From Streptomyces sp. 3214.6 (GTDB lineage Bacteria; Actinomycetota; Actinomycetes; Streptomycetales; Streptomycetaceae): a stretch of 64,000 nt of DNA. The translations under genes were made by a program, and so were the position numbers. This document shows positions 1-64,000 of this stretch, one piece after another. The notes beneath the pieces are model-generated. The model was not told the origin of the DNA, searched no databases, and saw only the letters and a list, made by a program, of their open reading frames with translations. Each line of letters opens with the position of its first letter. Positions within the stretch are counted from its first letter, which is position 1. The stretch covers positions 2,790,001 to 2,854,000 of the forward strand of contig NZ_LT670819.1 of assembly GCF_900129855.1 (NCBI RefSeq), given 5' to 3'.

Positions 1-1118
1 GCGGCGGGGGCGGCGGAGGCGGTCTGGAGGTTGACGTTGGCGTCGTTGGTGAAGGCCCCGGACCAGGCGGTGTCCCAGTCGCCGGTCCACAGGCCGGGCA
101 GGCGGGGCGGGTTGAGGCCGGAGGAGGAGAGCAGGTGGTAGCGGCCCGCGGCGAAGAGCCGCTCCAGGAGAGCCGTGCTGCGGGGGCGTTCCAGCAGTTC
201 GGAGCCGGGGAGGCCGCGCTCGGCGGGGTCGGCGTGGAGGTCGAGGGTGACGCGGTCGTAGGCGGTGCGGTGCAGCGGGAGGTGGCGGGCGAGCAGGTCG
301 TCGTAGGAGTGCGGCAGCTCGTTCAGGGCGCGCTGCTGCGCGGTGACGTCGAGCTCGCCGGCGTGCCGGTGCACGCGGGTGAGCAGCAGCACGGACTGGG
401 CGCCGGTGACCCGTACGCCGGGATGGATGAGCCGGGTGCGGCCGCCGGTGGCGACGACGAGGGTCACGCCCGTGTAGGCGCGGTCGCTGTCGGGGTAGCG
501 GGCGCGCAGGGTGAGCAGGGCGCCGTCCGGGGTGAGGACGCAGCCCTGGCCGACGGCGAGGTCGGCGGGCGCGCCGGGCAGCCGGTGGTCGAGGGAGATG
601 TCCAGGTCGAGGCCGGTGATCCGGTGGACGATCACGTCGTCGGCGCGGGAGACGAAGACCCGGCCGGCGCCGCCCACGCACGCGGCGTCGGTCTCGCCGG
701 TGGTGAAGTCGACGAGGCGGAGATAGCGGTGGTACCGGCGCGGTTCGTCCGAGGGCGCTCTGCGCAGCCGTATCTGGAAGGCGGGGTGGAAGGGCTGGAC
801 CCACTGCAGGGGCCGGTGGTCGGTGAAGCCTTCGGCGGCCTCCCACACTCCGGCCAGCAACTTGTCCTGGAGGGCGGGGAGTTCGGCGGCCAGCTCGGGC
901 GGGCGGGCGTGTTCGGCACCGTTGGGGCGGACCAGGGAGTGGTGAGTGACGATGACCCGGTCGTCGTAGGGATCGCCGAACACGAGGGCGCCGTGCCGGC
1001 CGTTGCCGCTGAGGAAGGCATCCTCCCAGCGGACGGCGGGCTGGTATTCGAAGGTCGCGTGCACGGGGCTGTCGGTGCTCGGGCGGGCAGGGTACGCGCG
1101 GGGCGGGACGTGGGTCAT
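1..1118 (-). CDS. GH95-like glycoside hydrolase (probable alpha-L-fucosidase), 3' end beyond window
   Basis: The ATG at 1118 opens a frame that runs off the left edge, so only about 372 N-terminal residues are visible. The family motif WEDAFLSGNGRHGALVFG lies near residue 31. Near residue 330 there is a stretch of the type GRYHLLSSSGLNPPRLPG followed by LWTGDWDTAW, which matches the GH95 pattern (GRYLLISSSRPG...LQGIWN). GH95 enzymes remove alpha-1,2-linked fucose or galactose, for example from xyloglucan side chains. No signal peptide is visible, so the visible part suggests an intracellular enzyme acting on imported oligosaccharides. The start overlaps the stop of the upstream GH42 gene by four bases (ATGA), so the two are probably translationally coupled. 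The catalytic residues lie in the missing part, so activity is inferred from family and context. Confidence 0.85.
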   Translation of the reverse strand, partial: MTHVPPRAYPARPSTDSPVHATFEYQPAVRWEDAFLSGNGRHGALVFGDPYDDRVIVTHHSLVRPNGAEHARPPELAAELPALQDKLLAGVWEAAEGFTDHRPLQWVQPFHPAFQIRLRRAPSDEPRRYHRYLRLVDFTTGETDAACVGGAGRVFVSRADDVIVHRITGLDLDISLDHRLPGAPADLAVGQGCVLTPDGALLTLRARYPDSDRAYTGVTLVVATGGRTRLIHPGVRVTGAQSVLLLTRVHRHAGELDVTAQQRALNELPHSYDDLLARHLPLHRTAYDRVTLDLHADPAERGLPGSELLERPRSTALLERLFAAGRYHLLSSSGLNPPRLPGLWTGDWDTAWSGAFTNDANVNLQTASAAPA

Positions 1119-3097
1119 GAGCGCAACACCATCACGCCGTAGCGGCCCAGCGCGACCTCGTTGGTGAGGGTCGCCCCGGTCAGCAGGTCGTGGTGGGTGC
1201 CCGGGAGGTCGACGGTGACCGGCTCGCGGCCGTGGTGGAGCAGGAACAGCAGGTCGCCTCGGCGTACGGCCTCGACGCCCGGCGGGAGGCCGTCGAGGAC
1301 GGGCCGGGCGCCCGCGTCGGCGGCGATCCGGGCGAGCAGCGTGCGGAGGGCGTCGGGCTCGGGGAGCGTGGAGACGTACCAGGCACGGTCGCCTCGCAGG
1401 ACGGCGGGCAGTCCGTCGAGCTCGCCGCCCTGGTAGACGGCTTCCACCGCGCCCGGGTCGGCCGCTTCCAGCTCCTCCGACCACAGGGTGCCGCGGAAGG
1501 CGTCGGTCTCGACGCGCTCCCCCGCCTCCAGCGGCCACCACTCGTGCAGGGTGCGGATGCCGAACAGCTCGCGCAGCCGGGCGTCCATGCCGCCGGGGCG
1601 GACCCGGTCGTCCTCGTCGGCGACACCGGTCAGGAAACCGGTCACGAGGGTGCCGCCGCCGTGGACGTGGGCGAGGAGGTTGTCGATCGCCGCGTCGGTC
1701 ATCGCGTACAGCTGTGGGACGACGACCAGTTTGTAGCCGGTGAGGTCGTGCTCGGGGTGGGCGAAGTCGGTGGTGAGGTGGGCCTCCCACAGGGCGCGGT
1801 GCCAGGCGTGCAGGACGTCCGCGTGGTCGACCCGGGTGGAGGGGCGGCCGTCCTGGGCGCCGGCCCACCAGGCGTGCCAGTCGTGCAGGATCACGACGTC
1901 CGCGGAGATATGACTGTCCGTCACCTCACCGCCGATGCGGGCGAGTTCGGTGCCGAGCTGCTTGACCTCCTGGAAGGTGCGGCCGTGTTCGCCCGCGTGG
2001 CTGACCATCCCGGAGTGGAACTTCTCGGCGCCCTGCCGGGACTGGCGCCACTGGAAGTAGCAGACGGCGTCCGCGCCACGGGCCACGGCCTGCAGGGACC
2101 AGAGCCGGTTGAGGCCGCGCGGTTTGGGGTGGTTGACCCCGCGCCAGTTGACCGGGCCGGCCGCCTGCTCCATCAGCATCCAGGGGCCGCGGGCCTGGGA
2201 CCGGGTCAGGTCCTGGACGAGAGCGCCGTGCTGGGCGCCGAGGGGGTCGCGCGGGTCGGGGTAGAGGTCGACGGAGACGACGTCCTCCTCCTCGGCCCAG
2301 CGCCAGGCGTCCTGGCCGATGAAGAGCGGCATGAAGTTGGTGGTGACCGGGATGTGCGGAGTGTGCCGGGCGACGATGTCACGTTCGGCGAGAAAACACT
2401 CCAGGAGCGCGTCGGAGGTGAAGCGCCGGAAGTCCAGCACCTGGGCCGGGTTCTTCAGGTAGTGGGTGCGGCGGGCGGGCAGGATGCCGTCCCAGCTGTC
2501 GTAGCCCTGGCTCCAGAACGCCGTGCCCCAGGCGGTGTTGAGGGCGCCGAGGGTGCCGTACTTCTCGCGCAGCCAGCGGCGGAACGCGGCGGCCGCCTCG
2601 TCGCCGTGGTCGGCGGTGCAATACTCGTTGTTGATGTGCCACATGGTGAGGGCGGGGTGGCCGCCGTAGCGGGCGGCCAGGTCCTCGGTGATGGCGGCGG
2701 CGTAGCGGCGGTAGGTGGCGCTGGAGTGCGAGAAGTGCTGCCGGCCGCCCCACCGCTCGACGTCGCCGTTCTCGTCACGGGGCAGTGTGTCCGGGTGCAG
2801 GCGGCCCAGCCACGGGGGCGGGGCGGCGGTGGGGGTGGCCAGGACGACGCCGACGCCGTGCTCGTGCATCAGGTCCATCAGCCGGTCCAGCCAGCCGAAC
2901 TCCCGGGCGCCCGGCTCGGGTTCGAGCTTCGCCCAGGAGAAGACGCCGAGGGTGACGGAGTTGACGCCGGCATCCTTCATGAGGCGCACATCCTCGTGCC
3001 AGGTCTCCTCGGGCCACTGCTCGGGGTTGTAGTCGCCGCCGAAGAGGATGCGGCCCCGGGTGGCGTCGGCGAGGGTGGGACGGTGGACGGCCGGCAT
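1115..3097 (-). CDS. GH42 beta-galactosidase
   Basis: A 660-residue protein, normal length for GH42. It opens with the family motif GGDYNPEQWPEETW (residues 20-33). The acid/base Glu is E158 in WHINNEY, and the nucleophile Glu is E310 in LMEQAAGPVNWRG. A beta-galactosidase trimerisation-type domain and a small C-terminal beta domain follow. I chose the ATG at 3097 because homology starts there; it overlaps the stop of the GH74 gene as ATGA, and the frame upstream is only the shadow of GH74. No signal peptide is present, so it should act in the cytoplasm. In this operon its likely job is to strip galactose from xyloglucan oligosaccharides after uptake. Confidence 0.93.
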   Translation of the reverse strand: MPAVHRPTLADATRGRILFGGDYNPEQWPEETWHEDVRLMKDAGVNSVTLGVFSWAKLEPEPGAREFGWLDRLMDLMHEHGVGVVLATPTAAPPPWLGRLHPDTLPRDENGDVERWGGRQHFSHSSATYRRYAAAITEDLAARYGGHPALTMWHINNEYCTADHGDEAAAAFRRWLREKYGTLGALNTAWGTAFWSQGYDSWDGILPARRTHYLKNPAQVLDFRRFTSDALLECFLAERDIVARHTPHIPVTTNFMPLFIGQDAWRWAEEEDVVSVDLYPDPRDPLGAQHGALVQDLTRSQARGPWMLMEQAAGPVNWRGVNHPKPRGLNRLWSLQAVARGADAVCYFQWRQSRQGAEKFHSGMVSHAGEHGRTFQEVKQLGTELARIGGEVTDSHISADVVILHDWHAWWAGAQDGRPSTRVDHADVLHAWHRALWEAHLTTDFAHPEHDLTGYKLVVVPQLYAMTDAAIDNLLAHVHGGGTLVTGFLTGVADEDDRVRPGGMDARLRELFGIRTLHEWWPLEAGERVETDAFRGTLWSEELEAADPGAVEAVYQGGELDGLPAVLRGDRAWYVSTLPEPDALRTLLARIAADAGARPVLDGLPPGVEAVRRGDLLFLLHHGREPVTVDLPGTHHDLLTGATLTNEVALGRYGVMVLRS

Positions 3098-5325
3098 CAG
3101 ACGGGCTCCCCGTACTGGATGCCCCGGCCGTTGGTGGCGATATAGACACGGCCGTGGATCCGAGGGTCGGCGGCGATGGTCGCGCCGATCCAGCCCCACT
3201 GGTGCTGGTCGTCGTTGACCCGCGTCCAGCTCTTCGCGCCGTCGTCGGAGCGGTACACGGCGGTGATCGTCCCGGTGGAGCCGACCTGGTAGATCGCCGG
3301 GTAGTCGGCGCCGTCGGCGGCCTTGCCGAAGGCGAGGGTGTACGAGGCCCAGCAGCTGGTCAGCTTGGTGAAGGCGGCGCCGCCGTCGGTGGACCGGTAC
3401 AGGCCGTTCGCCTTGGTGCTGAGCCACAGGTCGCCGGAGCGTCCCGGAGCCGCGGCCAGCTGGAACTGGCTGTCACCGGAGGGCAGTCCGCCGGCCCGCC
3501 CGGTGAAGGTGAGGCCGCCGTCCGTGCTGGCGAAGAGGGTTCCCGTGTCGGTGTCGTAGGCGTAGAAACGCCTCGGATCGGCCGGGTCGGCGAGCGGGGT
3601 GGCGCCCTTGGGGAAGGAGGAGACCTCGGTCCAGGTGGCGCCGTTGTCCGTGGAGCGGTGGGCGGGGTACTTGGTGCCGTCCCAGTGCACGAAGGTCCAC
3701 AGCAGCACGCTGCCGTCGGCGCTCGCGGCGATCGGCCCGGGCGCGTCCTTGGCGAGGGCCGGCTGGGTCGCGAAGGGCGCCCAGGTCCTGCCGCCGTCGC
3801 TGGAGTAGGCGCCGTTGCCGTGATCGCCGAAGCCCGTGCGGACGACGTAGGACGGCTTGGCGGCGGCCTGGGCGAGTCCCGTCGCCGACCCGAACACGGG
3901 GTTCGTCGCCATGCCCCGCGACGGCGAGGCCGTGAGCCGCTCGTGGTACATCACGCCGACGTCGCCGAGCCCGCTGATCAGGTGCGCCTGCCCGGCCGGG
4001 GGCGAGATCAACAGTCGTACGGAGGTCTCCTCCAGGCCGCGGATCTGCGGGGCCCAGTGCTTCAGGTCGCGGGTTCCGTAGAGGGTGGCGCCGGTGCCGT
4101 AGACGATGTGCCGGGAGTCGTACGGGTCGACGGCGAGGGCCTGGATCCACCAGCCGAACTTCGGCTGGTCGGCGCCGAAGGTGAGGAACGGCGTCTCGGA
4201 CACGTCGAGGACCGCCGAGTCCTTCAGGGAGGTCCAGGTGCGGCCGCCGTTCGTGGTCCGGTACAGGGTGTCGACGGCGGACCACCGGTTGTTGGTGGAG
4301 ACGACGACGGTGCCGGGGCGGCGGGCGTCGACGGCGACGCCGCCGTAGCCGAAGCTGTCGACGCTCCCGTCGCTCGTCGTGCCGCCCGGCTTCGCGGGCG
4401 TGACGTCGGTCCACTTGCCGGTGGCGGTGGCCAGCTTGTGCACGCTGCCGTCGGACTGCCCGTTGGGTCCTGGCGCGTTGGCGTACGTCACGTACAGCTC
4501 GCGGGTGTGGCAGTCGTAGGCGGCGCGGACAGGGACCTTGGCGGCGGCGCCGGCGGGCAGGCCGGGGACGGCTTCCCAGGTGGCGCCGTCGGCGGTGCGG
4601 AACAGGTTGGCGGTGGCCCCGTCGGAGTCGCCCCAGCCGGCGTAGAGGGTGCGGCCGGCGGCGACGAGGAGGGTGACGCCCTGGCCGCTCGCGCTCGGGG
4701 CGCCGGGGAAGGCGGTGGCGGCGGCCCAGGTGGCTCCTCTGTCCTTCGACTTGAGCAGCCCGTCGTGTCGCGTCCCGAGCCACAGGGTGTCGCTGTCGCG
4801 CGGGTCGACCAGCAGCCGCTCCCCCGTGCCCCGGCCGTCCTCGTTCCCGCCGAGCTTGACGGTGAGGTCGCTGCGGGTCCAGGTGGCGCCGCGGTCCTCG
4901 GAACGCAGGACGGCTCCGTTGCCGGCCCAGGACTGGGCGTAGGTGCCGAGCGCGAGGTAGACGCGGTCGGGGTGGGCGGGGTCGACGGCGAGCGCCTCGA
5001 CCCCGAGGAGGTTCCAGTCGTCCCAGCCGAGGTGGTCGGTGAGGGGGGTCCAGCGGGCGGCTCTGTCGTCCCAGCGGTAGGCGCCGCCGATGTCGGTACG
5101 GGCGTAGGCGAGAGAGCGGACGGTGGGGTGGAAGAGGACGCCGGTGACGAATCCGGTGCCGCCGATGACGACGTTGCGCCATCGGTAGCCTCCGGCGGTC
5201 GAGCCGGCTCGGGTGGATGCGGCTCGGGTGGATGCGGCTCGGGCCGGGTTCTGGGTGAGCGGGAGTGCGGTGAGCGTGGCGGCGGCTGCGGTGCCGGTGA
5301 GGAGGGTGCGGCGGGTGGGGAGCAT
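3097..5325 (-). CDS. Secreted GH74 xyloglucanase
   Basis: A 742-residue protein with a twin-arginine signal (TRRTLLTG at residues 4-11, then a hydrophobic stretch ending ARA near residue 30). The mature part shows the repeated DRGATW / GGRTW beta-propeller blades typical of GH74. The two catalytic aspartates of the family can be placed: D78 in YARTDIGGAYRWD and D501 in GFGDHGNGAYSSDGG. GH74 enzymes are endo- or exo-acting xyloglucan beta-1,4-glucanases. A short duplication after the signal (ASTRAASTRAGST) comes from a 13-base tandem repeat around 5213-5244. It ends in an ATGA overlap with GH42. This is the extracellular depolymerase that defines the locus as a xyloglucan system. Confidence 0.92.
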   Translation of the reverse strand: MLPTRRTLLTGTAAAATLTALPLTQNPARAASTRAASTRAGSTAGGYRWRNVVIGGTGFVTGVLFHPTVRSLAYARTDIGGAYRWDDRAARWTPLTDHLGWDDWNLLGVEALAVDPAHPDRVYLALGTYAQSWAGNGAVLRSEDRGATWTRSDLTVKLGGNEDGRGTGERLLVDPRDSDTLWLGTRHDGLLKSKDRGATWAAATAFPGAPSASGQGVTLLVAAGRTLYAGWGDSDGATANLFRTADGATWEAVPGLPAGAAAKVPVRAAYDCHTRELYVTYANAPGPNGQSDGSVHKLATATGKWTDVTPAKPGGTTSDGSVDSFGYGGVAVDARRPGTVVVSTNNRWSAVDTLYRTTNGGRTWTSLKDSAVLDVSETPFLTFGADQPKFGWWIQALAVDPYDSRHIVYGTGATLYGTRDLKHWAPQIRGLEETSVRLLISPPAGQAHLISGLGDVGVMYHERLTASPSRGMATNPVFGSATGLAQAAAKPSYVVRTGFGDHGNGAYSSDGGRTWAPFATQPALAKDAPGPIAASADGSVLLWTFVHWDGTKYPAHRSTDNGATWTEVSSFPKGATPLADPADPRRFYAYDTDTGTLFASTDGGLTFTGRAGGLPSGDSQFQLAAAPGRSGDLWLSTKANGLYRSTDGGAAFTKLTSCWASYTLAFGKAADGADYPAIYQVGSTGTITAVYRSDDGAKSWTRVNDDQHQWGWIGATIAADPRIHGRVYIATNGRGIQYGEPV

Positions 5326-5375
5326 GGTGGGGTACCTCGGTGGGTGAAGGTTTACGGGCCAGGGCCATGTCGTTC

Positions 5376-5435
5376 GGCTGCGGGTGGTGGGGGCTGGTCG
5401 CGCAGTTCTTCCGCGCCCCTGCGCAGGGGCCGGTC
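5376..5435. repeat. Dispersed Streptomyces-type intergenic palindromic element
   Basis: Within the 222-base gap between the permease and GH74 there is a perfect 16-base palindrome at 5415-5430 (gcccctgcgcaggggc), flanked by gggctggtcgcgcagttc (5391-5408). Read on the minus strand (GGGGC...AACTGCGCGACCAGCCCC) this resembles, from memory, a short intergenic sequence found in many copies in Streptomyces genomes. Its role is unknown. Here it could form an RNA hairpin inside the operon and lower expression of the enzyme genes relative to the transporter, but that is inference. Confidence 0.6.
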
Positions 5436-5547
5436 AGACCCGGCCCACGAGGCGCGGGGCTGTGTCGCTGTGCGGTTGCGCGACGTGGGCACGGCTGCCA
5501 CGACGAACCCGCGGCCGCCGTGCCTGCCGCGCCCCCGACGCCGGGCG

Positions 5548-6483
5548 TCAGCCCTTGACCGCGCCCGTCAGCATGCCCTTCTTGAAGTGCTTCTGGACGA
5601 ACGGGGAGAGCACGGCGACCGGCAGCAACGCCATCACCATCACAGCCATCTGGACGGCCAGCCCCGAGAGCTGACCAGTCTTGATGGCCTGGCTCAGGCC
5701 GACCGGCGCCTCCTGCTTCTGCACGAGCTGGATCATGACGTTCTGCAACGGCATCATGTCCTGGTCGTTCAAGTAGAGCGACGCGTTGAACCAGGCGCTC
5801 CAGTACCCGACGGCGTAGAACAGCGTGATCACCGCGAGCACCGCCCGGGAGAGCGGCATGACGATCTGCCACAGGATGCGGAAGTCGCCGGCGCCGTCGA
5901 TGCGGGCGCTGTCGATGAGTTCCTGCGAGATGCCCATGAAGAAGCCGCGCAGCACCAGGATGTTGAAGACGCTGATCGCGCTCGGCAGGATCAGCGCGAG
6001 ATAGCTGTCCGTCAGGCCGAGGGTCTGCACCAGCAGATAGGTCGGGATGAGGCCGGCGCTGAAGAACATGGTCGCCAGCAGCAGCATCAGGATCCAGCGG
6101 TGTCCCAGCGAGCCGATGCGGGAGAGGCCGTAGGCGCAGAGCACGGACACGGTCATCGAGAAGGCCGTGCCGACCAGCGTGATGAGGATGCTGATGACCG
6201 CGGCGCGGGTGACCTGTCCGCCGCTGAGCAGTTCCTGGTAGGCGACGAAGGTGATGTCCTTGGGCACCATCACCAGACCGCCGGCCTCGTCGATGGTCTT
6301 CCTCGACGACAGGCTGGTGACGATCACGATCCAGAGCGGGAAGATGACCGCCAGGCAGGCGAGGGTGAGGACGACGCCCTTGCCCGCCAGGCCCGCCTTG
6401 GTGGGCTCCTCCTCCCACACCGGCCGCGGCGGGGCGGCCCATGGGCTCGGCCTGCGCACAGGTTTGTCGATGACCGCGGTCAT
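5548..6483 (-). CDS. ABC transporter permease, sugar type (second permease)
   Basis: A 311-residue permease with six predicted hydrophobic segments. The EAA-type cytoplasmic loop is seen as LIDSARIDGAGDFRILWQIV, and the protein ends with the QKHFKKGMLTGAVKG tail typical of MalG/YtcP-like (CUT1) permeases. The ATG at 6483 overlaps the stop of the first permease as ATGA. It pairs with the 6480-7511 permease and the 7539-9230 binding protein. No ATPase gene is present in the cluster. CUT1 importers in Streptomyces usually share the MsiK ATPase encoded elsewhere, so that is the expected partner. The likely substrate is a xyloglucan oligosaccharide. Confidence 0.93.
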   Translation of the reverse strand: MTAVIDKPVRRPSPWAAPPRPVWEEEPTKAGLAGKGVVLTLACLAVIFPLWIVIVTSLSSRKTIDEAGGLVMVPKDITFVAYQELLSGGQVTRAAVISILITLVGTAFSMTVSVLCAYGLSRIGSLGHRWILMLLLATMFFSAGLIPTYLLVQTLGLTDSYLALILPSAISVFNILVLRGFFMGISQELIDSARIDGAGDFRILWQIVMPLSRAVLAVITLFYAVGYWSAWFNASLYLNDQDMMPLQNVMIQLVQKQEAPVGLSQAIKTGQLSGLAVQMAVMVMALLPVAVLSPFVQKHFKKGMLTGAVKG

Positions 6484-7511
6484 TTCTTGTACACCCCCTG
6501 CTCGCCCATCAGATGGGCCACCTTGTTCGCGGCGAGGACCAGGCCGAGGCTGACGACGCCCTTGACGAGACCGGCGGCGGCCGCGTAGCCGAAGTCCTGG
6601 TTGCGGACGCCGTTCCACCACACGAAGGTGTCCAGGACCTCCGCCGCGCCCGGCCCGACGGCGTCGCGTTGCAGCAGGATCTGCTCGAAGCCGACGGTGA
6701 GGGCGTCGCCGACGCGCAGCACCAGCAGCAGGGCGATCACCGGGCGCAGCGCGGGCAGCGTGACGTGCCACATGCGGCGCCAGCGGTTGGCCCCGTCCAT
6801 CGCGGCGGCCTCGTAGAGATCCGGGCTGACCGACGCCAGCGCGGCGAGGAAGACGATGATCCCCCAGCCGGCGTCCTTCCACACGCTCTGCGCTGTGATC
6901 AGGAACTTGAACGTGCTGGGGTCGGTCATGAAGTCGAGGCCGTCGTAGCCGTGCTGCCGCAGGACCTGCGAGAGGAACCCGGCGCCGCCGAAGAGCTGCT
7001 GGAAGACGGCGATGACCAGCACCCAGGAGAAGAAGTGCGGCAGGTAGAGGACCGCCTGCGCGAACGCCCGCACCCGGGGCCTGATCACGCTGTTGATGAG
7101 CAGCGCGAGCAGGATCGGGATCGGGAAGAACAGCACGAGCTGGAGGACGAACAGCACCAGCGTGTTCTGCAGGGCGCTCCAGAAGGCCGAGTCCGCGAAG
7201 ACGCGCTGGAAGTTCTCCAACGCCACCCAGGGGCTGTGCAGCATGGCGACGGCGCCGTTGTCGCTGATGTAGGGGTCGTAGTCCTGGAAGCCGACCACGT
7301 TGCCGAGGATCGGCACGTAGTTGAAGAGCAGGATCAGGACGACGGCCGGCAGGGTCATCAGGAGCAGAGCCCGGTCGCGTCTGAACCTGAGCCGCAGGCT
7401 CACCTTCTTCGGGCGCCGTTCCTTCCCGGATCCGGCGGCGCCGGATGCCGCCGAGGACTTCCCCGCTGTCTTGGCCTCGGTCCTGCTCCGAGGCACCGTG
7501 GTGTGCGACAC
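6480..7511 (-). CDS. ABC transporter permease, LplB/sugar type (first permease)
   Basis: A 343-residue membrane protein with a 40-residue basic cytoplasmic N-terminus rich in Ser, Ala and Lys, six hydrophobic segments, and the EAA loop (LYEAAAMDGANRWRRMWHV). The sequence style (LLFNYVPILGNVVGFQDY, then a G-rich loop) is that of the LplB subgroup of CUT1 permeases, which work with large YtcQ/LipO-like binding proteins such as the one encoded just upstream. It overlaps the second permease by four bases. It forms half of the membrane channel of the oligosaccharide importer. Confidence 0.93.
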   Translation of the reverse strand: MSHTTVPRSRTEAKTAGKSSAASGAAGSGKERRPKKVSLRLRFRRDRALLLMTLPAVVLILLFNYVPILGNVVGFQDYDPYISDNGAVAMLHSPWVALENFQRVFADSAFWSALQNTLVLFVLQLVLFFPIPILLALLINSVIRPRVRAFAQAVLYLPHFFSWVLVIAVFQQLFGGAGFLSQVLRQHGYDGLDFMTDPSTFKFLITAQSVWKDAGWGIIVFLAALASVSPDLYEAAAMDGANRWRRMWHVTLPALRPVIALLLVLRVGDALTVGFEQILLQRDAVGPGAAEVLDTFVWWNGVRNQDFGYAAAAGLVKGVVSLGLVLAANKVAHLMGEQGVYKK

Positions 7512-7538
7512 GGCCGTTCTCCTTGCCTCGATGCCTGG

Positions 7539-9230
7539 TCAGTTGGCCGCGCTGCCGTTCTCGTCGAGGATCTTCTTGTACCAGTCGCGCAGTCCGTCGC
7601 CGCCCTTGCTCTTCCAGTCGGAGACGGCCTGCTGCATGTCGCTGATCTTCTTGCGGCCGCGGACGACGTCGTCCTCCAACTGCTCGAAGTCGTTGGAGAG
7701 GTTGGTGTAGCGGTTCGGCTCGGTGATCTGCATGCCCCAGAAGGAGGACTTCTTGGCGAAGGCGCCCATCCGCTGCTCCCACTCGACCTGGCCCTTGGCG
7801 ACCTCGGGGAAGTCGGGGTGCGCGATGGTCGCGGCAGGGCTCGCGACCATGACGAACGCGTTCGCCACGTCGATGTTGCCCTGGTCGGTCTTGGTGGGGA
7901 CGCCGTCCTTGACGGTGTAGTGGGTGCCCTCCACGCCGTAGTTGGTCATCATGTACTCCTTGGTGCCGTACGGCGCCGCGGTGACGTTGGCGACGGCGAG
8001 CACGTCGCGGATGACCGACTCGGAGGCCTTCTTGTTGACGAAGGCGAAGATTCCAGCGGGCTGATCGGCCCACAGGGTGGGGTTGCCGCCGTCGTGGCCC
8101 CAGACGTCCATGCCCCAGATCTTGAAGTCCGGGTTCTGGGTGGCCTGTTCGGCGGTGCGGCCCCACCACTGCGAGATGTTGTTGGGGTAGATCAGGAACT
8201 CGCCCTTGGCGAACTTGGGGCCCGGGTCGGGGGCGTTCTTGCCCATCTTGGAGTCGGGGTGGACGACCCCCGCCGCGAACAGCTTGCGGGACCACTCCAG
8301 CGCTTCGAGGTACTCGTCGGTCTCGATGCGGTAGATCAGCTTGCCGTCGACCAGGTTCCAGCCGAGCGGCTTCTCGCTGCCGGAGAGCACACCGAAGGCC
8401 TGGAAGGCGGTCCATTTCATGTCCAGGCACGCCCAGCGCTTGGCCCTGGGCTTGGTGATCTCCTTGGCCAGCGCCATGAACTCGTCGCAGGACTTGGGGA
8501 GTTCGTAGCCTTCCTTCTCGAAGATGTCCTGGCGGTACAGGGGCACCATGCTGGGGGCCGAGGGGGCCGGCATCGGCAGGCCGCGCAGCTTGCCGCCGAA
8601 GATGGAGCGCCGCCAGGCGTCCGTCGGGATCGCCGCGAGGTTCGGGAAGTCCTTGACCGCCTCGCCGGAGAGGTAGGGGCCGAGGTCGGCGAACTTGCTG
8701 ATGATGGCCGTGGGTATCTTGCCGCCCATGTTCCAGCCGGGGACGACCACGACGTCCGGGATGTCGCTGGAGGCGAGGATGGCGCCGAGCTTCTGGTCGT
8801 AGGTGTTGCCGTCCTGGTTCTGCCACACGACGTCGACACCAATGAGGGAGTTCATACCCTTGTAGTAGGCGTTGTCGCTCTTGGGCGGGGAGCCCCAGAA
8901 CGGCGACATGATGGTGACCTTGCCGCCCTTGCCGAGCTTCTTGGGGACCGACGTCTTCAGAGTGGCCAGGTCCAGCTTGCCGGTGAAGCCGATCGCGGAG
9001 CCGTTCTTGGCCGGGATGTCCGGCTTCACCACGTTGCTGGCCACGTACGCCGGCAGGATCTTCGCTGCGCCCTTGCCCGACGTGGTGCCCTCACGCGAAC
9101 CGTTGTCCGTGCCTCCGCACGCGGCCAGCAACGGCATTCCTCCCGCCACCGCTGCGGTGACGACCGCCGTGGAGGCGAGGAAGCTTCTCCGGCTGGGCCC
9201 GGAGGAGGCGGAAGCGGCGTTCGGCGTCAT
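7539..9230 (-). CDS. Extracellular sugar-binding lipoprotein of ABC importer
   Basis: A 563-residue solute-binding protein. The N-terminus carries a Tat motif (SRRSFLAST) followed by a hydrophobic stretch and the lipobox PLLAACG, so it is probably a Tat-exported lipoprotein. Its size, well above the roughly 420 residues of simple maltose-binding proteins, fits the LipO/YtcQ-like family (extracellular solute-binding family 1) that binds complex oligosaccharides. It is the first gene of the minus-strand operon and starts downstream of a LacI-type operator (9349-9362). Being closest to the promoter is usual for a binding protein that must exceed its permease. Substrate assignment to xyloglucan oligosaccharides comes from the neighbouring enzymes. 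Confidence 0.92.
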   Translation of the reverse strand: MTPNAASASSGPSRRSFLASTAVVTAAVAGGMPLLAACGGTDNGSREGTTSGKGAAKILPAYVASNVVKPDIPAKNGSAIGFTGKLDLATLKTSVPKKLGKGGKVTIMSPFWGSPPKSDNAYYKGMNSLIGVDVVWQNQDGNTYDQKLGAILASSDIPDVVVVPGWNMGGKIPTAIISKFADLGPYLSGEAVKDFPNLAAIPTDAWRRSIFGGKLRGLPMPAPSAPSMVPLYRQDIFEKEGYELPKSCDEFMALAKEITKPRAKRWACLDMKWTAFQAFGVLSGSEKPLGWNLVDGKLIYRIETDEYLEALEWSRKLFAAGVVHPDSKMGKNAPDPGPKFAKGEFLIYPNNISQWWGRTAEQATQNPDFKIWGMDVWGHDGGNPTLWADQPAGIFAFVNKKASESVIRDVLAVANVTAAPYGTKEYMMTNYGVEGTHYTVKDGVPTKTDQGNIDVANAFVMVASPAATIAHPDFPEVAKGQVEWEQRMGAFAKKSSFWGMQITEPNRYTNLSNDFEQLEDDVVRGRKKISDMQQAVSDWKSKGGDGLRDWYKKILDENGSAAN

Positions 9231-9348
9231 TGCGTCAACCCTTCATGGCGCACCAGGACACCCGGCGGTGGCCGTCGGCTGCGGTGTCTCGAGTGGAACT
9301 GGCTGAGCTGAAGCGGATACTCCGACTCACTGTCACGGCGAATTTCAG

Positions 9349-9362
9349 TCGAAGCGCTTCGA
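9349..9362. promoter_or_regulatory. LacI-family operator palindrome (left copy)
   Basis: Perfect palindrome tcgaagcgcttcga. The central CG-centred half-sites (GAAGCGCTTC) are the standard form for LacI/GalR-family repressors of sugar operons. It lies 119 bases upstream of the binding-protein start, which fits control of the minus-strand operon. The regulator gene is not in this window. Confidence 0.85.
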
Positions 9363-9508
9363 TGTTGCTGCGAGGTTAAGTGAACACCCGGGGGTGCACA
9401 AGGGTCGCTTCAAACATTCCTCCGAGCCATCACAGGTGACCTGTTCTCATGCGCCGCTTGAAATAGCGGCGCGATGCCCTTGACACCCGCCCGTACGTCG
9501 AATGAGCA

Positions 9509-9522
9509 TCGAAGCGCTTCGA
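9509..9522. promoter_or_regulatory. LacI-family operator palindrome (right copy)
   Basis: Second perfect copy of tcgaagcgcttcga, identical to the left copy, centred about 44 bases before the GH3 start I chose. It would fall inside the coding region if the in-frame ATG at 9502 were used, which argues for the downstream GTG. Confidence 0.85.
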
Positions 9523-9558
9523 AAGAGCCTTCCCGCTCCTCCGCAAAGGGATCACCAA

Positions 9559-12408
9559 GTGACCGCACACCCGACGCCCACGCCGCCTTTCCGCGATCCT
9601 CAGCTGCCTTTCGCGAAGCGCATCGACGATCTGCTGTCGCGACTGACCCTGGACGAGAAGGTCTCCTTCCTCCACCAGTTCGCCCCCGCCGTCGACCGTC
9701 TCGGCATCGCCGAGTTCCGCACCGGCCAGGAGGCGCTGCACGGCGTCGCCTGGATGGGTCCGGCGACGGTGTTCCCGCAGGCCGTGGGGCTGGGCGCGAC
9801 CTGGAACACCGAGCTGGTGCGCCGGGTCGGCGAGGCGGTGTCCAAGGAGGTCAGGGCGATGCGCGCCCGCGACGAGCGCGTCGGCCTCAACGTCTGGTCG
9901 CCCACGGTCAACCTGCTGCGCCACCCGCTGTGGGGCCGTAACGAGGAGGGCTACTCCGAGGACCCGAAGCTCACCTCGGCCATCGCCACCGCCTACACCC
10001 ACGGTCTGCGCGGTGACCATCCGACGTACTGGCGCACCGCCCCGGTGCTCAAGCACTGGCTGGCCCACAACAACGAGACCGACCGGTCCGTCACGTCGTC
10101 CTCGGTCCGCCCGCGCGTCCTGCACGAGTACGATCTGCGCGCCTTCAAGGAGACCGTCGAGGCGGGTGCGGTGGCCGGGGTGATGCCCGCGTACAACCTG
10201 GTCAACGGCCGCCCCAACCATGTCTCGCCGTATCTGCGCGAGCAGCTGCGGGCCTGGACGGACGAGGAGCTGCTGGTCTGCTCGGACGCGGGCGCGCCCT
10301 CCAACCTGGTCGACTCCGAGCACTACTTCGACACCCACGAGGAGGCGACGGCGGCCTCGCTGGTCGCCGGCGTGGACAGCTTCACCGACCACGGCACGGA
10401 CGGCTCGACGATCGTCGCCCGGGTCCGGGGCGCGCTGGAGCAGGGCCTGCTGACCGAGGCCGACGTCGACACGGCGGTGCGCCGCCAGCTCTCGGTCCGC
10501 TTCCGGCTGGGCGAGTTCGACCCGCACTACGACCCGCACGCCGACACCGGCGAGTTCGACACACCGGCGCACCGCGCCCTCGCCGAGGAGGCCGCCGAGC
10601 AGGCGATCGTGCTGCTGCGCAACGACGGCGTGCTGCCGCTGGCCGCCGACACCCGGATCGCGGTGGTCGGTCTGCTCGCCGACGAGTGCAAGCTCGACTG
10701 GTACAGCGGCACACTGATCCACCGCTCCACACCCCTGGAGGGGTTGTACGAGCGTTTCGGCGCCGAGCGGGTGGAGTTCGCGGAGGGCGTGGACCGGGTC
10801 CTGCTGAAGACCTCCGCGGGAACGTTTCTGAAGGTCCCGGCCGCCCCCGGGGCGGCCGACGAGGCGCGCGGCGCGGAGGGCGCCCTGGACCCGGCGCTGC
10901 TCGCCGGCCGCACGGACCTGCCCCCGCTCACCACGGACGGCGTGGCCGGCACGGAGTTCGCGCTCGTCGACTGGGGCGATGACGTGCTGACGCTCCGCGC
11001 CCCCGACGGCCGCTATGTCTCCGTCGCCGAGGACGGCTTCCTGCGTGCCTCCGCCGACCAGCCGGGCGGCTGGATCGTCCAGGAGACGTTCCGCCTCGAA
11101 CCCCATGAGGACGGTCACCTCCTGCGGCACTTGGGTACGGGTCGCCACGTCAGTGTCGCCGCCGACGGCGTCCGGGTTGCCGAGGACGATCCCGAGGTTG
11201 TCGAGGTCATCGTCGTCGAAAGTGGCGAGGACGCAGTGACCCGCGTCACGGCCGAGGCCGATGTGGTCGTGGTCGTGGCGGGCAACGACCCACATCTCAA
11301 CGGGCGGGAGACCGAGGACCGCACCACCCTGCGGCTCCCCGCCCATCAGGAGCGGCTGCTGGCGGCGGCCCGGGCGGCGAACCCGCGCACGGTGCTGGCG
11401 CTGGTGTCGGCGTACCCGTACGCGTTCCAGCCGGGTCCGCTGTCCGCGGTGCTGTGGACCGCGCACGGCGGCCAGGCGGCGGGCACCGCTCTGGCGCGCG
11501 TCCTGGCCGGTGACGTCTCCCCCGCCGGCCGGCTCCCCCAGACCTGGTACGCCGACGACGCCGACCTGCCCGATCTGCTCGACTACGACGTGATCGGCGC
11601 CCGTCAGACGTACCTCTACTTCGAGGGCGCCCCGCTGTTCCCGTTCGGGCACGGCCTGTCGTACGCGTCGTTCTCCTACGCCGACCTGGCGGTGCGTGTC
11701 GAGGACGGCGCGGTGCACGTGGCCTTCACGGTCACCAACACGGGGGACATGACGGCCGACGAGGTCGCTCAGCTGTACACCCGTGCCGTGGACCCGTCGG
11801 TCACGCGGCCGCGCCGCGAATTGCTCGGCCACCGGCGGGTGCGGCTCGCCCCCGGCGCGAAGGCGGAGCTGTCCTTCGCGGTCCCGCTGTCCGCGTTCGC
11901 GTTCTGGGACGTGGCGCACGGCCGGTGGCGGCTGGAGTCCGGCCCCTACGACCTCCTGGCCGGCGCGTCGAGCGTGGACGTCCGTCTGCGCGGGTCCGTC
12001 ACGCTGGAGGGCGAGCCGTCCGCCCCGCGGCCGGTCCGCCGGCTCGGTCTGGAGGCGGCCGACTTCGACGAGCAGAGCGGCACGGAGATCGTCGACCGCA
12101 CGAAGGTGTCGGGCGACGCGGTGACGCCGGCCCCGGGGATGGCGGACGGAACGGGCGAACTGGTCTACCGCGCCTGCGACTTCGGCGCGGGCGCCACGCG
12201 CGCGACGGTGACGGTGGCGGGTTCGGGCACGGTCGAGCTGTCCCTCGGCGGCGGCCCGGCCCTGGCGACGGTGACGGTCGCCACGCCGACGCCGGGACGG
12301 TACGACTATCTCGACGTCGAAGCGCCCTTCACCGCCGAGGGTGTCCACGACCTGCGCCTCAGGCTGCGCGGCCCACTGCGGCTCGCGCACGTCGGCTTCT
12401 CCGGTTGA
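9559..12408 (+). CDS. GH3 family beta-glucosidase/xylosidase-like enzyme with inserted and C-terminal accessory domains
   Basis: I place the start at GTG 9559 (949 residues). It has AAAGGG eight bases upstream, and the alternative ATG at 9502 would run through the LacI-type operator. The N-terminal GH3 barrel runs to about residue 290; the nucleophile is probably D243 in LLVCSDAGAPSN. The (alpha/beta)6 domain is split: between about residues 410 and 560 there is an insertion with beta-trefoil-like repeats (LRAPDGRYVSVAEDG, LRHLGTGRHVSVAADG) resembling a fascin-like module. Catalysis resumes at VVVVVAGNDPHLNGRETEDR and a fibronectin III-like domain follows. The last 110 residues look like a CBM6-type beta-sandwich. 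There is no signal peptide. Likely role: removing glucose or xylose from imported xyloglucan oligosaccharides. Confidence 0.92.
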   Translation: MTAHPTPTPPFRDPQLPFAKRIDDLLSRLTLDEKVSFLHQFAPAVDRLGIAEFRTGQEALHGVAWMGPATVFPQAVGLGATWNTELVRRVGEAVSKEVRAMRARDERVGLNVWSPTVNLLRHPLWGRNEEGYSEDPKLTSAIATAYTHGLRGDHPTYWRTAPVLKHWLAHNNETDRSVTSSSVRPRVLHEYDLRAFKETVEAGAVAGVMPAYNLVNGRPNHVSPYLREQLRAWTDEELLVCSDAGAPSNLVDSEHYFDTHEEATAASLVAGVDSFTDHGTDGSTIVARVRGALEQGLLTEADVDTAVRRQLSVRFRLGEFDPHYDPHADTGEFDTPAHRALAEEAAEQAIVLLRNDGVLPLAADTRIAVVGLLADECKLDWYSGTLIHRSTPLEGLYERFGAERVEFAEGVDRVLLKTSAGTFLKVPAAPGAADEARGAEGALDPALLAGRTDLPPLTTDGVAGTEFALVDWGDDVLTLRAPDGRYVSVAEDGFLRASADQPGGWIVQETFRLEPHEDGHLLRHLGTGRHVSVAADGVRVAEDDPEVVEVIVVESGEDAVTRVTAEADVVVVVAGNDPHLNGRETEDRTTLRLPAHQERLLAAARAANPRTVLALVSAYPYAFQPGPLSAVLWTAHGGQAAGTALARVLAGDVSPAGRLPQTWYADDADLPDLLDYDVIGARQTYLYFEGAPLFPFGHGLSYASFSYADLAVRVEDGAVHVAFTVTNTGDMTADEVAQLYTRAVDPSVTRPRRELLGHRRVRLAPGAKAELSFAVPLSAFAFWDVAHGRWRLESGPYDLLAGASSVDVRLRGSVTLEGEPSAPRPVRRLGLEAADFDEQSGTEIVDRTKVSGDAVTPAPGMADGTGELVYRACDFGAGATRATVTVAGSGTVELSLGGGPALATVTVATPTPGRYDYLDVEAPFTAEGVHDLRLRLRGPLRLAHVGFSG

Positions 12409-12431
12409 GGGGCCGGAGTCGTCGACACGAT

Positions 12432-12473
12432 GAAGGGGCCCGGCACCGGAAGGCATCGGTGCCGGGCCCCTTC
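12432..12473. terminator. Bidirectional transcription terminator
   Basis: A perfect 17-base-pair stem (12432-12448 with 12457-12473) and an 8-base loop, located between the convergent GH3 (+) and aldehyde dehydrogenase (-) genes. There is no U-tract, as is common in high-GC actinobacteria. Confidence 0.88.
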
Positions 12474-12557
12474 GGGGACGGCGTTTGAGCGCCACCCGAA
12501 GACTATCTGAAAATGGTTCCCATTAGCTAGAGGGTCCGGACCCGCCGGCTCCTCGGG

Positions 12558-14021
12558 TCAGAGGGCGAGCCCGGTCAGGACCAGGACGCGCTCGTAGGTG
12601 TAGTCCTCCATCGCGAAGCGCACGCCCTCGCGTCCCACGCCGGACTGCTTGGCGCCGCCGTACGGCATCTGGTCGGCGCGGTAGGAGGGCACGTCGCCGA
12701 CGACGACACCGCCGACCTCCAGCGCGCGGTGGGCGCGGAAGGCGGCCTGGACGTCGTGCGTGAACACGCCCGCCTGAAGGCCGTACTTGGAGGAGTTGAC
12801 GGCCGCGAAGGCCTCACTCTCGCCGTGCACCTTCTGCACGGTGAGGACCGGCCCGAAGACCTCCTCGCAGGCGATCTTGGTGTCCGCCGGTACGTCGGTG
12901 AGGACGGTCGGCGCGTAGGAGGCGCCGTCGCGCTTGCCGCCCGCAAGGAGCGAGGCGCCGGCCGCGACGGCCTCGTCCACCCATGTCTCGACACGCTTGG
13001 CCGCGTCCTCGCTGACCAGCGGCCCGACGTCGGTCGTGGCGTCGGACGGGTCGCCGGTGACCTGGGCCTCGACGGCGGCGACGATGCGCGGCAGCAGCCG
13101 GTCGTGGACGGAGGCGTCCACGATGACCCGCTGCACGGAGATGCAGGACTGGCCGCCCTGGTAGTTGGAGAAGGTCGCGATGCGGGTCGCCGCCCAGTCG
13201 AGGTCGGCGTCGCTCGCGTAGTCGCCGAGGACGACGGCCGCGCCGTTGCCGCCCAGCTCCAGAGTGCAGTGCTTGCGCGGCACCGAGTCCATGATCGCGT
13301 AGCCGACCTTCTCGGAGCCGGTGAAGGAGATGACCGGCAGCCGCTCGTCCTGGACGAGGGCGGGCATGCGGTCGTTGGCGACCGGCAGGATGCTCCAGGA
13401 ACCGGCGGGCAGCGCGCTCTCGGCGAGCAGCTCGCCGATGACCAGACCGGACAGCGGGGTCGCCGGGGCGGGCTTCAGGATGATCGGCACGCCGGCCGCG
13501 ATCGCCGGGGCGATCTTGTGGGCGCACAGGTTCAGCGGGAAGTTGAACGGCGCTATGCCGAGCACCACGCCCTTGGGGAAGCGCCGGGTGAGGGCGAGCC
13601 GGCCCTGACCGCCGAGGTCGGTGTCGAGGCGCTGGGCCTCGCCGCCGTTGAACCGCCGGGCCTCCTCGGCGGCGAACCGGAACACGGAGACCGCGCGCCC
13701 GACCTCGCCGCGCGCCCACTTGACCGGCTTGCCGTTCTCCGCGGAGATGAGCTGCGCGATCTCCTCGGTGCGCTCGACGAGGCGACGGCTCACCCGGTCG
13801 AGGGCGGCGGCGCGGACGTGGGCGGGGGTGGCGGCGAACTCGTCCCGTACGGCGTACGCGGCGGCCACGGCCTCCTCGACCTGCGCGTCGGTCGGCACGC
13901 TCACCTTGCCGACGAGGCGGCCGTCCCACGGGGAGGTGACGTCGAAGGTGTCCTCGCCGGTGACCTGGCGGCCGGCGAGCCAGAAGGCGTGGGTGCCCCC
14001 CACGTTCTTTTCCTGGGGCAT
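12558..14021 (-). CDS. Succinate-semialdehyde dehydrogenase-like aldehyde dehydrogenase
   Basis: A 487-residue NAD(P)-dependent aldehyde dehydrogenase starting at ATG 14021. Key residues are visible: N160 (PFNFPL), K183 (ILKPAPATP), the FTGSEKVG nucleotide loop, general base E255 (LELGGN) and catalytic C293 (GGQSCISVQR). Variation such as GGQSCIS instead of the common GQDCTA separates it from the two other aldehyde dehydrogenases in the window. Its position two genes from gabT suggests it oxidises succinate semialdehyde, the product of GABA transamination, to succinate. Sequence motifs alone cannot fix the substrate; a non-phosphorylating glyceraldehyde-3-phosphate or lactaldehyde dehydrogenase role is possible. 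Confidence 0.9.
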   Translation of the reverse strand: MPQEKNVGGTHAFWLAGRQVTGEDTFDVTSPWDGRLVGKVSVPTDAQVEEAVAAAYAVRDEFAATPAHVRAAALDRVSRRLVERTEEIAQLISAENGKPVKWARGEVGRAVSVFRFAAEEARRFNGGEAQRLDTDLGGQGRLALTRRFPKGVVLGIAPFNFPLNLCAHKIAPAIAAGVPIILKPAPATPLSGLVIGELLAESALPAGSWSILPVANDRMPALVQDERLPVISFTGSEKVGYAIMDSVPRKHCTLELGGNGAAVVLGDYASDADLDWAATRIATFSNYQGGQSCISVQRVIVDASVHDRLLPRIVAAVEAQVTGDPSDATTDVGPLVSEDAAKRVETWVDEAVAAGASLLAGGKRDGASYAPTVLTDVPADTKIACEEVFGPVLTVQKVHGESEAFAAVNSSKYGLQAGVFTHDVQAAFRAHRALEVGGVVVGDVPSYRADQMPYGGAKQSGVGREGVRFAMEDYTYERVLVLTGLAL

Positions 14022-14043
14022 ATGCGAGTCCCGGCCCTTCCGC

Positions 14044-14781
14044 TTAGGGGGTGTCCTGTGGTTTCCGTGCTCCACGGTAGGGGCGGGGAGCACGGGGGTC
14101 GCTTGTCCGAGTCGTACGGGTGGACGGCGGCGGTGCGCCGGTTTGGCACGGTGGGTCCTGCTCCCGTGCCGGGCGCCGGGCCAGGAAGAGCCGGAGCGCA
14201 CCGAGCAGCACCGTGCACAGGCACCAGCTCGCCACGACGTCCAGCGGCCAGTGGTATCCCCGCCGGACCAGCCCGAACGAGACGGCCAGGACGAGCAGAG
14301 CGCCCATGGCGACGGCCGCCCGGCGGGCGAGTGCCGTGCGCAGCCACGGCAGCAGGATCATCACCGCCGAGCCGTAGGCGATCGCCGCCGTCGCCGTGTG
14401 CCCGGAGGGGTAGTAGCCGGTGGCCGGCGGCACGGCGGGCGTGCCGGGCCGGTCGGTCCATTCCTTCAGCGGGACGATGATCAGCGGCACCAGCGCGATC
14501 AGTGCGACGGCGGCGGCGGGCGGCATCCACCAGCGTGCGTCGCCGGCCGCTCTCCCCCGCCAGGCCGCATACGTCGCGGCCAGCAGCAGGACGGGCACCG
14601 CGACCTGCACGCTGCCCAGGTCGGACAGCAGCTCGGAGGCCCGGTCGGGGTGCACGAGGGCACGGCTGAGGCGCTCGTCCAGGCGCAGGAGGGGCCCGCC
14701 GGCGGCGACCTGCCAGGTGATCAGCACGAAGAGCAGGGTGGGCAGGCCCAGCAGAGTCTGCGGGCGGACGCGGAACGACAT
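14044..14781 (-). CDS. PAP2 family membrane phosphatase
   Basis: A 245-residue integral membrane protein with about six hydrophobic segments. The three motifs of the PAP2/acid phosphatase superfamily are in order: KEWTDRP, PSGHT (with the preceding TGYYP), and RRGYHWPLDV, where the last His is the catalytic nucleophile. Such proteins dephosphorylate phosphatidate, undecaprenyl diphosphate or similar lipid phosphates at the membrane. The C-terminal 40 residues are a Pro/Arg/Thr-rich tail. Start at ATG 14781 (preceded by GGGG). It lies just downstream of an intrinsic terminator at 14836-14862, so it probably has its own promoter. Confidence 0.88.
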   Translation of the reverse strand: MSFRVRPQTLLGLPTLLFVLITWQVAAGGPLLRLDERLSRALVHPDRASELLSDLGSVQVAVPVLLLAATYAAWRGRAAGDARWWMPPAAAVALIALVPLIIVPLKEWTDRPGTPAVPPATGYYPSGHTATAAIAYGSAVMILLPWLRTALARRAAVAMGALLVLAVSFGLVRRGYHWPLDVVASWCLCTVLLGALRLFLARRPAREQDPPCQTGAPPPSTRTTRTSDPRAPRPYRGARKPQDTP

Positions 14782-14835
14782 GGGCCCCAGCTTGTCAGGA
14801 GCCGTCGCCTTCGTGGACGTGTCGCAGACTGCACG

Positions 14836-14862
14836 AAAAAAGACCCCGGAACGAATCCGGGG
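14836..14862 (-). terminator. Intrinsic terminator
   Basis: On the minus strand a 7-base-pair GC stem (14862-14856 with 14850-14844), a 5-base loop and then a run of six T residues (14841-14836). This is the most classical Rho-independent terminator in the window and would end a minus-strand transcript coming from the 6C RNA region and possibly from gabT. Confidence 0.9.
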
Positions 14863-15000
14863 CCTGCTTTCGTGCGCTGCGTGAGAGTCCGTGGTCGGTG
14901 CGAGAGAAGGAGGTCGGCCACCCCGGAACAGGGGGGGTGGTTCCGGGGTGGCCGTCCGGACCGGAAACGCCGGCCGCCCCGGGGGGTTTGGGGCGGGCGA
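14836..15000 (-). ncRNA. 6C-type small RNA (two hairpins with C-rich loops)
   Basis: On the minus strand there are two adjacent hairpins. The first (14996-14974) has a 7-base-pair stem and a loop AAACCCCCC. The second (14953-14916) is a perfect 14-base-pair stem with a loop CACCCCCCCT. Two stem-loops, each with six or more cytosines in the loop, are the defining feature of the actinobacterial 6C RNA family. An intrinsic terminator with a T run follows at 14862-14836. The 5' end is not known. A possible promoter farther upstream on the minus strand (CTGTCG at 15170-15165, 18 bases, TAGGTT at 15146-15141) would give a longer transcript that also includes a 10-base-pair hairpin at 15095-15118. 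The rest of the 14782-15254 gap shows no coding bias. Confidence 0.72.
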
Positions 15001-15094
15001 CCGTCCGATCGGTGTGGAGATCCGAAGCCGGAAGCTCCGGTTGTGTGCGCGAGGGCACGACCAGGTCGAAGCTGGGGAGGCCCCGGCCTGGGTT

Positions 15095-15118
15095 CCGCCC
15101 ACAGTCCCCTGTGGGCGG
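15095..15118. other. Strong hairpin upstream of the 6C RNA core
   Basis: A perfect 10-base-pair stem (15095-15104 with 15109-15118) closed by a tetraloop, lying between gabT and the 6C hairpins. It could be the gabT terminator, or the first hairpin of a longer small RNA if transcription starts near 15135. Confidence 0.6.
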
Positions 15119-15254
15119 GGTGTATCTCTCATCTCGGTAGAACCTACGGCAGGGGCAGGCGGTACGACAGGCCCCATTCCGTCCCGCCATCCTCCCCGCA
15201 CACCTTCTTCACACCCTCTGCGGCCGGTGGGAATCAGCTGTGCGACGTCCGGGC

Positions 15255-16589
15255 TCAGATGCGCGCGAAAGCCTGCTCGATGATGTCGAGGCCCTCGGCG
15301 AGGAGATCCTCGCCGATGACCAGCGGGGGCAGGAAGCGCAGCACGTTGCCGTAGGTGCCACAGGTCAGGACCAGCAGGCCCTCCTGGTGGCAGGCCTTGG
15401 CGAGCGCGGCCGTGGCCTCGGCGTTCGGCTCCTTCGTCGTACGGTCCTTGACCAGCTCGATGGCGATCATCGCGCCGCGGCCCCGGATGTCGCCGATGAT
15501 GTCGAACTTCTCGGCCATGGCGGTGAGGCGGGACTTCATCGTCGCCTCGATTCGCTTCGCCCGGGCGTTGAGGTCGAGTTCCTTCATCGTCTCGATGGAG
15601 CCCAGCGCACCGGCGCAGGCGACCGGGTTGCCGCCGTAGGTGCCGCCGAGACCGCCCGCGTGCGCGGCGTCCATGATCTCGGCGCGGCCGGTGACGGCGG
15701 CGAGCGGCAGCCCGCCCGCGATGCCCTTGGCCGTGGTGATCAGGTCCGGGACGATGCCCTCGTCCTCACAGGCGAACCACTGGCCGGTGCGGCAGAAGCC
15801 CGACTGGATCTCGTCGGCGACGAAGACGATGCCGTTGTCGGACGCGAACTTGCTGAGGGCCGGCAGGAAGCCCTTGGCGGGCTCGATGAAGCCGCCCTCG
15901 CCGAGCACCGGCTCGATGATGATCGCGGCCACGTTGTCCGGACCGACCTGCTTGGTGATCTGGTCGATGGCCTGCGCGGCGGCCTCGGGGCCCGCGTTCT
16001 CGGCACCGGTGGGCCAGCGGTAGCCGTAGGCGACCGGGACCCGGTAGACCTCGGGGGCGAACGGGCCGAAGCCGTGCTTGTACGGCATGTTCTTCGCGGT
16101 CAGGGCCATGGTGAGGTTGGTCCGGCCGTGGTAGCCGTGGTCGAAGACGACGACCGCCTGGCGCTTGGTGTAGGCGCGGGCGATCTTGACGGCGTTCTCG
16201 ACGGCCTCGGCGCCGGAGTTGAACAGCGCAGACTTCTTGGCGTGGTCGCCCGGGGTGAGCTCGGCGAGGGCCTCGGCGACCGCCACATAGCCCTCGTAGG
16301 GGGTGACCATGAAACAGGTGTGGGTGAAGTCGGCGAGCTGGGCGGCGGCCCGGCGCACAACGGCCTCGGCGGAGGCGCCGACGGAGGTCACGGCGATGCC
16401 GGAGCCGAAGTCGATCAGGCGGTTGCCGTCGACGTCCTCGATGATGCCGCCGCCCGCGCGCGCGGTGAAGACAGGGAGCACCGAACCCACCCCGGCCGCG
16501 ACTGCGGCGGTACGGCGGGCCTGCAGTTCCTGCGACTTCGGGCCGGGGATGGCGGTGACGACGCGGCGCTCCTGCGGAAGGGCGGTCAT
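15255..16589 (-). CDS. gabT: 4-aminobutyrate aminotransferase
   Basis: A 444-residue class III PLP-dependent aminotransferase. It shows the GABA transaminase signatures HTCFMVTPYEGYVAVAE, FNSGAEAVENAVKIAR, VADEIQSGFCRTG (PLP-binding Asp) and the Schiff-base lysine in TTAKGIAGG. Length and motifs match bacterial GabT, which converts GABA plus 2-oxoglutarate to succinate semialdehyde and glutamate. It is transcribed alone on the minus strand; a 9-base G-rich repeat (16612-16638) sits just upstream of the start. Neighbouring succinate-semialdehyde-type dehydrogenase and polyamine import genes support a role in GABA catabolism from putrescine. Confidence 0.95.
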   Translation of the reverse strand: MTALPQERRVVTAIPGPKSQELQARRTAAVAAGVGSVLPVFTARAGGGIIEDVDGNRLIDFGSGIAVTSVGASAEAVVRRAAAQLADFTHTCFMVTPYEGYVAVAEALAELTPGDHAKKSALFNSGAEAVENAVKIARAYTKRQAVVVFDHGYHGRTNLTMALTAKNMPYKHGFGPFAPEVYRVPVAYGYRWPTGAENAGPEAAAQAIDQITKQVGPDNVAAIIIEPVLGEGGFIEPAKGFLPALSKFASDNGIVFVADEIQSGFCRTGQWFACEDEGIVPDLITTAKGIAGGLPLAAVTGRAEIMDAAHAGGLGGTYGGNPVACAGALGSIETMKELDLNARAKRIEATMKSRLTAMAEKFDIIGDIRGRGAMIAIELVKDRTTKEPNAEATAALAKACHQEGLLVLTCGTYGNVLRFLPPLVIGEDLLAEGLDIIEQAFARI

Positions 16590-16611
16590 GAGGGGCTCCT
16601 GTGGTTCTGCG

Positions 16612-16638
16612 AACGGGGGGAACGGGGGGAACGGGGCG
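16612..16638. repeat. Short G-rich tandem repeat in the gabT leader
   Basis: Three copies of a 9-base unit aacgggggg (the third ends in gcg), 23 bases upstream of the gabT start codon. On the transcript it would be a C-rich tract. No function is evident. Confidence 0.6.
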
Positions 16639-16869
16639 TTGCGGACGCTTGCCTTCTTTTCTCGCAGGCTAGGGCGGGGAACGGAGGGTGGGCATGCTCC
16701 ATGTGGGCGGTGTCGGCGAGGCCGCTTGTCCGCCGTGGACAGTGCCGGCGACGGCGCCCTGGACGGTGATCGTCGCGGGCCCGGCCGTGTAAGCGGTGAA
16801 CTCCCCTTGCGGGCGCGTTAGATTGACTCGCTGATGGTGGACGGAACGGCTGGTCAGGGGGCAGGGGCG

Positions 16870-19254
16870 ATGGACAGCGACGGGACGCAGGACGCGCGGG
16901 GCACGCATGCGAATCCCGTGCCGCGCCCGGCGGGGCCGCCGCGGGCGCCCTCGACGCCGCCGCGGCCGGCCCGGGCGCCGGGTGTCCCACCTGCGCCGGA
17001 ACATGCGCCGCCGGCCTCGTCCGCCGTCGCCGAGTGGCTCGACGAGGAGCGGCCCGCCGCGAAGCCCGGCATCTGGCGCTTCGGGTACCGGCTGCCGAAG
17101 GCGGCGCGGGCGACGGTGGAGCGGCTCGCGCCCGTCACTGTCGTCGGCATGCTGGTTCCGCTGGTGGTGGCGCTGGTCGCGTGGTCGCTGTGGCGGCGGG
17201 GCAGCATGCCGTACCAGTTCACTTTGCTGCGGTTGTTCACCCCGGACGGCTGGTGGTGGGGCGGCACGATCGCCTCCCCGAAGACGATGGAGGGCGCCGA
17301 GGCGCGGGTCGTCTACGACGGGGTGTTCTTCGCCGTCCTCGTCTACGCCATGGGCCGGCTGGGCAGCTGGCCGCACGCCGTACGCCACTTCGTGGGCCGC
17401 CGCCCGCAGCCCGCCCGGGCCCTGCTCGCCCTGCTCGGCGCGCTCACCACGCTGAGCTTCGTCTTCCCCGACGCCTTCGGGGTCGGCTGGGACGCGCTGC
17501 CGGTCGTCGACCCGCTGTTCTCGCTCATCGTGCTGATCTCCGGCAGCTACGAGCTGTTCGCCTCCCCCCTGTTCACGAACGCGCTGTACGCGGTCATCAC
17601 GCTGCTCGTGGTGTGGCCGTTCGCCCGGTTCGGCGGCTGGTTGCCGTATCTGAAGGAACGGCGCACCTCCCGTGAGCGCCCGGCGGCCGCCCCTGCCGCG
17701 GAGCGGCCCCGCGCCCAGTGGCCCGAACTGCGGGACGCCGGGCAGTATGAGGCGGCCGACCTGCTGACCGGTGAGGTGGCCGCCGGGCGGATGAACGACG
17801 TCGACTGCACGCGGGTGCGGCGAGCCTGGACGGCGGGGGTGCCCGACTTCCGGGAGACCGTGCTGCGCCACGGCGGGGCGGCCTGGACGCACCCCTCCGG
17901 CGCCCGCGACCTGCCCCGGCGCACCGCCCGCCACGATCTGCTCGCCGGACAGGTGCGCATCGGCCGCTGGGTGGCCGCCGAGCGCACGCCGACGACGTAC
18001 CACGACGCGGGCGCCGCGCTCGGCCCGGACGTGCTGGGCACCTCGCTGCTGGCGGTCGGGCCGTCCGGCTCGGGCAAGACGCGCACGCTGATCGAGCCGC
18101 TGACCGAGGCGCTGGCCCTGCAGGCACTCACCGGGTCGTGCGCCGTCGTCGCGGTGTCCTCGCCCGGCGGCGGGCCGCTCGGCGCCGACTCCGCGTTCGA
18201 CGTGATCGTCCGGATCGGCGATCCGTCGTCCGTGCACGACCTCGACCCCTACGCCGAGTCCGACGACCCGGACGAGGCCGCCGCGATCCTCGCCGAGGCG
18301 CTGGTCGGCGATCTCGACACGGTGAGCGGCCAGGGCGCGGCCACCGCGCTCGCCCAGCTGCTCGGCCCGTACCGGAGCGTGCACGGCTGCTTCCCCACCC
18401 TCCCCGAGCTGCGCGAACTGCTGGAGGGCGAGCCGGGCGCGCTGGCCGCGCTGCGGACGGCGGTGGCCGGGGACGAGATGATGCGCCGTGAGCTGGAGGC
18501 GCGCATCCGGCAGACGGGCACGCCGGGCGACGCCGGCCGGGCCCTCGCCGACCGGCTGGCGCTGCTGAACCGGCCGGTGTTCGCGGAGTTCTTCGGCGCG
18601 GGCGGCAACGCGCACCGGGCGTTCTCGCTGCGCGCCGTCGCCCATCACCCGCTGCGGGTCCGCGTCGACCTGCCCGAGCGGGGTCACGAGGAGGCCGCCC
18701 GGCTGATCACCCGGCTGGTCCTCGCCCAGTTCCACACCGTCGTACGGGAGCGGCGCGACCACTTCGCCTGTCTGGTCCTGGACGACGCGACGGGGGCGGT
18801 CACCGACGGCTCGGTGCGCCGGCTGCAGCGGCTGCGCTCGCAGAACGCGGGCGTGGTGCTGGCCCTGCGTACGATCGGCGACGTCCCCGAGGCGCTGCAC
18901 GGGCCGCTGTACGGGGCCGTCGGCTGCCGGATGGCGTTCTGCGGCATCACCACCTGGGACGGCAGCAGGTTCGCGCAGACCTGGGGCACCGAGTGGGTGG
19001 AGACCACGGAGGTCGCCAAGCACACCGTCTTCGCCGACCAGCCGATGACCCGCGCCATCCACGCCCTGCGCAAGCTGGTGACCGGCAAGGCGGTGACCAC
19101 GGACGCGGTGACCGTGCGCCAGGTCGAGCGGGAGCGGTGGTCGGCGTCGCGGCTGGCGCACGAGGTGCCGCCCGGGCACGCGGTGCTGTCCCTGACGAGC
19201 GTGGCGGGCGAGCACGCGCCGCCGCTGCTGGTGGACCTGCGGTCCGTACAGTGA
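16870..19254 (+). CDS. Membrane-anchored VirD4/TraG-like ATPase
   Basis: A 794-residue protein from ATG 16870, chosen for the AGGGGGCAGGGG stretch just upstream; an in-frame ATG at 16834 lacks a ribosome-binding site. Layout: a Pro/Ala-rich cytoplasmic head (about 1-70), four hydrophobic segments (between about 88 and 250), then an ATPase domain with Walker A GPSGSGKT (397-404) and Walker B CLVLDD (634-639). The organisation is that of type IV coupling proteins, but no relaxase, TraB-like or T4SS genes are nearby, and the gene sits among housekeeping metabolism. It is probably a chromosomally fixed member of this family with unknown substrate. The next gene, PucR, starts 87 bases downstream on the same strand. 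Confidence 0.82.
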   Translation: MDSDGTQDARGTHANPVPRPAGPPRAPSTPPRPARAPGVPPAPEHAPPASSAVAEWLDEERPAAKPGIWRFGYRLPKAARATVERLAPVTVVGMLVPLVVALVAWSLWRRGSMPYQFTLLRLFTPDGWWWGGTIASPKTMEGAEARVVYDGVFFAVLVYAMGRLGSWPHAVRHFVGRRPQPARALLALLGALTTLSFVFPDAFGVGWDALPVVDPLFSLIVLISGSYELFASPLFTNALYAVITLLVVWPFARFGGWLPYLKERRTSRERPAAAPAAERPRAQWPELRDAGQYEAADLLTGEVAAGRMNDVDCTRVRRAWTAGVPDFRETVLRHGGAAWTHPSGARDLPRRTARHDLLAGQVRIGRWVAAERTPTTYHDAGAALGPDVLGTSLLAVGPSGSGKTRTLIEPLTEALALQALTGSCAVVAVSSPGGGPLGADSAFDVIVRIGDPSSVHDLDPYAESDDPDEAAAILAEALVGDLDTVSGQGAATALAQLLGPYRSVHGCFPTLPELRELLEGEPGALAALRTAVAGDEMMRRELEARIRQTGTPGDAGRALADRLALLNRPVFAEFFGAGGNAHRAFSLRAVAHHPLRVRVDLPERGHEEAARLITRLVLAQFHTVVRERRDHFACLVLDDATGAVTDGSVRRLQRLRSQNAGVVLALRTIGDVPEALHGPLYGAVGCRMAFCGITTWDGSRFAQTWGTEWVETTEVAKHTVFADQPMTRAIHALRKLVTGKAVTTDAVTVRQVERERWSASRLAHEVPPGHAVLSLTSVAGEHAPPLLVDLRSVQ

Positions 19255-19341
19255 GGCAGAATCGGGGGAGGCCGTTCATACGCGGCGGACAAAAGATCAC
19301 CTCACCCCTCGCTGTCGTTCGCTCTCCGACCTGAAGGCCCC

Positions 19342-21063
19342 ATGCCTCCCACGCTCGCCTCGCTCGTCCACCACTCCGCGCTGAAGCTGACCGTGCGGGC
19401 GGGCGAGGACCGTCTGGATGTGCCGGTGCGCTGGGCGCACGTCAGCGAACTCGCGGACCCCGTGCCGTACATGGAGGGCGGGGAGCTGCTGCTGATCACC
19501 GCGCTCAAGTTGGACGCGGAGGACCCGCAGGCCATGCGGCGCTATGTGAAGCGGCTTGCCAAGGCCGGGGTGGTCGGGCTGGGCTTCGCCGTCGGCGTCG
19601 CCTACGAGGAGATCCCGAAGGCGCTGGTGGACGCGGCCGAGGAGGAGGGCCTGCCGCTGCTGGAGGTACCACGCCGCACTCCGTTCCTCGCGATCAGCAA
19701 GGCGGTGTCGGCGGCGATCGCGGCCGACCAGTACCGGGCGGTGACGGACGGGTTCGCGGCCCAGCGCGAGCTGACGAAGCAGGCGCTGACGGACGGCCCG
19801 CAGGGGCTGCTCGGGGCGCTCGCCGCCCAGGTGGACGGGTGGGCGGCGCTGTACGACGCCTCGGGCGCCGTCGTGGCGGCCGCGCCGGAGTGGGCGGGCC
19901 GGCGGGCCGCGCGGCTCACGACGGAGGTGGAGCGGCTGCGGGAGCGGCCGGCGCCGGCCTCGGCGGTCGTCGGGGGCGCCGGCGGCCCGGAGCGCTCCGG
20001 GTCCGACGAGCGCTACGACGACCGGGTCGAACTGCACTCCCTGGGCACCGGTCGGCGCCCGCGCGCCGCGCTCGCCGTCGGCACGGCGTCGGCTCTCGGC
20101 ACGGCCGAACGGTACGCCGTCCACTCGGCGATCGCGCTGCTCACCCTCGCCACGGAACGCTCCCGCCCGTTGCAGGAGGCGCAGCAGCGGATCGGCGCTG
20201 CGGTGCTGCGCATGCTGCTGGCGGGCGAACCGGACCATGCGCGCGCCGTCGCCGGGGACCTGTACGGCGACCTGCTCGACGCCCCGTTCCGGGTGATCGT
20301 CGCCGAGCCGGCACCGGCCGCCCGGGCGCACGCCGAGCGTCAGGGGCGCGGGCCCGCGACGACGGCGGCGGACGGGCCGGCCGAGGGGCGTGGGCAGGCG
20401 CGCGGTTCGGTCGACGCCCGGCCGGCGGTCGGCGCCGAGACGGCCCAGGATCCTTTCGGCGGTCTCACCGAAGTCGTCGAGTCGGCGGCCGCGCGGGCCG
20501 GGGAGGCCGTGCTCGTGGTGCCCCAGGGCGAGCAGCTGGTGGCGCTGGCCACGGACGGGGGCGCGGCCGTGGCGGCGTGCGCGCGGTACGCGGCGTCGCT
20601 GGAGGCGAGGCGCGGGACCGGCGAGGGCGTGGACGAGGACGAGCTGGTCGTCGGCCTGTCGGCGCCGGCCGGCCCGATCGCGGCGGCAGCGGCGTACAAG
20701 CAGGCCCAGCAGGCGCTGTCGGTGGCGCGGCGCCGCGGCCGGGTCTTCGTGGAGCATGAGCAGCTCGCCGCGGGCTCCGTGCTGCCCCTCCTCGCGGACG
20801 ACGCGGTGAAGGCGTTCGCGGACGGCCTGCTGCGCGCCCTGCACGAGCACGACGCGACCGGCCGCGGCGATCTGGTGGCCTCCCTGCGGGCCTGGCTCTC
20901 CCGCCACGGCCAGTGGGACGCGGCGGCGGCCGACCTGGGCGTCCACCGGCACACCCTGCGCTACCGGATGCGGCGGGTGGAGGAGATCCTCGGGCGTTCG
21001 CTGGACGACCCGGACGTCCGGATGGAGCTGTGGCTGGCGCTGAAGGCCACGACATCGGAGTAG
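19342..21063 (+). CDS. PucR family transcriptional regulator
   Basis: A 573-residue regulator. The N-terminal PucR domain occupies about residues 1-125 (LASLVHHSALKLTVRAGED, then the LLLIT and GLGFAVG motifs). A GGDEF-like middle region follows, and a C-terminal helix-turn-helix of the HTH_30 type (WDAAAADLGVHRHTLRYRM) lies near residue 525. PucR-type proteins control purine, amino-acid and polyamine/GABA catabolism. Its place between gabT and the potABCD operon makes regulation of GABA or polyamine genes the best guess. A repeat-poor Ala/Gly/Arg-rich linker sits around residues 325-360. It ends at a hairpin terminator overlapping the stop codon. Confidence 0.92.
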   Translation: MPPTLASLVHHSALKLTVRAGEDRLDVPVRWAHVSELADPVPYMEGGELLLITALKLDAEDPQAMRRYVKRLAKAGVVGLGFAVGVAYEEIPKALVDAAEEEGLPLLEVPRRTPFLAISKAVSAAIAADQYRAVTDGFAAQRELTKQALTDGPQGLLGALAAQVDGWAALYDASGAVVAAAPEWAGRRAARLTTEVERLRERPAPASAVVGGAGGPERSGSDERYDDRVELHSLGTGRRPRAALAVGTASALGTAERYAVHSAIALLTLATERSRPLQEAQQRIGAAVLRMLLAGEPDHARAVAGDLYGDLLDAPFRVIVAEPAPAARAHAERQGRGPATTAADGPAEGRGQARGSVDARPAVGAETAQDPFGGLTEVVESAAARAGEAVLVVPQGEQLVALATDGGAAVAACARYAASLEARRGTGEGVDEDELVVGLSAPAGPIAAAAAYKQAQQALSVARRRGRVFVEHEQLAAGSVLPLLADDAVKAFADGLLRALHEHDATGRGDLVASLRAWLSRHGQWDAAAADLGVHRHTLRYRMRRVEEILGRSLDDPDVRMELWLALKATTSE

Positions 21064-21082
21064 GACGGTCGCGGTCCGTCCT
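21062..21082 (+). terminator. Terminator hairpin overlapping the PucR stop
   Basis: A 7-base-pair stem (21062-21068 with 21076-21082) with a 7-base loop begins inside the TAG stop codon. It is not followed by a T-tract. Confidence 0.55.
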
Positions 21083-21096
21083 CGAGTTGATCGTGA

Positions 21097-21339
21097 TCAG
21101 CCGAACAGCTGGGAACCGAGCGGGTGTTGCCGGTCGAAGCCGGGGAGGATCATGAATGTCGCGCCGGCGGTTGTGGTGGTGAAGGGCAGCAGCGCGTCGG
21201 AGGTGTCCATGTGGGTGAGGGTGGCGGTGAAGGTCCGCAGCTCGTTCTGGAAGCTGATGAAGAGCAGGCCGGGGGGGCTCGTCGGTGCCGTAGGAGCAGC
21301 GGAGCATGAGGCCGACCCCGACCACGGTGGAGTGCGCTC
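21097..21339 (-). pseudogene. DyP-type peroxidase C-terminal remnant, frameshifted
   Basis: About 75 codons with strong GC3 bias encode the C-terminus of a dye-decolorising peroxidase: LMLRCSYGTDEPP in one frame, then GLLFISFQNELR and ATFMILPGFDRQHPLGS in the next, ending in TGA at 21097. The two parts join if one base is removed from a run of seven G (21271-21277 on the plus strand). Upstream, the frame meets a stop at 21337-21339, and no other part of the enzyme (heme-binding residues, Tat signal) is present. It is therefore a decayed fragment, not merely a sequencing error in a whole gene. Confidence 0.8.
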
Positions 21340-21400
21340 TTCATTACGCGGGTTCCGGCGCCCCGTAGGAGTGAACCGGCTCGCACCCCGTCAGCAGGGG

Positions 21401-22819
21401 TCAGCTGTCGAAGCCCAGACCCAGTCGGTCCATCGTCCTCAGCCACAGGTTGCGGCGGCCGGCGTGTGCGTCGGCGCGGGCCAGGGACCATTTGGTGAGG
21501 GCGATGCCCGTCCAGGCGAACGGCTCGGGCGGGAAGGGCAGCGGCTTCTTGCGGACCATCGCCAGGGACGTCCGCTCGGTGGCCTCCCCCGCCAGCAGGT
21601 CCAGCATCACCTCGGCGCCGAACCGGGTGGCCCCCACGCCCAGGCCGGTGTAGCCGGCTGCGTACGCCACCTTGCCCTGGTGGGCCGTGCCGAAGAACGC
21701 CGAGAAGCGCGAGCAGGTGTCGATCGCGCCGCCCCACGCGTGCGTGAAGCGGACGCCCTCCAACTGCGGGAAGCAGCCGAAGAAATGACCGGCGAGCTTG
21801 GCGTAGGTCTCCGGCCGGTCGTCGTACTCGGCGCGCACCCGGCCACCGTACGGGTAGATCGCGTCGTAGCCGCCCCAGAGGATGCGGTTGTCCGCGGACA
21901 GGCGGAAGTAGTGGAACTGGTTGGCGCTGTCCCCGAGGCCCTGACGGTTCTTCCAGCCGACCGAGTCGAGCTGTTCGGCGGTCAGCGGTTCGGTCATCAG
22001 CGCGTAGTCGTAGACAGGGACGGTGTACGCCCGCACCCGCCTGACCAGGTTCGGGAAGATGTTCGTGCCGAGGGCGACCTGCCGGGCGCGGACCGACCCG
22101 TAGGGGGTGCGTACGGCCATTCCCGCGCCGTACGGCTTCAGGTCCAGGGCGGGGGTGTGCTCGTAGACGCGGACGCCGAGGCGGGCGCAGGCCTGTTTCA
22201 GGCCCCAGGCCAGTTTGGCGGGGTGGAGCATGGCCACGCCCCGACGGTCGTACAGGCCCGCCTCGAAGGTGGGCGAGGCGACCTGCTCGCGGACCGCGTC
22301 CGCGTCGAGGAACTCCAGGCCCTCGGCGAGGCCCTTGCGGTCGAGTTCCTCGTACCAGTCGCGCAGCTCCCACGCCTGGTACGTCTGCGTCGCGACATCG
22401 ATCTCACCGGTGCGCTCGAAGTCGCAGTCGATGCCGTGCCGGGCGATCGCCGACTCGATCTCGTCGAGGTTGCGCCCGCCCAGCTCCTGCAGCCGGTGGA
22501 TCTCGTCGGGCCAGCGGGCCAGCCCGTTGGGCAGCCCGTGGGTGAGGGAGGCCGCGCAGAAGCCTCCGTTGCGGCCCGAGGCGGCCCAGCCCACCTCGCG
22601 GCCCTCCAGCAGCACCACGTCCCGCCGCGGCTCGCGCTCCTTGGCGACGAGCGCGGTCCACAGTCCGCTGTAGCCGCCGCCGACGACCAGCAGGTCGCAG
22701 GTCTCGGCGTCGGTGAGCGCGGGCTCGGGGTGGGGCTTGCCGGGGTCTTCCAGCCAGTACGGGACCGGCTGGGCGTCGGAAAGAGAAGTGATCCACCGGT
22801 TCATGGCGCTTGGGGCCAT
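21401..22819 (-). CDS. FAD-dependent amine oxidoreductase, gamma-glutamylputrescine oxidase-like
   Basis: A 472-residue DAO-family flavoprotein. The dinucleotide-binding motif CDLLVVGGGYSGLWTA lies near residue 40, followed by LLEGREVGWAASGRNGGF, typical of PuuB-like gamma-glutamylputrescine oxidases. Near the C-terminus is GYTGLGVGATRFGAEVMLDLL, which closes the FAD site. It is the last gene of the minus-strand pot operon, 22 bases after potC, and starts at ATG 22819 with GGGAG upstream. The likely reaction is oxidation of gamma-glutamylputrescine to gamma-glutamyl-aminobutyraldehyde. The glutamylating enzyme (GlnA3-like) is not in the window. Confidence 0.88.
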   Translation of the reverse strand: MAPSAMNRWITSLSDAQPVPYWLEDPGKPHPEPALTDAETCDLLVVGGGYSGLWTALVAKEREPRRDVVLLEGREVGWAASGRNGGFCAASLTHGLPNGLARWPDEIHRLQELGGRNLDEIESAIARHGIDCDFERTGEIDVATQTYQAWELRDWYEELDRKGLAEGLEFLDADAVREQVASPTFEAGLYDRRGVAMLHPAKLAWGLKQACARLGVRVYEHTPALDLKPYGAGMAVRTPYGSVRARQVALGTNIFPNLVRRVRAYTVPVYDYALMTEPLTAEQLDSVGWKNRQGLGDSANQFHYFRLSADNRILWGGYDAIYPYGGRVRAEYDDRPETYAKLAGHFFGCFPQLEGVRFTHAWGGAIDTCSRFSAFFGTAHQGKVAYAAGYTGLGVGATRFGAEVMLDLLAGEATERTSLAMVRKKPLPFPPEPFAWTGIALTKWSLARADAHAGRRNLWLRTMDRLGLGFDS

Positions 22820-22841
22820 GATTTCAACTCCCTACAGAGCT

Positions 22842-23642
22842 TTATGCCTTTTGTTTGCGGCGGCGGTTTCCGATGACCATCGACATCAGGACGAACAGTA
22901 CGGCGACGAGGAACATGGCCGTGCCGATGACGTTGATCTGAACGGGCGTTCCACGCTGGGCCGAACCCCAGACGAACATGGGGAAGGTGACGGTCGAGCC
23001 CGCGTTGAAATTGGTGATGATGAAATCGTCGAAGGAGAGCGCGAAGGCGAGCAGCGCACCCGCGGCGATTCCGGGGGCCGCGATGGGCAGGGTGACGCGC
23101 AGGAAGGTCTGCGCCGGTCCGGCGTAGAGGTCCTGGGCGGCCTGTTCCAGGCGCGGGTCCATCGACATGACGCGCGCCTTGACGGCCGTCACGACGAAGC
23201 TGAGGCAGAACATGATGTGCGCGATGAGGATCGTCCAGAATCCCAACTGTGCACCCAGGTTGAGGAACAGGGTGAGCAGCGAGGCCGCCATGACGACTTC
23301 GGGCATCGCCATGGGCAGGAAGATCAGCGAGTTGACGGCGCCCCGCGCGCGGAAGCGGTAGCGCACCAGCGCGAAGGCGATCATCGTGCCGAGGACCGTG
23401 GCGCCGATGGTCGCCCAGATCGCGATCCGGAGGCTGAGCGAGAGCGAGCCGCACAGCCCGGCGACCCCGCACGGGTCCTTCCATGCGTCCGTGGAGAACT
23501 GCTGCCACTGGTAGTTGAAGCGGCCCTTCGGTTTGTTGAAGGAGAACACCGTGACCACGATGTTCGGCAGCAGGAGATAGCCGAGCGTGAGAAGTCCCGC
23601 GATGACCACGAAATGGCGCTTGAGCCAGTTGACGAAGGGCAT
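22842..23642 (-). CDS. potC: Spermidine/putrescine ABC transporter permease PotC
   Basis: A 266-residue permease with six hydrophobic segments and the EAA loop LEQAAQDLYAGPAQTFLRVTLP. The sequence LAFALSFDDFIITNFNAGS is diagnostic of PotC-type permeases. Its ATG follows the TAA stop of potB directly. With PotB it forms the channel for polyamine uptake. The C-terminus is short and basic (GNRRRKQKA). Confidence 0.94.
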   Translation of the reverse strand: MPFVNWLKRHFVVIAGLLTLGYLLLPNIVVTVFSFNKPKGRFNYQWQQFSTDAWKDPCGVAGLCGSLSLSLRIAIWATIGATVLGTMIAFALVRYRFRARGAVNSLIFLPMAMPEVVMAASLLTLFLNLGAQLGFWTILIAHIMFCLSFVVTAVKARVMSMDPRLEQAAQDLYAGPAQTFLRVTLPIAAPGIAAGALLAFALSFDDFIITNFNAGSTVTFPMFVWGSAQRGTPVQINVIGTAMFLVAVLFVLMSMVIGNRRRKQKA

Positions 23643-24572
23643 TTAGACCAGATCCTCCGTCCCGGACCTGCGAATGTAGAAGGTGACCATGAGCAGGATC
23701 GCGGCCATGAGAATGAAGGAGAGGGCAGCGGCCGTCGGATAGTCCAGCACGCGCAGGAACTGCGTCTGGATGACGTTTCCGATCATGCGGGTGTCGGTCG
23801 AGCCGAGGAGTTCGGCATTGACGTAGTCGCCGGCGGCCGGGATGAAGGTGAGCAGCGTGCCGGAGACCACGCCCGGCATCGACAGCGGGAAGGTGACCTT
23901 GCGGAAGGTGGTGACCGGCCTGGCGTACAGGTCGCCCGCGGCCTCGTGGAGACGCCCGTCGATGCGCTCCAGCGAGGTGTAGAGCGGCAGGATCATGAAC
24001 GGCAGGAAGTTGTACGTCAGACCGCAGACCACCGCGAGCGGTGTGGCGAGGACGCGGTCCCCCGCGGTCCAGCCGAGCCAGCTGGTGACGTCCAGGACGT
24101 GCAGCGTGTTGAGGGCGCCGACGACCGGGCCGCCGTCCGCGAGGATCGTCTTCCAGGCGAGGGTGCGGATCAGGAAGCTGGTGAAGAACGGCGCGATCAC
24201 CAGGATCATGATCAGGTTCCGCCAGCGGCCCGCGCGGAAGGCGATCAGATAGGCCAGCGGGTAGCCCAGCACCAGACACAGGATCGTGGCCGCGCCCGCG
24301 TAGAGGACGGAGCGCAGGAACTGCGGCCAGTACTCGCTCAGCGCGTCCCAGTAGGTGGCGAAGTGCCAGGTGACCTTGTAGCCGTTCTCCAGGGAGCCCG
24401 TCTGCACGGACGTGGAGGCCTGGTAGATCATCGGCAGCGCGAAGAACACGAAGAGCCAGAGCAGCCCGGGCAGCAGCAGCCAGTACGGCGTGAGGCGCCC
24501 GCGCCTGCGGGGCGGCTTCTGCTCGGGAGCCGTGGGGGTGAGAGGCGGGGGCGCCTCGGCGAGTGTCGCCAT
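23643..24572 (-). CDS. potB: Spermidine/putrescine ABC transporter permease PotB
   Basis: A 309-residue permease with a Pro-rich cytoplasmic head, six hydrophobic segments and an EAA loop (LHEAAGDLYARPVTTFRKVTFP). The motifs FLIRTLAWKTILADGGPV and FIPAAGDYVNAELLGS are typical of PotB. It is adjacent to potA on one side (1 base between stop and start) and potC on the other (no gap), so the four genes form one translational unit. Confidence 0.94.
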   Translation of the reverse strand: MATLAEAPPPLTPTAPEQKPPRRRGRLTPYWLLLPGLLWLFVFFALPMIYQASTSVQTGSLENGYKVTWHFATYWDALSEYWPQFLRSVLYAGAATILCLVLGYPLAYLIAFRAGRWRNLIMILVIAPFFTSFLIRTLAWKTILADGGPVVGALNTLHVLDVTSWLGWTAGDRVLATPLAVVCGLTYNFLPFMILPLYTSLERIDGRLHEAAGDLYARPVTTFRKVTFPLSMPGVVSGTLLTFIPAAGDYVNAELLGSTDTRMIGNVIQTQFLRVLDYPTAAALSFILMAAILLMVTFYIRRSGTEDLV

Positions 24573-24573
24573 G

Positions 24574-25730
<1,157 letters not shown>

Positions 25731-25734
<4 letters not shown>

Positions 25735-26978
25735 GCCCCAGTGAGCTTCGCGAACTTTGCTTCGTAGGCGGTCTCTTCCTTCGAGCTCAGGGAGCGGAAG
25801 GAGTGGGATCTCGCCTGCATGGCCTTGTCGGGGATGATCAGCGGGTTGTTCGCCGCATCCGCGTCGATCTTCGCAAGGGCGTCCTTCACTCCGTCGACGG
25901 GACAGACGTAGTTGATGTAGGCGGCGAGTTCGGCGGCCGGCTCCGGCTCGTAGTAGTAGTCCATGAGCCGCTCGGCGTTCGTCTTGTGGCGCGCCTTGTT
26001 GGGGATCAGCATGTTGTCGCTGGACGTCAGATAGCCGGTGTCGGGGATGACGAAGTCGACGTCGGGGCTGTCCGCCTTGAGCTGGACGACGTCACCGGCC
26101 CACGCGAGGCAGGCCGCGAAGTCGCCGCTGGTGATGTCGGACGTGTAGTCGTTGCCGGTGAAGCGGCGGATCTGGCCGCTGTCGACGGCCTTCTGCAGGC
26201 GGGCGATGGCCGCGTCGTAGTCGTCGTCGGTGAACTTCGCCGGGTCCTTGCCCATGTCCAGCAGCGTCATGCCCATGCTGTCGCGCATCTCGGTGAGGAA
26301 GCCGACGCGGCCCTTCAGCTTGGGATTGTCGAGCAGGTCGGAGACCGACTTCACCTCGACGCCGTCCAGCGCCTTCTTGTTGTAGGCGATGACGGTGGAA
26401 ATGCCCTGCCAGGGATAGGAGTAGGCCCGGCCCGGGTCCCAGTCGGGGCTGCGGAACTGCTGCGACAGGTTGGCGTAGGCGTGCGGGAGGTGGGAGGCGT
26501 CCAGTTTCTGGACCCACCCGAGGCGGATGAGGCGGGCGGCCAGCCAGTCGGTGAGGACGATGAGGTCGCGGCCGGTGTCCTGGCCCGCGGCGAGCTGCGG
26601 CTTGATCTTGCCGAAGAACTCGTTGTTGTCGTTGATGTCCTCGGTGTACTTGACCTTGATGCCGGTGCGTTTGGTGAAGGCGTCGAGCGTGGGGTGGTGC
26701 TTGCCGCTGTCGTCGACGTCCATGTACTCGGTCCAGTTGGAGAAGTTCACGGTCTTCTCCTGCGCCGAGTGGTCCTCGGCGGACGTGCCGCCCCCGGACT
26801 TGCCGGCCGCGGGAATCCCGCAGGCGCTCAGTGCGCCGAGGCCGCCGAGGGTGAGCACGCCTCCGGCGGAGGCGCGCAGCAGCGACCGGCGGGTCATGGC
26901 CGCCCTGCCGTTGCGGAAACTGCGCCGTATGGCGGCCACCTGGGCCGGGCTCAGGCGGTCGGGCTCGTACTGCTCCAT
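25731..26978 (-). CDS. potD: Spermidine/putrescine-binding lipoprotein PotD
   Basis: A 415-residue binding protein. About 28 residues precede a Tat motif (MTRRSLLRAS), then a hydrophobic stretch ending in the lipobox LSACG near residue 53, so it is a Tat lipoprotein with an extended n-region. The mature protein begins VNFSNWTEYMDV, the PotD-type first strand, and contains LIVLTDWLAARLI and SYPWQGISTVIAYNKK. It is encoded 69 bases after the aldehyde dehydrogenase gene in the same operon and would capture putrescine or spermidine outside the membrane. Confidence 0.94.
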
Positions 26979-27047
26979 GCGCGTGGTGCCCTTTCGGGAG
27001 GTCCGGCCGTGGTCGGCGGCCGTTCGTCGTCGCTTGTCAGTCGTCGC

Positions 27048-28562
27048 TTACGCGTCCCCGAAGACGGTGCGGTGCCAGGGCTTCCGAACCACCGCCGTGT
27101 TATCGAACATAACGTGCTTGATCTGGGTGTACTCCTCGAACGAGTACGCCGACATGTCCTTGCCGAAGCCGGACGCCTGGTAGCCGCCGTGCGGCATCTC
27201 GCTGATGATCGGAATGTGGTCGTTGATCCACACGCACCCGGCCTTGATCTCGCGTGTCGCCCGGTTCGCCCGGTAGACGTCCCGGCTCCACGCGGAGGCC
27301 GCGAGCCCGTACGGGGTGTCGTTGGCGAGCGCGATGCCCTCGTCGTCGCTGTCGAACGGCAGGACGACCAGGACCGGCCCGAAGATCTCGGACTGGACGA
27401 TCTCGCTGTCCTGGGCCGCGTCCGCGATCAGCGTGGGCAGATAGTAGGCGCCGTTCTTGAGCTCGCCCTGCGGGGCCTCGCCGCCGGTCACCACGCGCGC
27501 GTAGGCACGCGCCCGGTCGACGAAGGCCGCGACCCGGTCACGCTGGGCGTGCGAGACCAGCGGGCCGAGGTCGGTGCCGGGGGCGAAGGGGTCGCCGAGC
27601 CGGACGGTCTCCATCAGGGCGGCCGTCCGCTCGACGAACGCCTCGTAGAGGGGCCGCTGCACGTACGCGCGCGTGGCGGCCGTGCAGTCCTGTCCGGTGT
27701 TGATGAGCGCGCCCGCGACCGCGCCGTTGGCGGCGGCCTCCAGGTCGGCGTCGTCGAAGACGACGAAGGGTGCCTTGCCGCCCAGCTCCAGGTGGAGTCG
27801 CTTGACGGTCGCGGTGGCGAGCTCGGCGACGCGCTTGCCGACGGCGGTGGAGCCGGTGAAGGAGGTCATGGCGACATCGGGGTGTCCGACGAGGTGTTCG
27901 CCCGCCTCCTTCCCGGTCCCGTTGACGATGTTGACGACACCGTCGGGCAGGCCGGCCTCCGTCGCCGCCCAGGCGAAGAGGAGCGAGGTGAGCGGGGTGA
28001 GCTCGGCGGGCTTGAGCACGATGGTGTTGCCCGCGGCGATCGCCGGGAGGATCTTCCAGGCGGCCATCTGGAGGGGGTAGTTCCAGGGGGCGATGGAGCC
28101 GACGACGCCGATGGGCTCTCGGCGGACGTAGGAGGTGTGGTCACCGGAGTACTCGCCCGCGGACTGGCCCGCGAGATGGCGGGCGGCGCCGCCGAAGAAG
28201 GCGGTGTTGTCGATCGTCCCCGGGACGTCGAACTGACGGGTCAGCTTCAGCGGTTTGCCGCATTGGAGGGACTCGGCGCGGGCGAATTCCTCCGCTCGGT
28301 CGGCGAGGACGGCGGCCAGGCGGTGCAGGGCGTCCGAACGCTCGCCCGGCGTGGCGCCGGACCAGCCCGGGAAGGCGGCGCGGGCGGCGGCGACGGCCGC
28401 GTCCACGTCGTCGGCACTCGCCAGCGTGTAGGTGAAGACCTCCTCGCCGGTCGCGGGGTCGATCACGGCGTGGGTCCGGCCGGACGTGCCGTGGGTGAGA
28501 CGGCCTCCGATGTACTGAGCGCCGTCCGCGAAACGTTCCTGTGCGGGGAACCGGTCCTGCAT
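27048..28562 (-). CDS. Gamma-aminobutyraldehyde dehydrogenase-like enzyme
   Basis: A 504-residue aldehyde dehydrogenase starting at ATG 28562, which has a strong GGAGGAG site; homology also begins here. Motifs: IAPWNYPLQMAAWK, VLKPAELTPLTSL, FTGSTAVGKRV, LHLELGGKAPFVVFDD (general base Glu) and GALINTGQDCTAATR (catalytic Cys). These match PatD/PuuC-type gamma-aminobutyraldehyde dehydrogenases. As first gene of the potDABC-oxidase operon it would oxidise aminobutyraldehyde, or its gamma-glutamyl form, to GABA or gamma-glutamyl-GABA. It shares many motifs with the enzyme at 38328-39767, so the two are paralogues. Confidence 0.93.
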   Translation of the reverse strand: MQDRFPAQERFADGAQYIGGRLTHGTSGRTHAVIDPATGEEVFTYTLASADDVDAAVAAARAAFPGWSGATPGERSDALHRLAAVLADRAEEFARAESLQCGKPLKLTRQFDVPGTIDNTAFFGGAARHLAGQSAGEYSGDHTSYVRREPIGVVGSIAPWNYPLQMAAWKILPAIAAGNTIVLKPAELTPLTSLLFAWAATEAGLPDGVVNIVNGTGKEAGEHLVGHPDVAMTSFTGSTAVGKRVAELATATVKRLHLELGGKAPFVVFDDADLEAAANGAVAGALINTGQDCTAATRAYVQRPLYEAFVERTAALMETVRLGDPFAPGTDLGPLVSHAQRDRVAAFVDRARAYARVVTGGEAPQGELKNGAYYLPTLIADAAQDSEIVQSEIFGPVLVVLPFDSDDEGIALANDTPYGLAASAWSRDVYRANRATREIKAGCVWINDHIPIISEMPHGGYQASGFGKDMSAYSFEEYTQIKHVMFDNTAVVRKPWHRTVFGDA

Positions 28563-28657
28563 GTCGCTCTCCTCCGCCTTCGCCCCGCTCTGCGCGAGAG
28601 CGGGTGGCGTAGCTCCGGCCTGATTTGATTGCCGATCCTGACAGAGCAAGGGCACCC

Positions 28658-28678
28658 CAACAAGTGATTCCGTTGTTG
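28658..28678. promoter_or_regulatory. Candidate operator dyad upstream of the pot operon
   Basis: An inverted repeat caacaa-N9-ttgttg lies 96 bases before the aldehyde dehydrogenase start, in the divergent region shared with the NADAR gene. A wider pair, gattccg (28666-28672) and cggaatc, encloses the right half. The spacing suits a dimeric repressor or activator; which regulator binds is unknown. Confidence 0.5.
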
Positions 28679-28783
28679 CCTTTTGGTTACGCGACGGAAT
28701 CTGTCGACCGGGGGCGACCAGGTGCCGAGTCGAGACGGAAAATGCGGGACACGGTGTCGGTGGCCCCTGCGATGCTGGCGTGC

Positions 28784-29344
28784 ATGGAGACGATCGACGG
28801 CCGGGACGCCCTGGTCAGGGCGGCCCGAGCGGGGGCGAGGATCAAGTACCTGCACTTCTGGGGACACCGGCCGAGGCCGGACGGCCAGGTGGGGCCGAGC
28901 TGTCTGAGCCAGTGGTGGCCGTCACCGTTCGTGGTCGACGGGGTCACGTATGCGACGGCCGAGCACTGGATGATGGCCGGGAAGGCGCGACTTTTCGAAG
29001 ACGCGGAGGCGGAGCGACGGGCGCTGGCCGCCAGGTCTCCCGCCCAGGCGAAGAAGGAGGGGCGGCTGGTGCGCGGCTTCGACGAGGCGGTCTGGGAGCG
29101 GGAGCGGTTCCCGATCGTGGTCGAGGGCAGCGTCCACAAGTTCGCCTCGGACACAGGACTGCGGGCGTTCCTGCTGGGCACCGGCGAGCGGGTGCTGGTG
29201 GAGGCGAGCCCCATGGACCGCGTGTGGGGCATCGGCCTGACGGCGGACGACGAGGCCGCGATGAACCCGGAGCGCTGGCGAGGCCTGAACCTCCTTGGCT
29301 TCGCCCTGATGCAGGCGAGAGAGCGGCTGAGAGCACAAGCCTGA
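28784..29344 (+). CDS. NADAR family (YbiA-like) protein
   Basis: A 186-residue protein from ATG 28784, just before the conserved domain; in-frame starts further upstream exist and none has a clear ribosome-binding site. The family core is visible: KYLHFWGHRP, LSQWWPSPFVVDGVTYATAE, HWMMAGKARLF, and near the end MDRVWGIGLTADD and NLLGFALMQAR. NADAR proteins are N-glycosidases acting on riboflavin-pathway intermediates or on ADP-ribosylated substrates. It is divergent from the pot operon. The stop codon is followed four bases later by a run of 15 C. Confidence 0.9.
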   Translation: METIDGRDALVRAARAGARIKYLHFWGHRPRPDGQVGPSCLSQWWPSPFVVDGVTYATAEHWMMAGKARLFEDAEAERRALAARSPAQAKKEGRLVRGFDEAVWERERFPIVVEGSVHKFASDTGLRAFLLGTGERVLVEASPMDRVWGIGLTADDEAAMNPERWRGLNLLGFALMQARERLRAQA

Positions 29345-29348
29345 CCCA

Positions 29349-29363
29349 CCCCCCCCCCCCCCC
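29349..29363. repeat. Homopolymer run of 15 C
   Basis: Fifteen consecutive C residues directly after the NADAR stop. The following 29364-29530 stretch is low-complexity, Pro/Ala/Gly-like GC-rich sequence with repeated ggcctg and ggtccagcc words and shows no gene. Confidence 0.9.
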
Positions 29364-29538
29364 GGCACCTGCCCGCCCCACCCGACTCCCCGCCCGATCC
29401 GCCCAGGACCAGCCGACACCTCCCCGGACCTCCCGGGCGCCTGGCCGTCCTGCCGGGGCCTGCGCCCGGTCCAGCCGAGGCCTGGCCGGTCCAGCCGGAC
29501 CTGCGCCGGGCCTGCCGGGTCCTGTGTCTAGTTGACGC

Positions 29539-29940
29539 TCAAGCGACTCCCTGGCCCCCGCCGGGGGCGGGCACACGGGCCGGGCCGTCGGCTTGCAGAA
29601 GGTGGTCGGGCAGTACCGACAGCAGGTGCGGCCACCAAGTGGGATGTGCTCGCAGCAGGTGGCGCAGGACCGGGCTGTTCTCAACGGTTTGGCGGCAGTA
29701 GTCCGTCCACGGGCCGGCGCTGCCGCTCTCAGGGACGCGCTCGTGTACATGCACACCGCTGCTCATCACATCGTCGTTCGCCGACACGGCCGCCACGACA
29801 TTGCTCACCTTGGCCTGCTCAACGGCCACGCGCGTCTGCTCCCCGGCCGCCTTCGTCTGTCTGGCCAGGTAGAGCATCGACCACCCGTTCACGCAGAATG
29901 CCAGTGCCGCAACTAACGCGCCTATAGCTTCTGCCGACAT
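29539..29940 (-). CDS. Small membrane-anchored hypothetical protein with a TTA codon
   Basis: A 133-residue protein starting at ATG 29940 (GGGGG upstream). One hydrophobic helix (about residues 5-25, GALVAALAFCVNGWSMLYLA) is followed by a charged coiled-coil-like stretch and a soluble region containing WTDYCRQTVENSPVLRHLL and HPTWWPHLLSVLPDHLL. Codon 9 is TTA (29914-29916), the rare leucine codon read by the bldA tRNA in Streptomyces; the region also uses ATA, GCT and GTT, unlike its neighbours. I do not recognise the family. The layout (one helix plus a small cytoplasmic domain) resembles anonymous Streptomyces DUF proteins. TTA implies production mainly in later growth. Confidence 0.75.
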   Translation of the reverse strand: MSAEAIGALVAALAFCVNGWSMLYLARQTKAAGEQTRVAVEQAKVSNVVAAVSANDDVMSSGVHVHERVPESGSAGPWTDYCRQTVENSPVLRHLLRAHPTWWPHLLSVLPDHLLQADGPARVPAPGGGQGVA

Positions 29941-30062
29941 GCCACCCCCGTCTCGCAATGCGTGCAAAAACAGTATCGCGAGGTCTCGACGGGCTCCACG
30001 GTCTCCAACTCCAAGGCCACATCGGCCGCCTGACGGGTTTGATGGCGAGGTCGTCTCCCGCC

Positions 30063-30878
30063 TCAGGGGGCCACGATCACCAGGACGCCCAGGCCGATGG
30101 CCAGGACGATGCCTGCGGCTCCGCAGATGATGCCGGCCAGTGCCTGGCCGGGGTTGGAGGCCTCGCCGCGTTTGGCCTTGCCGCGGCCGACCGCGCCGAA
30201 GACGACGCCCAGGATGCCGAGGACGATCGCCACCGGCCACAGGCAGAAGACGACGGCCGAGATGATCCCGAGCACGAGCCCGGCGACGCCCATGCCGTTG
30301 CTCTCCCCGGCCCCGTGCCCGGCCCAGCCGTAGGGACCGGGAGCGCCACCCCCGTAGTGGGGGTGGGAGGGGTAGCCGTAGCCGCCGGGATAGCCGTACG
30401 GGATCTGTCCTGGCCCGTCGGGTGCGATCGGCGGCGGGGGGACCGCACCGCCCTGCGCGGGAGGCGCGAAGGGGTTGGGCGGCGGACCGCCGGCGGCGGT
30501 GGCCGGGTCGGGCGGCGGGAACGACCCGAGCGGACCGTTCGCCTGCGGACGGCCGAAGGCGCCGTCCGAGGGCAGCGAGCTGGCCGTCCCCCGGTCGTGG
30601 ACGAACGGCGGGAAGGGGGTGGAAGCCAGGGGTTCGTTCGCGGCGACGGTGTGGCCTGGGCCGCTCTGCGCGCCGTCGCCCGGGGCGGCCCAGGGGTTCG
30701 GCGCGACCGGAGAGCCACCGGCAGCACCGGCAGCGCTGTCCGTGGAGCCCGAGTCCGTCGTGTCCCTGTGCGTCGGGCCCGAGTCCGTCGCGTTCTTGCC
30801 CAACGACACCCTGGGAACCGCGTCCTGCGGACCGGCTGCCTCGGCGTCACCGGCCGGAGTCGGCGCGTCGTCGGACAT
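30063..30878 (-). CDS. DUF4190 domain membrane protein
   Basis: A 271-residue protein. The first 190 residues are a disordered Pro/Gly/Ala/Ser region with PPPNPFAPP and YGYPGGYGYPSHPHYGG stretches. The C-terminal 75 residues hold two hydrophobic helices around a short basic loop (GRGKAKRGE), the DUF4190 pattern. Such proteins are common in Streptomyces and have no assigned role. There is no partner in an obvious operon; the neighbouring deaminase gene is divergent. Confidence 0.85.
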   Translation of the reverse strand: MSDDAPTPAGDAEAAGPQDAVPRVSLGKNATDSGPTHRDTTDSGSTDSAAGAAGGSPVAPNPWAAPGDGAQSGPGHTVAANEPLASTPFPPFVHDRGTASSLPSDGAFGRPQANGPLGSFPPPDPATAAGGPPPNPFAPPAQGGAVPPPPIAPDGPGQIPYGYPGGYGYPSHPHYGGGAPGPYGWAGHGAGESNGMGVAGLVLGIISAVVFCLWPVAIVLGILGVVFGAVGRGKAKRGEASNPGQALAGIICGAAGIVLAIGLGVLVIVAP

Positions 30879-31102
30879 GCGTGGATCCCCCTCTTGTCAC
30901 CCTCTGCCAAGCGTGCGCGTTCCGTCATCCGAACACCGTTCCGTCCCGCGTACGCTCCGTCATGCTACGGCCCACAGCTCGGGGATGTGGGCGACGGGCA
31001 CGGGAGAGCGCCGCCTACGATGATCCCGACTCATCGATCAGCCGATCACCCGCGTCCCGTCAGGCCCGCTCGGCCCGGGGCGCCGTCCCTGGGGAGGACC
31101 CC

Positions 31103-32230
31103 ATGACCGACCGTTTCGACGCCGCCGCGACCCCCGGCTCCCCCGGCTCCCCCGTCTCCGGTGTGCCCGCCGGTCCCACCGCGCCCGCCGTGGCCGGCGC
31201 CCGCGACCTGCACGCCTTCATCGCCGGGCTGCCCAAGGCCGAACTGCACGTCCACCACGTCGGCTCCGCCTCCCCTCGCATCGTCTCCGAGCTGGCCGCC
31301 CGGCACCCCGACTCCAAGGTGCCCACCGACCCCGAGGCCCTGGTCGACTACTTCACGTTCACGGACTTCGCCCACTTCATCGAGGTGTACCTGTCGGTCG
31401 TCGACCTCATCCGCACCCCGGAGGACGTCCGGCTGCTGACGTACGAGGTCGCCCGGGACCTGGCCCGCCAGCAGGTGCGGTACGCCGAGCTGACCATCAC
31501 CCCGTTCTCCTCTACCCGGCGCGGCATCGACGAACGGGCCTTCATGGACGCGATCGAGGACGCCCGCAAGGCGGCCGAGGCGGAGTTCGGGACCGTGCTG
31601 CGCTGGTGCTTCGACATCCCCGGCGAGGCCGGCCTGGAAGCCGCCGAGGAGACGACGCGACTCGCCACCGACGACCGGATCCGCCCGGAGGGGCTGGTCT
31701 CCTTCGGGCTGGGCGGCCCCGAGGTCGGCGTGCCGCGCCCGCAGTTCAAGCCGTACTTCGACCGGGCGATCGCCGCCGGCCTGCGCTCGGTGCCGCACGC
31801 CGGCGAGACCACCGGCCCCGAGACGGTGTGGGACGCGCTGACCCACCTGCGCGCCGAACGCATCGGCCACGGCACCAGTTCCGCGCAGGACGGAAAGCTG
31901 CTCGCGCATCTCGCCGAGCACCGCATCGCCCTGGAGGTGTGCCCCACCTCGAACATCGCCACCCGCGCGGTCCGCACCCTCGACGAGCACCCGATCAAGG
32001 AGTTCGTGAAGGCCGGCGTCCTCGTCACGATCAACTCCGACGACCCCCCGATGTTCGGCACCGACCTGAACAACGAGTACGCGGTCGCGGCCCGACTCCT
32101 CGACCTCGACGAGCGCGCGCTCGCCGACCTCGCCGCCAACGCCGTCGAGGCGTCCTTCCTGGACGAGGCCGGGAAGGGACGGCTCAGGGACGAGATCGAC
32201 GCCTACACGGCGGAGTGGCTCGCTCCCTGA
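31103..32230 (+). CDS. Adenosine deaminase family; probable aminodeoxyfutalosine deaminase
   Basis: A 375-residue amidohydrolase starting at ATG 31103 with a strong GGGGAGG site. Metal and catalytic residues are visible: H49 and H51 (AELHVHHVGSAS), H232 and E235 (VPHAGET), RIGHGTS, and TINSDDPPMFG. True adenosine deaminases carry HxHLDG after the first motif, whereas this protein has HVHHVGSA. That variant is shared by the Streptomyces homologue shown to deaminate aminodeoxyfutalosine in the futalosine route to menaquinone. I therefore favour that role (MqnX-like), although general adenosine deaminase activity cannot be excluded. It is followed 15 bases later by a glycerophosphodiesterase gene and probably shares its transcript. 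Confidence 0.88.
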   Translation: MTDRFDAAATPGSPGSPVSGVPAGPTAPAVAGARDLHAFIAGLPKAELHVHHVGSASPRIVSELAARHPDSKVPTDPEALVDYFTFTDFAHFIEVYLSVVDLIRTPEDVRLLTYEVARDLARQQVRYAELTITPFSSTRRGIDERAFMDAIEDARKAAEAEFGTVLRWCFDIPGEAGLEAAEETTRLATDDRIRPEGLVSFGLGGPEVGVPRPQFKPYFDRAIAAGLRSVPHAGETTGPETVWDALTHLRAERIGHGTSSAQDGKLLAHLAEHRIALEVCPTSNIATRAVRTLDEHPIKEFVKAGVLVTINSDDPPMFGTDLNNEYAVAARLLDLDERALADLAANAVEASFLDEAGKGRLRDEIDAYTAEWLAP

Positions 32231-32245
32231 CGTCACAATGGGCCC

Positions 32246-32944
32246 ATGCAGACGCTCACTGCCGTGGCCCATCGCGGCGACCCGTACCGCTTCCGTGAGA
32301 ACACGCTCGACTCGCTGCGTTCCGCGCTCGACCAGGGCGCGGACGCCGTCGAGTTCGACGTCCGCCTCACCCGGGACGGCGTGCCCGTGCTGCTGCACGA
32401 CGAGACGCTGAAGCGGCTGTGGGAGCTGGACCGGCCGTTGCGGTCGCTGTCGGCGGCCGAGGTGCGCGGGCTGACGGCGGGCGCGGTGCCGACGCTCGCG
32501 GAGGCGCTCGCGGCGACCGACGGCAGCCGCGTGATGCTGGATCTGCCGGGCACCCGGGAGGTGCGGACCGCCCGCCGGATCGTGGACGCCGTACGGGAGG
32601 CGGGGGCGGCCGACCGCGCGTACTACTGCGCCGACGGCACCGCCATGCTCGCCGTGCGCGCTGCAGACCCGTCCGCCGAGATCGCCCTGACCCACACCAG
32701 CCTGGCGCCCCCGCGCCCGGCCCTGCTCACCGCGGTCAAGCCGCGCTGGCTCAACTACCGCTTCTCCCTGGTCGACCGGGAGCTGGCCGCGCGCGTCCAC
32801 CACGACGGCTACCTGCTCTCCGTCTGGACCCCCGACACCCGTCGTTCGCTGCGCCGGCTCATCGACCTGGGCGTCGACTCGATCACCACCAACCGCATCG
32901 ACGTCCTGACCGCCCTCCGCGAGCAGGGTGACCCGGACTGCTAG
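32246..32944 (+). CDS. Glycerophosphodiester phosphodiesterase
   Basis: A 232-residue GDPD-family enzyme. Catalytic motifs: AHRGDPYRFRENT (His/Arg and Glu-Asn), VEFDVRLTRDGVPVLLHDE (acidic metal ligands and second His), and near the C-terminus GYLLSVWTPDT and GVDSITTNR. It lacks a signal peptide and is short, as expected for cytoplasmic members. It would hydrolyse deacylated phospholipids to glycerol-3-phosphate and an alcohol. It is transcribed with the deaminase gene and ends 17 bases before the convergent sigma-factor gene. Confidence 0.92.
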   Translation: MQTLTAVAHRGDPYRFRENTLDSLRSALDQGADAVEFDVRLTRDGVPVLLHDETLKRLWELDRPLRSLSAAEVRGLTAGAVPTLAEALAATDGSRVMLDLPGTREVRTARRIVDAVREAGAADRAYYCADGTAMLAVRAADPSAEIALTHTSLAPPRPALLTAVKPRWLNYRFSLVDRELAARVHHDGYLLSVWTPDTRRSLRRLIDLGVDSITTNRIDVLTALREQGDPDC

Positions 32945-32960
32945 AACGGGTCCTGGCTAG

Positions 32961-34664
32961 CTAGACGCGTGAGCGCTGCGCCACGGTCGCCAAGTCGGCC
33001 GGGGTCTCGCGGGTGACGTACTGCGGGACAGGTGTGTCGTCCTTGCCTGTGTCGCGGACCAGGCCGTAGCGCCGGGCGCCCTGGGCGGGGCCGGTCGTGA
33101 CGTCCTTCTCCACGGCGTCCCACGTCGTCGGGAAGACGTTGAGGTTGTAGTCGGCGCCCCGCTCGTTCACGGTGAGGGTGACGCTGCCGGTGAGGTAGAA
33201 GTACTCGTTCTGCCACATCTGCTGAGCGCCGCCCGGCAGCACGGTGTACCCGGTGGTCTTGTTGCCCATGCCGGTGTCCGTGCGGTCCGTGTCGCTGACG
33301 GGGTCGTCCATGCGGCGGCCGCCGCCCGAGGCCACATGGAAGAGCTTGCCCCGGAGGCCGGTCCAAGTCGGCATGACCAGGTTGCCGGGGCGGTACTGGG
33401 GAAATATCTGCCAGCGCACGAGGACATAGCCCTGCCCGCTGAGCGTCACGCCGTCCCCGCGGTGGTTCATGGTCGCGTGCGCCCCGCCGCTGCTGGTGAG
33501 GCCGGACGCGGGCCGCTGCGGCAGGGCGGCGGGCGGGGTGTCGGGGGCGGGCGCGCCGTCGACGGCATCGACGACACTGCCGTACAGCGCGGTCTTCTTC
33601 TGTGTCACCGAGGGCGAGGGGGACGGCGACGGCGACGGCGAGGCGGACGGGGAAGGGGTGGGGGAGGCGGCGGGCGGCGCGGGGGCGGGGGTGCTCGCCG
33701 CCGTGGGGACGACCGCCGCGCGCCGGGGCGGGTCGTCGGGGCTCTGTACGACGACGTAGGCGCCGCCCGCGGCGAGGGTCGCGCCGGCCGTGACTGCGAC
33801 GGCCGGCTTGGTCATCGCGGTCAGCACCTTCGCGGACCAGCCGACGGAGGCCGTGCCGGTGGCCGCCGCGGCCGTCTTGCCGCCGAGGGCCAGGGAGAGC
33901 GTGAAGCCGACCGGGATCGGCACCAGTGCGATCCCGACGAGCAGCCGTTCCGCCGGGACGACGGACTCGCTGGTGTCGCCGCAGTAGCCGCAGCCGCGAA
34001 TGTGCCGGGCCAGCCGCTTGCGCCATACGGAGTCCGGGCGGCCGTTCCAGCGGGCGGTCACCTCGCGCAGGTCGGGGCAGGCGCCTTCGAGGGCGCGCAC
34101 GATGCCCCGCGAGACCTCCAGGCGCTCCTTCACCCGCTGCACGCGCACCGCGGCGTGCTGGCGGCTGATGCCGACGGCGGCGGCCAGCTCGCGGCGGGTG
34201 AGTTCGCCGGCGACCTCGAGCCACCACAGGGACAGCAGTTGCCGGTCCTCGTCGTCCAGCCAGCGCACCGCCTCCGCGACCTCGCGCCGCTGGCCCTCCA
34301 ACTGGAGCCGGAGAACGGTGAGTTCGGCGAAGTCGGCGGCCCCGTCCTGCGGCACGCTCTCGTCGAGGCGCTGCGTCGTCCTGCGGCGCGCGCGGTCCCG
34401 GATCTGCCGCATGGCGATCGCGACCAGCCAGGAGCGGAAACTGTCGGGGTCGCGCAGCGAGCCAAGGTTGCCGACGGCGCGGAGCATGGTCTCCTGGACG
34501 ACGTCGTCGACGTCGGCATGGCCGTTCAGGGCGCGGCCGACGATGTTGTAGACCAGCGGCAGCCAGCCCGCGACCAGTTCGTCCAGCGCCTGCCGATCTC
34601 CGGCCTGCGCGTTTGCGATGGTGGCACGCCAGTGCGCGGCCTCGGCGTCGGCGTACGTCCTCAT
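32961..34664 (-). CDS. ECF sigma factor fused to anti-sigma-like zinc motif, membrane helix and surface domain
   Basis: A 567-residue multidomain protein. Residues 25-95 are sigma region 2 (DVDDVVQETMLRAVGNLG) and 125-185 sigma region 4 (LTRRELAAAVGISRQHAAV). Then comes HIRGCGYC (H221, C225, C228), the HxxxCxxC zinc motif of anti-sigma factors. Hydrophobic segments lie at about 242-262 and 285-306. A Ser/Pro linker (320-355, SPSPSPSPSPS) precedes a roughly 200-residue C-terminal domain with Trp/Tyr/Gly-rich strands, presumably outside the cell. The order is that of ECF groups with long C-terminal extensions (ECF53-like, from memory). It could be a one-component membrane-tethered regulator. 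No partner gene is adjacent. Confidence 0.88.
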   Translation of the reverse strand: MRTYADAEAAHWRATIANAQAGDRQALDELVAGWLPLVYNIVGRALNGHADVDDVVQETMLRAVGNLGSLRDPDSFRSWLVAIAMRQIRDRARRRTTQRLDESVPQDGAADFAELTVLRLQLEGQRREVAEAVRWLDDEDRQLLSLWWLEVAGELTRRELAAAVGISRQHAAVRVQRVKERLEVSRGIVRALEGACPDLREVTARWNGRPDSVWRKRLARHIRGCGYCGDTSESVVPAERLLVGIALVPIPVGFTLSLALGGKTAAAATGTASVGWSAKVLTAMTKPAVAVTAGATLAAGGAYVVVQSPDDPPRRAAVVPTAASTPAPAPPAASPTPSPSASPSPSPSPSPSVTQKKTALYGSVVDAVDGAPAPDTPPAALPQRPASGLTSSGGAHATMNHRGDGVTLSGQGYVLVRWQIFPQYRPGNLVMPTWTGLRGKLFHVASGGGRRMDDPVSDTDRTDTGMGNKTTGYTVLPGGAQQMWQNEYFYLTGSVTLTVNERGADYNLNVFPTTWDAVEKDVTTGPAQGARRYGLVRDTGKDDTPVPQYVTRETPADLATVAQRSRV

Positions 34665-34888
34665 GCCCGCACCCTCTCAGCCGGGCCCCCGCTGTTGGCA
34701 ATGTCGGAGATCACACCCGTGGGGACGAGCGGAACGGGCCCGGGATAACACTTTTTCGGCACCCGTAGGAGAAGCCCCGCACAACTCCCCCATCCTGCAC
34801 GGGACTTGCTCGGGGTTCTGTCAGGGACCGGCACCCTCCCCGCCGACGATCCGGAACGACCCCGCCCCGTCGGACGACCTTCGAGGAG

Positions 34889-35032
34889 GTGTACGCGCAC
34901 CGCTTCGACACGCTGCCCCCGCGGCAGGTCGCCGCTTCGGCGGGAGTCGTCTACTCGGTCGACTCCACGGACGCCAAGGGCGAGGACATGAACCCGGTGG
35001 CCAAGCGCATCGCCCTGGCGGCACTCACATAG
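34889..35032 (+). pseudogene. Possible gene remnant with coding bias
   Basis: From about GTG 34889 to TAG 35030-35032 there are 47 codons with almost exclusively G/C in third position. They encode a fragment with VYAHRFDTLPPRQ and MNPVAKRIALAALT. GAGGAG abuts the GTG with no spacer, so initiation here is doubtful, and upstream the frame loses its codon bias. It may be the 3' end of a deleted gene or a very small gene. I do not recognise the family. The rest of the 34665-35071 gap holds no other candidate; the promoter of the minus-strand sigma gene must lie in its left half. Confidence 0.4.
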
Positions 35033-35071
35033 CCGACGCCACGACCGCCACCGCCACCGCCGGAGCCCCTT

Positions 35072-35611
35072 TCACGGCGAGAGTGACGGTGTGCTCGGGT
35101 CGGACGGGGTCGTCTGCCGCCCGGAGGGGCTCGGCTCGCCCACGGGGGTGCGGGCGGTGTCCGGGACAGCGGTGCCGTCGGGGGCAGTCGAGGGCAGGCG
35201 GTCCGGGGCGGGGGTGGCGGCCCCCTGCGTAGGGCGCTCGGTGCCGGGCACGACGGACGGCGAGGGCGTGGGCGGCGAGGGCATGGACGACGACGGCACG
35301 GAGGGTGAAGGCGTGGGCGCCGTCGGGGAACTGCTCATCGGGGGCGGGGCGAGCGGGACCGCCGGGCGGGCGGGCGTGTCGGACGCAGTCAGGCGCAGCG
35401 GGAGCAGGACGGCGAGCGCGGCGACGGCGCAGGTCGCGCCGACGCCTGCCGCGGCGCGCAGCACCCGGCGGCGGGCCGCGCCGCGACGGATCTGCTCGTA
35501 CCGGCCGGGCGGCGGGCCGAGGTGGCCGGGGGTGGGGCGCAGGATGACGGTGAGCGGGTCGTCGGGGTCGAGGTCCGGGCCGTCGTCGAAGTCGTCAGCG
35601 GGTGTGATCAA
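35072..35611 (-). CDS. Single-pass membrane protein co-encoded with ECF sigma factor (possible anti-sigma factor)
   Basis: A 179-residue protein starting at TTG 35611, supported by GAGGAG five bases upstream. An acidic N-terminus (DDFDDGPDLDPDDPL) and a basic patch precede one hydrophobic helix (about 55-75). After it lies a 100-residue Pro/Ser/Thr-rich extracellular tail (PTPSPSVPSSS and similar). It overlaps the sigma-factor stop by 17 bases, so the two are coupled. This layout (short cytoplasmic part, one helix, outer tail) is that of many membrane anti-sigma factors, but it has no zinc motif. The function is inferred from context. Confidence 0.75.
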   Translation of the reverse strand: MITPADDFDDGPDLDPDDPLTVILRPTPGHLGPPPGRYEQIRRGAARRRVLRAAAGVGATCAVAALAVLLPLRLTASDTPARPAVPLAPPPMSSSPTAPTPSPSVPSSSMPSPPTPSPSVVPGTERPTQGAATPAPDRLPSTAPDGTAVPDTARTPVGEPSPSGRQTTPSDPSTPSLSP

Positions 35612-36092
35612 GGCTTCTCCTCAGATGGGCGCGGAGCAGTTCGCGGGCCGCGTGCAGGTCTGCCTTGACGGTTCCTTCCTTGCGCCCGGTCAGCACGGAC
35701 ACCTCCCTGATCGGCATGTCAGCGTAGTAGTGCAGCAGGATCGGGACGCGCAGCCGGTCGGGCAGCGACTGCACGAGCAGCCGCACAGAGGGGTCGGCCG
35801 GTTCGGCGGGCGGGGCGACGGCGGCCTCGACGGTGGCCCTGCGCACGGCCCTGCGCTCCCGCTCGAGCTTGCGCCAGTGGTCGCGGACCAGGTTGGCGGC
35901 GGTGACGAAGAGGAAGCCCTGGGGCTCCGCCACGCTCGTCCAGCGGGCCCAGAGCCGGGTGAACGCCTCCGAGGCGATCTCGTGCGCCGTCTCGTCGTCG
36001 TCGACGAGACGGCGGCACCAGCCGGCGAGGCGTGGGTAGAGGGCGGCGAACAGCTCGGACGCCGCCCTCTCGCGCGTGCGTGACCGTTTCAA
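35595..36092 (-). CDS. ECF RNA polymerase sigma factor (SigE-like)
   Basis: A 165-residue ECF sigma factor. Region 2: LFAALYPRLAGWCRRLVDDDETAHEIASEAFTRLW and GFLFVTAANLVRDHWRK; region 4: PILLHYYADMPIREVSVLTGRKEGTVKADLHAARELL. (Motifs are spread over about residues 12-160.) It starts at TTG 36092, whose TGA-overlap (TTGA) with the upstream sortase stop and the upstream GGGAGA support this choice. It lies between the sortase gene and the membrane protein, so it may control cell-surface genes together with them. Confidence 0.88.
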   Translation of the reverse strand: MKRSRTRERAASELFAALYPRLAGWCRRLVDDDETAHEIASEAFTRLWARWTSVAEPQGFLFVTAANLVRDHWRKLERERRAVRRATVEAAVAPPAEPADPSVRLLVQSLPDRLRVPILLHYYADMPIREVSVLTGRKEGTVKADLHAARELLRAHLRRSLDHTR

Positions 36093-36754
36093 CGTTCTCC
36101 CGCGGAACTCGACGCGGCACCGGAACCGGTGCTCAGCGCGGCGAAGACGATCACGTTGTCGCGGTACCCGTCGCCGGTACGGGGCCCGCCGCACGTGATG
36201 AGACGCAGTTCGGGCCGGTCCACGTTCCCGTAGACCTCCTCGGTAGGGAACCGCGCCTTGTCGACGGTCCGTACATCGGTGACGGCGAACGCGGCCGTCG
36301 TGCCGTTCTCCAGGCGCGCCTCGATCCGGTCGCCCCGGTGCAGCCGGTCGAGGTGGCGGAAGACGCCGTCGCCGTACCGGCCGACCGTGACATGGGCGAG
36401 GATCACCGACGGACCGGTCTCCCCCGGTGTCGGCGAGTGCTCGTACCACCCCGCCCGGTCGTGCTTCTCGACGGGAGGCACCTGCACGCTGCCGTCGCCG
36501 GCCAGCCCCAGCCGCATGACCCGGGTGTCGACCCCGATGGCCGGAATCCGCAGCCCGACCGGCGCCGAGCGGGCAAGGGGACGCGCCGCCCGGCCGGAGG
36601 GGGTCGAGGACGCGCCCGGGGTCCGTGCGGCGGTCGTGGCGACCGGGTCGGCGGAGGCGGCCGGGGCGTCGTCGGCCGCGTGGCCGGCGCAGCCCGTGAG
36701 CAGCAGCACCGCCAGGGCCGTCAGGGCCGGGGCGCGCCTGGAGAGCGCCCTCAT
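36089..36754 (-). CDS. Class F sortase
   Basis: A 221-residue lipoprotein-like sortase. The signal ends in LLLTGCAG (C22), suggesting lipid anchoring. The catalytic set is visible: H121 (VILAHVTVG), C188 (LRLITCGGP) and R198 (GDGYRDNV). The context PVGLRIPAIGVDTRV and a small C-terminus place it in class F, the actinobacterial group. It overlaps both neighbours by four bases (ATGA with the substrate-like gene upstream, TTGA with the sigma gene downstream). It would attach or process surface proteins, the adjacent 36751-37113 product being the obvious candidate. Confidence 0.9.
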   Translation of the reverse strand: MRALSRRAPALTALAVLLLTGCAGHAADDAPAASADPVATTAARTPGASSTPSGRAARPLARSAPVGLRIPAIGVDTRVMRLGLAGDGSVQVPPVEKHDRAGWYEHSPTPGETGPSVILAHVTVGRYGDGVFRHLDRLHRGDRIEARLENGTTAAFAVTDVRTVDKARFPTEEVYGNVDRPELRLITCGGPRTGDGYRDNVIVFAALSTGSGAASSSAGER

Positions 36755-37113
36755 GCGCCGGTCGCCCTCCGGCGCCGTACGACGTAGAAGGCCGCGCCGG
36801 CCGCCGCGAGCGCCGCGGCCGCGCTGCCGCCGATCACTCCGGTGTGGCTCTCGGAGGGCTCCGCGACGCCGGTGTCGGCCGCTCCCCTGGGCACGACGCT
36901 CACCTGGCTCGGCATGGTGCTCGGGGCCGTGCTGGCCGCGGGCGCGGCGCTCGGGGCGGTGGAGGGGTCGGCCGGAGCCTCGCTCGCCGCCGGGGTGGCG
37001 GCGCTGGGGACGGGGGTCGGCGTGCCGTCGGCGAGCGCGGGGGCCGCGCCCGCCAGCAGGGCGGCGCCGGCAACTGCCAGGGCGGCGAAGCCCGTTCGGG
37101 GCATGAGTCGCAT
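36751..37113 (-). CDS. Secreted protein with C-terminal membrane anchor (candidate sortase partner)
   Basis: A 120-residue protein with a Sec signal (MRLMPRTGFAALAVAGAALL...ALA, cleaved near 29). An Ala/Pro/Ser/Thr-rich body, then PRGAADTGVAEPSESHTG, a hydrophobic helix (about 92-110) and the basic tail VVRRRRATGA follow. The end has the layout of a sortase sorting signal, but there is no clean LPxTG; ADTG or SHTG are the nearest tetrapeptides. It is the first gene of a four-gene unit with the sortase, ECF sigma factor and membrane protein. Confidence 0.82.
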   Translation of the reverse strand: MRLMPRTGFAALAVAGAALLAGAAPALADGTPTPVPSAATPAASEAPADPSTAPSAAPAASTAPSTMPSQVSVVPRGAADTGVAEPSESHTGVIGGSAAAALAAAGAAFYVVRRRRATGA

Positions 37114-37275
37114 GAATCGCTCTCTTTCATCGGTCCGTTGACGGATCGAGCGGAGAGACGAGGCAGCCCGGGAACAGGTTGTAAAGAGATGGCAAAGCCC
37201 TTTTCGGGGGTCCCGGCCGGGAAATTCGGGGGTCCCAGCCGGGAAAGGGGCGCAGGCGGATCGGCGCCAGGCGGC

Positions 37276-38091
37276 CTACTCGGGCTTCCTTCCCCAGGCG
37301 GTGAGCATGCCGGCCGACAGCGCGGCGCATTCGTCGGAGTCCAGGTACCGGATCGCCTCCTCAACGGCCGGCTCGTCGACCAGGCCGGTGGCGAGGATCG
37401 CCGCTCTGCTCCGCTCCCAGGTGTCCGCCCAGAAGCGGCTGATGGGACTGCCCGGCAGCAGCGGCGGCACATGAATCTCGGCGGCGACGGACGCGAGCCC
37501 CGCCCCGCGCAGCAGGTGCGGGTACGACGGCACCCAGGAGACATCGGTGCCGATGGCGGCCCCCAGCCCCTGCCACATCGCCCGCATCACCGCGGTGTAC
37601 GGCGTGCCGGGCGTCCGGTCGCTCGTCAGGTCGACCGCGTCACTGAGCACCAGCACACCGCCGGGCGCGACGAGTTCGGCGAGATGCGTGATCAGACGGT
37701 CGTGCTCGGGCAGATGCATCAGCACGAAGCGCGCGTGAACGAGCCGGAACCGGCCGGGGGCGAAGTGCGGGGCGGTGATGTCGGCCTTCAGCACGTCGAG
37801 CCCGGGCACGGCCCGCTCGGTGAGGAAACGTACGTCGCGGTCCACGGCGAGGACGCTCGCCACCCCGGCCTCGTCCAGCAGCCGGCGGGAGACCGTGCCC
37901 GTACCGGCGCCCACGTCGAGGCACCGCCATCCCGGGCCGGCCCCGAGGGCCCGCAGCCGCGTCATGGTGAAGTCGTCGTAGGCGAGGGCGCCGAAGTCGA
38001 TGCGCTCGCCCTCGCCCGCACGTTCGGGACCGAAGACGGTTTCGCCGTAGCGGCCGTCGCCCGGCGCGCCCCCGTGTGGAGGGGCGCTCAC
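37276..38091 (-). CDS. SAM-dependent class I methyltransferase
   Basis: A 271-residue methyltransferase starting at GTG 38091. SAM-binding motif I is CLDVGAGTGTVSRRLLDEAG (about 75-95), followed by VLAVDRDVRFL and VHARFVLMHLPEHDRLI (motif II/III) and GGVLVLSDAVDL. The N-terminal part contains GDGRYGETVFGPERAGEGERIDFGALAYDD, seen in Streptomyces small-molecule methyltransferases. The start overlaps the stop of a 16-codon ORF (GTGA at 38088-38091), so its translation is probably coupled to that peptide. The substrate is unknown. Confidence 0.87.
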   Translation of the reverse strand: MSAPPHGGAPGDGRYGETVFGPERAGEGERIDFGALAYDDFTMTRLRALGAGPGWRCLDVGAGTGTVSRRLLDEAGVASVLAVDRDVRFLTERAVPGLDVLKADITAPHFAPGRFRLVHARFVLMHLPEHDRLITHLAELVAPGGVLVLSDAVDLTSDRTPGTPYTAVMRAMWQGLGAAIGTDVSWVPSYPHLLRGAGLASVAAEIHVPPLLPGSPISRFWADTWERSRAAILATGLVDEPAVEEAIRYLDSDECAALSAGMLTAWGRKPE

Positions 38092-38138
38092 GTCGCAGTC
38101 GGCTCGACGCCGAGGGTGTCGTCGTCGAACGGTTTCAT
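38088..38138 (-). CDS. 16-residue peptide ORF overlapping the methyltransferase start
   Basis: ATG 38138 is followed by 15 sense codons and TGA; the product is MKPFDDDTLGVEPTAT. AGAGG stands seven bases upstream, and 13 of 15 third positions are G or C. The stop overlaps the methyltransferase GTG (GTGA). It could be a leader peptide that sets translation of the enzyme, or the enzyme's peptide substrate. I know of no homologue. Confidence 0.55.
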   Translation of the reverse strand: MKPFDDDTLGVEPTAT

Positions 38139-38280
38139 GGCCGGGCCTCTCGCGCGGTGGGACGGTGCCGGGGGACGGCGGTCCCGAGACCGCCTGCGCA
38201 CCGATCGTCCACCGGCGGCCGCCCTCGCGGCCGAGGCGCGCCGCGCCTGAGCCGATCGGCTCAGAGGGGAGCGTCGAAAG

Positions 38281-38311
38281 GCGAGGGGCGTGCGCACGGC
38301 ACGCCCCTCGC
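38281..38311 (-). terminator. Terminator downstream of the 38328-39767 aldehyde dehydrogenase
   Basis: A perfect 13-base-pair stem (38281-38293 with 38299-38311) with a 5-base loop, 17 bases after the stop codon. It separates the dehydrogenase from the peptide and methyltransferase genes on the same strand. Confidence 0.88.
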
Positions 38312-38327
38312 TGCGGTGGCCCGCCTC

Positions 38328-39767
38328 CTACACGTCCAGGGACGTCATCACGTGCTTGATGCGCGTGTAGTCGTCGAAGCCGTAGGCCGACAGGTCCTTG
38401 CCGTAGCCGGACTTCTTGAAGCCGCCGTGGGGCATCTCGGCGACCAGCGGGATGTGGGTGTTGATCCACACGCAGCCGAAGTCCAGCTTCTTGGACATGC
38501 GCATCGCCCGCCCGTGGTCCTTGGTCCACACGGAGGAGGCGAGGGCGTACTCGACGCCGTTGGCCCACTCCACCGCCTGGTCCTCGTCGGTGAAGGACTG
38601 AACGGTGATGACCGGTCCGAAGACCTCGTTCTGGATGATCTCGTCGTCCTGCTTCAGCCCGGACACGACGGTCGCGGCGTAGAAGTAGCCCTTCTCGCCG
38701 ACCCGCTGGCCGCCCGCCTCGACCTTGGCGTGGGCGGGCAGCCGCTCGATGAAGCCGGTGACCTGCTTGAGCTGGTTGGGGTTGTTCAGCGGGCCGTAGA
38801 GCACGTCCTCGTCGTCCGGCTGGCCGGTCTTCGTCTCGGCCGCGGCCTTGGCGAGCGCGGCGACGAACTCGTCGTGGATCGACTCCTGGACGAGGACGCG
38901 GGTGGCCGCCGTACAGTCCTGGCCTGCGTTGAAGTAGCCGGCCACGGAGATGTCCTCGACGGCCTTGGCGATGTCGGTGTCCTCGAAGACGACGACCGGC
39001 GCCTTGCCGCCCAGCTCCAGGTGGACGCGCTTGACGTCCTTGGCCGCGGACTCGGCGACAGACATGCCGGCGCGGACCGAGCCGGTGATGGAGGCCATCG
39101 CCGGGGTCGGGTGCTCGACCATCAGCCGGCCGGTGTCACGGTCGCCGGTGACGACGTTGAAGACGCCCTTGGGCAGGATCGAGCCGACGATGTCGGCGAT
39201 CAGGACGGTGGAGGCGGGCGTCGTGTCCGACGGCTTGAGCACCACCGTGTTGCCCGCGGCGATCGCCGGGGCGAACTTCCACACGGCCATCATCATCGGG
39301 TAGTTCCACGGCGCGACCTGCGCGCAGACGCCGACCGGCTCACGGCGGACGATCGACGTCATCCCGTCCATGTACTCGCCGGCCGAGCGCCCCTCCAGCA
39401 TCCGGGCGGCCCCCGCGAAGAAGCGGATCTGGTCGACCATCGGCGGGATCTCCTCGGACCGCGTGAGCCCGATCGGCTTGCCCGTGTTCTCCACCTCGGC
39501 CGCGATGAGTTCCTCGGCGCGCTCCTCGAACGCGTCCGCGATCTTCAGCAGGGCCTTCTGACGCTCGGACGGGGTGGTGTCGCGCCAGCCCGGGAAGGCC
39601 TTGGCCGCGGCCGCCATCGCGGCGTCGACGTCCGCCTGGCCGGACAGCGGCGCGGTCGCGTACGCCTCGCCCGTCGCGGGGTTGACCACGTCGGTGGTCC
39701 GTCCGTCGACGGCGTCCCGGAACTCACCGTCGATGTAGTTGCGCAGACGACGCAGCTCGGTGCTCAC
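38328..39767 (-). CDS. Gamma-aminobutyraldehyde (betaine-aldehyde family) dehydrogenase
   Basis: A 479-residue aldehyde dehydrogenase starting at GTG 39767, which has an AGGAGG site; frames further upstream lack support. Motifs: VAPWNYPMMMAVWK, VLKPSDTTPASTVLI, ITGSVRAGMSVAE, VHLELGGKAPVVVFED and YFNAGQDCTAATRVLVQ. The enzyme belongs with gamma-aminobutyraldehyde dehydrogenases. It is divergent from an Lrp/AsnC regulator gene and its class III aminotransferase partner. Likely step: oxidation of 4-aminobutyraldehyde, formed by putrescine transamination, to GABA. It is a paralogue of the enzyme in the pot operon. Confidence 0.93.
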   Translation of the reverse strand: MSTELRRLRNYIDGEFRDAVDGRTTDVVNPATGEAYATAPLSGQADVDAAMAAAAKAFPGWRDTTPSERQKALLKIADAFEERAEELIAAEVENTGKPIGLTRSEEIPPMVDQIRFFAGAARMLEGRSAGEYMDGMTSIVRREPVGVCAQVAPWNYPMMMAVWKFAPAIAAGNTVVLKPSDTTPASTVLIADIVGSILPKGVFNVVTGDRDTGRLMVEHPTPAMASITGSVRAGMSVAESAAKDVKRVHLELGGKAPVVVFEDTDIAKAVEDISVAGYFNAGQDCTAATRVLVQESIHDEFVAALAKAAAETKTGQPDDEDVLYGPLNNPNQLKQVTGFIERLPAHAKVEAGGQRVGEKGYFYAATVVSGLKQDDEIIQNEVFGPVITVQSFTDEDQAVEWANGVEYALASSVWTKDHGRAMRMSKKLDFGCVWINTHIPLVAEMPHGGFKKSGYGKDLSAYGFDDYTRIKHVMTSLDV

Positions 39768-39871
39768 TGCCGGCCTCCTGTCGGTTTCTGACTGTTGGGG
39801 GGTGTCCATGGACTGAGACACCCACCCTAATCCGCCCGCCCACGTTTTCAACACCCCCATCCCCGCATCGA

Positions 39872-39886
39872 CTGCGGAATCCGCAG
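39872..39886. promoter_or_regulatory. Palindromic candidate operator for the Lrp/AsnC regulator
   Basis: A perfect odd palindrome ctgcgga-a-tccgcag in the divergent region between the aldehyde dehydrogenase and the regulator gene, 105 bases from the dehydrogenase start and 75 from the regulator start. It is well placed for autoregulation and control of both transcripts. Confidence 0.6.
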
Positions 39887-39961
39887 ATCTCACTCACGTA
39901 AACAACGAATTTCATCGCATCGACCTTGCGGAACTGTCGAGACGTCGTGCACAGTGAGGCC

Positions 39962-40465
39962 GTGGCCAGTCGAAGCGCAGAGCACAGGGACTCCCGCGAG
40001 TCCAGGAACGGCAGCACCCCTCACCTCGATGCCGTCAGCCTCGCCATCATCGAGCAGCTCCAGGAGGACGGCCGCCGGCCGTACGCGGCGATCGGCAAGG
40101 CCGTCGGCCTCTCCGAGGCGGCGGTGCGTCAGCGCGTCCAGAAGCTGCTCGACCAGGGCGTGATGCAGATCGTCGCCGTCACGGACCCGCTCACCGTGGG
40201 CTTCCGCCGGCAGGCGATGGTCGGGATCAACATCGAGGGCGACGTCGAGTCCATCGCGGACGCGCTGACCGACATGCCGGAAGTCGAGTACGTGGTGATG
40301 ACGGCGGGCTCGTTCGACATCCTCGCCGAGATCGTCTGCGAGGACGACGACCATCTGCTGGACGTCATCAACAAACGCATCCGTGCCCTGCCGGGCGTGC
40401 GCTCCACCGAGAGCTTCGTCTATCTGAAGCTGAAGAAGCAGACCTACATGTGGGGAACCCGATAA
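39962..40465 (+). CDS. Lrp/AsnC family transcriptional regulator
   Basis: A 167-residue regulator. I use GTG 39962; the in-frame GTG 39947 is also possible, and neither has a strong ribosome-binding site. The DNA-binding part is HLDAVSLAIIEQLQEDGRR and YAAIGKAVGLSEAAVRQRV (about 22-62), followed by a RAM-type ligand domain with VEYVVMTAGSFDILAEIVCED. Its orthologous position in Streptomyces is next to polyamine catabolic genes, and the linked enzymes here support control of polyamine utilisation. It lies 19 bases upstream of the aminotransferase gene. Confidence 0.92.
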   Translation: MASRSAEHRDSRESRNGSTPHLDAVSLAIIEQLQEDGRRPYAAIGKAVGLSEAAVRQRVQKLLDQGVMQIVAVTDPLTVGFRRQAMVGINIEGDVESIADALTDMPEVEYVVMTAGSFDILAEIVCEDDDHLLDVINKRIRALPGVRSTESFVYLKLKKQTYMWGTR

Positions 40466-40490
40466 CCGTGAGGACCCGATAACCGTGAGC
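40457..40490. repeat. 17-base tandem duplication at the regulator/aminotransferase junction
   Basis: The unit acccgataaccgtgagg is repeated as acccgataaccgtgagc (40457-40473 and 40474-40490). The first copy holds the regulator's TAA stop and a GTG at 40468; the second holds another TAA and the aminotransferase GTG start at 40485. The duplication thus creates a four-codon mini-ORF (GTG AGG ACC CGA TAA) ahead of the true start. Confidence 0.85.
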
Positions 40491-41849
40491 ACCAAGGACC
40501 TCAGCCGCACCGCGTACGACCACCTGTGGATGCACTTCACCCGCATGTCCTCGTACGAGAACTCCCCGGTCCCGACGATCGTCCGGGGCGAGGGCACCTA
40601 CATCTACGACGACAGGGGCCGGCGCTACCTCGACGGTCTCGCGGGTCTGTTCGTGGTCCAGGCCGGTCACGGCCGCACCGAGCTGGCCGAGACCGCCTTC
40701 AAGCAGGCGCAGGAACTCGCGTTCTTCCCGGTGTGGTCCTACGCCCACCCCAAGGCCGTGGAGCTGGCGGAGCGTCTCGCCCACCACGCGCCCGGCGACC
40801 TCAACAAGGTCTTCTTCACCACCGGCGGCGGCGAGGCCGTCGAGACCGCCTGGAAGCTCGCCAAGCAGTACTTCAAGCTGCAGGGCAAGCCGACCAAGTA
40901 CAAGGTCATCTCCCGCGCGGTGGCGTACCACGGCACCCCGCAGGGCGCCCTGTCCATCACCGGCCTGCCGGCCCTGAAGGCCCCCTTCGAGCCGCTCGTC
41001 CCGGGCGCGCACAAGGTCCCGAACACCAACATCTACCGCGCCCCGATCTTCGGCGACGACCCGGAGGCCTTCGGCCGCTGGGCCGCCGACCAGATCGAGC
41101 AGCAGATCCTCTTCGAGGGCCCGGACACGGTCGCGGCGGTCTTCCTCGAGCCCGTCCAGAACGCGGGCGGCTGCTTCCCGCCCCCGCCCGGCTACTTCCA
41201 GCGGGTCCGCGAGATCTGCGACCAGTACGACGTGCTGCTCGTGTCGGACGAGGTCATCTGCGCCTTCGGCCGCCTCGGCACGATGTTCGCCTGCGACAAG
41301 TTCGGCTACGTCCCGGACATGATCACCTGCGCCAAGGGCATGACCTCCGGCTACTCCCCCATCGGCGCCTGCATCGTCAGCGACAAGCTGGCCGAGCCGT
41401 TCTACAAGGGCGACAACACCTTCCTGCACGGCTACACCTTCGGCGGCCACCCGGTCTCCGCGGCGGTCGGCCTCGCCAACCTCGACCTGTTCGAGCGCGA
41501 GGGCCTGAACCAGCATGTGCTGGACAACGAGGGCGCGTTCCGCGCGACGCTGGAGAAGCTGCACGACCTGCCGATCGTCGGCGACGTCCGCGGCAACGGC
41601 TTCTTCTACGGCATCGAGCTGGTCAAGGACAAGACGACGAAGGAGTCCTTCAACGAGGAGGAGACCGAGCGCGTCCTGTACGGCTTCCTGTCCAAGGCCC
41701 TCTTCGACAACGGCCTGTACTGCCGTGCCGACGACCGCGGCGACCCGGTCGTCCAGCTCGCCCCGCCGCTGATCTCCAACCAGGAGACGTTCGACGAGAT
41801 CGAGCAGATCCTGCGCGCCACCCTGACGGAGGCGTGGACGAAGCTGTGA
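40485..41849 (+). CDS. Class III aminotransferase, probable putrescine/diamine aminotransferase
   Basis: A 454-residue PLP enzyme from GTG 40485. Visible features include YLDGLAGLFVVQAGHGR, FFTTGGGEAVETAWKLAKQY, the PLP Asp in LLVSDEVICAFGRLG, and the Schiff-base lysine in MITCAKGMTSGYSPIG. This subgroup includes SpuC-type polyamine:pyruvate aminotransferases. With the divergent aminobutyraldehyde dehydrogenase it would make a two-step route from putrescine to GABA, feeding gabT at 15255-16589. Downstream, a 14-base palindrome (tgatcagctgatca, 41858-41871) follows the stop codon. Confidence 0.92.
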   Translation: MSTKDLSRTAYDHLWMHFTRMSSYENSPVPTIVRGEGTYIYDDRGRRYLDGLAGLFVVQAGHGRTELAETAFKQAQELAFFPVWSYAHPKAVELAERLAHHAPGDLNKVFFTTGGGEAVETAWKLAKQYFKLQGKPTKYKVISRAVAYHGTPQGALSITGLPALKAPFEPLVPGAHKVPNTNIYRAPIFGDDPEAFGRWAADQIEQQILFEGPDTVAAVFLEPVQNAGGCFPPPPGYFQRVREICDQYDVLLVSDEVICAFGRLGTMFACDKFGYVPDMITCAKGMTSGYSPIGACIVSDKLAEPFYKGDNTFLHGYTFGGHPVSAAVGLANLDLFEREGLNQHVLDNEGAFRATLEKLHDLPIVGDVRGNGFFYGIELVKDKTTKESFNEEETERVLYGFLSKALFDNGLYCRADDRGDPVVQLAPPLISNQETFDEIEQILRATLTEAWTKL

Positions 41850-42043
41850 CGTCAGCCTGATCAGCTGATCAACACCGGCCCCGACGTCGACCGTTCGAGT
41901 GAGAAACGGCGGCCCGGGGCCGCGTGCTGTCCGGATGCCCGCTCTCGCCTCCTTAGCGTGCCAGTGACCGATCGGCCCTGCCTTCGTTCCCCCGCACGGG
42001 GGATTGGCACGGGAACCACAGATCTGAAGCGAGGTGTACGCCC

Positions 42044-42787
42044 ATGGAGGCCCCGCCGGACAACGACGTGCTCTGGGCACGCTCCCTGCACTTCACGCAC
42101 CGCGACGGCTCACCCGGCCTCGGCGGGGTCTCGCTGGAGGTACGGGAGGGCGAGATCCTCGCCGTCAGCGGCCCGCGCGGCAGCGGCAAGACGACCCTGC
42201 TGCGCTGTCTGTCCGGCCTGGTGCCCGCCCAGCGTGGCGAGGTCTGGTTCAACAGCGTCCCCGTGCACACGATGGGCCCGATGGCCCGCGAACGGCTGCG
42301 CCGCGACCGCTTCGGCTGGATCGACCCGGTGCCGGTCCTCGTCCCCGAACTCAACGTCTGGGAGAACGCGGCCCTCCCCCTGATGCTGCGCGGCACCAGC
42401 CGCCGCCGGGCCAAGGTCGCGGCCCTGGAGTGGCTGGAGCGCCTCGACATCGGCGACAAGTCCCACAGCCGCCCGTTGGAACTCACCCAGGCCGAGCGCC
42501 AGCGCGTCTGCATCACCCGCGCCCTGGCCCCCGCCCCCTCCGTCCTCTTCGCGGACGAGCCGACGGCCCCCCTGCACCGCGCGGACCGGGCCCATGTCCT
42601 GCGCACCCTGACGACGGCGGCCCGCTCCCACGGCATCACCGTGGTGCTGGCCACCCACGACCCGGAGACCGCGGCCCTCGCCGACCGCACGGTGCCGCTG
42701 CTGGACGGGCGCCGGGTGAAGACGGTCCATCTGCCGCCGGTCACGGAGCAGGAAGGCCGGGGGGCCGCGTGCTCGCTCTCCGTCTGA
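42044..42787 (+). CDS. ABC transporter ATP-binding protein (LolD/MacB type)
   Basis: A 247-residue ATPase with Walker A SGPRGSGKTTLLR, a modified signature (LELTQAERQRVCITRAL instead of LSGGQ), Walker B VLFADEPTAPLH, and the H-loop VLATHDPETAALAD. The order and the phrase ADEPT place it with exporter-type (MacB/LolD) ATPases. Signature drift (LTQAE for LSGGQ) occurs in Streptomyces orthologues and may lower activity. The downstream membrane gene overlaps it by 19 bases, which makes an ATPase/permease pair. Confidence 0.92.
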   Translation: MEAPPDNDVLWARSLHFTHRDGSPGLGGVSLEVREGEILAVSGPRGSGKTTLLRCLSGLVPAQRGEVWFNSVPVHTMGPMARERLRRDRFGWIDPVPVLVPELNVWENAALPLMLRGTSRRRAKVAALEWLERLDIGDKSHSRPLELTQAERQRVCITRALAPAPSVLFADEPTAPLHRADRAHVLRTLTTAARSHGITVVLATHDPETAALADRTVPLLDGRRVKTVHLPPVTEQEGRGAACSLSV

Positions 42788-44184
42788 CCCGCAGCGCCCA
42801 CCCCGCGGTGCAACTGCGCCGCCTCCTGGTGGCGACGGCCTCCGCGGGCACCGGTTTCCTCCTGCTCAGCACCCTGGGCCAAGCCCTCACCCACCCCGAG
42901 CCTTCGACCACTTCCCTGCTCCGCCTCGCCTGGTGCGCGGTTCCCCTGACGGCGACGGTCTACTTCGCCCTCGCCGTCGCCCGCACCGACCCCGGCACCC
43001 GTCCCCGCCCCGGCCTGGCGGCGATCGGCCTCGGCCCGACGCGGCTGATGGCCGTCTCGGCGACGACGACAGCCCTCTCCACCCTCCTCGGCTCGATGCT
43101 GGCCCTGCTGCTCTTCCTCCACCTCCGCGGCGACCTCACAGGCATGCCGTTCGACGGAGCCGCACGGGACTTCCTGGCCGCGAACCAGCCCCTCCCCCTC
43201 CCGGCGACCCTGACCCTGCTCTCCCTCGTACCGGTCACCTCGTCCCTCGCCGTGGCATGGACACTGCGCCCGAGAGACACCCAGGTGGCAGCCCGGGCAA
43301 CCCCAAGGATGCTGGGCCGCTTCGGGGCGAACGGGAGAAGGGACACAGGGGAGAGATTCGGCGAGTACGGCAGGTTCGGCGCACGCCTCCAGCCGCAGCC
43401 CGCGGGCAGTCGTACCGCCTCGGGCGGCTCCCGGCCCACGGACGACAGCACCCCGCAAACGCCGGACGGCATGACCAACCCCCCGGCACCGGCACCGGCA
43501 CCAGCAGCGACCGGCGACGCTCAGGAGGCGTCGGACCACCTCCCCGACCTCACCGCACCCCCCGCCCTCGCCGCACCCCCCAACCCCACCGCCCTCCCCT
43601 GGGGCGCAGCCGTCCTCGCCGCCGGCCTGGCCGTGGAGGCGTACGCGAACCGCTCGGCGAACCCGAGCACCTTCCCCCTCCCCGGCGGCCTCCCCACCGG
43701 CCCCGCCGCGGTACTCCTCGGCTGGACCCTGACCGCCGTGGGCCTCGCCCTGGCCGGCCCCGGCCTCACCCTCCTCTGCGGCCGTCTGCTCCAGTCGGCC
43801 CGCCCCGGCGCACTTCGCCTCCTCGCCGGCCGCGGCCTGATGCAGGAGGCGTCCCGCATCGGCCGTCCGCTGGGCGTGGTCTGCGCGGTGGCCTCCGGTG
43901 CGTACACGATGGCCGCGCTGTACGACCCGGCCGACGCGTCCTTCGGCCCGCTCAGCACCCTGGGCGCGCTGGTCGTGGCGGGCTGCACCGTCGCCACGCT
44001 GCTGACGGCGGCCGTGGAGGCGAGGCAGGCACGCGCCGACACCACCGCCGCCCTCCTCCGCCTGGGCGCCCCGGCCAAGACGCTGCGCAGCGCCGCCGCC
44101 CTGCGCACCGGCGCCCTCCTGGCCCTCTTCGTCCCGCTCACCCTGATCGTGGCCGAACTCGCGTCGCTCCCCCTGACCGACTGA
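42769..44184 (+). CDS. Integral membrane permease of an ABC exporter
   Basis: A 471-residue membrane protein from GTG 42769 (GGCCGGGGGG upstream). About four hydrophobic segments occupy residues 15-160. A long hydrophilic Pro/Ala/Thr-rich loop (about 165-270, with PAPAPAPAA) follows, and then about five more segments to the C-terminus (ending LIVAELASLPLTD). The FtsX-like end (TTAALLRLGAPAKTLRSA) fits the permease partner of MacB/LolD-type ATPases. The overlap with the upstream ATPase implies joint translation. Substrate unknown. Confidence 0.88.
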   Translation: MLALRLTRSAHPAVQLRRLLVATASAGTGFLLLSTLGQALTHPEPSTTSLLRLAWCAVPLTATVYFALAVARTDPGTRPRPGLAAIGLGPTRLMAVSATTTALSTLLGSMLALLLFLHLRGDLTGMPFDGAARDFLAANQPLPLPATLTLLSLVPVTSSLAVAWTLRPRDTQVAARATPRMLGRFGANGRRDTGERFGEYGRFGARLQPQPAGSRTASGGSRPTDDSTPQTPDGMTNPPAPAPAPAATGDAQEASDHLPDLTAPPALAAPPNPTALPWGAAVLAAGLAVEAYANRSANPSTFPLPGGLPTGPAAVLLGWTLTAVGLALAGPGLTLLCGRLLQSARPGALRLLAGRGLMQEASRIGRPLGVVCAVASGAYTMAALYDPADASFGPLSTLGALVVAGCTVATLLTAAVEARQARADTTAALLRLGAPAKTLRSAAALRTGALLALFVPLTLIVAELASLPLTD

Positions 44185-44205
44185 GCCCCGCCGGACCCTT
44201 GCCCG

Positions 44206-44237
44206 ACCCTCGCCGGACCCTCGCCGGACCCTCGCCG
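44206..44237. repeat. Three tandem 11-base repeats
   Basis: Unit accctcgccgg, repeated at 44206-44216, 44217-44227 and 44228-44237 (last copy one base short), just after the permease stop and followed by aaaaaa. No function is evident. Confidence 0.7.
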
Positions 44238-44323
44238 AAAAAAGATCCCGGCCCACCGATGAGTTCCGCGCGACCCCCCGGTCTACCCCGCCGTACAGCA
44301 CACCACCCGATGGGAGAGACCCG

Positions 44324-44743
44324 ATGACCGCCCCGGCCTACCAGCAGATGATCTTCGTGAACCTGCCCGTGAGCGACCTCGACGCCTCGAAGAAGTTCTT
44401 CACGGAGCTCGGCTACACGATCAACCCGCAGTTCAGCGACGACAACGCGGCCTCGGTGGTGATCAGCGACACGATCATCGCGATGCTCCTCACCAAGCCG
44501 TTCTACTCGACCTTCACGGACAAGGAGATCGCGGACTCCACGAAGAGCAGCGAGGTCCTGATCGCCCTGAGCGCCCAGAGCCGCGAGAAGGTCGACGAAC
44601 TGGTCGACAGGGCGCTCGCCCTCGGCGGCTCGCCCAGCGGTCGGACGCAGGACATGGGCTTCATGTACGGCCGCTCCTTCGACGACCTCGACGGCCACAC
44701 CTGGGAGGTCATCTGGATGGACCCGTCGGCCGTCCAGGGCTGA
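44324..44743 (+). CDS. VOC family (glyoxalase-like) protein
   Basis: A 139-residue protein with the beta-alpha-beta-beta-beta layout of the vicinal oxygen chelate fold: MIFVNLPVSDLDASKKFFTE at the start, and FMYGRSFDDLDGHTWEVIWM at the end. The usual metal ligands of true glyoxalases are only partly kept (H and E near the end, in DGHTWEV). It stands alone between two unrelated genes. The role could be resistance, dioxygenase or isomerase chemistry; sequence does not decide. Confidence 0.9.
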   Translation: MTAPAYQQMIFVNLPVSDLDASKKFFTELGYTINPQFSDDNAASVVISDTIIAMLLTKPFYSTFTDKEIADSTKSSEVLIALSAQSREKVDELVDRALALGGSPSGRTQDMGFMYGRSFDDLDGHTWEVIWMDPSAVQG

Positions 44744-44812
44744 CCGAAGCCGGTACCGGCGCCGATGCCGGAACCGGCCGGTCCGCCGCACGGCCGTGCC
44801 TAGCATGGGCGG

Positions 44813-45940
44813 GTGCATCCGACGACACCCGCCCAGCCGTTCGACGGTTCCCACGACCGTGAGATCGAGTCCCTCGCCGAGTTCGACGAGGTCACCCGGA
44901 CTCACGGCACGCTCTCCCATTTCCGCGTCCAGGCCGTCGATCTGACGGACCGTACGGACACCCTGCTCGCCCTGGACACCTCGGGCGCCGTCTTCCTCGG
45001 CTGCCCCATGGCCCCGGAGGCGGCCGCGAAGTCCCGCGCCTCCGGGGCCCTGGTCTTCCCGCCCGTACCGGGCCTGCCCTTCGACCCGTACCGCGGCTTC
45101 GTCTACACGCCGGACGAGTTGTTCGAGTCCCTCGACGAGGGCTACGAGGCGACCCCGGACGCCCGTACGTACGCCTGGTTCCAGCAGACCAAGGCGGACG
45201 GCGACATATTCGGCTCGATGCTCCGCTCGATCCACGACGACGCCGTCTCGGACGCGCTCGACGAACTCCTCGTCGGCGCCCGGGTGGTGGGAGTCATGGG
45301 TGGTCACGCCATGGCGCGCGGCACAGAGGAGTACGCCGGCGCCGCCCGCCTCGGCCGTGAACTCGCCCGCACCGGGCTCACGGTGGCGACCGGCGGCGGC
45401 CCCGGCGCGATGGAGGCCGCGAACCTCGGCGCGTACGCCGCCCCCTTCGACGGCGAGATGCTGACCGACGCGCTGCGACTCCTCGCCAAGGCGCCGAGGT
45501 TCACGCCCTCGATCACCGAATGGGCGCGGGCCGCCTTCGAGGTGCGCGCCAACTGGCCCGGCGGCGGCCCCTCGGTGGGCATCCCCACCTGGTTCTACGG
45601 CCACGAGCCGCCCAACCCCTTCGCCTCGCACCTCGCCAAGTACTTCTCCAACGCCACTCGCGAGGACGGCCTGCTGGCCCGCTGCAACGCCGGAGTGGTG
45701 TTCCTGCCGGGCGCCGCCGGGACCGTCCAGGAGATCTTCGACAACGCGACGCCCAACTACTACGGGTCGCGGGGCGAGCCGACGCCGATGGTGCTCGTGA
45801 ACCGGGAGCACTGGACCGAACGCCTGCCCGCCTGGCCGCTCTTGCGGTCACTCGCCCGGGAGCGGTCGATGGAGTCCCGTATCGCCCTCGTTGACCGGAT
45901 CGAGGAGGCGCCGGAGGCGTTGAAACGTCTCGATGCTTAA
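44813..45940 (+). CDS. LOG family (Rossmann-fold nucleotide-binding) protein
   Basis: A 375-residue protein from GTG 44813. A variable N-terminal half precedes the LOG/MoCo-carrier-like fold (VVGVMGGHAMARG, LTVATGGGPGAMEAANLGAY). The second motif is FLPGAAGTVQEIFDN (the family consensus is PGGxGTxxE). The size is about twice that of simple LOG phosphoribohydrolases, as in the longer actinobacterial members. Members cleave cytokinin-type nucleotides or bind nucleotide cofactors; the role here is open. Confidence 0.87.
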   Translation: MHPTTPAQPFDGSHDREIESLAEFDEVTRTHGTLSHFRVQAVDLTDRTDTLLALDTSGAVFLGCPMAPEAAAKSRASGALVFPPVPGLPFDPYRGFVYTPDELFESLDEGYEATPDARTYAWFQQTKADGDIFGSMLRSIHDDAVSDALDELLVGARVVGVMGGHAMARGTEEYAGAARLGRELARTGLTVATGGGPGAMEAANLGAYAAPFDGEMLTDALRLLAKAPRFTPSITEWARAAFEVRANWPGGGPSVGIPTWFYGHEPPNPFASHLAKYFSNATREDGLLARCNAGVVFLPGAAGTVQEIFDNATPNYYGSRGEPTPMVLVNREHWTERLPAWPLLRSLARERSMESRIALVDRIEEAPEALKRLDA

Positions 45941-45978
45941 TAAGCGGGCAAAGTCGGCCGCTCAGAGGCGTCCCCGCA

Positions 45979-46006
45979 TTGACACTTCTTATGAAACGCT
46001 TATAGA
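45979..46006 (+). promoter_or_regulatory. Sigma-70 (HrdB)-type promoter of the LAETG surface-protein gene
   Basis: TTGACA (45979-45984), a 16-base spacer, then TATAGA (46001-46006), followed by about 90 bases of leader and an AAAGGA ribosome-binding site before GTG 46103. This is close to the housekeeping consensus and stands out in a GC-rich setting. Confidence 0.82.
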
Positions 46007-46102
46007 CCTGTGAGCCTGCTGGGGATGGTGACGCACTCGGCTCACCGGGGGCGCCATCTCCCCCTCCACCCCCCGCAGTTGCGCATCCCGTAAAGGACAA
46101 AC

Positions 46103-46831
46103 GTGTCCCTTTCCCGCCGTACCGCCGCCCGTTCGGTGCGCATGCTCGGTGTCACCACCGCCGCCGCCGCCCTCGCGTTCAGCGCAGCGGGCAACGCAAT
46201 GGCCTGCAAGATCGGCGACTTCTCCGCTGCCGCCGGCTGTGACGGCGCCAAGGGCGTCATCACCGTGACCGACAAGGACGCCACGGGCGTCGAGGCCCAG
46301 GTCACCGTCTTCCTCGAGAACAACAACGCCGACGTCCGGCAGGTCGGCACCGCCCAGACCGTGGCCGGCTCCGCCAAGGGCACGGACATCACCTTCGCCG
46401 AGGACTGGCAGCCGGGTGCGGTCTACCGCGTCCACATCGAGGCCACCGCCAAGAACGGCAAGAAGGTCAACGCCGACATCACGCCGAACCTGTCCGTCCC
46501 GGCCAAGGCCTGCAAGGCCGACGACACCTCCACGCCGTCGACCACCCCGTCCGGAACCCCCTCCGGCACTCCGTCCTCGACCCCGTCGGACACCGCTTCG
46601 CCGCCGGCCGACACCGCCGCCCCGAGCCCGTCCGACTCGGCGAGCGACAGCGCCGCGCCCGCGCCCTCCGCGAGCAACGCCCCGTCGGCCGCCGTCCAGG
46701 AGTCCAACCTCGCCGAGACCGGCGCCAACTCCAACACCGGTCTGATCGTCGGCATAGCGGCCGCGCTGGTCGCCGTCGGCGGTGGCGCGGTGTTCTTCGG
46801 CATGCGTCGCCGTGGGTCCAGCAACCGCTGA
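46103..46831 (+). CDS. Cell-wall-anchored surface protein with LAETG sorting signal
   Basis: A 242-residue protein from GTG 46103. A signal peptide with a long basic n-region ([10 protein letters not shown]) ends near AMA. A globular part with several Cys ([15 protein letters not shown]) is followed by a Ser/Thr/Pro-rich stalk ([20 protein letters not shown]). The C-terminal sorting signal is LAETG, a hydrophobic helix and the RRRGSSNR tail. LAxTG is the recognition motif of class E sortases in Streptomyces. Such proteins are displayed on the wall of vegetative or aerial hyphae. Function beyond surface display is unknown. Confidence 0.92.
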
Positions 46832-46857
46832 CCCGCACGACGAACAGCACGCGTGTG

Positions 46858-46885
46858 TGGCCCGTCCCTTCGCCGGGGCGGGCCA
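46858..46885 (+). terminator. Terminator downstream of the LAETG gene
   Basis: An 11-base-pair stem with one mismatch (46858-46868 with 46875-46885), 27 bases after the stop, between convergent genes. Confidence 0.7.
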
Positions 46886-46925
46886 CCCGCATGGTCGGCC
46901 GCCGGCCCGCCCGCGCCCGGCTTCC

Positions 46926-47762
46926 TCAGCCGAACTTCGTCTTCTCCAGCCAGAGCTCCAGCAGCTCGCGCTCGCCGAGCACCTCCAACCCCGGGCTGTC
47001 CAGGGGTAGTCGGCGGTAGAAGGCGAGCAGCACGGAGGTGAGCGGGCCGCGCAGGGCGACCGTCGCCTTCTCGTGACCGCGACGCCAGACGATCCCGCGC
47101 TCGGTGAGCTCGATCAGCCTCCCCCACCCTTCGGTCGGGGGGACCCCCATCTCGCTTCGCTCGGCGTTCAGGTCAGCCGTCGTGTCGGTGGCGTGCAGGT
47201 GGATGCTGCGGCCCGGGACGAGCAGTTCGTCGTCCACCGCCTGCGGCATGTTCCGCTGCACCCACTCCACGAGTTGCAGCCACTCGTCCAGCGCGTCGGC
47301 TGCCACGTCGGGCGCGACCTCGTAGGGCAGTCCGGCGGCGACGGCGGCGTCCGCGCGGTGCACGGTGATCTCGTGGGTCATCCGGCGCGCCCAGAAGCCG
47401 GAGTCGAGCGTCCCGGCCCAGCCCCACACCTTCGCGTCGGGACCGGCCTCCCGTAGCGCGCCGACGACCAGCTCGCCGGTCTCGGCGAGCCAGGCGTCCA
47501 GCGCGGCCGGGTCGCCCTCGCCGTCCGGGCCGCCGTACAGCGGCACCGACTCCGCCGGGATCTCCTCCTGGGCCCGGGTCCGCACCAGCGCGTCCACCCA
47601 GCGCAGGGCGCCGCCCATATGCCGCACGAGTTGCTCCAGCGACCAGTCGGGGCAGGTCGGCACGGTGGCCGACAGGTCCGCCCCGGAGGTCACCACGGCC
47701 CTCAACAGGCCGACCTGGTGGGCGATTTCGTCGCAGTAGCGGTCATGTGCGAGAAGGGTCAT
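46926..47762 (-). CDS. Maleylpyruvate isomerase family (mycothiol-dependent, DinB-like) protein
   Basis: A 278-residue protein from ATG 47762. The start of the family is clear: RYCDEIAHQVGLLRAVVTSGADLSATVPTCPDWSLEQLV has the metal-binding-type helix and the CPDW motif. HMGGALRWVDALVR and MTHEITVHRADAAVA carry the other two His ligands of the DinB-like bundle. Such proteins use mycothiol and act on maleylpyruvate or unknown thiol substrates. The ribosome-binding site is weak. An in-frame GTG three codons upstream would add a TTA codon, which I consider unlikely. Confidence 0.87.
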   Translation of the reverse strand: MTLLAHDRYCDEIAHQVGLLRAVVTSGADLSATVPTCPDWSLEQLVRHMGGALRWVDALVRTRAQEEIPAESVPLYGGPDGEGDPAALDAWLAETGELVVGALREAGPDAKVWGWAGTLDSGFWARRMTHEITVHRADAAVAAGLPYEVAPDVAADALDEWLQLVEWVQRNMPQAVDDELLVPGRSIHLHATDTTADLNAERSEMGVPPTEGWGRLIELTERGIVWRRGHEKATVALRGPLTSVLLAFYRRLPLDSPGLEVLGERELLELWLEKTKFG

Positions 47763-47787
47763 ACGTAACACCGTAGGGGTCGGCCGG

Positions 47788-48825
47788 TCAGTCCAGCACG
47801 ACGATTTCGGCCGAGTCGAAGGACACCCCCACAGCGCCCCCGACCTCCGGCGCCTCCCGCAGCGCGCACGCCGCCTCCAGCCTCGGTGCGCCCTCCGGCT
47901 GGAGGTGCACGGCGACATGGGTGCCCCGGAAGGTGCGGGCGGCGACCCTGCAGCGCAGGCCCTCCTCCGCGCCCACCAGGCGCACCCCGGCGGGCCGGAC
48001 GAGCAGCGTGCGCGCCCCCTGCCCGGACCCGGCCGGCACCGGCACCTTGCCCCACGGCGTGACCGCGACCTCCCCGGCGACGGTCGCCTCCACCACGTTG
48101 TCGAAGCCGAGGAAGCGGGCCACGAACGCGTCCGCCGGACGCTGCCACACCTCAAGAGGCGTACCGGACTGGGCGATTCGCCCGTCCCGCATCACCACGA
48201 CCCGGTCGGCGAGCGCGAACGCCTCGCCCTGGTCGTGCGTCACCGCGAGGACCGTGGTCCCCAACCGGCCGAAGAGTTCCCTCAGTTCGACGACCAGCCG
48301 CTCCCGCAGCGACCGGTCGAGCTGACCGAGCGGCTCGTCCAGCATCAGCAGCCGGGGCCGAGGCGCGAGCGCCCGGGCCAGCGCGACCCGCTGCTGCTCC
48401 CCGCCGGACAGCGCGGCGACGGCCCGCCGGGCGGCGCCGGGAAGCCCCACGAGGTTCAGCAACTCCTGTACGCGGTCGGCCTGTTCCTGCCGGGAGGCCG
48501 CCCGCATCCGCAGCCCGAAGGCCACATTGCCACCCACGTCCCGCTGCGGGAACAGCTGATGGTCCTGGAACATCAGCCCGAGCTCCCGCCGGTGCGCGGG
48601 CACGCCCGCCTGGTCGCGTCCGTCGAGCAGCACCCGCCCGGAGTCCAGGGGTTGCAGTCCGGCCACCGCCCGCAGCAACGTCGACTTGCCGCTGCCGCTG
48701 GGCCCGAGCACACACACCACCTCATGCGTGGCGACGGCGAGATCGACGGCGTCCAGCACCGCCCGTCCGCCGAACCGCACGGTGGCACACTCCAGTTCGA
48801 GCAGCGGCACAGAAGCAGGTGGCAT
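47788..48825 (-). CDS. Thiamine ABC transporter ATP-binding protein
   Basis: A 345-residue ATPase starting at ATG 48825. Walker A is LGPSGSGKSTLLR; the signature is LSGGEQQRVALARAL, Walker B LLMLDEPLGQLD, the H-loop AVTHDQGEAFALAD. A C-terminal TOBE-like domain follows (LLVRPAGVRLVG). The start overlaps the permease stop by one base (TGATG). Its role as thiamine-uptake ATPase is based on the upstream TPP riboswitch and the ThiB-like binding protein in the same operon; by itself the sequence would also fit an iron or molybdate importer. Confidence 0.9.
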   Translation of the reverse strand: MPPASVPLLELECATVRFGGRAVLDAVDLAVATHEVVCVLGPSGSGKSTLLRAVAGLQPLDSGRVLLDGRDQAGVPAHRRELGLMFQDHQLFPQRDVGGNVAFGLRMRAASRQEQADRVQELLNLVGLPGAARRAVAALSGGEQQRVALARALAPRPRLLMLDEPLGQLDRSLRERLVVELRELFGRLGTTVLAVTHDQGEAFALADRVVVMRDGRIAQSGTPLEVWQRPADAFVARFLGFDNVVEATVAGEVAVTPWGKVPVPAGSGQGARTLLVRPAGVRLVGAEEGLRCRVAARTFRGTHVAVHLQPEGAPRLEAACALREAPEVGGAVGVSFDSAEIVVLD

Positions 48826-50543
48826 CAGAACTCCCCCGTCCGGTCGGTCCGCAGCCGCTCCAGCACCAGCAGGGCCACCGCGCACACGATCATCAGAATC
48901 GTCGAAAGGGCCATCGCCTGGCCGTAGTTGAGCTCACCGGCCCGCCCGAGCAGTCGTGCCACGGCGACCGGCAGCGTCGGGTTGTCGGGCCGCGCGATGA
49001 ACACGGTCGCCCCGAACTCCCCCAGCGACACAGCGAAGGCGAACCCGGCGGCGACCAGCAGCGCCCGCCGCACCATCGGCAGGTCCACCTCCCGCCACAC
49101 CCGCCACGGCGACGCCCCGAGCACGGCCGCCGCCTCACGCAGCCGCTGATCCACCGCCCGCAGCACCGGCAGCATGGTCCGTACGACGAAGGGCACGCCG
49201 ACCAGCGCCTGCGCCAGCGGCACCAGGATCCACGTACCGCGCAGATCCAGCGGAGGCTCGTCCAGCGCGATCAGGAACCCGAAGCCGACGGTCACGGCGG
49301 AGACGCCGAGCGGCAGCATCAGCAGCGCGTCGAAGCCACGGACCAGCCGCCCGGCGTCCCGGCGGGTGAGGGCCGCGGCAGCCAGCCCGCCGATCAGCAC
49401 CGCGATGGCGGTCGCGGCGACGGCGTACTGAAGCGAGTTGCCGATCGCCTCGATCGGCGGAACCAGGAAGACATTGCCGTCGTCGCTGGTCAGCGCCCGG
49501 TAGTAGGCGAAGCCGGGCGCGTCCAGCGAGCGCTGCACCAGCACCGCGAGCGGCAGCACCAGCAGCACGGCGATCGTGGCGAGCACCCCGGCGAGCAGCG
49601 TCCACTGCCCGGTCCCACGCGGCCGGCGCGCCGTCACGGAGGCGTCCACGAGCCGCAGCGCGGTCTCGCGCCGTCGTACGGCGGCGGCGTGCACGGCGAG
49701 GATCGCGCCGACGGCCACGAACTGGACGATCGTGAGGACGGCGGCCGTCGACAGGTCGAAGATCTCGGAGGTCTGCCGGTAGATCTCCACTTCGAGGGTG
49801 GAGAAGGTGGGGCCGCCGAGGATCTGCACCACACCGAAGGAGGTGAAGGTGAAGAGGAAGACCATCAGCGCGGCGGCGGCGACGGCGGGCCCGAGGGCCG
49901 GCAGCGTGACCGTGCGCCAGGCCCGCAGCCGGGACGCGCCCAGCATCCGCGCCGCCTCCTCCTGCCGCGGGTCGAGCTGCGCCCACAGCCCGCCCACAGT
50001 CCGTACGACGACCGCGTAGTTGAAGAAGACATGCGCGAGCAGGATCGCCCACACGGTGGTGTCCAGCCGTACGCCCCACAGCTCGTCGAGCAGCCCGCCG
50101 CGCCCGACGAGCGCGAGGAACGCCGTGCCGACGACGACCGTCGGCAGCACGAACGGAACGGTGACGACGGCCCGCAGCACCTGCTTGCCCGGAAAGTCCA
50201 GCCGCGCGAACACATACGCACCCGGCAGCGCGACCAGCAGCGTGAGCGCGGTGGACGCGAGCGCCTGCCAGGTGGTGAACCACAGGACGTGCCGGATGTC
50301 GGACTGCGCCAGCACGTCCCACAACCGCCCGAACTGCCAGCCGCCGTCCGTCTTCAGGCCGCGCGCGACGATCGCGGCGACCGGGTAGGCGAAGAAGACG
50401 GCGAAGAACGCGACGGGCACGGTCATCAGAGCGAGCCGCGCCGCCGCGCTCCCCTTGGCGCCCTTCCCGGGGGCGTCCTTCACGGGTGCGCGCTTCCCCG
50501 GGGGCCCCTTCTCCAGGGCTACTTCAGTACGAGCGAGGTCCAT
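48825..50543 (-). CDS. Thiamine ABC transporter permease (fused two-domain, ThiP-like)
   Basis: A 572-residue protein with two permease halves of six hydrophobic segments each. Both EAA loops are visible (EEAARMLGASRLRAWRTVTLP near residue 200 and EAAAVLGASPWRVWREVDLP near 480). Such tandem permeases are typical of ThiP and FbpB. A roughly 30-residue hydrophilic N-terminus (KGPPGKRAPVKDAPGKG) precedes the first helix. The start at ATG 50543 overlaps the binding-protein gene by 25 bases, so the three genes are tightly coupled. Confidence 0.92.
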   Translation of the reverse strand: MDLARTEVALEKGPPGKRAPVKDAPGKGAKGSAAARLALMTVPVAFFAVFFAYPVAAIVARGLKTDGGWQFGRLWDVLAQSDIRHVLWFTTWQALASTALTLLVALPGAYVFARLDFPGKQVLRAVVTVPFVLPTVVVGTAFLALVGRGGLLDELWGVRLDTTVWAILLAHVFFNYAVVVRTVGGLWAQLDPRQEEAARMLGASRLRAWRTVTLPALGPAVAAAALMVFLFTFTSFGVVQILGGPTFSTLEVEIYRQTSEIFDLSTAAVLTIVQFVAVGAILAVHAAAVRRRETALRLVDASVTARRPRGTGQWTLLAGVLATIAVLLVLPLAVLVQRSLDAPGFAYYRALTSDDGNVFLVPPIEAIGNSLQYAVAATAIAVLIGGLAAAALTRRDAGRLVRGFDALLMLPLGVSAVTVGFGFLIALDEPPLDLRGTWILVPLAQALVGVPFVVRTMLPVLRAVDQRLREAAAVLGASPWRVWREVDLPMVRRALLVAAGFAFAVSLGEFGATVFIARPDNPTLPVAVARLLGRAGELNYGQAMALSTILMIVCAVALLVLERLRTDRTGEF

Positions 50544-51595
50544 GACTTGACCCACTGGTCGCGGCGGGCGGCGATCTTCGCCGGGTCCATGGTCTCGGGG
50601 TCCTTGGCGGCAGGACCGTACCGGGTGAACTCGGCGGGCACGGCCGCGCCCTTCACCACCGGGTACACGAACATGTTGAGCGGCATGTCCTCCTGGAACT
50701 TCTTGCTGATCAGGAAGTCGATCAGCGCCTTGCCGCCCTTGCCGTTGGCCGCGTTGTCCAGCAGCCCCGCGAACTCGACCTGGCGGAAGCAGGTGCCGGT
50801 CGCGACGCCCGTCGGAGCGGTGGTCGGCTTCGGATCGCCGAAGATCACCTCGGCGGGCGGCGAGGAGGCGTACGACACGACGAGCGGCCGGTCCGCTCCC
50901 GCCTTCCTGCCCCCGGCCGAACCGGAGAACTCCCCGTTGTAGGCCTGCTCCCAGCCGTCGACGACCTTCACCCCGTTCGCCTTGAGCTTCTTCCAGTAGC
51001 CCTCCCAGCTGTCGCCGCCGTACTTCGCGGCCGAGCCGAGCAGGAAGCCGAGGCCCGGCGAGGAGGTGGCGGCGTTCTCGGTGACGAGGAGGTTCTTGTA
51101 GGCGGGCTTCACCAGGTCGTCGAAGGAGGCGGGCGGGGTCAGCTTGTGCTCGGCGAAGTACTTCTTGTCGTAGTTGACGCAGATGTCGCCGTAGTCGATG
51201 GGCGTGACCCGGTGTTTGTCGGCGTCCAGCTGGAAGCGGGCGTCGACCTGCGCGAGCCCCTTCGCCTCGTACGGCTGGAACAGCCCGTTGTCGAGGGCGC
51301 GGGACAGGAGGGTGTTGTCGACTCCGAAGAAGACGTCGCCCTGCGGGTTGTCCTTGGTGAGGATGGCCTTGTTGACGGCCTGCCCGGCGTCGCCGTCCTT
51401 GAGGACCTTCACCTTGTAGCCGGACTGCTTCTCGAAGTCGGCGAGCACGCTCTTGGAGACGGCCCACGAGTCGTGGCTGACGAGGGTCACGGTCTTGGAC
51501 TCCGTCGCTCCCCCGCCGCCGTCAGTCGACCCGCACGCGGACAGCGTGAGCAGGCCGAGCCCCACGGCCACGGCCACGATGGTCTTGTTCTGCAC
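50519..51595 (-). CDS. thiB: Thiamine-binding lipoprotein (ThiB-like)
   Basis: A 358-residue substrate-binding protein. The lipobox LLTLSACG (C21) follows a short Sec signal. The mature part shows VTLVSHDSWAVSKSVLADFE, DVFFGVDNTLLSRAL, TPIDYGDICVNYDKKYF and VVDGWEQAYNGEFSG, as in the TbpA/ThiB family. A TPP riboswitch lies in its leader. It should bind thiamine outside the membrane and deliver it to the fused permease; the ATPase is encoded last. Confidence 0.92.
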   Translation of the reverse strand: MQNKTIVAVAVGLGLLTLSACGSTDGGGGATESKTVTLVSHDSWAVSKSVLADFEKQSGYKVKVLKDGDAGQAVNKAILTKDNPQGDVFFGVDNTLLSRALDNGLFQPYEAKGLAQVDARFQLDADKHRVTPIDYGDICVNYDKKYFAEHKLTPPASFDDLVKPAYKNLLVTENAATSSPGLGFLLGSAAKYGGDSWEGYWKKLKANGVKVVDGWEQAYNGEFSGSAGGRKAGADRPLVVSYASSPPAEVIFGDPKPTTAPTGVATGTCFRQVEFAGLLDNAANGKGGKALIDFLISKKFQEDMPLNMFVYPVVKGAAVPAEFTRYGPAAKDPETMDPAKIAARRDQWVKSWTSLVLK

Positions 51596-51631
51596 TGGAT
51601 TTCCTCCTGGGGGTGACCAGGAAGAGACGCG

Positions 51632-51671
51632 GCCCTGCCCGGGTCCGCACGGGACGGACGCCGGGCAGGGC
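51632..51671 (-). terminator. Hairpin in the thiB leader, possible expression platform of the riboswitch
   Basis: An 11-base-pair outer stem (51632-51642 with 51661-51671) plus an inner stem (51643-51647 with 51655-51659), between the riboswitch and the thiB ribosome-binding site. It could be the terminator formed when TPP is bound. No T-tract follows, so the mode (termination or translational block) is not settled. Confidence 0.6.
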
Positions 51672-51689
51672 GCAACAGCTCGAGTGATG

Positions 51690-51783
51690 ACCGAACTTCC
51701 TACCCAGAATGACCTGGGCGAGGTTCAGAGGGTCTGCGGGCCTGGATGCCGCACTCTCAGCGCTGTGGCGCTCCCCTGTCGGA
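51690..51783 (-). ncRNA. TPP riboswitch (THI element)
   Basis: On the minus strand the leader contains the conserved pieces in order: GACAGGGGAGCGC (P2 side), GCGCTGAGAGTGCGG with the CTGAGA core, ACCCTCTGAACCT with GAACCT, and CAGGTCATTCTGGGTAGGAAG, followed by TTCGGTC closing the first helix. This matches the thiamin pyrophosphate-sensing aptamer. It lies directly upstream of thiB and just after the rlmN stop. An AT-rich patch (51783-51800) before it probably carries the promoter. Confidence 0.93.
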
Positions 51784-51811
51784 ATATGAAGATATGTGTA
51801 CGGCCTAAAGA

Positions 51812-52918
51812 CTACCGCTCGGTGGCCGCGAGCTGACCGCACGCCCCGTCGATCTCCTGACCACGGGTGTCCCGGACGGTCACGGGGACGCCGTGCGCGG
51901 CGATCGCCTCGACGAACGCCTTCTCGTCCTCCGGCCGGGAGGCCGTCCACTTCGAGCCCGGGGTCGGGTTGAGTGGGATGAGGTTGACGTGCACGGGCTT
52001 GCCGCGCAGCAGCCGCCCAAGCCGGTCACCGCGCCAGGCCTGGTCGTTGATGTCGCGGATCAGCGCGTACTCGATGGACAGCCGGCGCCCGGAGCGCTCG
52101 GTGTACTCGAACCCGGCGTCCAGCACCTCCCGCACCTTCCACCGCGTGTTCACGGGGACGAGGGTGTCGCGCAGCTCGTCGTCGGGCGCGTGCAGGGAGA
52201 TCGCGAGCCGGCACTTGAAGCCCTCGTCGGCGAACCGGTGGATGGCGGGCACCAGCCCGACCGTCGACACGGTGATGCCCCGCTGCGAGAGCCCGAGCCC
52301 GTCCGGCGCCGGGTCGGTGAGCGCGCGGATGGCGCCGACGACCCGCTTGTAGTTGGCGAGCGGCTCGCCCATCCCCATGAAGACGATGTTGGACAGCCGG
52401 GCCGGCCCCCCGGGCACGTCCCCGTCCCGCAGCGCCCGCATCCCGTCGACGATCTGGTGCACGATCTCGGCGGTGGACAGATTCCGGTCGAGCCCCGCCT
52501 GCCCGGTGGCGCAGAACGGGCAGTTCATCCCACACCCCGCCTGCGAGCTGATGCACATGGTCACCCGGTCCGGGTAGCGCATCAGCACCGACTCCACGAG
52601 TGTGCCGTCGAACAGCCGCCACAGGGTCTTGCGCGTGGTCCCCTGGTCCGTCGACAGATGCCGGACGACCGACATCAGGTCCGGCAGCAGCGCCTCACGC
52701 AGCTTCTCGCGCGCACCGGCGGGAATGTCCGTCCACTCCGCCGGGTCGTGCGCGTAGCGCGCGAAGTAGTGCTGCGACAGCTGCTTGGCACGGAACGGCT
52801 TCTCACCGATCTCCGCCACAACCTCCTTCCGCTCGGCGGGCGAGAGGTCGGCGAGGTGCCGCGGCGGCTTCTTGGCTCCGCGGGGGGCGACGAAAGTGAG
52901 TTCTCCGGGCTTAGGCAT
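51812..52918 (-). CDS. rlmN: 23S rRNA (adenine-2503-C2) methyltransferase RlmN
   Basis: A 368-residue radical-SAM methyltransferase. ATG 52918 gives the usual start MPKPGELTF; a second ATG two codons upstream is possible. The radical-SAM cysteines are in [12 protein letters not shown], and the family motifs [14 protein letters not shown] and [11 protein letters not shown] are present; C-terminal [12 protein letters not shown] carries the methyl-bearing Cys (in ACGQL). It modifies A2503 in 23S rRNA and A37 in tRNAs. It is separated from cdsA by two accessory genes and does not share an operon with it. Confidence 0.96.
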
Positions 52919-52982
52919 GGCCATACCAGTGTCGCAGATCGAATCGGGTGGCCCGGGCCGCCCGGATCCGGGTGCGGGACGG

Positions 52983-53651
52983 TTACCAGTTCCGTTCGGC
53001 GGTGGTCTTCGCCGGGCCGAGGACCTCCACATGGCCGTGATCGCCGTACAGGGCACGCCGCCAGTCGCCGAACACCTTCGCGGTGCGGTCCGCGCTGTCC
53101 TGCTCTCCCACACCGAAGTCGACCCGGACCACGGCCACGCTGCGGGCGCTGTCCGCGGGCACCCGGATGTGGACGCTCGTCACGTGGGAGGCGAGGGCCG
53201 CATCCGCTTTCGGAGCGTCCTTCGTGAGGTAGGCACGGAATTCGCGGAGCATCGGGAACCATCGGTGCGGACCGCTCGCAGGGTCGTCGGTGCCCTGGTC
53301 GTCGCTGGTCTCGTCGGGAAGATTGCTCTGGCCGTCGTCGGTGGTCTCGTCCGGAAGGCTGCCCTGGTCGTCGCTGGTGGTGTCGGGCAGGCTGCCCTGG
53401 TCGTCGCTGGTGGTGTCGGGAAGGCTGCCCTGGTCGTCGCTCGTCTCGTCCGGGAGATTGCTCTGGCCGTCGTCCGTGGTCTCGTCCGGAAGGCTGCCCT
53501 GGTCGTCGCTCGTCTCGTCCGTCGCGGACGATCCCGGTCCGGACGTGGCAGCCGTTCGCTCCCCGGCCTGCTGCGTACCGCAGGCGGTCAGCGGCAGGCA
53601 GCAGAAGGCAAGCACCACGGCAACGGGTGCGTACCGAGTCATCAACTTCAT
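52983..53651 (-). CDS. Lipoprotein with acidic tandem repeats
   Basis: A 222-residue lipoprotein (lipobox PLTACG, C24). Residues 45-123 are seven copies of an 11-12 residue repeat of two types, [11 protein letters not shown] (or DTT) and [12 protein letters not shown], rich in Asp, Ser, Gly and Thr. A conserved-looking C-terminal part follows, with [18 protein letters not shown] and [19 protein letters not shown]. No known domain is recognised. The repeat makes a flexible acidic spacer that would hold the C-terminal domain away from the membrane. Ca2+ or cell-wall binding is possible but unsupported. Confidence 0.82.
53283..53519 (-). repeat. Coding tandem repeat of 33/36 bases, seven copies
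   Basis: DNA equivalent of the [11 protein letters not shown]-type repeat in the lipoprotein gene, running from the codon for residue 45 (53519) to residue 123 (53283). Units alternate 33 and 36 bases; the inner copies are nearly identical, which suggests recent duplication. The copy number could differ between strains. Confidence 0.88.
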
Positions 53652-53716
53652 GTGTGTCCCCCTTCACACAGTGAGAGGGGGACACACAGCCGGGAGTTCC
53701 ATCGATCGCGGCGGGG

Positions 53717-54166
53717 CTACGCCATCCCGTGCTCCAGCCGGTCCTTCAGCAGCCGTTCGTTGTGCGGGAGCTCCTTGCGGACCTGGGGGCGGACGACGAG
53801 CGGGAGGAGGACCTTGCCCATGCCCTTGCCCTCGAAGTCGAGCTCCATGGTGACGCGGGAGCGGCGGCCGTCGTCGAGCGGAGTGATCTCGCCGTGGACA
53901 TGGCCGCGGATGGGCCCGTCGACGCCCTGCAGACCCCAGGCGCGCGGTGGGTCGTACTCGGTGTACTCCATGGTCATCGGCACGTCCCTGCGGCCTACGT
54001 GCCGGGTGATCCGCAGCCGGGAGCCCACACCCACCGGACCGGGGTCGAGTGGCTCCGCCGAGACGGCGCTCTGCTGCCACTCCGGCAGATGGGACGGGTC
54101 GATGACATACGCCCAGACGTCCTCGGGGCTGCGGTCGACGTCGATCGAATCACGGAAGCCGGACAT
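53717..54166 (-). CDS. SRPBCC family (polyketide cyclase/START-like) protein
   Basis: A 149-residue protein of the Bet v1-like fold: FRDSIDVDRSPEDVWAYVIDP at the start, a central LDFEGKGMGKVLLPLVVRP, and a C-terminal helix (RKELPHNERLLKDRLEHG). This family binds hydrophobic ligands or acts as a cyclase. It is transcribed alone; a terminator lies just upstream of it at 54250-54285. Confidence 0.87.
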   Translation of the reverse strand: MSGFRDSIDVDRSPEDVWAYVIDPSHLPEWQQSAVSAEPLDPGPVGVGSRLRITRHVGRRDVPMTMEYTEYDPPRAWGLQGVDGPIRGHVHGEITPLDDGRRSRVTMELDFEGKGMGKVLLPLVVRPQVRKELPHNERLLKDRLEHGMA

Positions 54167-54249
54167 GAAGCCCGCCCCCTTCCAGGGAGATCCCCCCTGA
54201 GGGCCCTCACCAGAAATCGTCCCACTCGGCCGCCCCGACGGCCACGGCA

Positions 54250-54285
54250 GCGGGCCCCCGCCCTGAGGTCAGGACGGGGGCCCGC
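54250..54285 (-). terminator. Terminator downstream of cdsA
   Basis: A stem of 16-17 base pairs with one mismatch (54250-54266 with 54269-54285) and a very short loop, between cdsA and the SRPBCC gene on the minus strand. It would end the frr-cdsA transcript. Confidence 0.82.
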
Positions 54286-54338
54286 ACAAGCCGAAGAACG
54301 CGCTCGGATCGGCCGGAATCAGCCTGGATCAGTCTGAA

Positions 54339-55514
54339 TCAGCCGGAACCCACGAACAGCACGAGCAGCAGCCATACGACCGGAGCCGTGGGCAGCAGCG
54401 AGTCCAGCCGGTCCATGATGCCGCCGTGGCCCGGGAGCAGCGTGCCCATGTCCTTGATGCCCAGGTCCCGCTTGATCATGGACTCGCCGAGGTCGCCGAG
54501 CGTGGCGCTGGCCGCGACGGCGAAGCCGAGCAGCAGACCCTGCCACCAGGTCCCGTCGTCGATCACGAACTGCATGAGCAGCGCGCCGGCGACCATCGCG
54601 AACGACACCGCGCCGAGCAGACCCTCGCGGGTCTTGCCGGGGCTGATGCGCGGGGCGAGCTTGGTCCTGCCGAAGCGCCAGCCGACGGCGTACGCGCCCG
54701 TGTCGCTGACGACCGTCAGCAGCAGGAACGTCATGACGCGGAACGCCCCGTCGTCGGCGGTGAGCATCAGGGCTACGAAGGTGGCCAGGAACGGGACGTA
54801 GAACGCGGCGAAGACGCCGGCCGTGACGTCCTTGAGGTAGCCCTCGGGCGGTTCCGTCATCCGCCAGACCAGCACCGCGAGCGCGGTGAGGGCCATGGCG
54901 ACCCAGGCGCCCTCGGGCCCCCGGACGTAGCCGGCGACGACCATCGCCGCGCCGCCGACCGCGAGCGGCACGAGCGGCGCCTTGATGCCCTTGCGCTCCT
55001 GCAGCCTGCTGGTCAGCTCCCACAGACCCACGACGACGGCGACCGCTATCACCCCGACGAACACGGCCTTGACGACGAACAGCGACGCGACGATCACCAC
55101 ACCGAGCCCGACCCCGACCCCTATGGCCGCGCCCAGGTCTCGGCCCGCACTCTTCTTCGGTGCGGGCGCCGGGTGAGGGGCGTCGGGCATGGGCTCCGGA
55201 TTCTGCGGCACTGCCGCAGGGGGCTGTGCCGACGGGGTGTCGTCACCACGGGCGGCGCCGGCGTGGGCGCCGCCATAGGTCTCGTCTCGGAACAAGGGGC
55301 CGCCCAACCGAGCGGCCCCCCGGTCGTCATCCTGGTGACCGCCGTATGCGGATACGTCGGGGACGACGGGCATGGGGCGAGTCTGCTGCGCCTCAGGCGC
55401 ATCGTACGCGGAACCCGCCGGGACAGCGCCCTGGACAGGCCCCTGGTCGACGGGCCCCCAGTACCCGGCCCGCGACCCGGTGTGTGGCGGTGAGCCCCAG
55501 GAAGAGTCGTTCAT
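54339..55514 (-). CDS. cdsA: Phosphatidate cytidylyltransferase
   Basis: A 391-residue integral membrane enzyme converting phosphatidate and CTP to CDP-diacylglycerol. About 125 residues of Pro/Gly/Ala-rich, probably disordered cytoplasmic sequence precede the first helix, an extension compared with enteric CdsA. The family signature is seen as SDTGAYAVGWRFGR, APRISPGKTREG and DLGESMIKRDLGIKDMG with LLPGHGGIMDRLDS. The ATG overlaps the frr stop by one base (TGATG). The frr-cdsA order is conserved in actinobacteria. Confidence 0.96.
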   Translation of the reverse strand: MNDSSWGSPPHTGSRAGYWGPVDQGPVQGAVPAGSAYDAPEAQQTRPMPVVPDVSAYGGHQDDDRGAARLGGPLFRDETYGGAHAGAARGDDTPSAQPPAAVPQNPEPMPDAPHPAPAPKKSAGRDLGAAIGVGVGLGVVIVASLFVVKAVFVGVIAVAVVVGLWELTSRLQERKGIKAPLVPLAVGGAAMVVAGYVRGPEGAWVAMALTALAVLVWRMTEPPEGYLKDVTAGVFAAFYVPFLATFVALMLTADDGAFRVMTFLLLTVVSDTGAYAVGWRFGRTKLAPRISPGKTREGLLGAVSFAMVAGALLMQFVIDDGTWWQGLLLGFAVAASATLGDLGESMIKRDLGIKDMGTLLPGHGGIMDRLDSLLPTAPVVWLLLVLFVGSG

Positions 55515-56071
55515 CAGACCTCGAGCAGCTCCGCTTCCTTGTGCTTCAGGAGCTCGTCCACCTGAGCGACGTACTTCGCGGTGGTGTCGTCGAGCTCCTT
55601 CTCCGCACGACGGCCCTCGTCCTCGCCGACCTCGCCGTCCTTGATGAGCTTGTCGATCGCGTCCTTGGCCTTGCGGCGGACCGCGCGGATGGACACCTTG
55701 GCGTCCTCGCCCTTGCCCTTGGCGACCTTGATGTAGTCGCGGCGGCGCTCCTCGGTGAGCTCGGGGAACACCACCCGGATGATGTTGCCGTCGTTGCTCG
55801 GGTTGACGCCCAGGTCGGAGTCGCGGATCGCCTGTTCGATGTTGCGCAGCGCGCTCTTGTCGAACGGGGTCACGACCGCCATGCGCGGCTCCGGCACGGA
55901 GAACGAAGCCAGCTGGTTGATCGGCGTCGGCGCGCCGTAGTAGTCGGCCACGATCTTGTTGAACATCGCCGGGTGCGCACGGCCGGTGCGGATCGCGGCG
56001 AAGTCCTCCTTGGCGACCACGACGGCCTTCTCCATCTTCTCCTCGGCCTCGAGGAGGGTCTCTTCGATCAC
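55514..56071 (-). CDS. frr: Ribosome recycling factor
   Basis: A 185-residue protein, exactly the size of RRF. It starts at GTG 56071 (the second of two adjacent GTG codons), six bases after AGGAG. Typical sequence: [43 protein letters not shown], and [24 protein letters not shown]. It releases ribosomes after termination together with EF-G. It is 206 bases downstream of pyrH and coupled to cdsA. Confidence 0.97.
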
Positions 56072-56277
56072 CACTTGCTCCTGCGTGTCTTGAGTAGGCC
56101 CGGCTGCGGTTCCCTGTCGGTGGCGGCGGCCGGCTGCGTCGCGTCTTCTTCCTGCACGGTTCCCGACCGGCAGAACATTGTCCATCCCCCGACCCGGGTC
56201 CGTCCCCGGTCAGGTGTTGTCGTGCGGACCGGAGAGGGACCGAAGAGTCCTACCGGTCGTGGACCGGGGGTTTTCGG

Positions 56278-57036
56278 TCAGGCCCGGCTGCCCTGCTCAC
56301 CCACCAGCGTGCCGATCTTCTCACCCTTGACGGCGCGAGCGATATTGCCCTCGGCCAGAAGCTCGAAGACGAGGATCGGGAGCTTGTTGTCGCGGCACAG
56401 CGTGACGGCGGTGGCGTCGGCGACCTTCAGGTCGCGGGTGATGACGTCCCCGTAGCCGAGGGCGTCGAACTTGACGGCCGCCGGGTTGGTCTTCGGGTCG
56501 GAGTCGTAGACGCCGTCCACGCCGTTCTTGCCCATCAGCAGCGCCTCGGCGTCGATCTCCAGGGCGCGCTGGGCGGCGGTGGTGTCGGTGGAGAAGTACG
56601 GCATGCCCATACCGGCGCCGAAGATGACCACGCGGCCCTTCTCCAGATGGCGCACGGCGCGCAGCGGGATGTACGGCTCGGCGACCTGGCCCATGGTGAT
56701 GGCGGTCTGCACCCGGCTGTCGATGCCCTCCTTCTCCAGGAAGTCCTGGAGGGCGAGGCAGTTCATGACCGTGCCGAGCATGCCCATGTAGTCGGAGCGG
56801 GCCCGGTCCATGCCGCGTACCTGCAGTTCGGCGCCGCGGAAGAAGTTGCCGCCGCCGATGACGACCGCGATCTCCGCGCCGTCCCGGACGACGGCTGCGA
56901 TCTCGCGGGCGATCTTGTGCACCACGTCGGGGTCCACACCCAGGCCGCCGCCACCGGCGAAGGCCTCTCCGGACAGCTTCAGCAGAAACCGGCCGCTCAC
57001 TTTGCCGTCGTCGCTCTTCTGGGCCTTGGTGGTCAT
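56278..57036 (-). CDS. pyrH: UMP kinase
   Basis: A 252-residue amino-acid-kinase-fold enzyme. Motifs: [33 protein letters not shown], and [17 protein letters not shown]. It phosphorylates UMP to UDP. ATG 57036 begins [13 protein letters not shown], with GAGAA upstream. Between it and tsf lies a 19-base-pair inverted repeat (57069-57130), which may separate the transcripts. Confidence 0.97.
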
Positions 57037-57068
57037 GACGTTCTCGCTTCTTTGACGGGTCGCACATA

Positions 57069-57130
57069 CGAGGAGGCCATTGCCGCGGCGGGGTGTCGTT
57101 CGCATCCCATGCGCGGCAATGGCCTCCTCG
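57069..57130 (-). terminator. Large inverted repeat between tsf and pyrH
   Basis: A perfect 19-base-pair stem (57069-57087 with 57112-57130) and a 24-base loop. It lies 95 bases after the tsf stop and 33 bases before the pyrH start. It is probably a terminator or attenuator, but without a T-tract; an RNA processing site is an alternative. Confidence 0.75.
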
Positions 57131-57225
57131 TCAGATCTGCTGTCGTCCGTCACGCGCCCGCGTGACGGCGTACCGGACGACTGCACCCGACCCTATCGGG
57201 CCGACGCGCCGATCGCGGCACGGAC

Positions 57226-58062
57226 TCAGATGCCGACCTTGATGCGCGTGAAGCGCTTCAGGGTGACACCGGCCTCGTCCAGGACCTTCTGGACGGACTT
57301 CTTGTTGTCGAGCGCGTACGGCTGGCCGAGCAGCGTGGCGTCCTTGAAGAAGCCGTTGAGGCGACCCTCGACGATCTTCGGCAGGGCGGCCTCGGGCTTG
57401 CCCTCGGCGCGGGTGGTCTCCTCGGCGACGCGGCGCTCGGACTCGACGACCTCGGCCGGCACGTCCTCCTTGGAGAGGTACTTCGGCGCGAAGGCGGCGA
57501 TGTGCTGGGCGATGCCCTTGGCGACGTCGGCGTTCGGCTTGTCCAGCTCGACGAGGACACCGATCTGCGGGGGCAGGTCGGGCATCGTGCGGTGCATGTA
57601 GGCGGACACGAAGCCGTCGGTGAACTGCGCGAAGCGGTCCAGGACGATCTTCTCGCCGAGGTTGGCGTTGGCCTCGTCCACGAACGCCTGGACGGTCTTG
57701 CCGGCCTCGATCTCGGAGCCGAGCAGGGCGTCGAGGTCGGCCGGGGAGGTCGCGGCGACGTGCTGCGCGATCTGGTTGGCGACGGCCTGGAACTTCTCGC
57801 CCTTGGCGACGAAGTCCGTCTCGCACTTCAGCTCGACGAGGACACCGGAGGAGTTGTCGTCGGCGATGACGGAGACCACGGCGCCGTTCTCGGCGGAGCG
57901 GCCCTCGCGCTTGGCGACGCCCTTCTGGCCCTTGATACGGAGCGCCTCGACGGCCTTCTCGACGTTGCCCTCGGCCTCGTCCAGCGCCTTCTTGCAGTCC
58001 ATCATGCCGGCGCCGGTGAGCTCACGGAGCTTCTTGACGTCGGCGGCGGTGTAGTTCGCCAT
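57226..58062 (-). CDS. tsf: Elongation factor Ts
   Basis: A 278-residue EF-Ts. The N-terminal UBA-like module starts MANYTAADVKKLRELTGAGM with MDCKKALDEAEGNVEKAVE; the core reads ALRIKGQKGVAKREGRSAENG and VELKCETDFVAKGEKF. It recharges EF-Tu with GTP. It follows rpsB on the same strand, separated by 156 bases that contain a hairpin. Confidence 0.97.
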   Translation of the reverse strand: MANYTAADVKKLRELTGAGMMDCKKALDEAEGNVEKAVEALRIKGQKGVAKREGRSAENGAVVSVIADDNSSGVLVELKCETDFVAKGEKFQAVANQIAQHVAATSPADLDALLGSEIEAGKTVQAFVDEANANLGEKIVLDRFAQFTDGFVSAYMHRTMPDLPPQIGVLVELDKPNADVAKGIAQHIAAFAPKYLSKEDVPAEVVESERRVAEETTRAEGKPEAALPKIVEGRLNGFFKDATLLGQPYALDNKKSVQKVLDEAGVTLKRFTRIKVGI

Positions 58063-58130
58063 GATCTGTGAATCTCTCTCGGAGTTCGAAGTCTCGAAGA
58101 TCTACGAAGATCTGGGGGCTGTGGGTGAAC

Positions 58131-58159
58131 GGCGGGCGGCGTACTGGACGCCCCCCGCC
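58131..58159 (-). terminator. Hairpin between rpsB and tsf
   Basis: A 12-base-pair stem with one mismatch (58131-58142 with 58148-58159) and a 5-base loop. It is a likely attenuator between rpsB and tsf. The nearby direct repeat cgaagatcta/cgaagatctg (58095-58114) has no clear role. Confidence 0.65.
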
Positions 58160-58218
58160 GTCACTTCGTCCCTACGACCGTACGGGCGCGACGGCGACCG
58201 CACGGCCTACGGCCTGAA

Positions 58219-59172
58219 TCAGGCCTGCTCGCCCTCGGCGGCCGGAGCCTCGGCGGGGGCGGCCTCGGCAGCGGGGGCCTCGGCAGCGGGGGCCTCGGCA
58301 GCGGGGGCCTCGGCAGCGGGGGCCTCGGCCTCAGCGGCCGGAGCCTCGGCAGCGGCCTCGGCCGGCTTCTCCGCGGCCTCGGTGTCGGCGTCGGCCTTCT
58401 TCTCGCCCTCGAGCAGGTCGCGCTCCCACTCGGCCAGCGGCTCGCCCGCGGCCTTCTCGCCCTTGTCACCGGTGGCGACACGGGAGCGGGAGATGAGGCC
58501 CTCGGCGACCGCGTCGGCGATCACGCGGGTGAGCAGGGTGACGGAGCGGATCGCGTCGTCGTTGCCCGGGATCTTGTAGTCGACCTCGTCGGGGTCGCAG
58601 TTGGTGTCGAGGATGGCGACGACCGGGATGTTGAGCTTCCGGGCCTCGCCGACCGCGATGTGCTCCTTCTTGGTGTCCACGATCCAGACGGCGCTGGGCA
58701 CCTTGGACATCTCGCGGATACCACCGAGGGTCTTCTCGAGCTTGGCCTTCTCACGCGAGAGGACCAGGAGCTCCTTCTTGGTCAGACCCGAAGCGGCGAC
58801 GTCCTCGAAGTCGATCTGCTCGAGCTCCTTGAGGCGCTGCAGACGCTTGTAGACGGTGGAGAAGTTGGTGAGCATGCCGCCCAGCCAGCGCTGGTTGACG
58901 TAGGGCATGCCGACGCGGGTGGCCTGCTCGGCGATGGCCTCCTGCGCCTGCTTCTTCGTGCCGACGAACATGACCGTGCCGCCGTGGGCGACGGTCTCCT
59001 TGACGAACTCGTAGGCGCGGTCGATGTACGACAGCGACTGGAGCAGGTCGATGATGTAGATGCCGTTGCGCTCGGTGAAGATGAAGCGCTTCATCTTCGG
59101 GTTCCAGCGACGGGTCTGGTGACCGAAGTGGACGCCGCTCTCCAGCAGCTCCCGCATCGTGACGACGGCCAT
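58219..59172 (-). CDS. rpsB: 30S ribosomal protein S2
   Basis: A 317-residue S2 from ATG 59172 with AAGGAG upstream. The family core [58 protein letters not shown] and [20 protein letters not shown] is complete by about residue 235. A C-terminal tail of about 65 residues follows, rich in Glu, Ala and Pro (repeats of EAPAA), absent from enteric S2 but usual in Streptomyces. The tail is encoded by a nearly perfect 15-base tandem repeat. Confidence 0.97.
58261..58320 (-). repeat. Four perfect 15-base repeats in the rpsB 3' end
   Basis: Unit ggcctcggcagcggg (plus strand) at 58261-58275, 58276-58290, 58291-58305 and 58306-58320, coding for the EAPAA-type tail of S2. It can change length by slippage without altering the ribosomal core domain. 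Confidence 0.92.
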
Positions 59173-59452
59173 GGCCGTTCTCCTTGTTTTTCTCGGTTGT
59201 GCCGCGGATGCCGGACGGCTCCCGCGCCTGACGCCCGCGGTGCGCCGAGCCACGAAGGACCGAGGGGCGCGGATACCGGGAGACCGACCGTGGCCGGCGC
59301 CCGATACCGGGGCGTGCGAAGTCGACCCGGTGACCCGGATCGCCAGAAGAAGTGTACGGGACCCGGGAGGCACCGGGTGACGCCACTGTCCACAACCGGC
59401 GAGTAGTCCACAGGTCCGCGCCGTGGCCCGGGGGATGCGGAACGGTTCTCCC

Positions 59453-60031
59453 ATGTACGCGAAGCGATGCCTCGGCGGCCTGGTGCTGCTCCTGTTGATC
59501 ACGATGCTGGCGTCCGTGGCGTGGGCGGACCCGCAGGCCCCGCCGCGAGCCCCCGCGCTCCCGTCGGCTCCGGTCCCGGCGATCGGCCGGTCCTGGCCGG
59601 TCGGCACGCGCCCGGCGGTGGTACGCGGCTGGGAGCCCCCGGCCACGCCGTACGCGCGCGGTCACCGGGGCGTTGACCTGGCGGCCCCGCCGGGCGCCCC
59701 GGTCCGGACGGTGGCTCCGGGCCGTGTGTCCTTCGCGGGGCGGGTGGCGGGCCGCGGGGTCGTCGCAGTGGAGCTGACCGGCACGGGTGAGCCGCCGCTG
59801 CGGACGACCTATGAGCCGGTACGGGCGTCGGTGCACAAGGGTGACGAGGTGGCACCGGGTCAGGTGATCGGCATGGTGGAACCGGCGGGGCCGCACTGCG
59901 CGGTGACGTGTGTGCACTGGGGGCTGCTGCGGGGCGAGGCGTACCTGGACCCGCTGTCGCTGCTGCCGCCGTGGCTGCTGCGCCGGGGCCCGTCGCGACT
60001 GCTGCCGGTGGTCGGCGTCCCCCTGCCGTAG
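59453..60031 (+). CDS. Secreted M23 family peptidase (LytM-like)
   Basis: A 192-residue protein from ATG 59453; in-frame starts at GTG 59423 and ATG 59435 would only lengthen the cytoplasmic end. A signal peptide ([20 protein letters not shown]) precedes a Pro-rich linker. The M23 domain shows [15 protein letters not shown] (zinc ligands His and Asp) and [13 protein letters not shown] (final His). The second His of the HxH motif is replaced (CVHWG), so the metal site may be altered. It is probably a cell-wall-binding or -cleaving protein, encoded divergently from rpsB. Confidence 0.88.
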
Positions 60032-60032
60032 C

Positions 60033-60623
60033 TCAGCCCAGCACGCCCCGCAGGACCATGGAGACCGCCGCGTCCGTGATCGCCGAGGGATCCTCGGCGG
60101 CTCCCAGTTCGATCCGCCGTACCGCCGCGTCCACGACGCCCTGCAACAGCATGGCCGCGAGGCGGGGCTCCGTGTGCCCCAGCTCCGCCAGGGCCTCCCC
60201 GATCATCGATACGAGCCCGCCGTGCGCCGCGCGGATCTTCTCCCGGGCCCCGGCGTCCAGTTCGCTCGCCGAGATCGCCACGACGGCCCGGTGCCGGCGG
60301 TCCCCCACCAGCGCGAGCTGCTGCCGCACATACGCCTCGACCTTGGCCTCCGCCCCATCGGCCGCGGCCATGGCCGTCTCGACCTCCGCCGCCCACACGG
60401 GGAAGTCGACCTCGCACAGCTCCTCGACCACGGCGGCCCGCGACCGGAAGTACTCGTACACGGACGAGCGCGCGAGGCCGGTGCGCTCGGCGAGGGCCGG
60501 GAAGGTCAGCGCCTCCGTCCCGCCTTCGGACAACAGGGAGCGTGCCGCGTCCAGCAAAGCGGCACGCTGCATCGACCGGTGCTCGGCCACGGAGGCCGCT
60601 CGAATCCTTGGCACGTCAACCAC
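60033..60623 (-). CDS. TetR family transcriptional regulator
   Basis: A 196-residue regulator starting with GTG 60623. The helix-turn-helix is LTFPALAERTGLARSSVYEYF (about 40-60), preceded by the RAALLDAARSLL helix. The C-terminal ligand domain is Ala-rich (DAAVRRIELGAAEDPSAITD). It ends one base from the convergent M23 gene. No obvious target gene adjoins; it may control itself or a distant gene. Confidence 0.93.
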   Translation of the reverse strand: MVDVPRIRAASVAEHRSMQRAALLDAARSLLSEGGTEALTFPALAERTGLARSSVYEYFRSRAAVVEELCEVDFPVWAAEVETAMAAADGAEAKVEAYVRQQLALVGDRRHRAVVAISASELDAGAREKIRAAHGGLVSMIGEALAELGHTEPRLAAMLLQGVVDAAVRRIELGAAEDPSAITDAAVSMVLRGVLG

Positions 60624-60664
60624 TCTACGGACGCGCCACCCCCGACGGGAGTGACTCGGGCCGG

Positions 60665-61507
60665 TCAGCGACCGAAGCCCGCCAGTTTCGCACGCAGCTG
60701 GAGCACGGACTTGGTGTGGATCTGGCTGACCCTGCTCTCAGTCACGCCCAGCACGTTCCCGATCTCGGCGAGCGTCAGCCCCTCGTAGTAGTACAGGGTG
60801 ACGACCGTCTTCTCCCGATCGGGCAGCGTGTTGATCGCCCGCGCCAGGAACCGCCTGAGCTCCCGGTCCTCGGCCACCTCCACGGGGTTGTCGGCGGCGG
60901 TGTCCTCGAGGGTGTCCATCAGGCTCAGCCGGTCACCGCCCTCACCCCCGGCGTGCAGCAACTCCTCCAGCGCCACCACGTTGGCCAGCGACAGCTGACT
61001 GAACACGGCGTGCAGCTCGTCCACCGCGATGCCCAGCTCGGCGGCCACCTCACACTCCGACGGAGTCCGCCGCAGCCGCGCCTCCAGCGTGGCGTAGGCC
61101 CGCTCGACGTTGCGCGCCTTCTGCCGCACCGACCGCGGGATCCAGTCCAGGGCCCGCAGCTCGTCGATCATCGCGCCCCGGATCCGGGTGATCGCGTACG
61201 TCTCGAACTTGATCTCCCGGTCGATGTCGAACTTCTCGATCGCGTCGATCAGCCCGAAGACCCCGGAGGACACGAAGTCGGCCTGCTCCACGTTGGGCGG
61301 CAGACCGACGCTCACCCGTCCCGCCACGTACTTCACCAGCGGCGAGTAGTGCAGGATCAGCTGCTCCCGCAGCCGCTCGTCCCCCGTGTCCTTGTACGAC
61401 CGCCACAGCTCGTCGAGCGTCGAGGGAGCGGGCGGCCGCACGCTGCCACCGTCGCGGGCGGCTGGGGGGATCGCCGCCCGGTCGGGCCCGGAGGTGTGCT
61501 GGGGCAT
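60665..61507 (-). CDS. whiG: RNA polymerase sigma factor WhiG
   Basis: A 280-residue FliA/WhiG sigma factor, the exact length of the Streptomyces protein. Region 2: [41 protein letters not shown] and [17 protein letters not shown]; region 3: [20 protein letters not shown]; region 4: [27 protein letters not shown] 61507 opens [12 protein letters not shown]. In Streptomyces WhiG starts the sporulation programme of aerial hyphae (whiH, whiI and related targets). Its position here next to dprA and the rpsB block is the conserved one. Confidence 0.97.
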
Positions 61508-61771
61508 TCGTCGCCTTGTGCCGTTCTGCCGTGAAGTGCGTGAGGTGGGTACCGCGTGGTGCAGAGGTGCCGGTCTGTGCCGGAATCCACGTGAGCGTAG
61601 CGTGACTGGAGTGTCGCGGTGCGCGAAGGGCGTGGTCGGACCGGTACGCAGATACGTTCCGCTGGGCGCACCCCAGCGTTGCCGCGCTCGCTGTGGGTGA
61701 TCACCGGGATGGGTCAACTGCCGCAATTCCCAAGGCTTTCGAGGTTCCCCCGGACGGCCGAACCTCCCGGG

Positions 61772-63016
61772 TCAACACGAGCGTCGACCTACTCGAACGG
61801 AGACCATCGCCTGGCGTGTCAACTTCCAGCCGTCGCCGTGTCGTTCGACGTAACCGAGTGCTCTGAGTTCGTACAGTCTCGCGAGCGCGTCGTCGGGTGT
61901 GGTGCGGGCCTCGCGGGCGACCTCGTCGACCCCGGCGGTTCTGCGGGCGGGGAGCGCGGCCAGGACACGCCGGGCGCCCGGCTCCAGCAGGTCGAGCGGC
62001 AGCACCGGGCCGCGCCGGTCCGGGGCCAGCTCACCCATGTCACCGACCAGCTCGACGACCTCGGCGGCGTCGGTGACCAGCACGGCCTCCCCGCGCAGCA
62101 GCTCGTGCACACCGGCCGAGAGACTGCTCGTGGCCGGCCCCGGCACCCCCATCGTGTGCCGGCCCAGCCGCTGCGCCGCCCGCGCGGTGACCAGCGAGCC
62201 GCTGCGGTACGCGGCCTCGACGACGACCGTGCCCCGGGTGAGGGCGGCGATCACCCGGTTGCGCAGGATGAATCTGTTCGGCGTGGGATGGTCGCCGGGG
62301 GGCAGCTCGCCGACCACCAGCCCCTGTTCGCCGATCCGGTTGATCAGCTCGGTGTGCCCGCGCGGGTAGGGCCGGTCGACCCCGCAGGCGAGTACGGCGA
62401 CGGTGGCGCCGCCCGCGCCGAGGGCACCCCGGTGGGCGGCCCCGTCGATGCCGTAGGCCCCGCCGGACACGACCACCCACCCTCGTTCGGCGAGCCCGCA
62501 GGCCAGGCCGGCGGCCATGTGGGCGCCGTACTCGGTGCAGGCGCGGGCGCCCACGACGGCGACCGACCGCAGCGCCCACATGCGCAGGCTGGGCCGCCCG
62601 CGCACCCAGAGCCCCAGCGGCCTGGCATCCCCGAGTTCGTCCAGGGTGCCGGGCCACTCGGCGTCCCCCGGGCACACGAACCGCACCCCGGCCTCCCGCG
62701 CCACGGCCAGGTCCCGCTCCGGCTCGGCCCGCCCGGCCCGCGCCAGCAACCCGGCCCAGCGTTTCGCAGTCACCCCGGGCAACGGCTCCCCGTCGCCCCG
62801 CAACCGGCGTACCACCTCCCGTACGCCCCGCTCCCGCACCCACTGCCCGCCAACCTCGTCGCCGGGCTCGACGACCCGCCCGAGGAAGACGCGGGCGAGC
62901 CGCTCGTCGCCCGGGTCGCCACCGCCGTTGACGCCAGGGCCGTTGACGTCGGGGCCATCAGGGCGGTTCATGCCGGGGCCGGTCATGCCAGTGCCGGTCA
63001 TGTCAGGGCCCGTCAT
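61772..63016 (-). CDS. dprA: DNA processing protein DprA
   Basis: A 414-residue DprA/Smf protein. Rossmann-fold motifs: VAVVGARACTEYG, VVVSGGAYGIDGAAHRGAL and TPNRFILRNRVIAALTRGTVVVEA, then a winged-helix C-terminal part (RTAGVDEVAREARTTPDDAL). Its role is loading RecA on incoming DNA. The N-terminus is a low-complexity stretch with ATG codons at positions 1, 6, 11 and 16 (MTGPDMTGTGMTGPGMN), so the true start is uncertain. The stop of comM overlaps its start as ATGA. Confidence 0.94.
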   Translation of the reverse strand: MTGPDMTGTGMTGPGMNRPDGPDVNGPGVNGGGDPGDERLARVFLGRVVEPGDEVGGQWVRERGVREVVRRLRGDGEPLPGVTAKRWAGLLARAGRAEPERDLAVAREAGVRFVCPGDAEWPGTLDELGDARPLGLWVRGRPSLRMWALRSVAVVGARACTEYGAHMAAGLACGLAERGWVVVSGGAYGIDGAAHRGALGAGGATVAVLACGVDRPYPRGHTELINRIGEQGLVVGELPPGDHPTPNRFILRNRVIAALTRGTVVVEAAYRSGSLVTARAAQRLGRHTMGVPGPATSSLSAGVHELLRGEAVLVTDAAEVVELVGDMGELAPDRRGPVLPLDLLEPGARRVLAALPARRTAGVDEVAREARTTPDDALARLYELRALGYVERHGDGWKLTRQAMVSVRVGRRSC

Positions 63017-64000
63017 GTCAGCGCCCCGAGGGCCATCGGCACCCCGCGCGGCACCCCCGTGCGCAGTTGCAGGGCGAGAGCCACGTCCATGGCGTCGGGC
63101 CGGTCGTGGCCGACCAGGTCGGCGACGGTCCAGGCGACGCGCAGCACCCGATCGAGCCCGCGTGCGGTCAGCACCCCGCGCTCCAGGTTCCGTTCCGCCT
63201 CGTCCATGGCGCCGATCGCGGCATGCCAGCGGTTGCGCAGCTCACGGCCGGGGATCTCGCTGTTGGTCCGCCACCCGGTGCCCGCCAGCCGGACCGCCGC
63301 ACGTTCCCGGGCGGCCCGGACCCGGTCGGCGACGGTGGCCGTGGACTCGCCTCCGGGACCGCGGTGCGCCAGCTCGGCCCGGCCGACCGGGTCGACCTCG
63401 ACGCGCAGGTCGACCCGGTCGAGCAGGGGCCCCGAGAGCCGCGCCTGATAACGGCGGATCACCGAGGGCGGACACTCGCACACGGTGTCGCGTTGCGAGA
63501 ACCGGCCGCACGGGCACGGGTTGGCCGCCAGCACCATCAGGAACCGGGCCGGGAAGCGCAACACTCCCGCACTGCGCGCGATCACCACATGCCCCGCCTC
63601 CAGCGGCTGCCGCAGGGCGTCGAGTACCTGGCTGCCGAACTCGGGGGTCTCGTCGAGGAAGAGCACCCCTCGATGGGCCAGCGAGACGGCCCCGGGGCGG
63701 GCGAACCCCGCCCCGCCCCCGACCAGCGACTGCATCGTGGCCGAGTGGTGCGGGGCGCAGTACGGGGGCACGTCGATGAGGGGCTTGCCCGGTGGCAGCA
63801 GTCCGGCCACCGAGTGCACCGCCGTGACCTCCAGCGACTCCTCCCTGCTCAGCCGGGGCAGCACGGCGGGCAGGCGCTCCGCGAGCATGGTCTTGCCCGC
63901 GCCGGGCGGTCCCTCGAGGAACAGGTGGTGTCCGCCCGCCGCGGCCACCTCGACCGCGGTCCGCGCCGAGCGCTGCCCGACCACGTCCGCGAGGTCGTGC
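63013..64000 (-). CDS. comM: YifB/ComM family Mg-chelatase-like ATPase, 5' end beyond window
   Basis: About 330 C-terminal residues are visible; the frame continues past 64000 (upstream codons read HDLADVVGQRSARTAVEVA). It shows Walker A LFLEGPPGAGKTML, PPYCAPHHSATMQSLVGGG, the AAA+ Walker B GVLFLDETPEFG, a four-cysteine loop (ANPCPCGRFS and TVCECPPS) and LSGPLLDRVDLRVEV. YifB/ComM helicases assist recombination of taken-up DNA. It is cotranscribed with dprA. Confidence 0.94.
   Translation of the reverse strand, partial: HDLADVVGQRSARTAVEVAAAGGHHLFLEGPPGAGKTMLAERLPAVLPRLSREESLEVTAVHSVAGLLPPGKPLIDVPPYCAPHHSATMQSLVGGGAGFARPGAVSLAHRGVLFLDETPEFGSQVLDALRQPLEAGHVVIARSAGVLRFPARFLMVLAANPCPCGRFSQRDTVCECPPSVIRRYQARLSGPLLDRVDLRVEVDPVGRAELAHRGPGGESTATVADRVRAARERAAVRLAGTGWRTNSEIPGRELRNRWHAAIGAMDEAERNLERGVLTARGLDRVLRVAWTVADLVGHDRPDAMDVALALQLRTGVPRGVPMALGALT

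Follow-up and report, generated by a model that had tools for sequence, protein, structure and literature searches.

Short ORFs whose TGA stop codon overlaps the RTG start codon of an annotated gene within an RTGA tetramer have been described in mycobacteria (Shell et al. 2015, PMC4633059). In the uPPE2-ppe2 pair of M. tuberculosis, the upstream ORF (uORF) bears a Shine-Dalgarno (SD) sequence and overlaps the downstream gene through AUGA, and ppe2, which lacks an SD, depends on translation of uPPE2, mainly by termination-reinitiation (PMC11260477). Overlapping gene pairs coupled by termination-reinitiation are also known (Huber et al. 2019, PMC6728339), and a recent review suggests a ribosome-delivery role for coupled uORFs (PMC12548453). 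Ribosome footprint data exist for S. griseus (PMC8914203).

We analyzed a window of 64,000 nucleotides from Streptomyces sp. 3214.6 (contig NZ_LT670819.1, positions 2,790,001 to 2,854,000), part of a 9.4-Mb Streptomyces chromosome whose nearest named relatives are mostly Streptomyces. A mini-ORF in this window, hereafter the leader, precedes a methyltransferase gene (Table 1). As in the mycobacterial RTGA-coupled small ORFs, the leader TGA overlaps the downstream start in RTGA; unlike them, it occurs in Streptomycetaceae upstream of a stand-alone methyltransferase, and here the relatives reveal unconstrained amino acids and repeated fusion. The leader resembles uPPE2 in carrying an SD and overlapping the downstream start, the dependence of ppe2 on its uORF being a feature of the uPPE2 system; uPPE2 lies behind a B12 riboswitch, whereas no riboswitch was found here and an Rfam search gave no match. 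The stop/start overlap, of the 4-nt RTGA type with TGATG in one relative (L058), is shared with the annotated gene pairs of Huber et al., but the first cistron here comprises only 11–72 codons of drifting sequence.

Table 1. Features of the leader-methyltransferase locus, in window coordinates
Feature	Position	Strand	Basis or remark
Leader ORF MKPFDDDTLGVEPTAT followed by stop, 16 codons; very probable coupled uORF	38088..38138	-	Translation; arrangement kept in relatives
SD-like GAGAGG	38146..38151	-	7 nt 5' of leader ATG (38138)
GTGA stop/start overlap	38088..38091	-	Leader TGA 38090-38088; methyltransferase GTG 38091-38089
Class I SAM-dependent methyltransferase, 271 aa (Methyltransf_11/23/25)	37276..38091	-	Pfam
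Conserved upstream element CCGATCGGCTCAGGCGCGGCGCGCCTCGG, probable promoter/operator	38231..38259	-	Alignment of relatives; 1 copy in genome
Possible 5'-UTR hairpin GGCGGTC-TCGG-GACCGCC	38177..38194	-	Between upstream element and ribosome site

The original prediction, of a mini-ORF with a ribosome-binding site and a GTGA overlap with the methyltransferase start, is confirmed in the window. The claimed codon bias is present as well (GC content of 0.67/0.47/0.87 at codon positions 1/2/3), but because it is drawn from only 15 codons, it is little proof by itself. Assuming the anti-SD sequence, calculated pairing is −5.8 kcal/mol at the leader site versus −2.2 kcal/mol at the methyltransferase start. 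A scan of the window found that an SD-plus-ATG mini-ORF of 10–45 codons ends at 5 of 716 RTGA sites; the pattern alone is therefore not compelling and may be due to chance, and relatives had to decide. Judged by sequence comparison, it is the conservation of the arrangement in relatives that makes the mini-ORF real.

Orthologues were collected from Streptomycetaceae and oriented to the gene strand, and leader starts were located with a weight matrix, distant and unclear relatives being left unassigned. Most close orthologues share a common arrangement consisting of a ribosome site and start with the consensus GTGAAGAGGTCCGGCC-ATG, a leader, and a TGA that overlaps the enzyme start codon (GTG or ATG). 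Reading phase was counted in 77 relatives in which the methyltransferase is at least 73.5% identical and the ribosome site and start of the leader are strongly matched. The leader lies in the GTGA (−1) phase in 64 of these, in the enzyme frame in 13, and in the third phase in none, across 31 distinct lengths, which are not to be read as independent events; lengths range from 11 to 72 codons, with 32 the commonest. Twelve of the 13 enzyme-frame cases are true fusions, and the other (L179) reflects an apparent G-run indel. In L179, a draft genome, a seven-G run at ~1480–1550 shifts the methyltransferase frame, probably through an indel or assembly error, or else the gene is truly broken. The 72-codon leader (L020) apparently grew by insertion and keeps its RTGA overlap.

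All 64 in-phase leaders stay open as far as the overlapping stop, with none earlier, whereas stops occur in 56 of 64 in the next frame and 4 of 64 in the enzyme frame; the contrast between 0/64 and 56/64 is partly a matter of base composition. The overlap is RTGA in 63 of the 64, L058 being the remaining one. Among 77 split leaders, a class that the stop/start overlap itself helped to define, TGA overlaps GTG in 65 and ATG in 12; the unbiased measure is the phase count of 64:13:0. Of seven further loci, fetched once the phase rule had been stated, five are split and one is fused, and in L249 the start lies beyond the stretch checked; a third-phase leader was seen in none. The upstream region of L249, in which the leader start was not located, resembles that of the related long-leader L020. 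Frame and overlap thus appear to be maintained by selection in the relatives. Strong support for the predicted leader role in coupled translation comes from this conservation of phase, the invariant stop/start overlap, and the repeated in-frame fusions described below.

A possible objection treats the leader as a fossil, without a role, of the old N terminus of the enzyme, and has the enzyme initiate alone at its GTG. The start site and an MxxFDD beginning are indeed common to leaders and fused N termini, and some enzyme starts retain SD-like pairing. Across relatives, again with the anti-SD assumed, mean pairing is −6.5 kcal/mol at the leader site versus −5.1 kcal/mol at the enzyme start, and the leader site is the stronger in 51 of 75, a tendency only. 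SD-like pairing is often kept at enzyme starts (median −5.8 kcal/mol), and because many relatives retain it, independent initiation there is possible. A fossil, however, would be expected to gather stops and third-phase indels, and these are missing (0/64 and 0/77, respectively), making this explanation unlikely.

To compare constraint on the leader and the enzyme, substitutions were counted in 28 non-overlapping close pairs. They fall at codon positions 1:2:3 as 160:194:120 in the leader versus 419:327:1126 in the methyltransferase (χ2 p ~4e-44), and per-site rates in 13 ungapped pairs are 0.20, 0.26, and 0.13 for the leader versus 0.05, 0.05, and 0.16 for the enzyme. Leader codons 2–9 alone (54:72:41) are likewise unconstrained. 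Because the substitutions show no third-position bias, we conclude that the amino-acid sequence of the leader drifts freely. Conservation of the peptide, which the original prediction had proposed to check in relatives, is absent, and the arrangement is kept instead. The refuting condition set by the prediction has a mixed outcome: the leader tolerates synonymous and non-synonymous changes equally, but not frame-shifting ones. The description of the peptide as acidic holds in the window (net charge −3) but not for the family, whose leaders span net charges of −5 to +7. Coding of the leader region in the enzyme's own frame was considered and rejected, as the position pattern in that frame (0.13/0.20/0.26) is not coding-like and fused relatives use another frame. 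The leaders of L202, L217, and L229 contain tandem PPFDDP-like repeats, an in-frame expansion. Overall, the start site, reading phase, stop-free path, and stop/start overlap are kept in relatives, and the amino-acid sequence is not.

The enzyme belongs by Pfam to the general class I SAM methyltransferases, and its nearest solved chains by sequence, all distant, are phosphoethanolamine methyltransferases, MitM, and DnrK-type enzymes. An AlphaFold model predicts a confident class I fold (mean pLDDT 88) with residues 1–12 below 50; such predicted disorder is in keeping with a tolerant N terminus. The adjoining genes encode an aldehyde dehydrogenase, a sortase, and a sigma factor, and comparison of flanking genes across relatives revealed no conservation. 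Because these neighbors vary, the unit consists of control region, leader, and enzyme. None of the adjacent genes is a RiPP maturation or export gene. A perfect hairpin, GCGAGGGGCGTGC-CGTGC-GCACGCCCCTCGC (38281–38311), directly follows the aldehyde dehydrogenase gene and is probably its terminator.

A control region of ~150 nt, containing the palindrome CCGATCGG, the box CGGCGCGCCTCGG, AGGATCGG, and the hairpin, goes with leader and enzyme. Within it, 38231–38259 and 38195–38215 on the minus strand are strongly conserved in relatives (CCGATCGGCTCAGG, CGGCGCGCCTCGG, GGTGGAGGATCGG), accompany the methyltransferase gene only, and are probably a promoter plus operator; a scan for promoters and terminators detected nothing. 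Use of the upstream element as the mark of a regulon was ruled out by its single genomic copy. The hairpin visible in the 5'-UTR is absent from the consensus fold of the alignment, which is weak and partly a rival to it; in this alternative fold, the left arm of the hairpin may pair instead with the leader ribosome site. A short leader preceding a methyltransferase, with a conserved 5' region and a possible hairpin, recalls attenuation, in which the peptide would stall the ribosome on a signal as upstream of erm genes. Stalling, however, needs a particular peptide sequence, and here the sequence drifts and the length varies from 11 to 72 aa; the tight stop/start overlap fits coupling, the fold of the leader region is not significant (z −0.57), and Rfam offers no match. 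We regard attenuation as very unlikely.

The window leader corresponds to the 32-codon form of L018 (MTPFDDPMSQSLAHPALEPVQDDTLGVTPTAT) minus 48 nt, in frame, and its three aspartates lie on the joint of this deletion; by this comparison, the DDD run is a deletion scar. On a tree of 172 enzymes, quickly built and with many weak branches, the distribution of split and direct starts needs 20 changes, at least 5 of which are forced by well-supported branches. A maximum likelihood two-state model places the direct form at the root (0.97) and has the split form arising 3 times and reverting by fusion 17 times, the latter number being an estimate because the tree is quick and many of its branches are weak. 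Most likely, a separate leader was lacking in the ancestral gene, in which a site of the same kind served translation of the enzyme directly. In sister pairs, the 3' part of the leader and the RTGA junction have been deleted, and translation of the enzyme begins at the leader ATG (L189/L026; L242/L237/L061; L013/L029 by reading). Leader ATGs brought in frame by simple deletions have thus repeatedly become the enzyme's own start. Because these deletions fused leader to enzyme, the deleted parts are dispensable and the leader start works as a translation start; because such fusion recurred, the free peptide is dispensable too.

These natural fusions, and the openness of the enzyme frame through most leaders (a stop in 4 of 64), raise the question of whether the enzyme is made joined to the leader, through stop suppression or a −1 frameshift near the overlap, and uPPE2 of M. 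tuberculosis did give a minor fusion product (PMC11260477). Inspection by eye of the leader ends revealed no slippery heptamer, however, and in every split leader the stop is overlapped by an RTG codon, which frameshifting would not require; such a product is highly improbable. The suggestion that the methyltransferase modifies the peptide as a substrate or RiPP-like precursor, for example on its aspartates, is almost certainly wrong, since despite its adjacency to the enzyme, the translational coupling, and the MxxFDDP beginning of many leaders, it has no amino-acid constraint (DDD in 3 of 77 leaders, 0–7 aspartates), was lost as a free peptide by fusion in ~17 lineages and so does not occur in all carriers of the enzyme, has an aldehyde dehydrogenase and a sortase as unconserved neighbors, and is paired with an enzyme whose closest solved relatives act on small molecules.

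Ribosome delivery accounts for the kept SD and start, phase, and overlap, for the free sequence, and for the tolerated fusion, and a coupled uORF is therefore the best reading, one that agrees with the reports on mycobacterial small ORFs and uPPE2 and with the role proposed in the review. Very probably, the mini-ORF delivers ribosomes to the methyltransferase by termination-reinitiation. Ribosomes would load at the leader SD and ATG, translate the 16 leader codons, and terminate at the TGA within GTGA; methyltransferase synthesis would then begin by reinitiation at the GTG that overlaps this stop. We infer that the leader is translated, that most methyltransferase synthesis passes through it, and that the transfer occurs by termination-reinitiation. 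The leader peptide is probably a by-product and not a substrate. It is conceivable, though doubtful, that a single translation-entry module can be set either way, to a split (uORF-coupled) or to a direct (fused) start, the two being interchangeable. If so, selection would flip the module repeatedly, tuning methyltransferase output, and the leader would be a mere path of open codons.

The case for a coupled uORF usually rests on single reporters or on ribosome profiles. In this family the relatives serve as natural mutants: their leaders come in many lengths, show no constraint on the amino acids, never lie in the third phase, and have been fused repeatedly. They thereby distinguish a role for translation as such from a role for the peptide. 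They also carry a warning that conserved mini-ORFs of this kind should not be called functional peptides.
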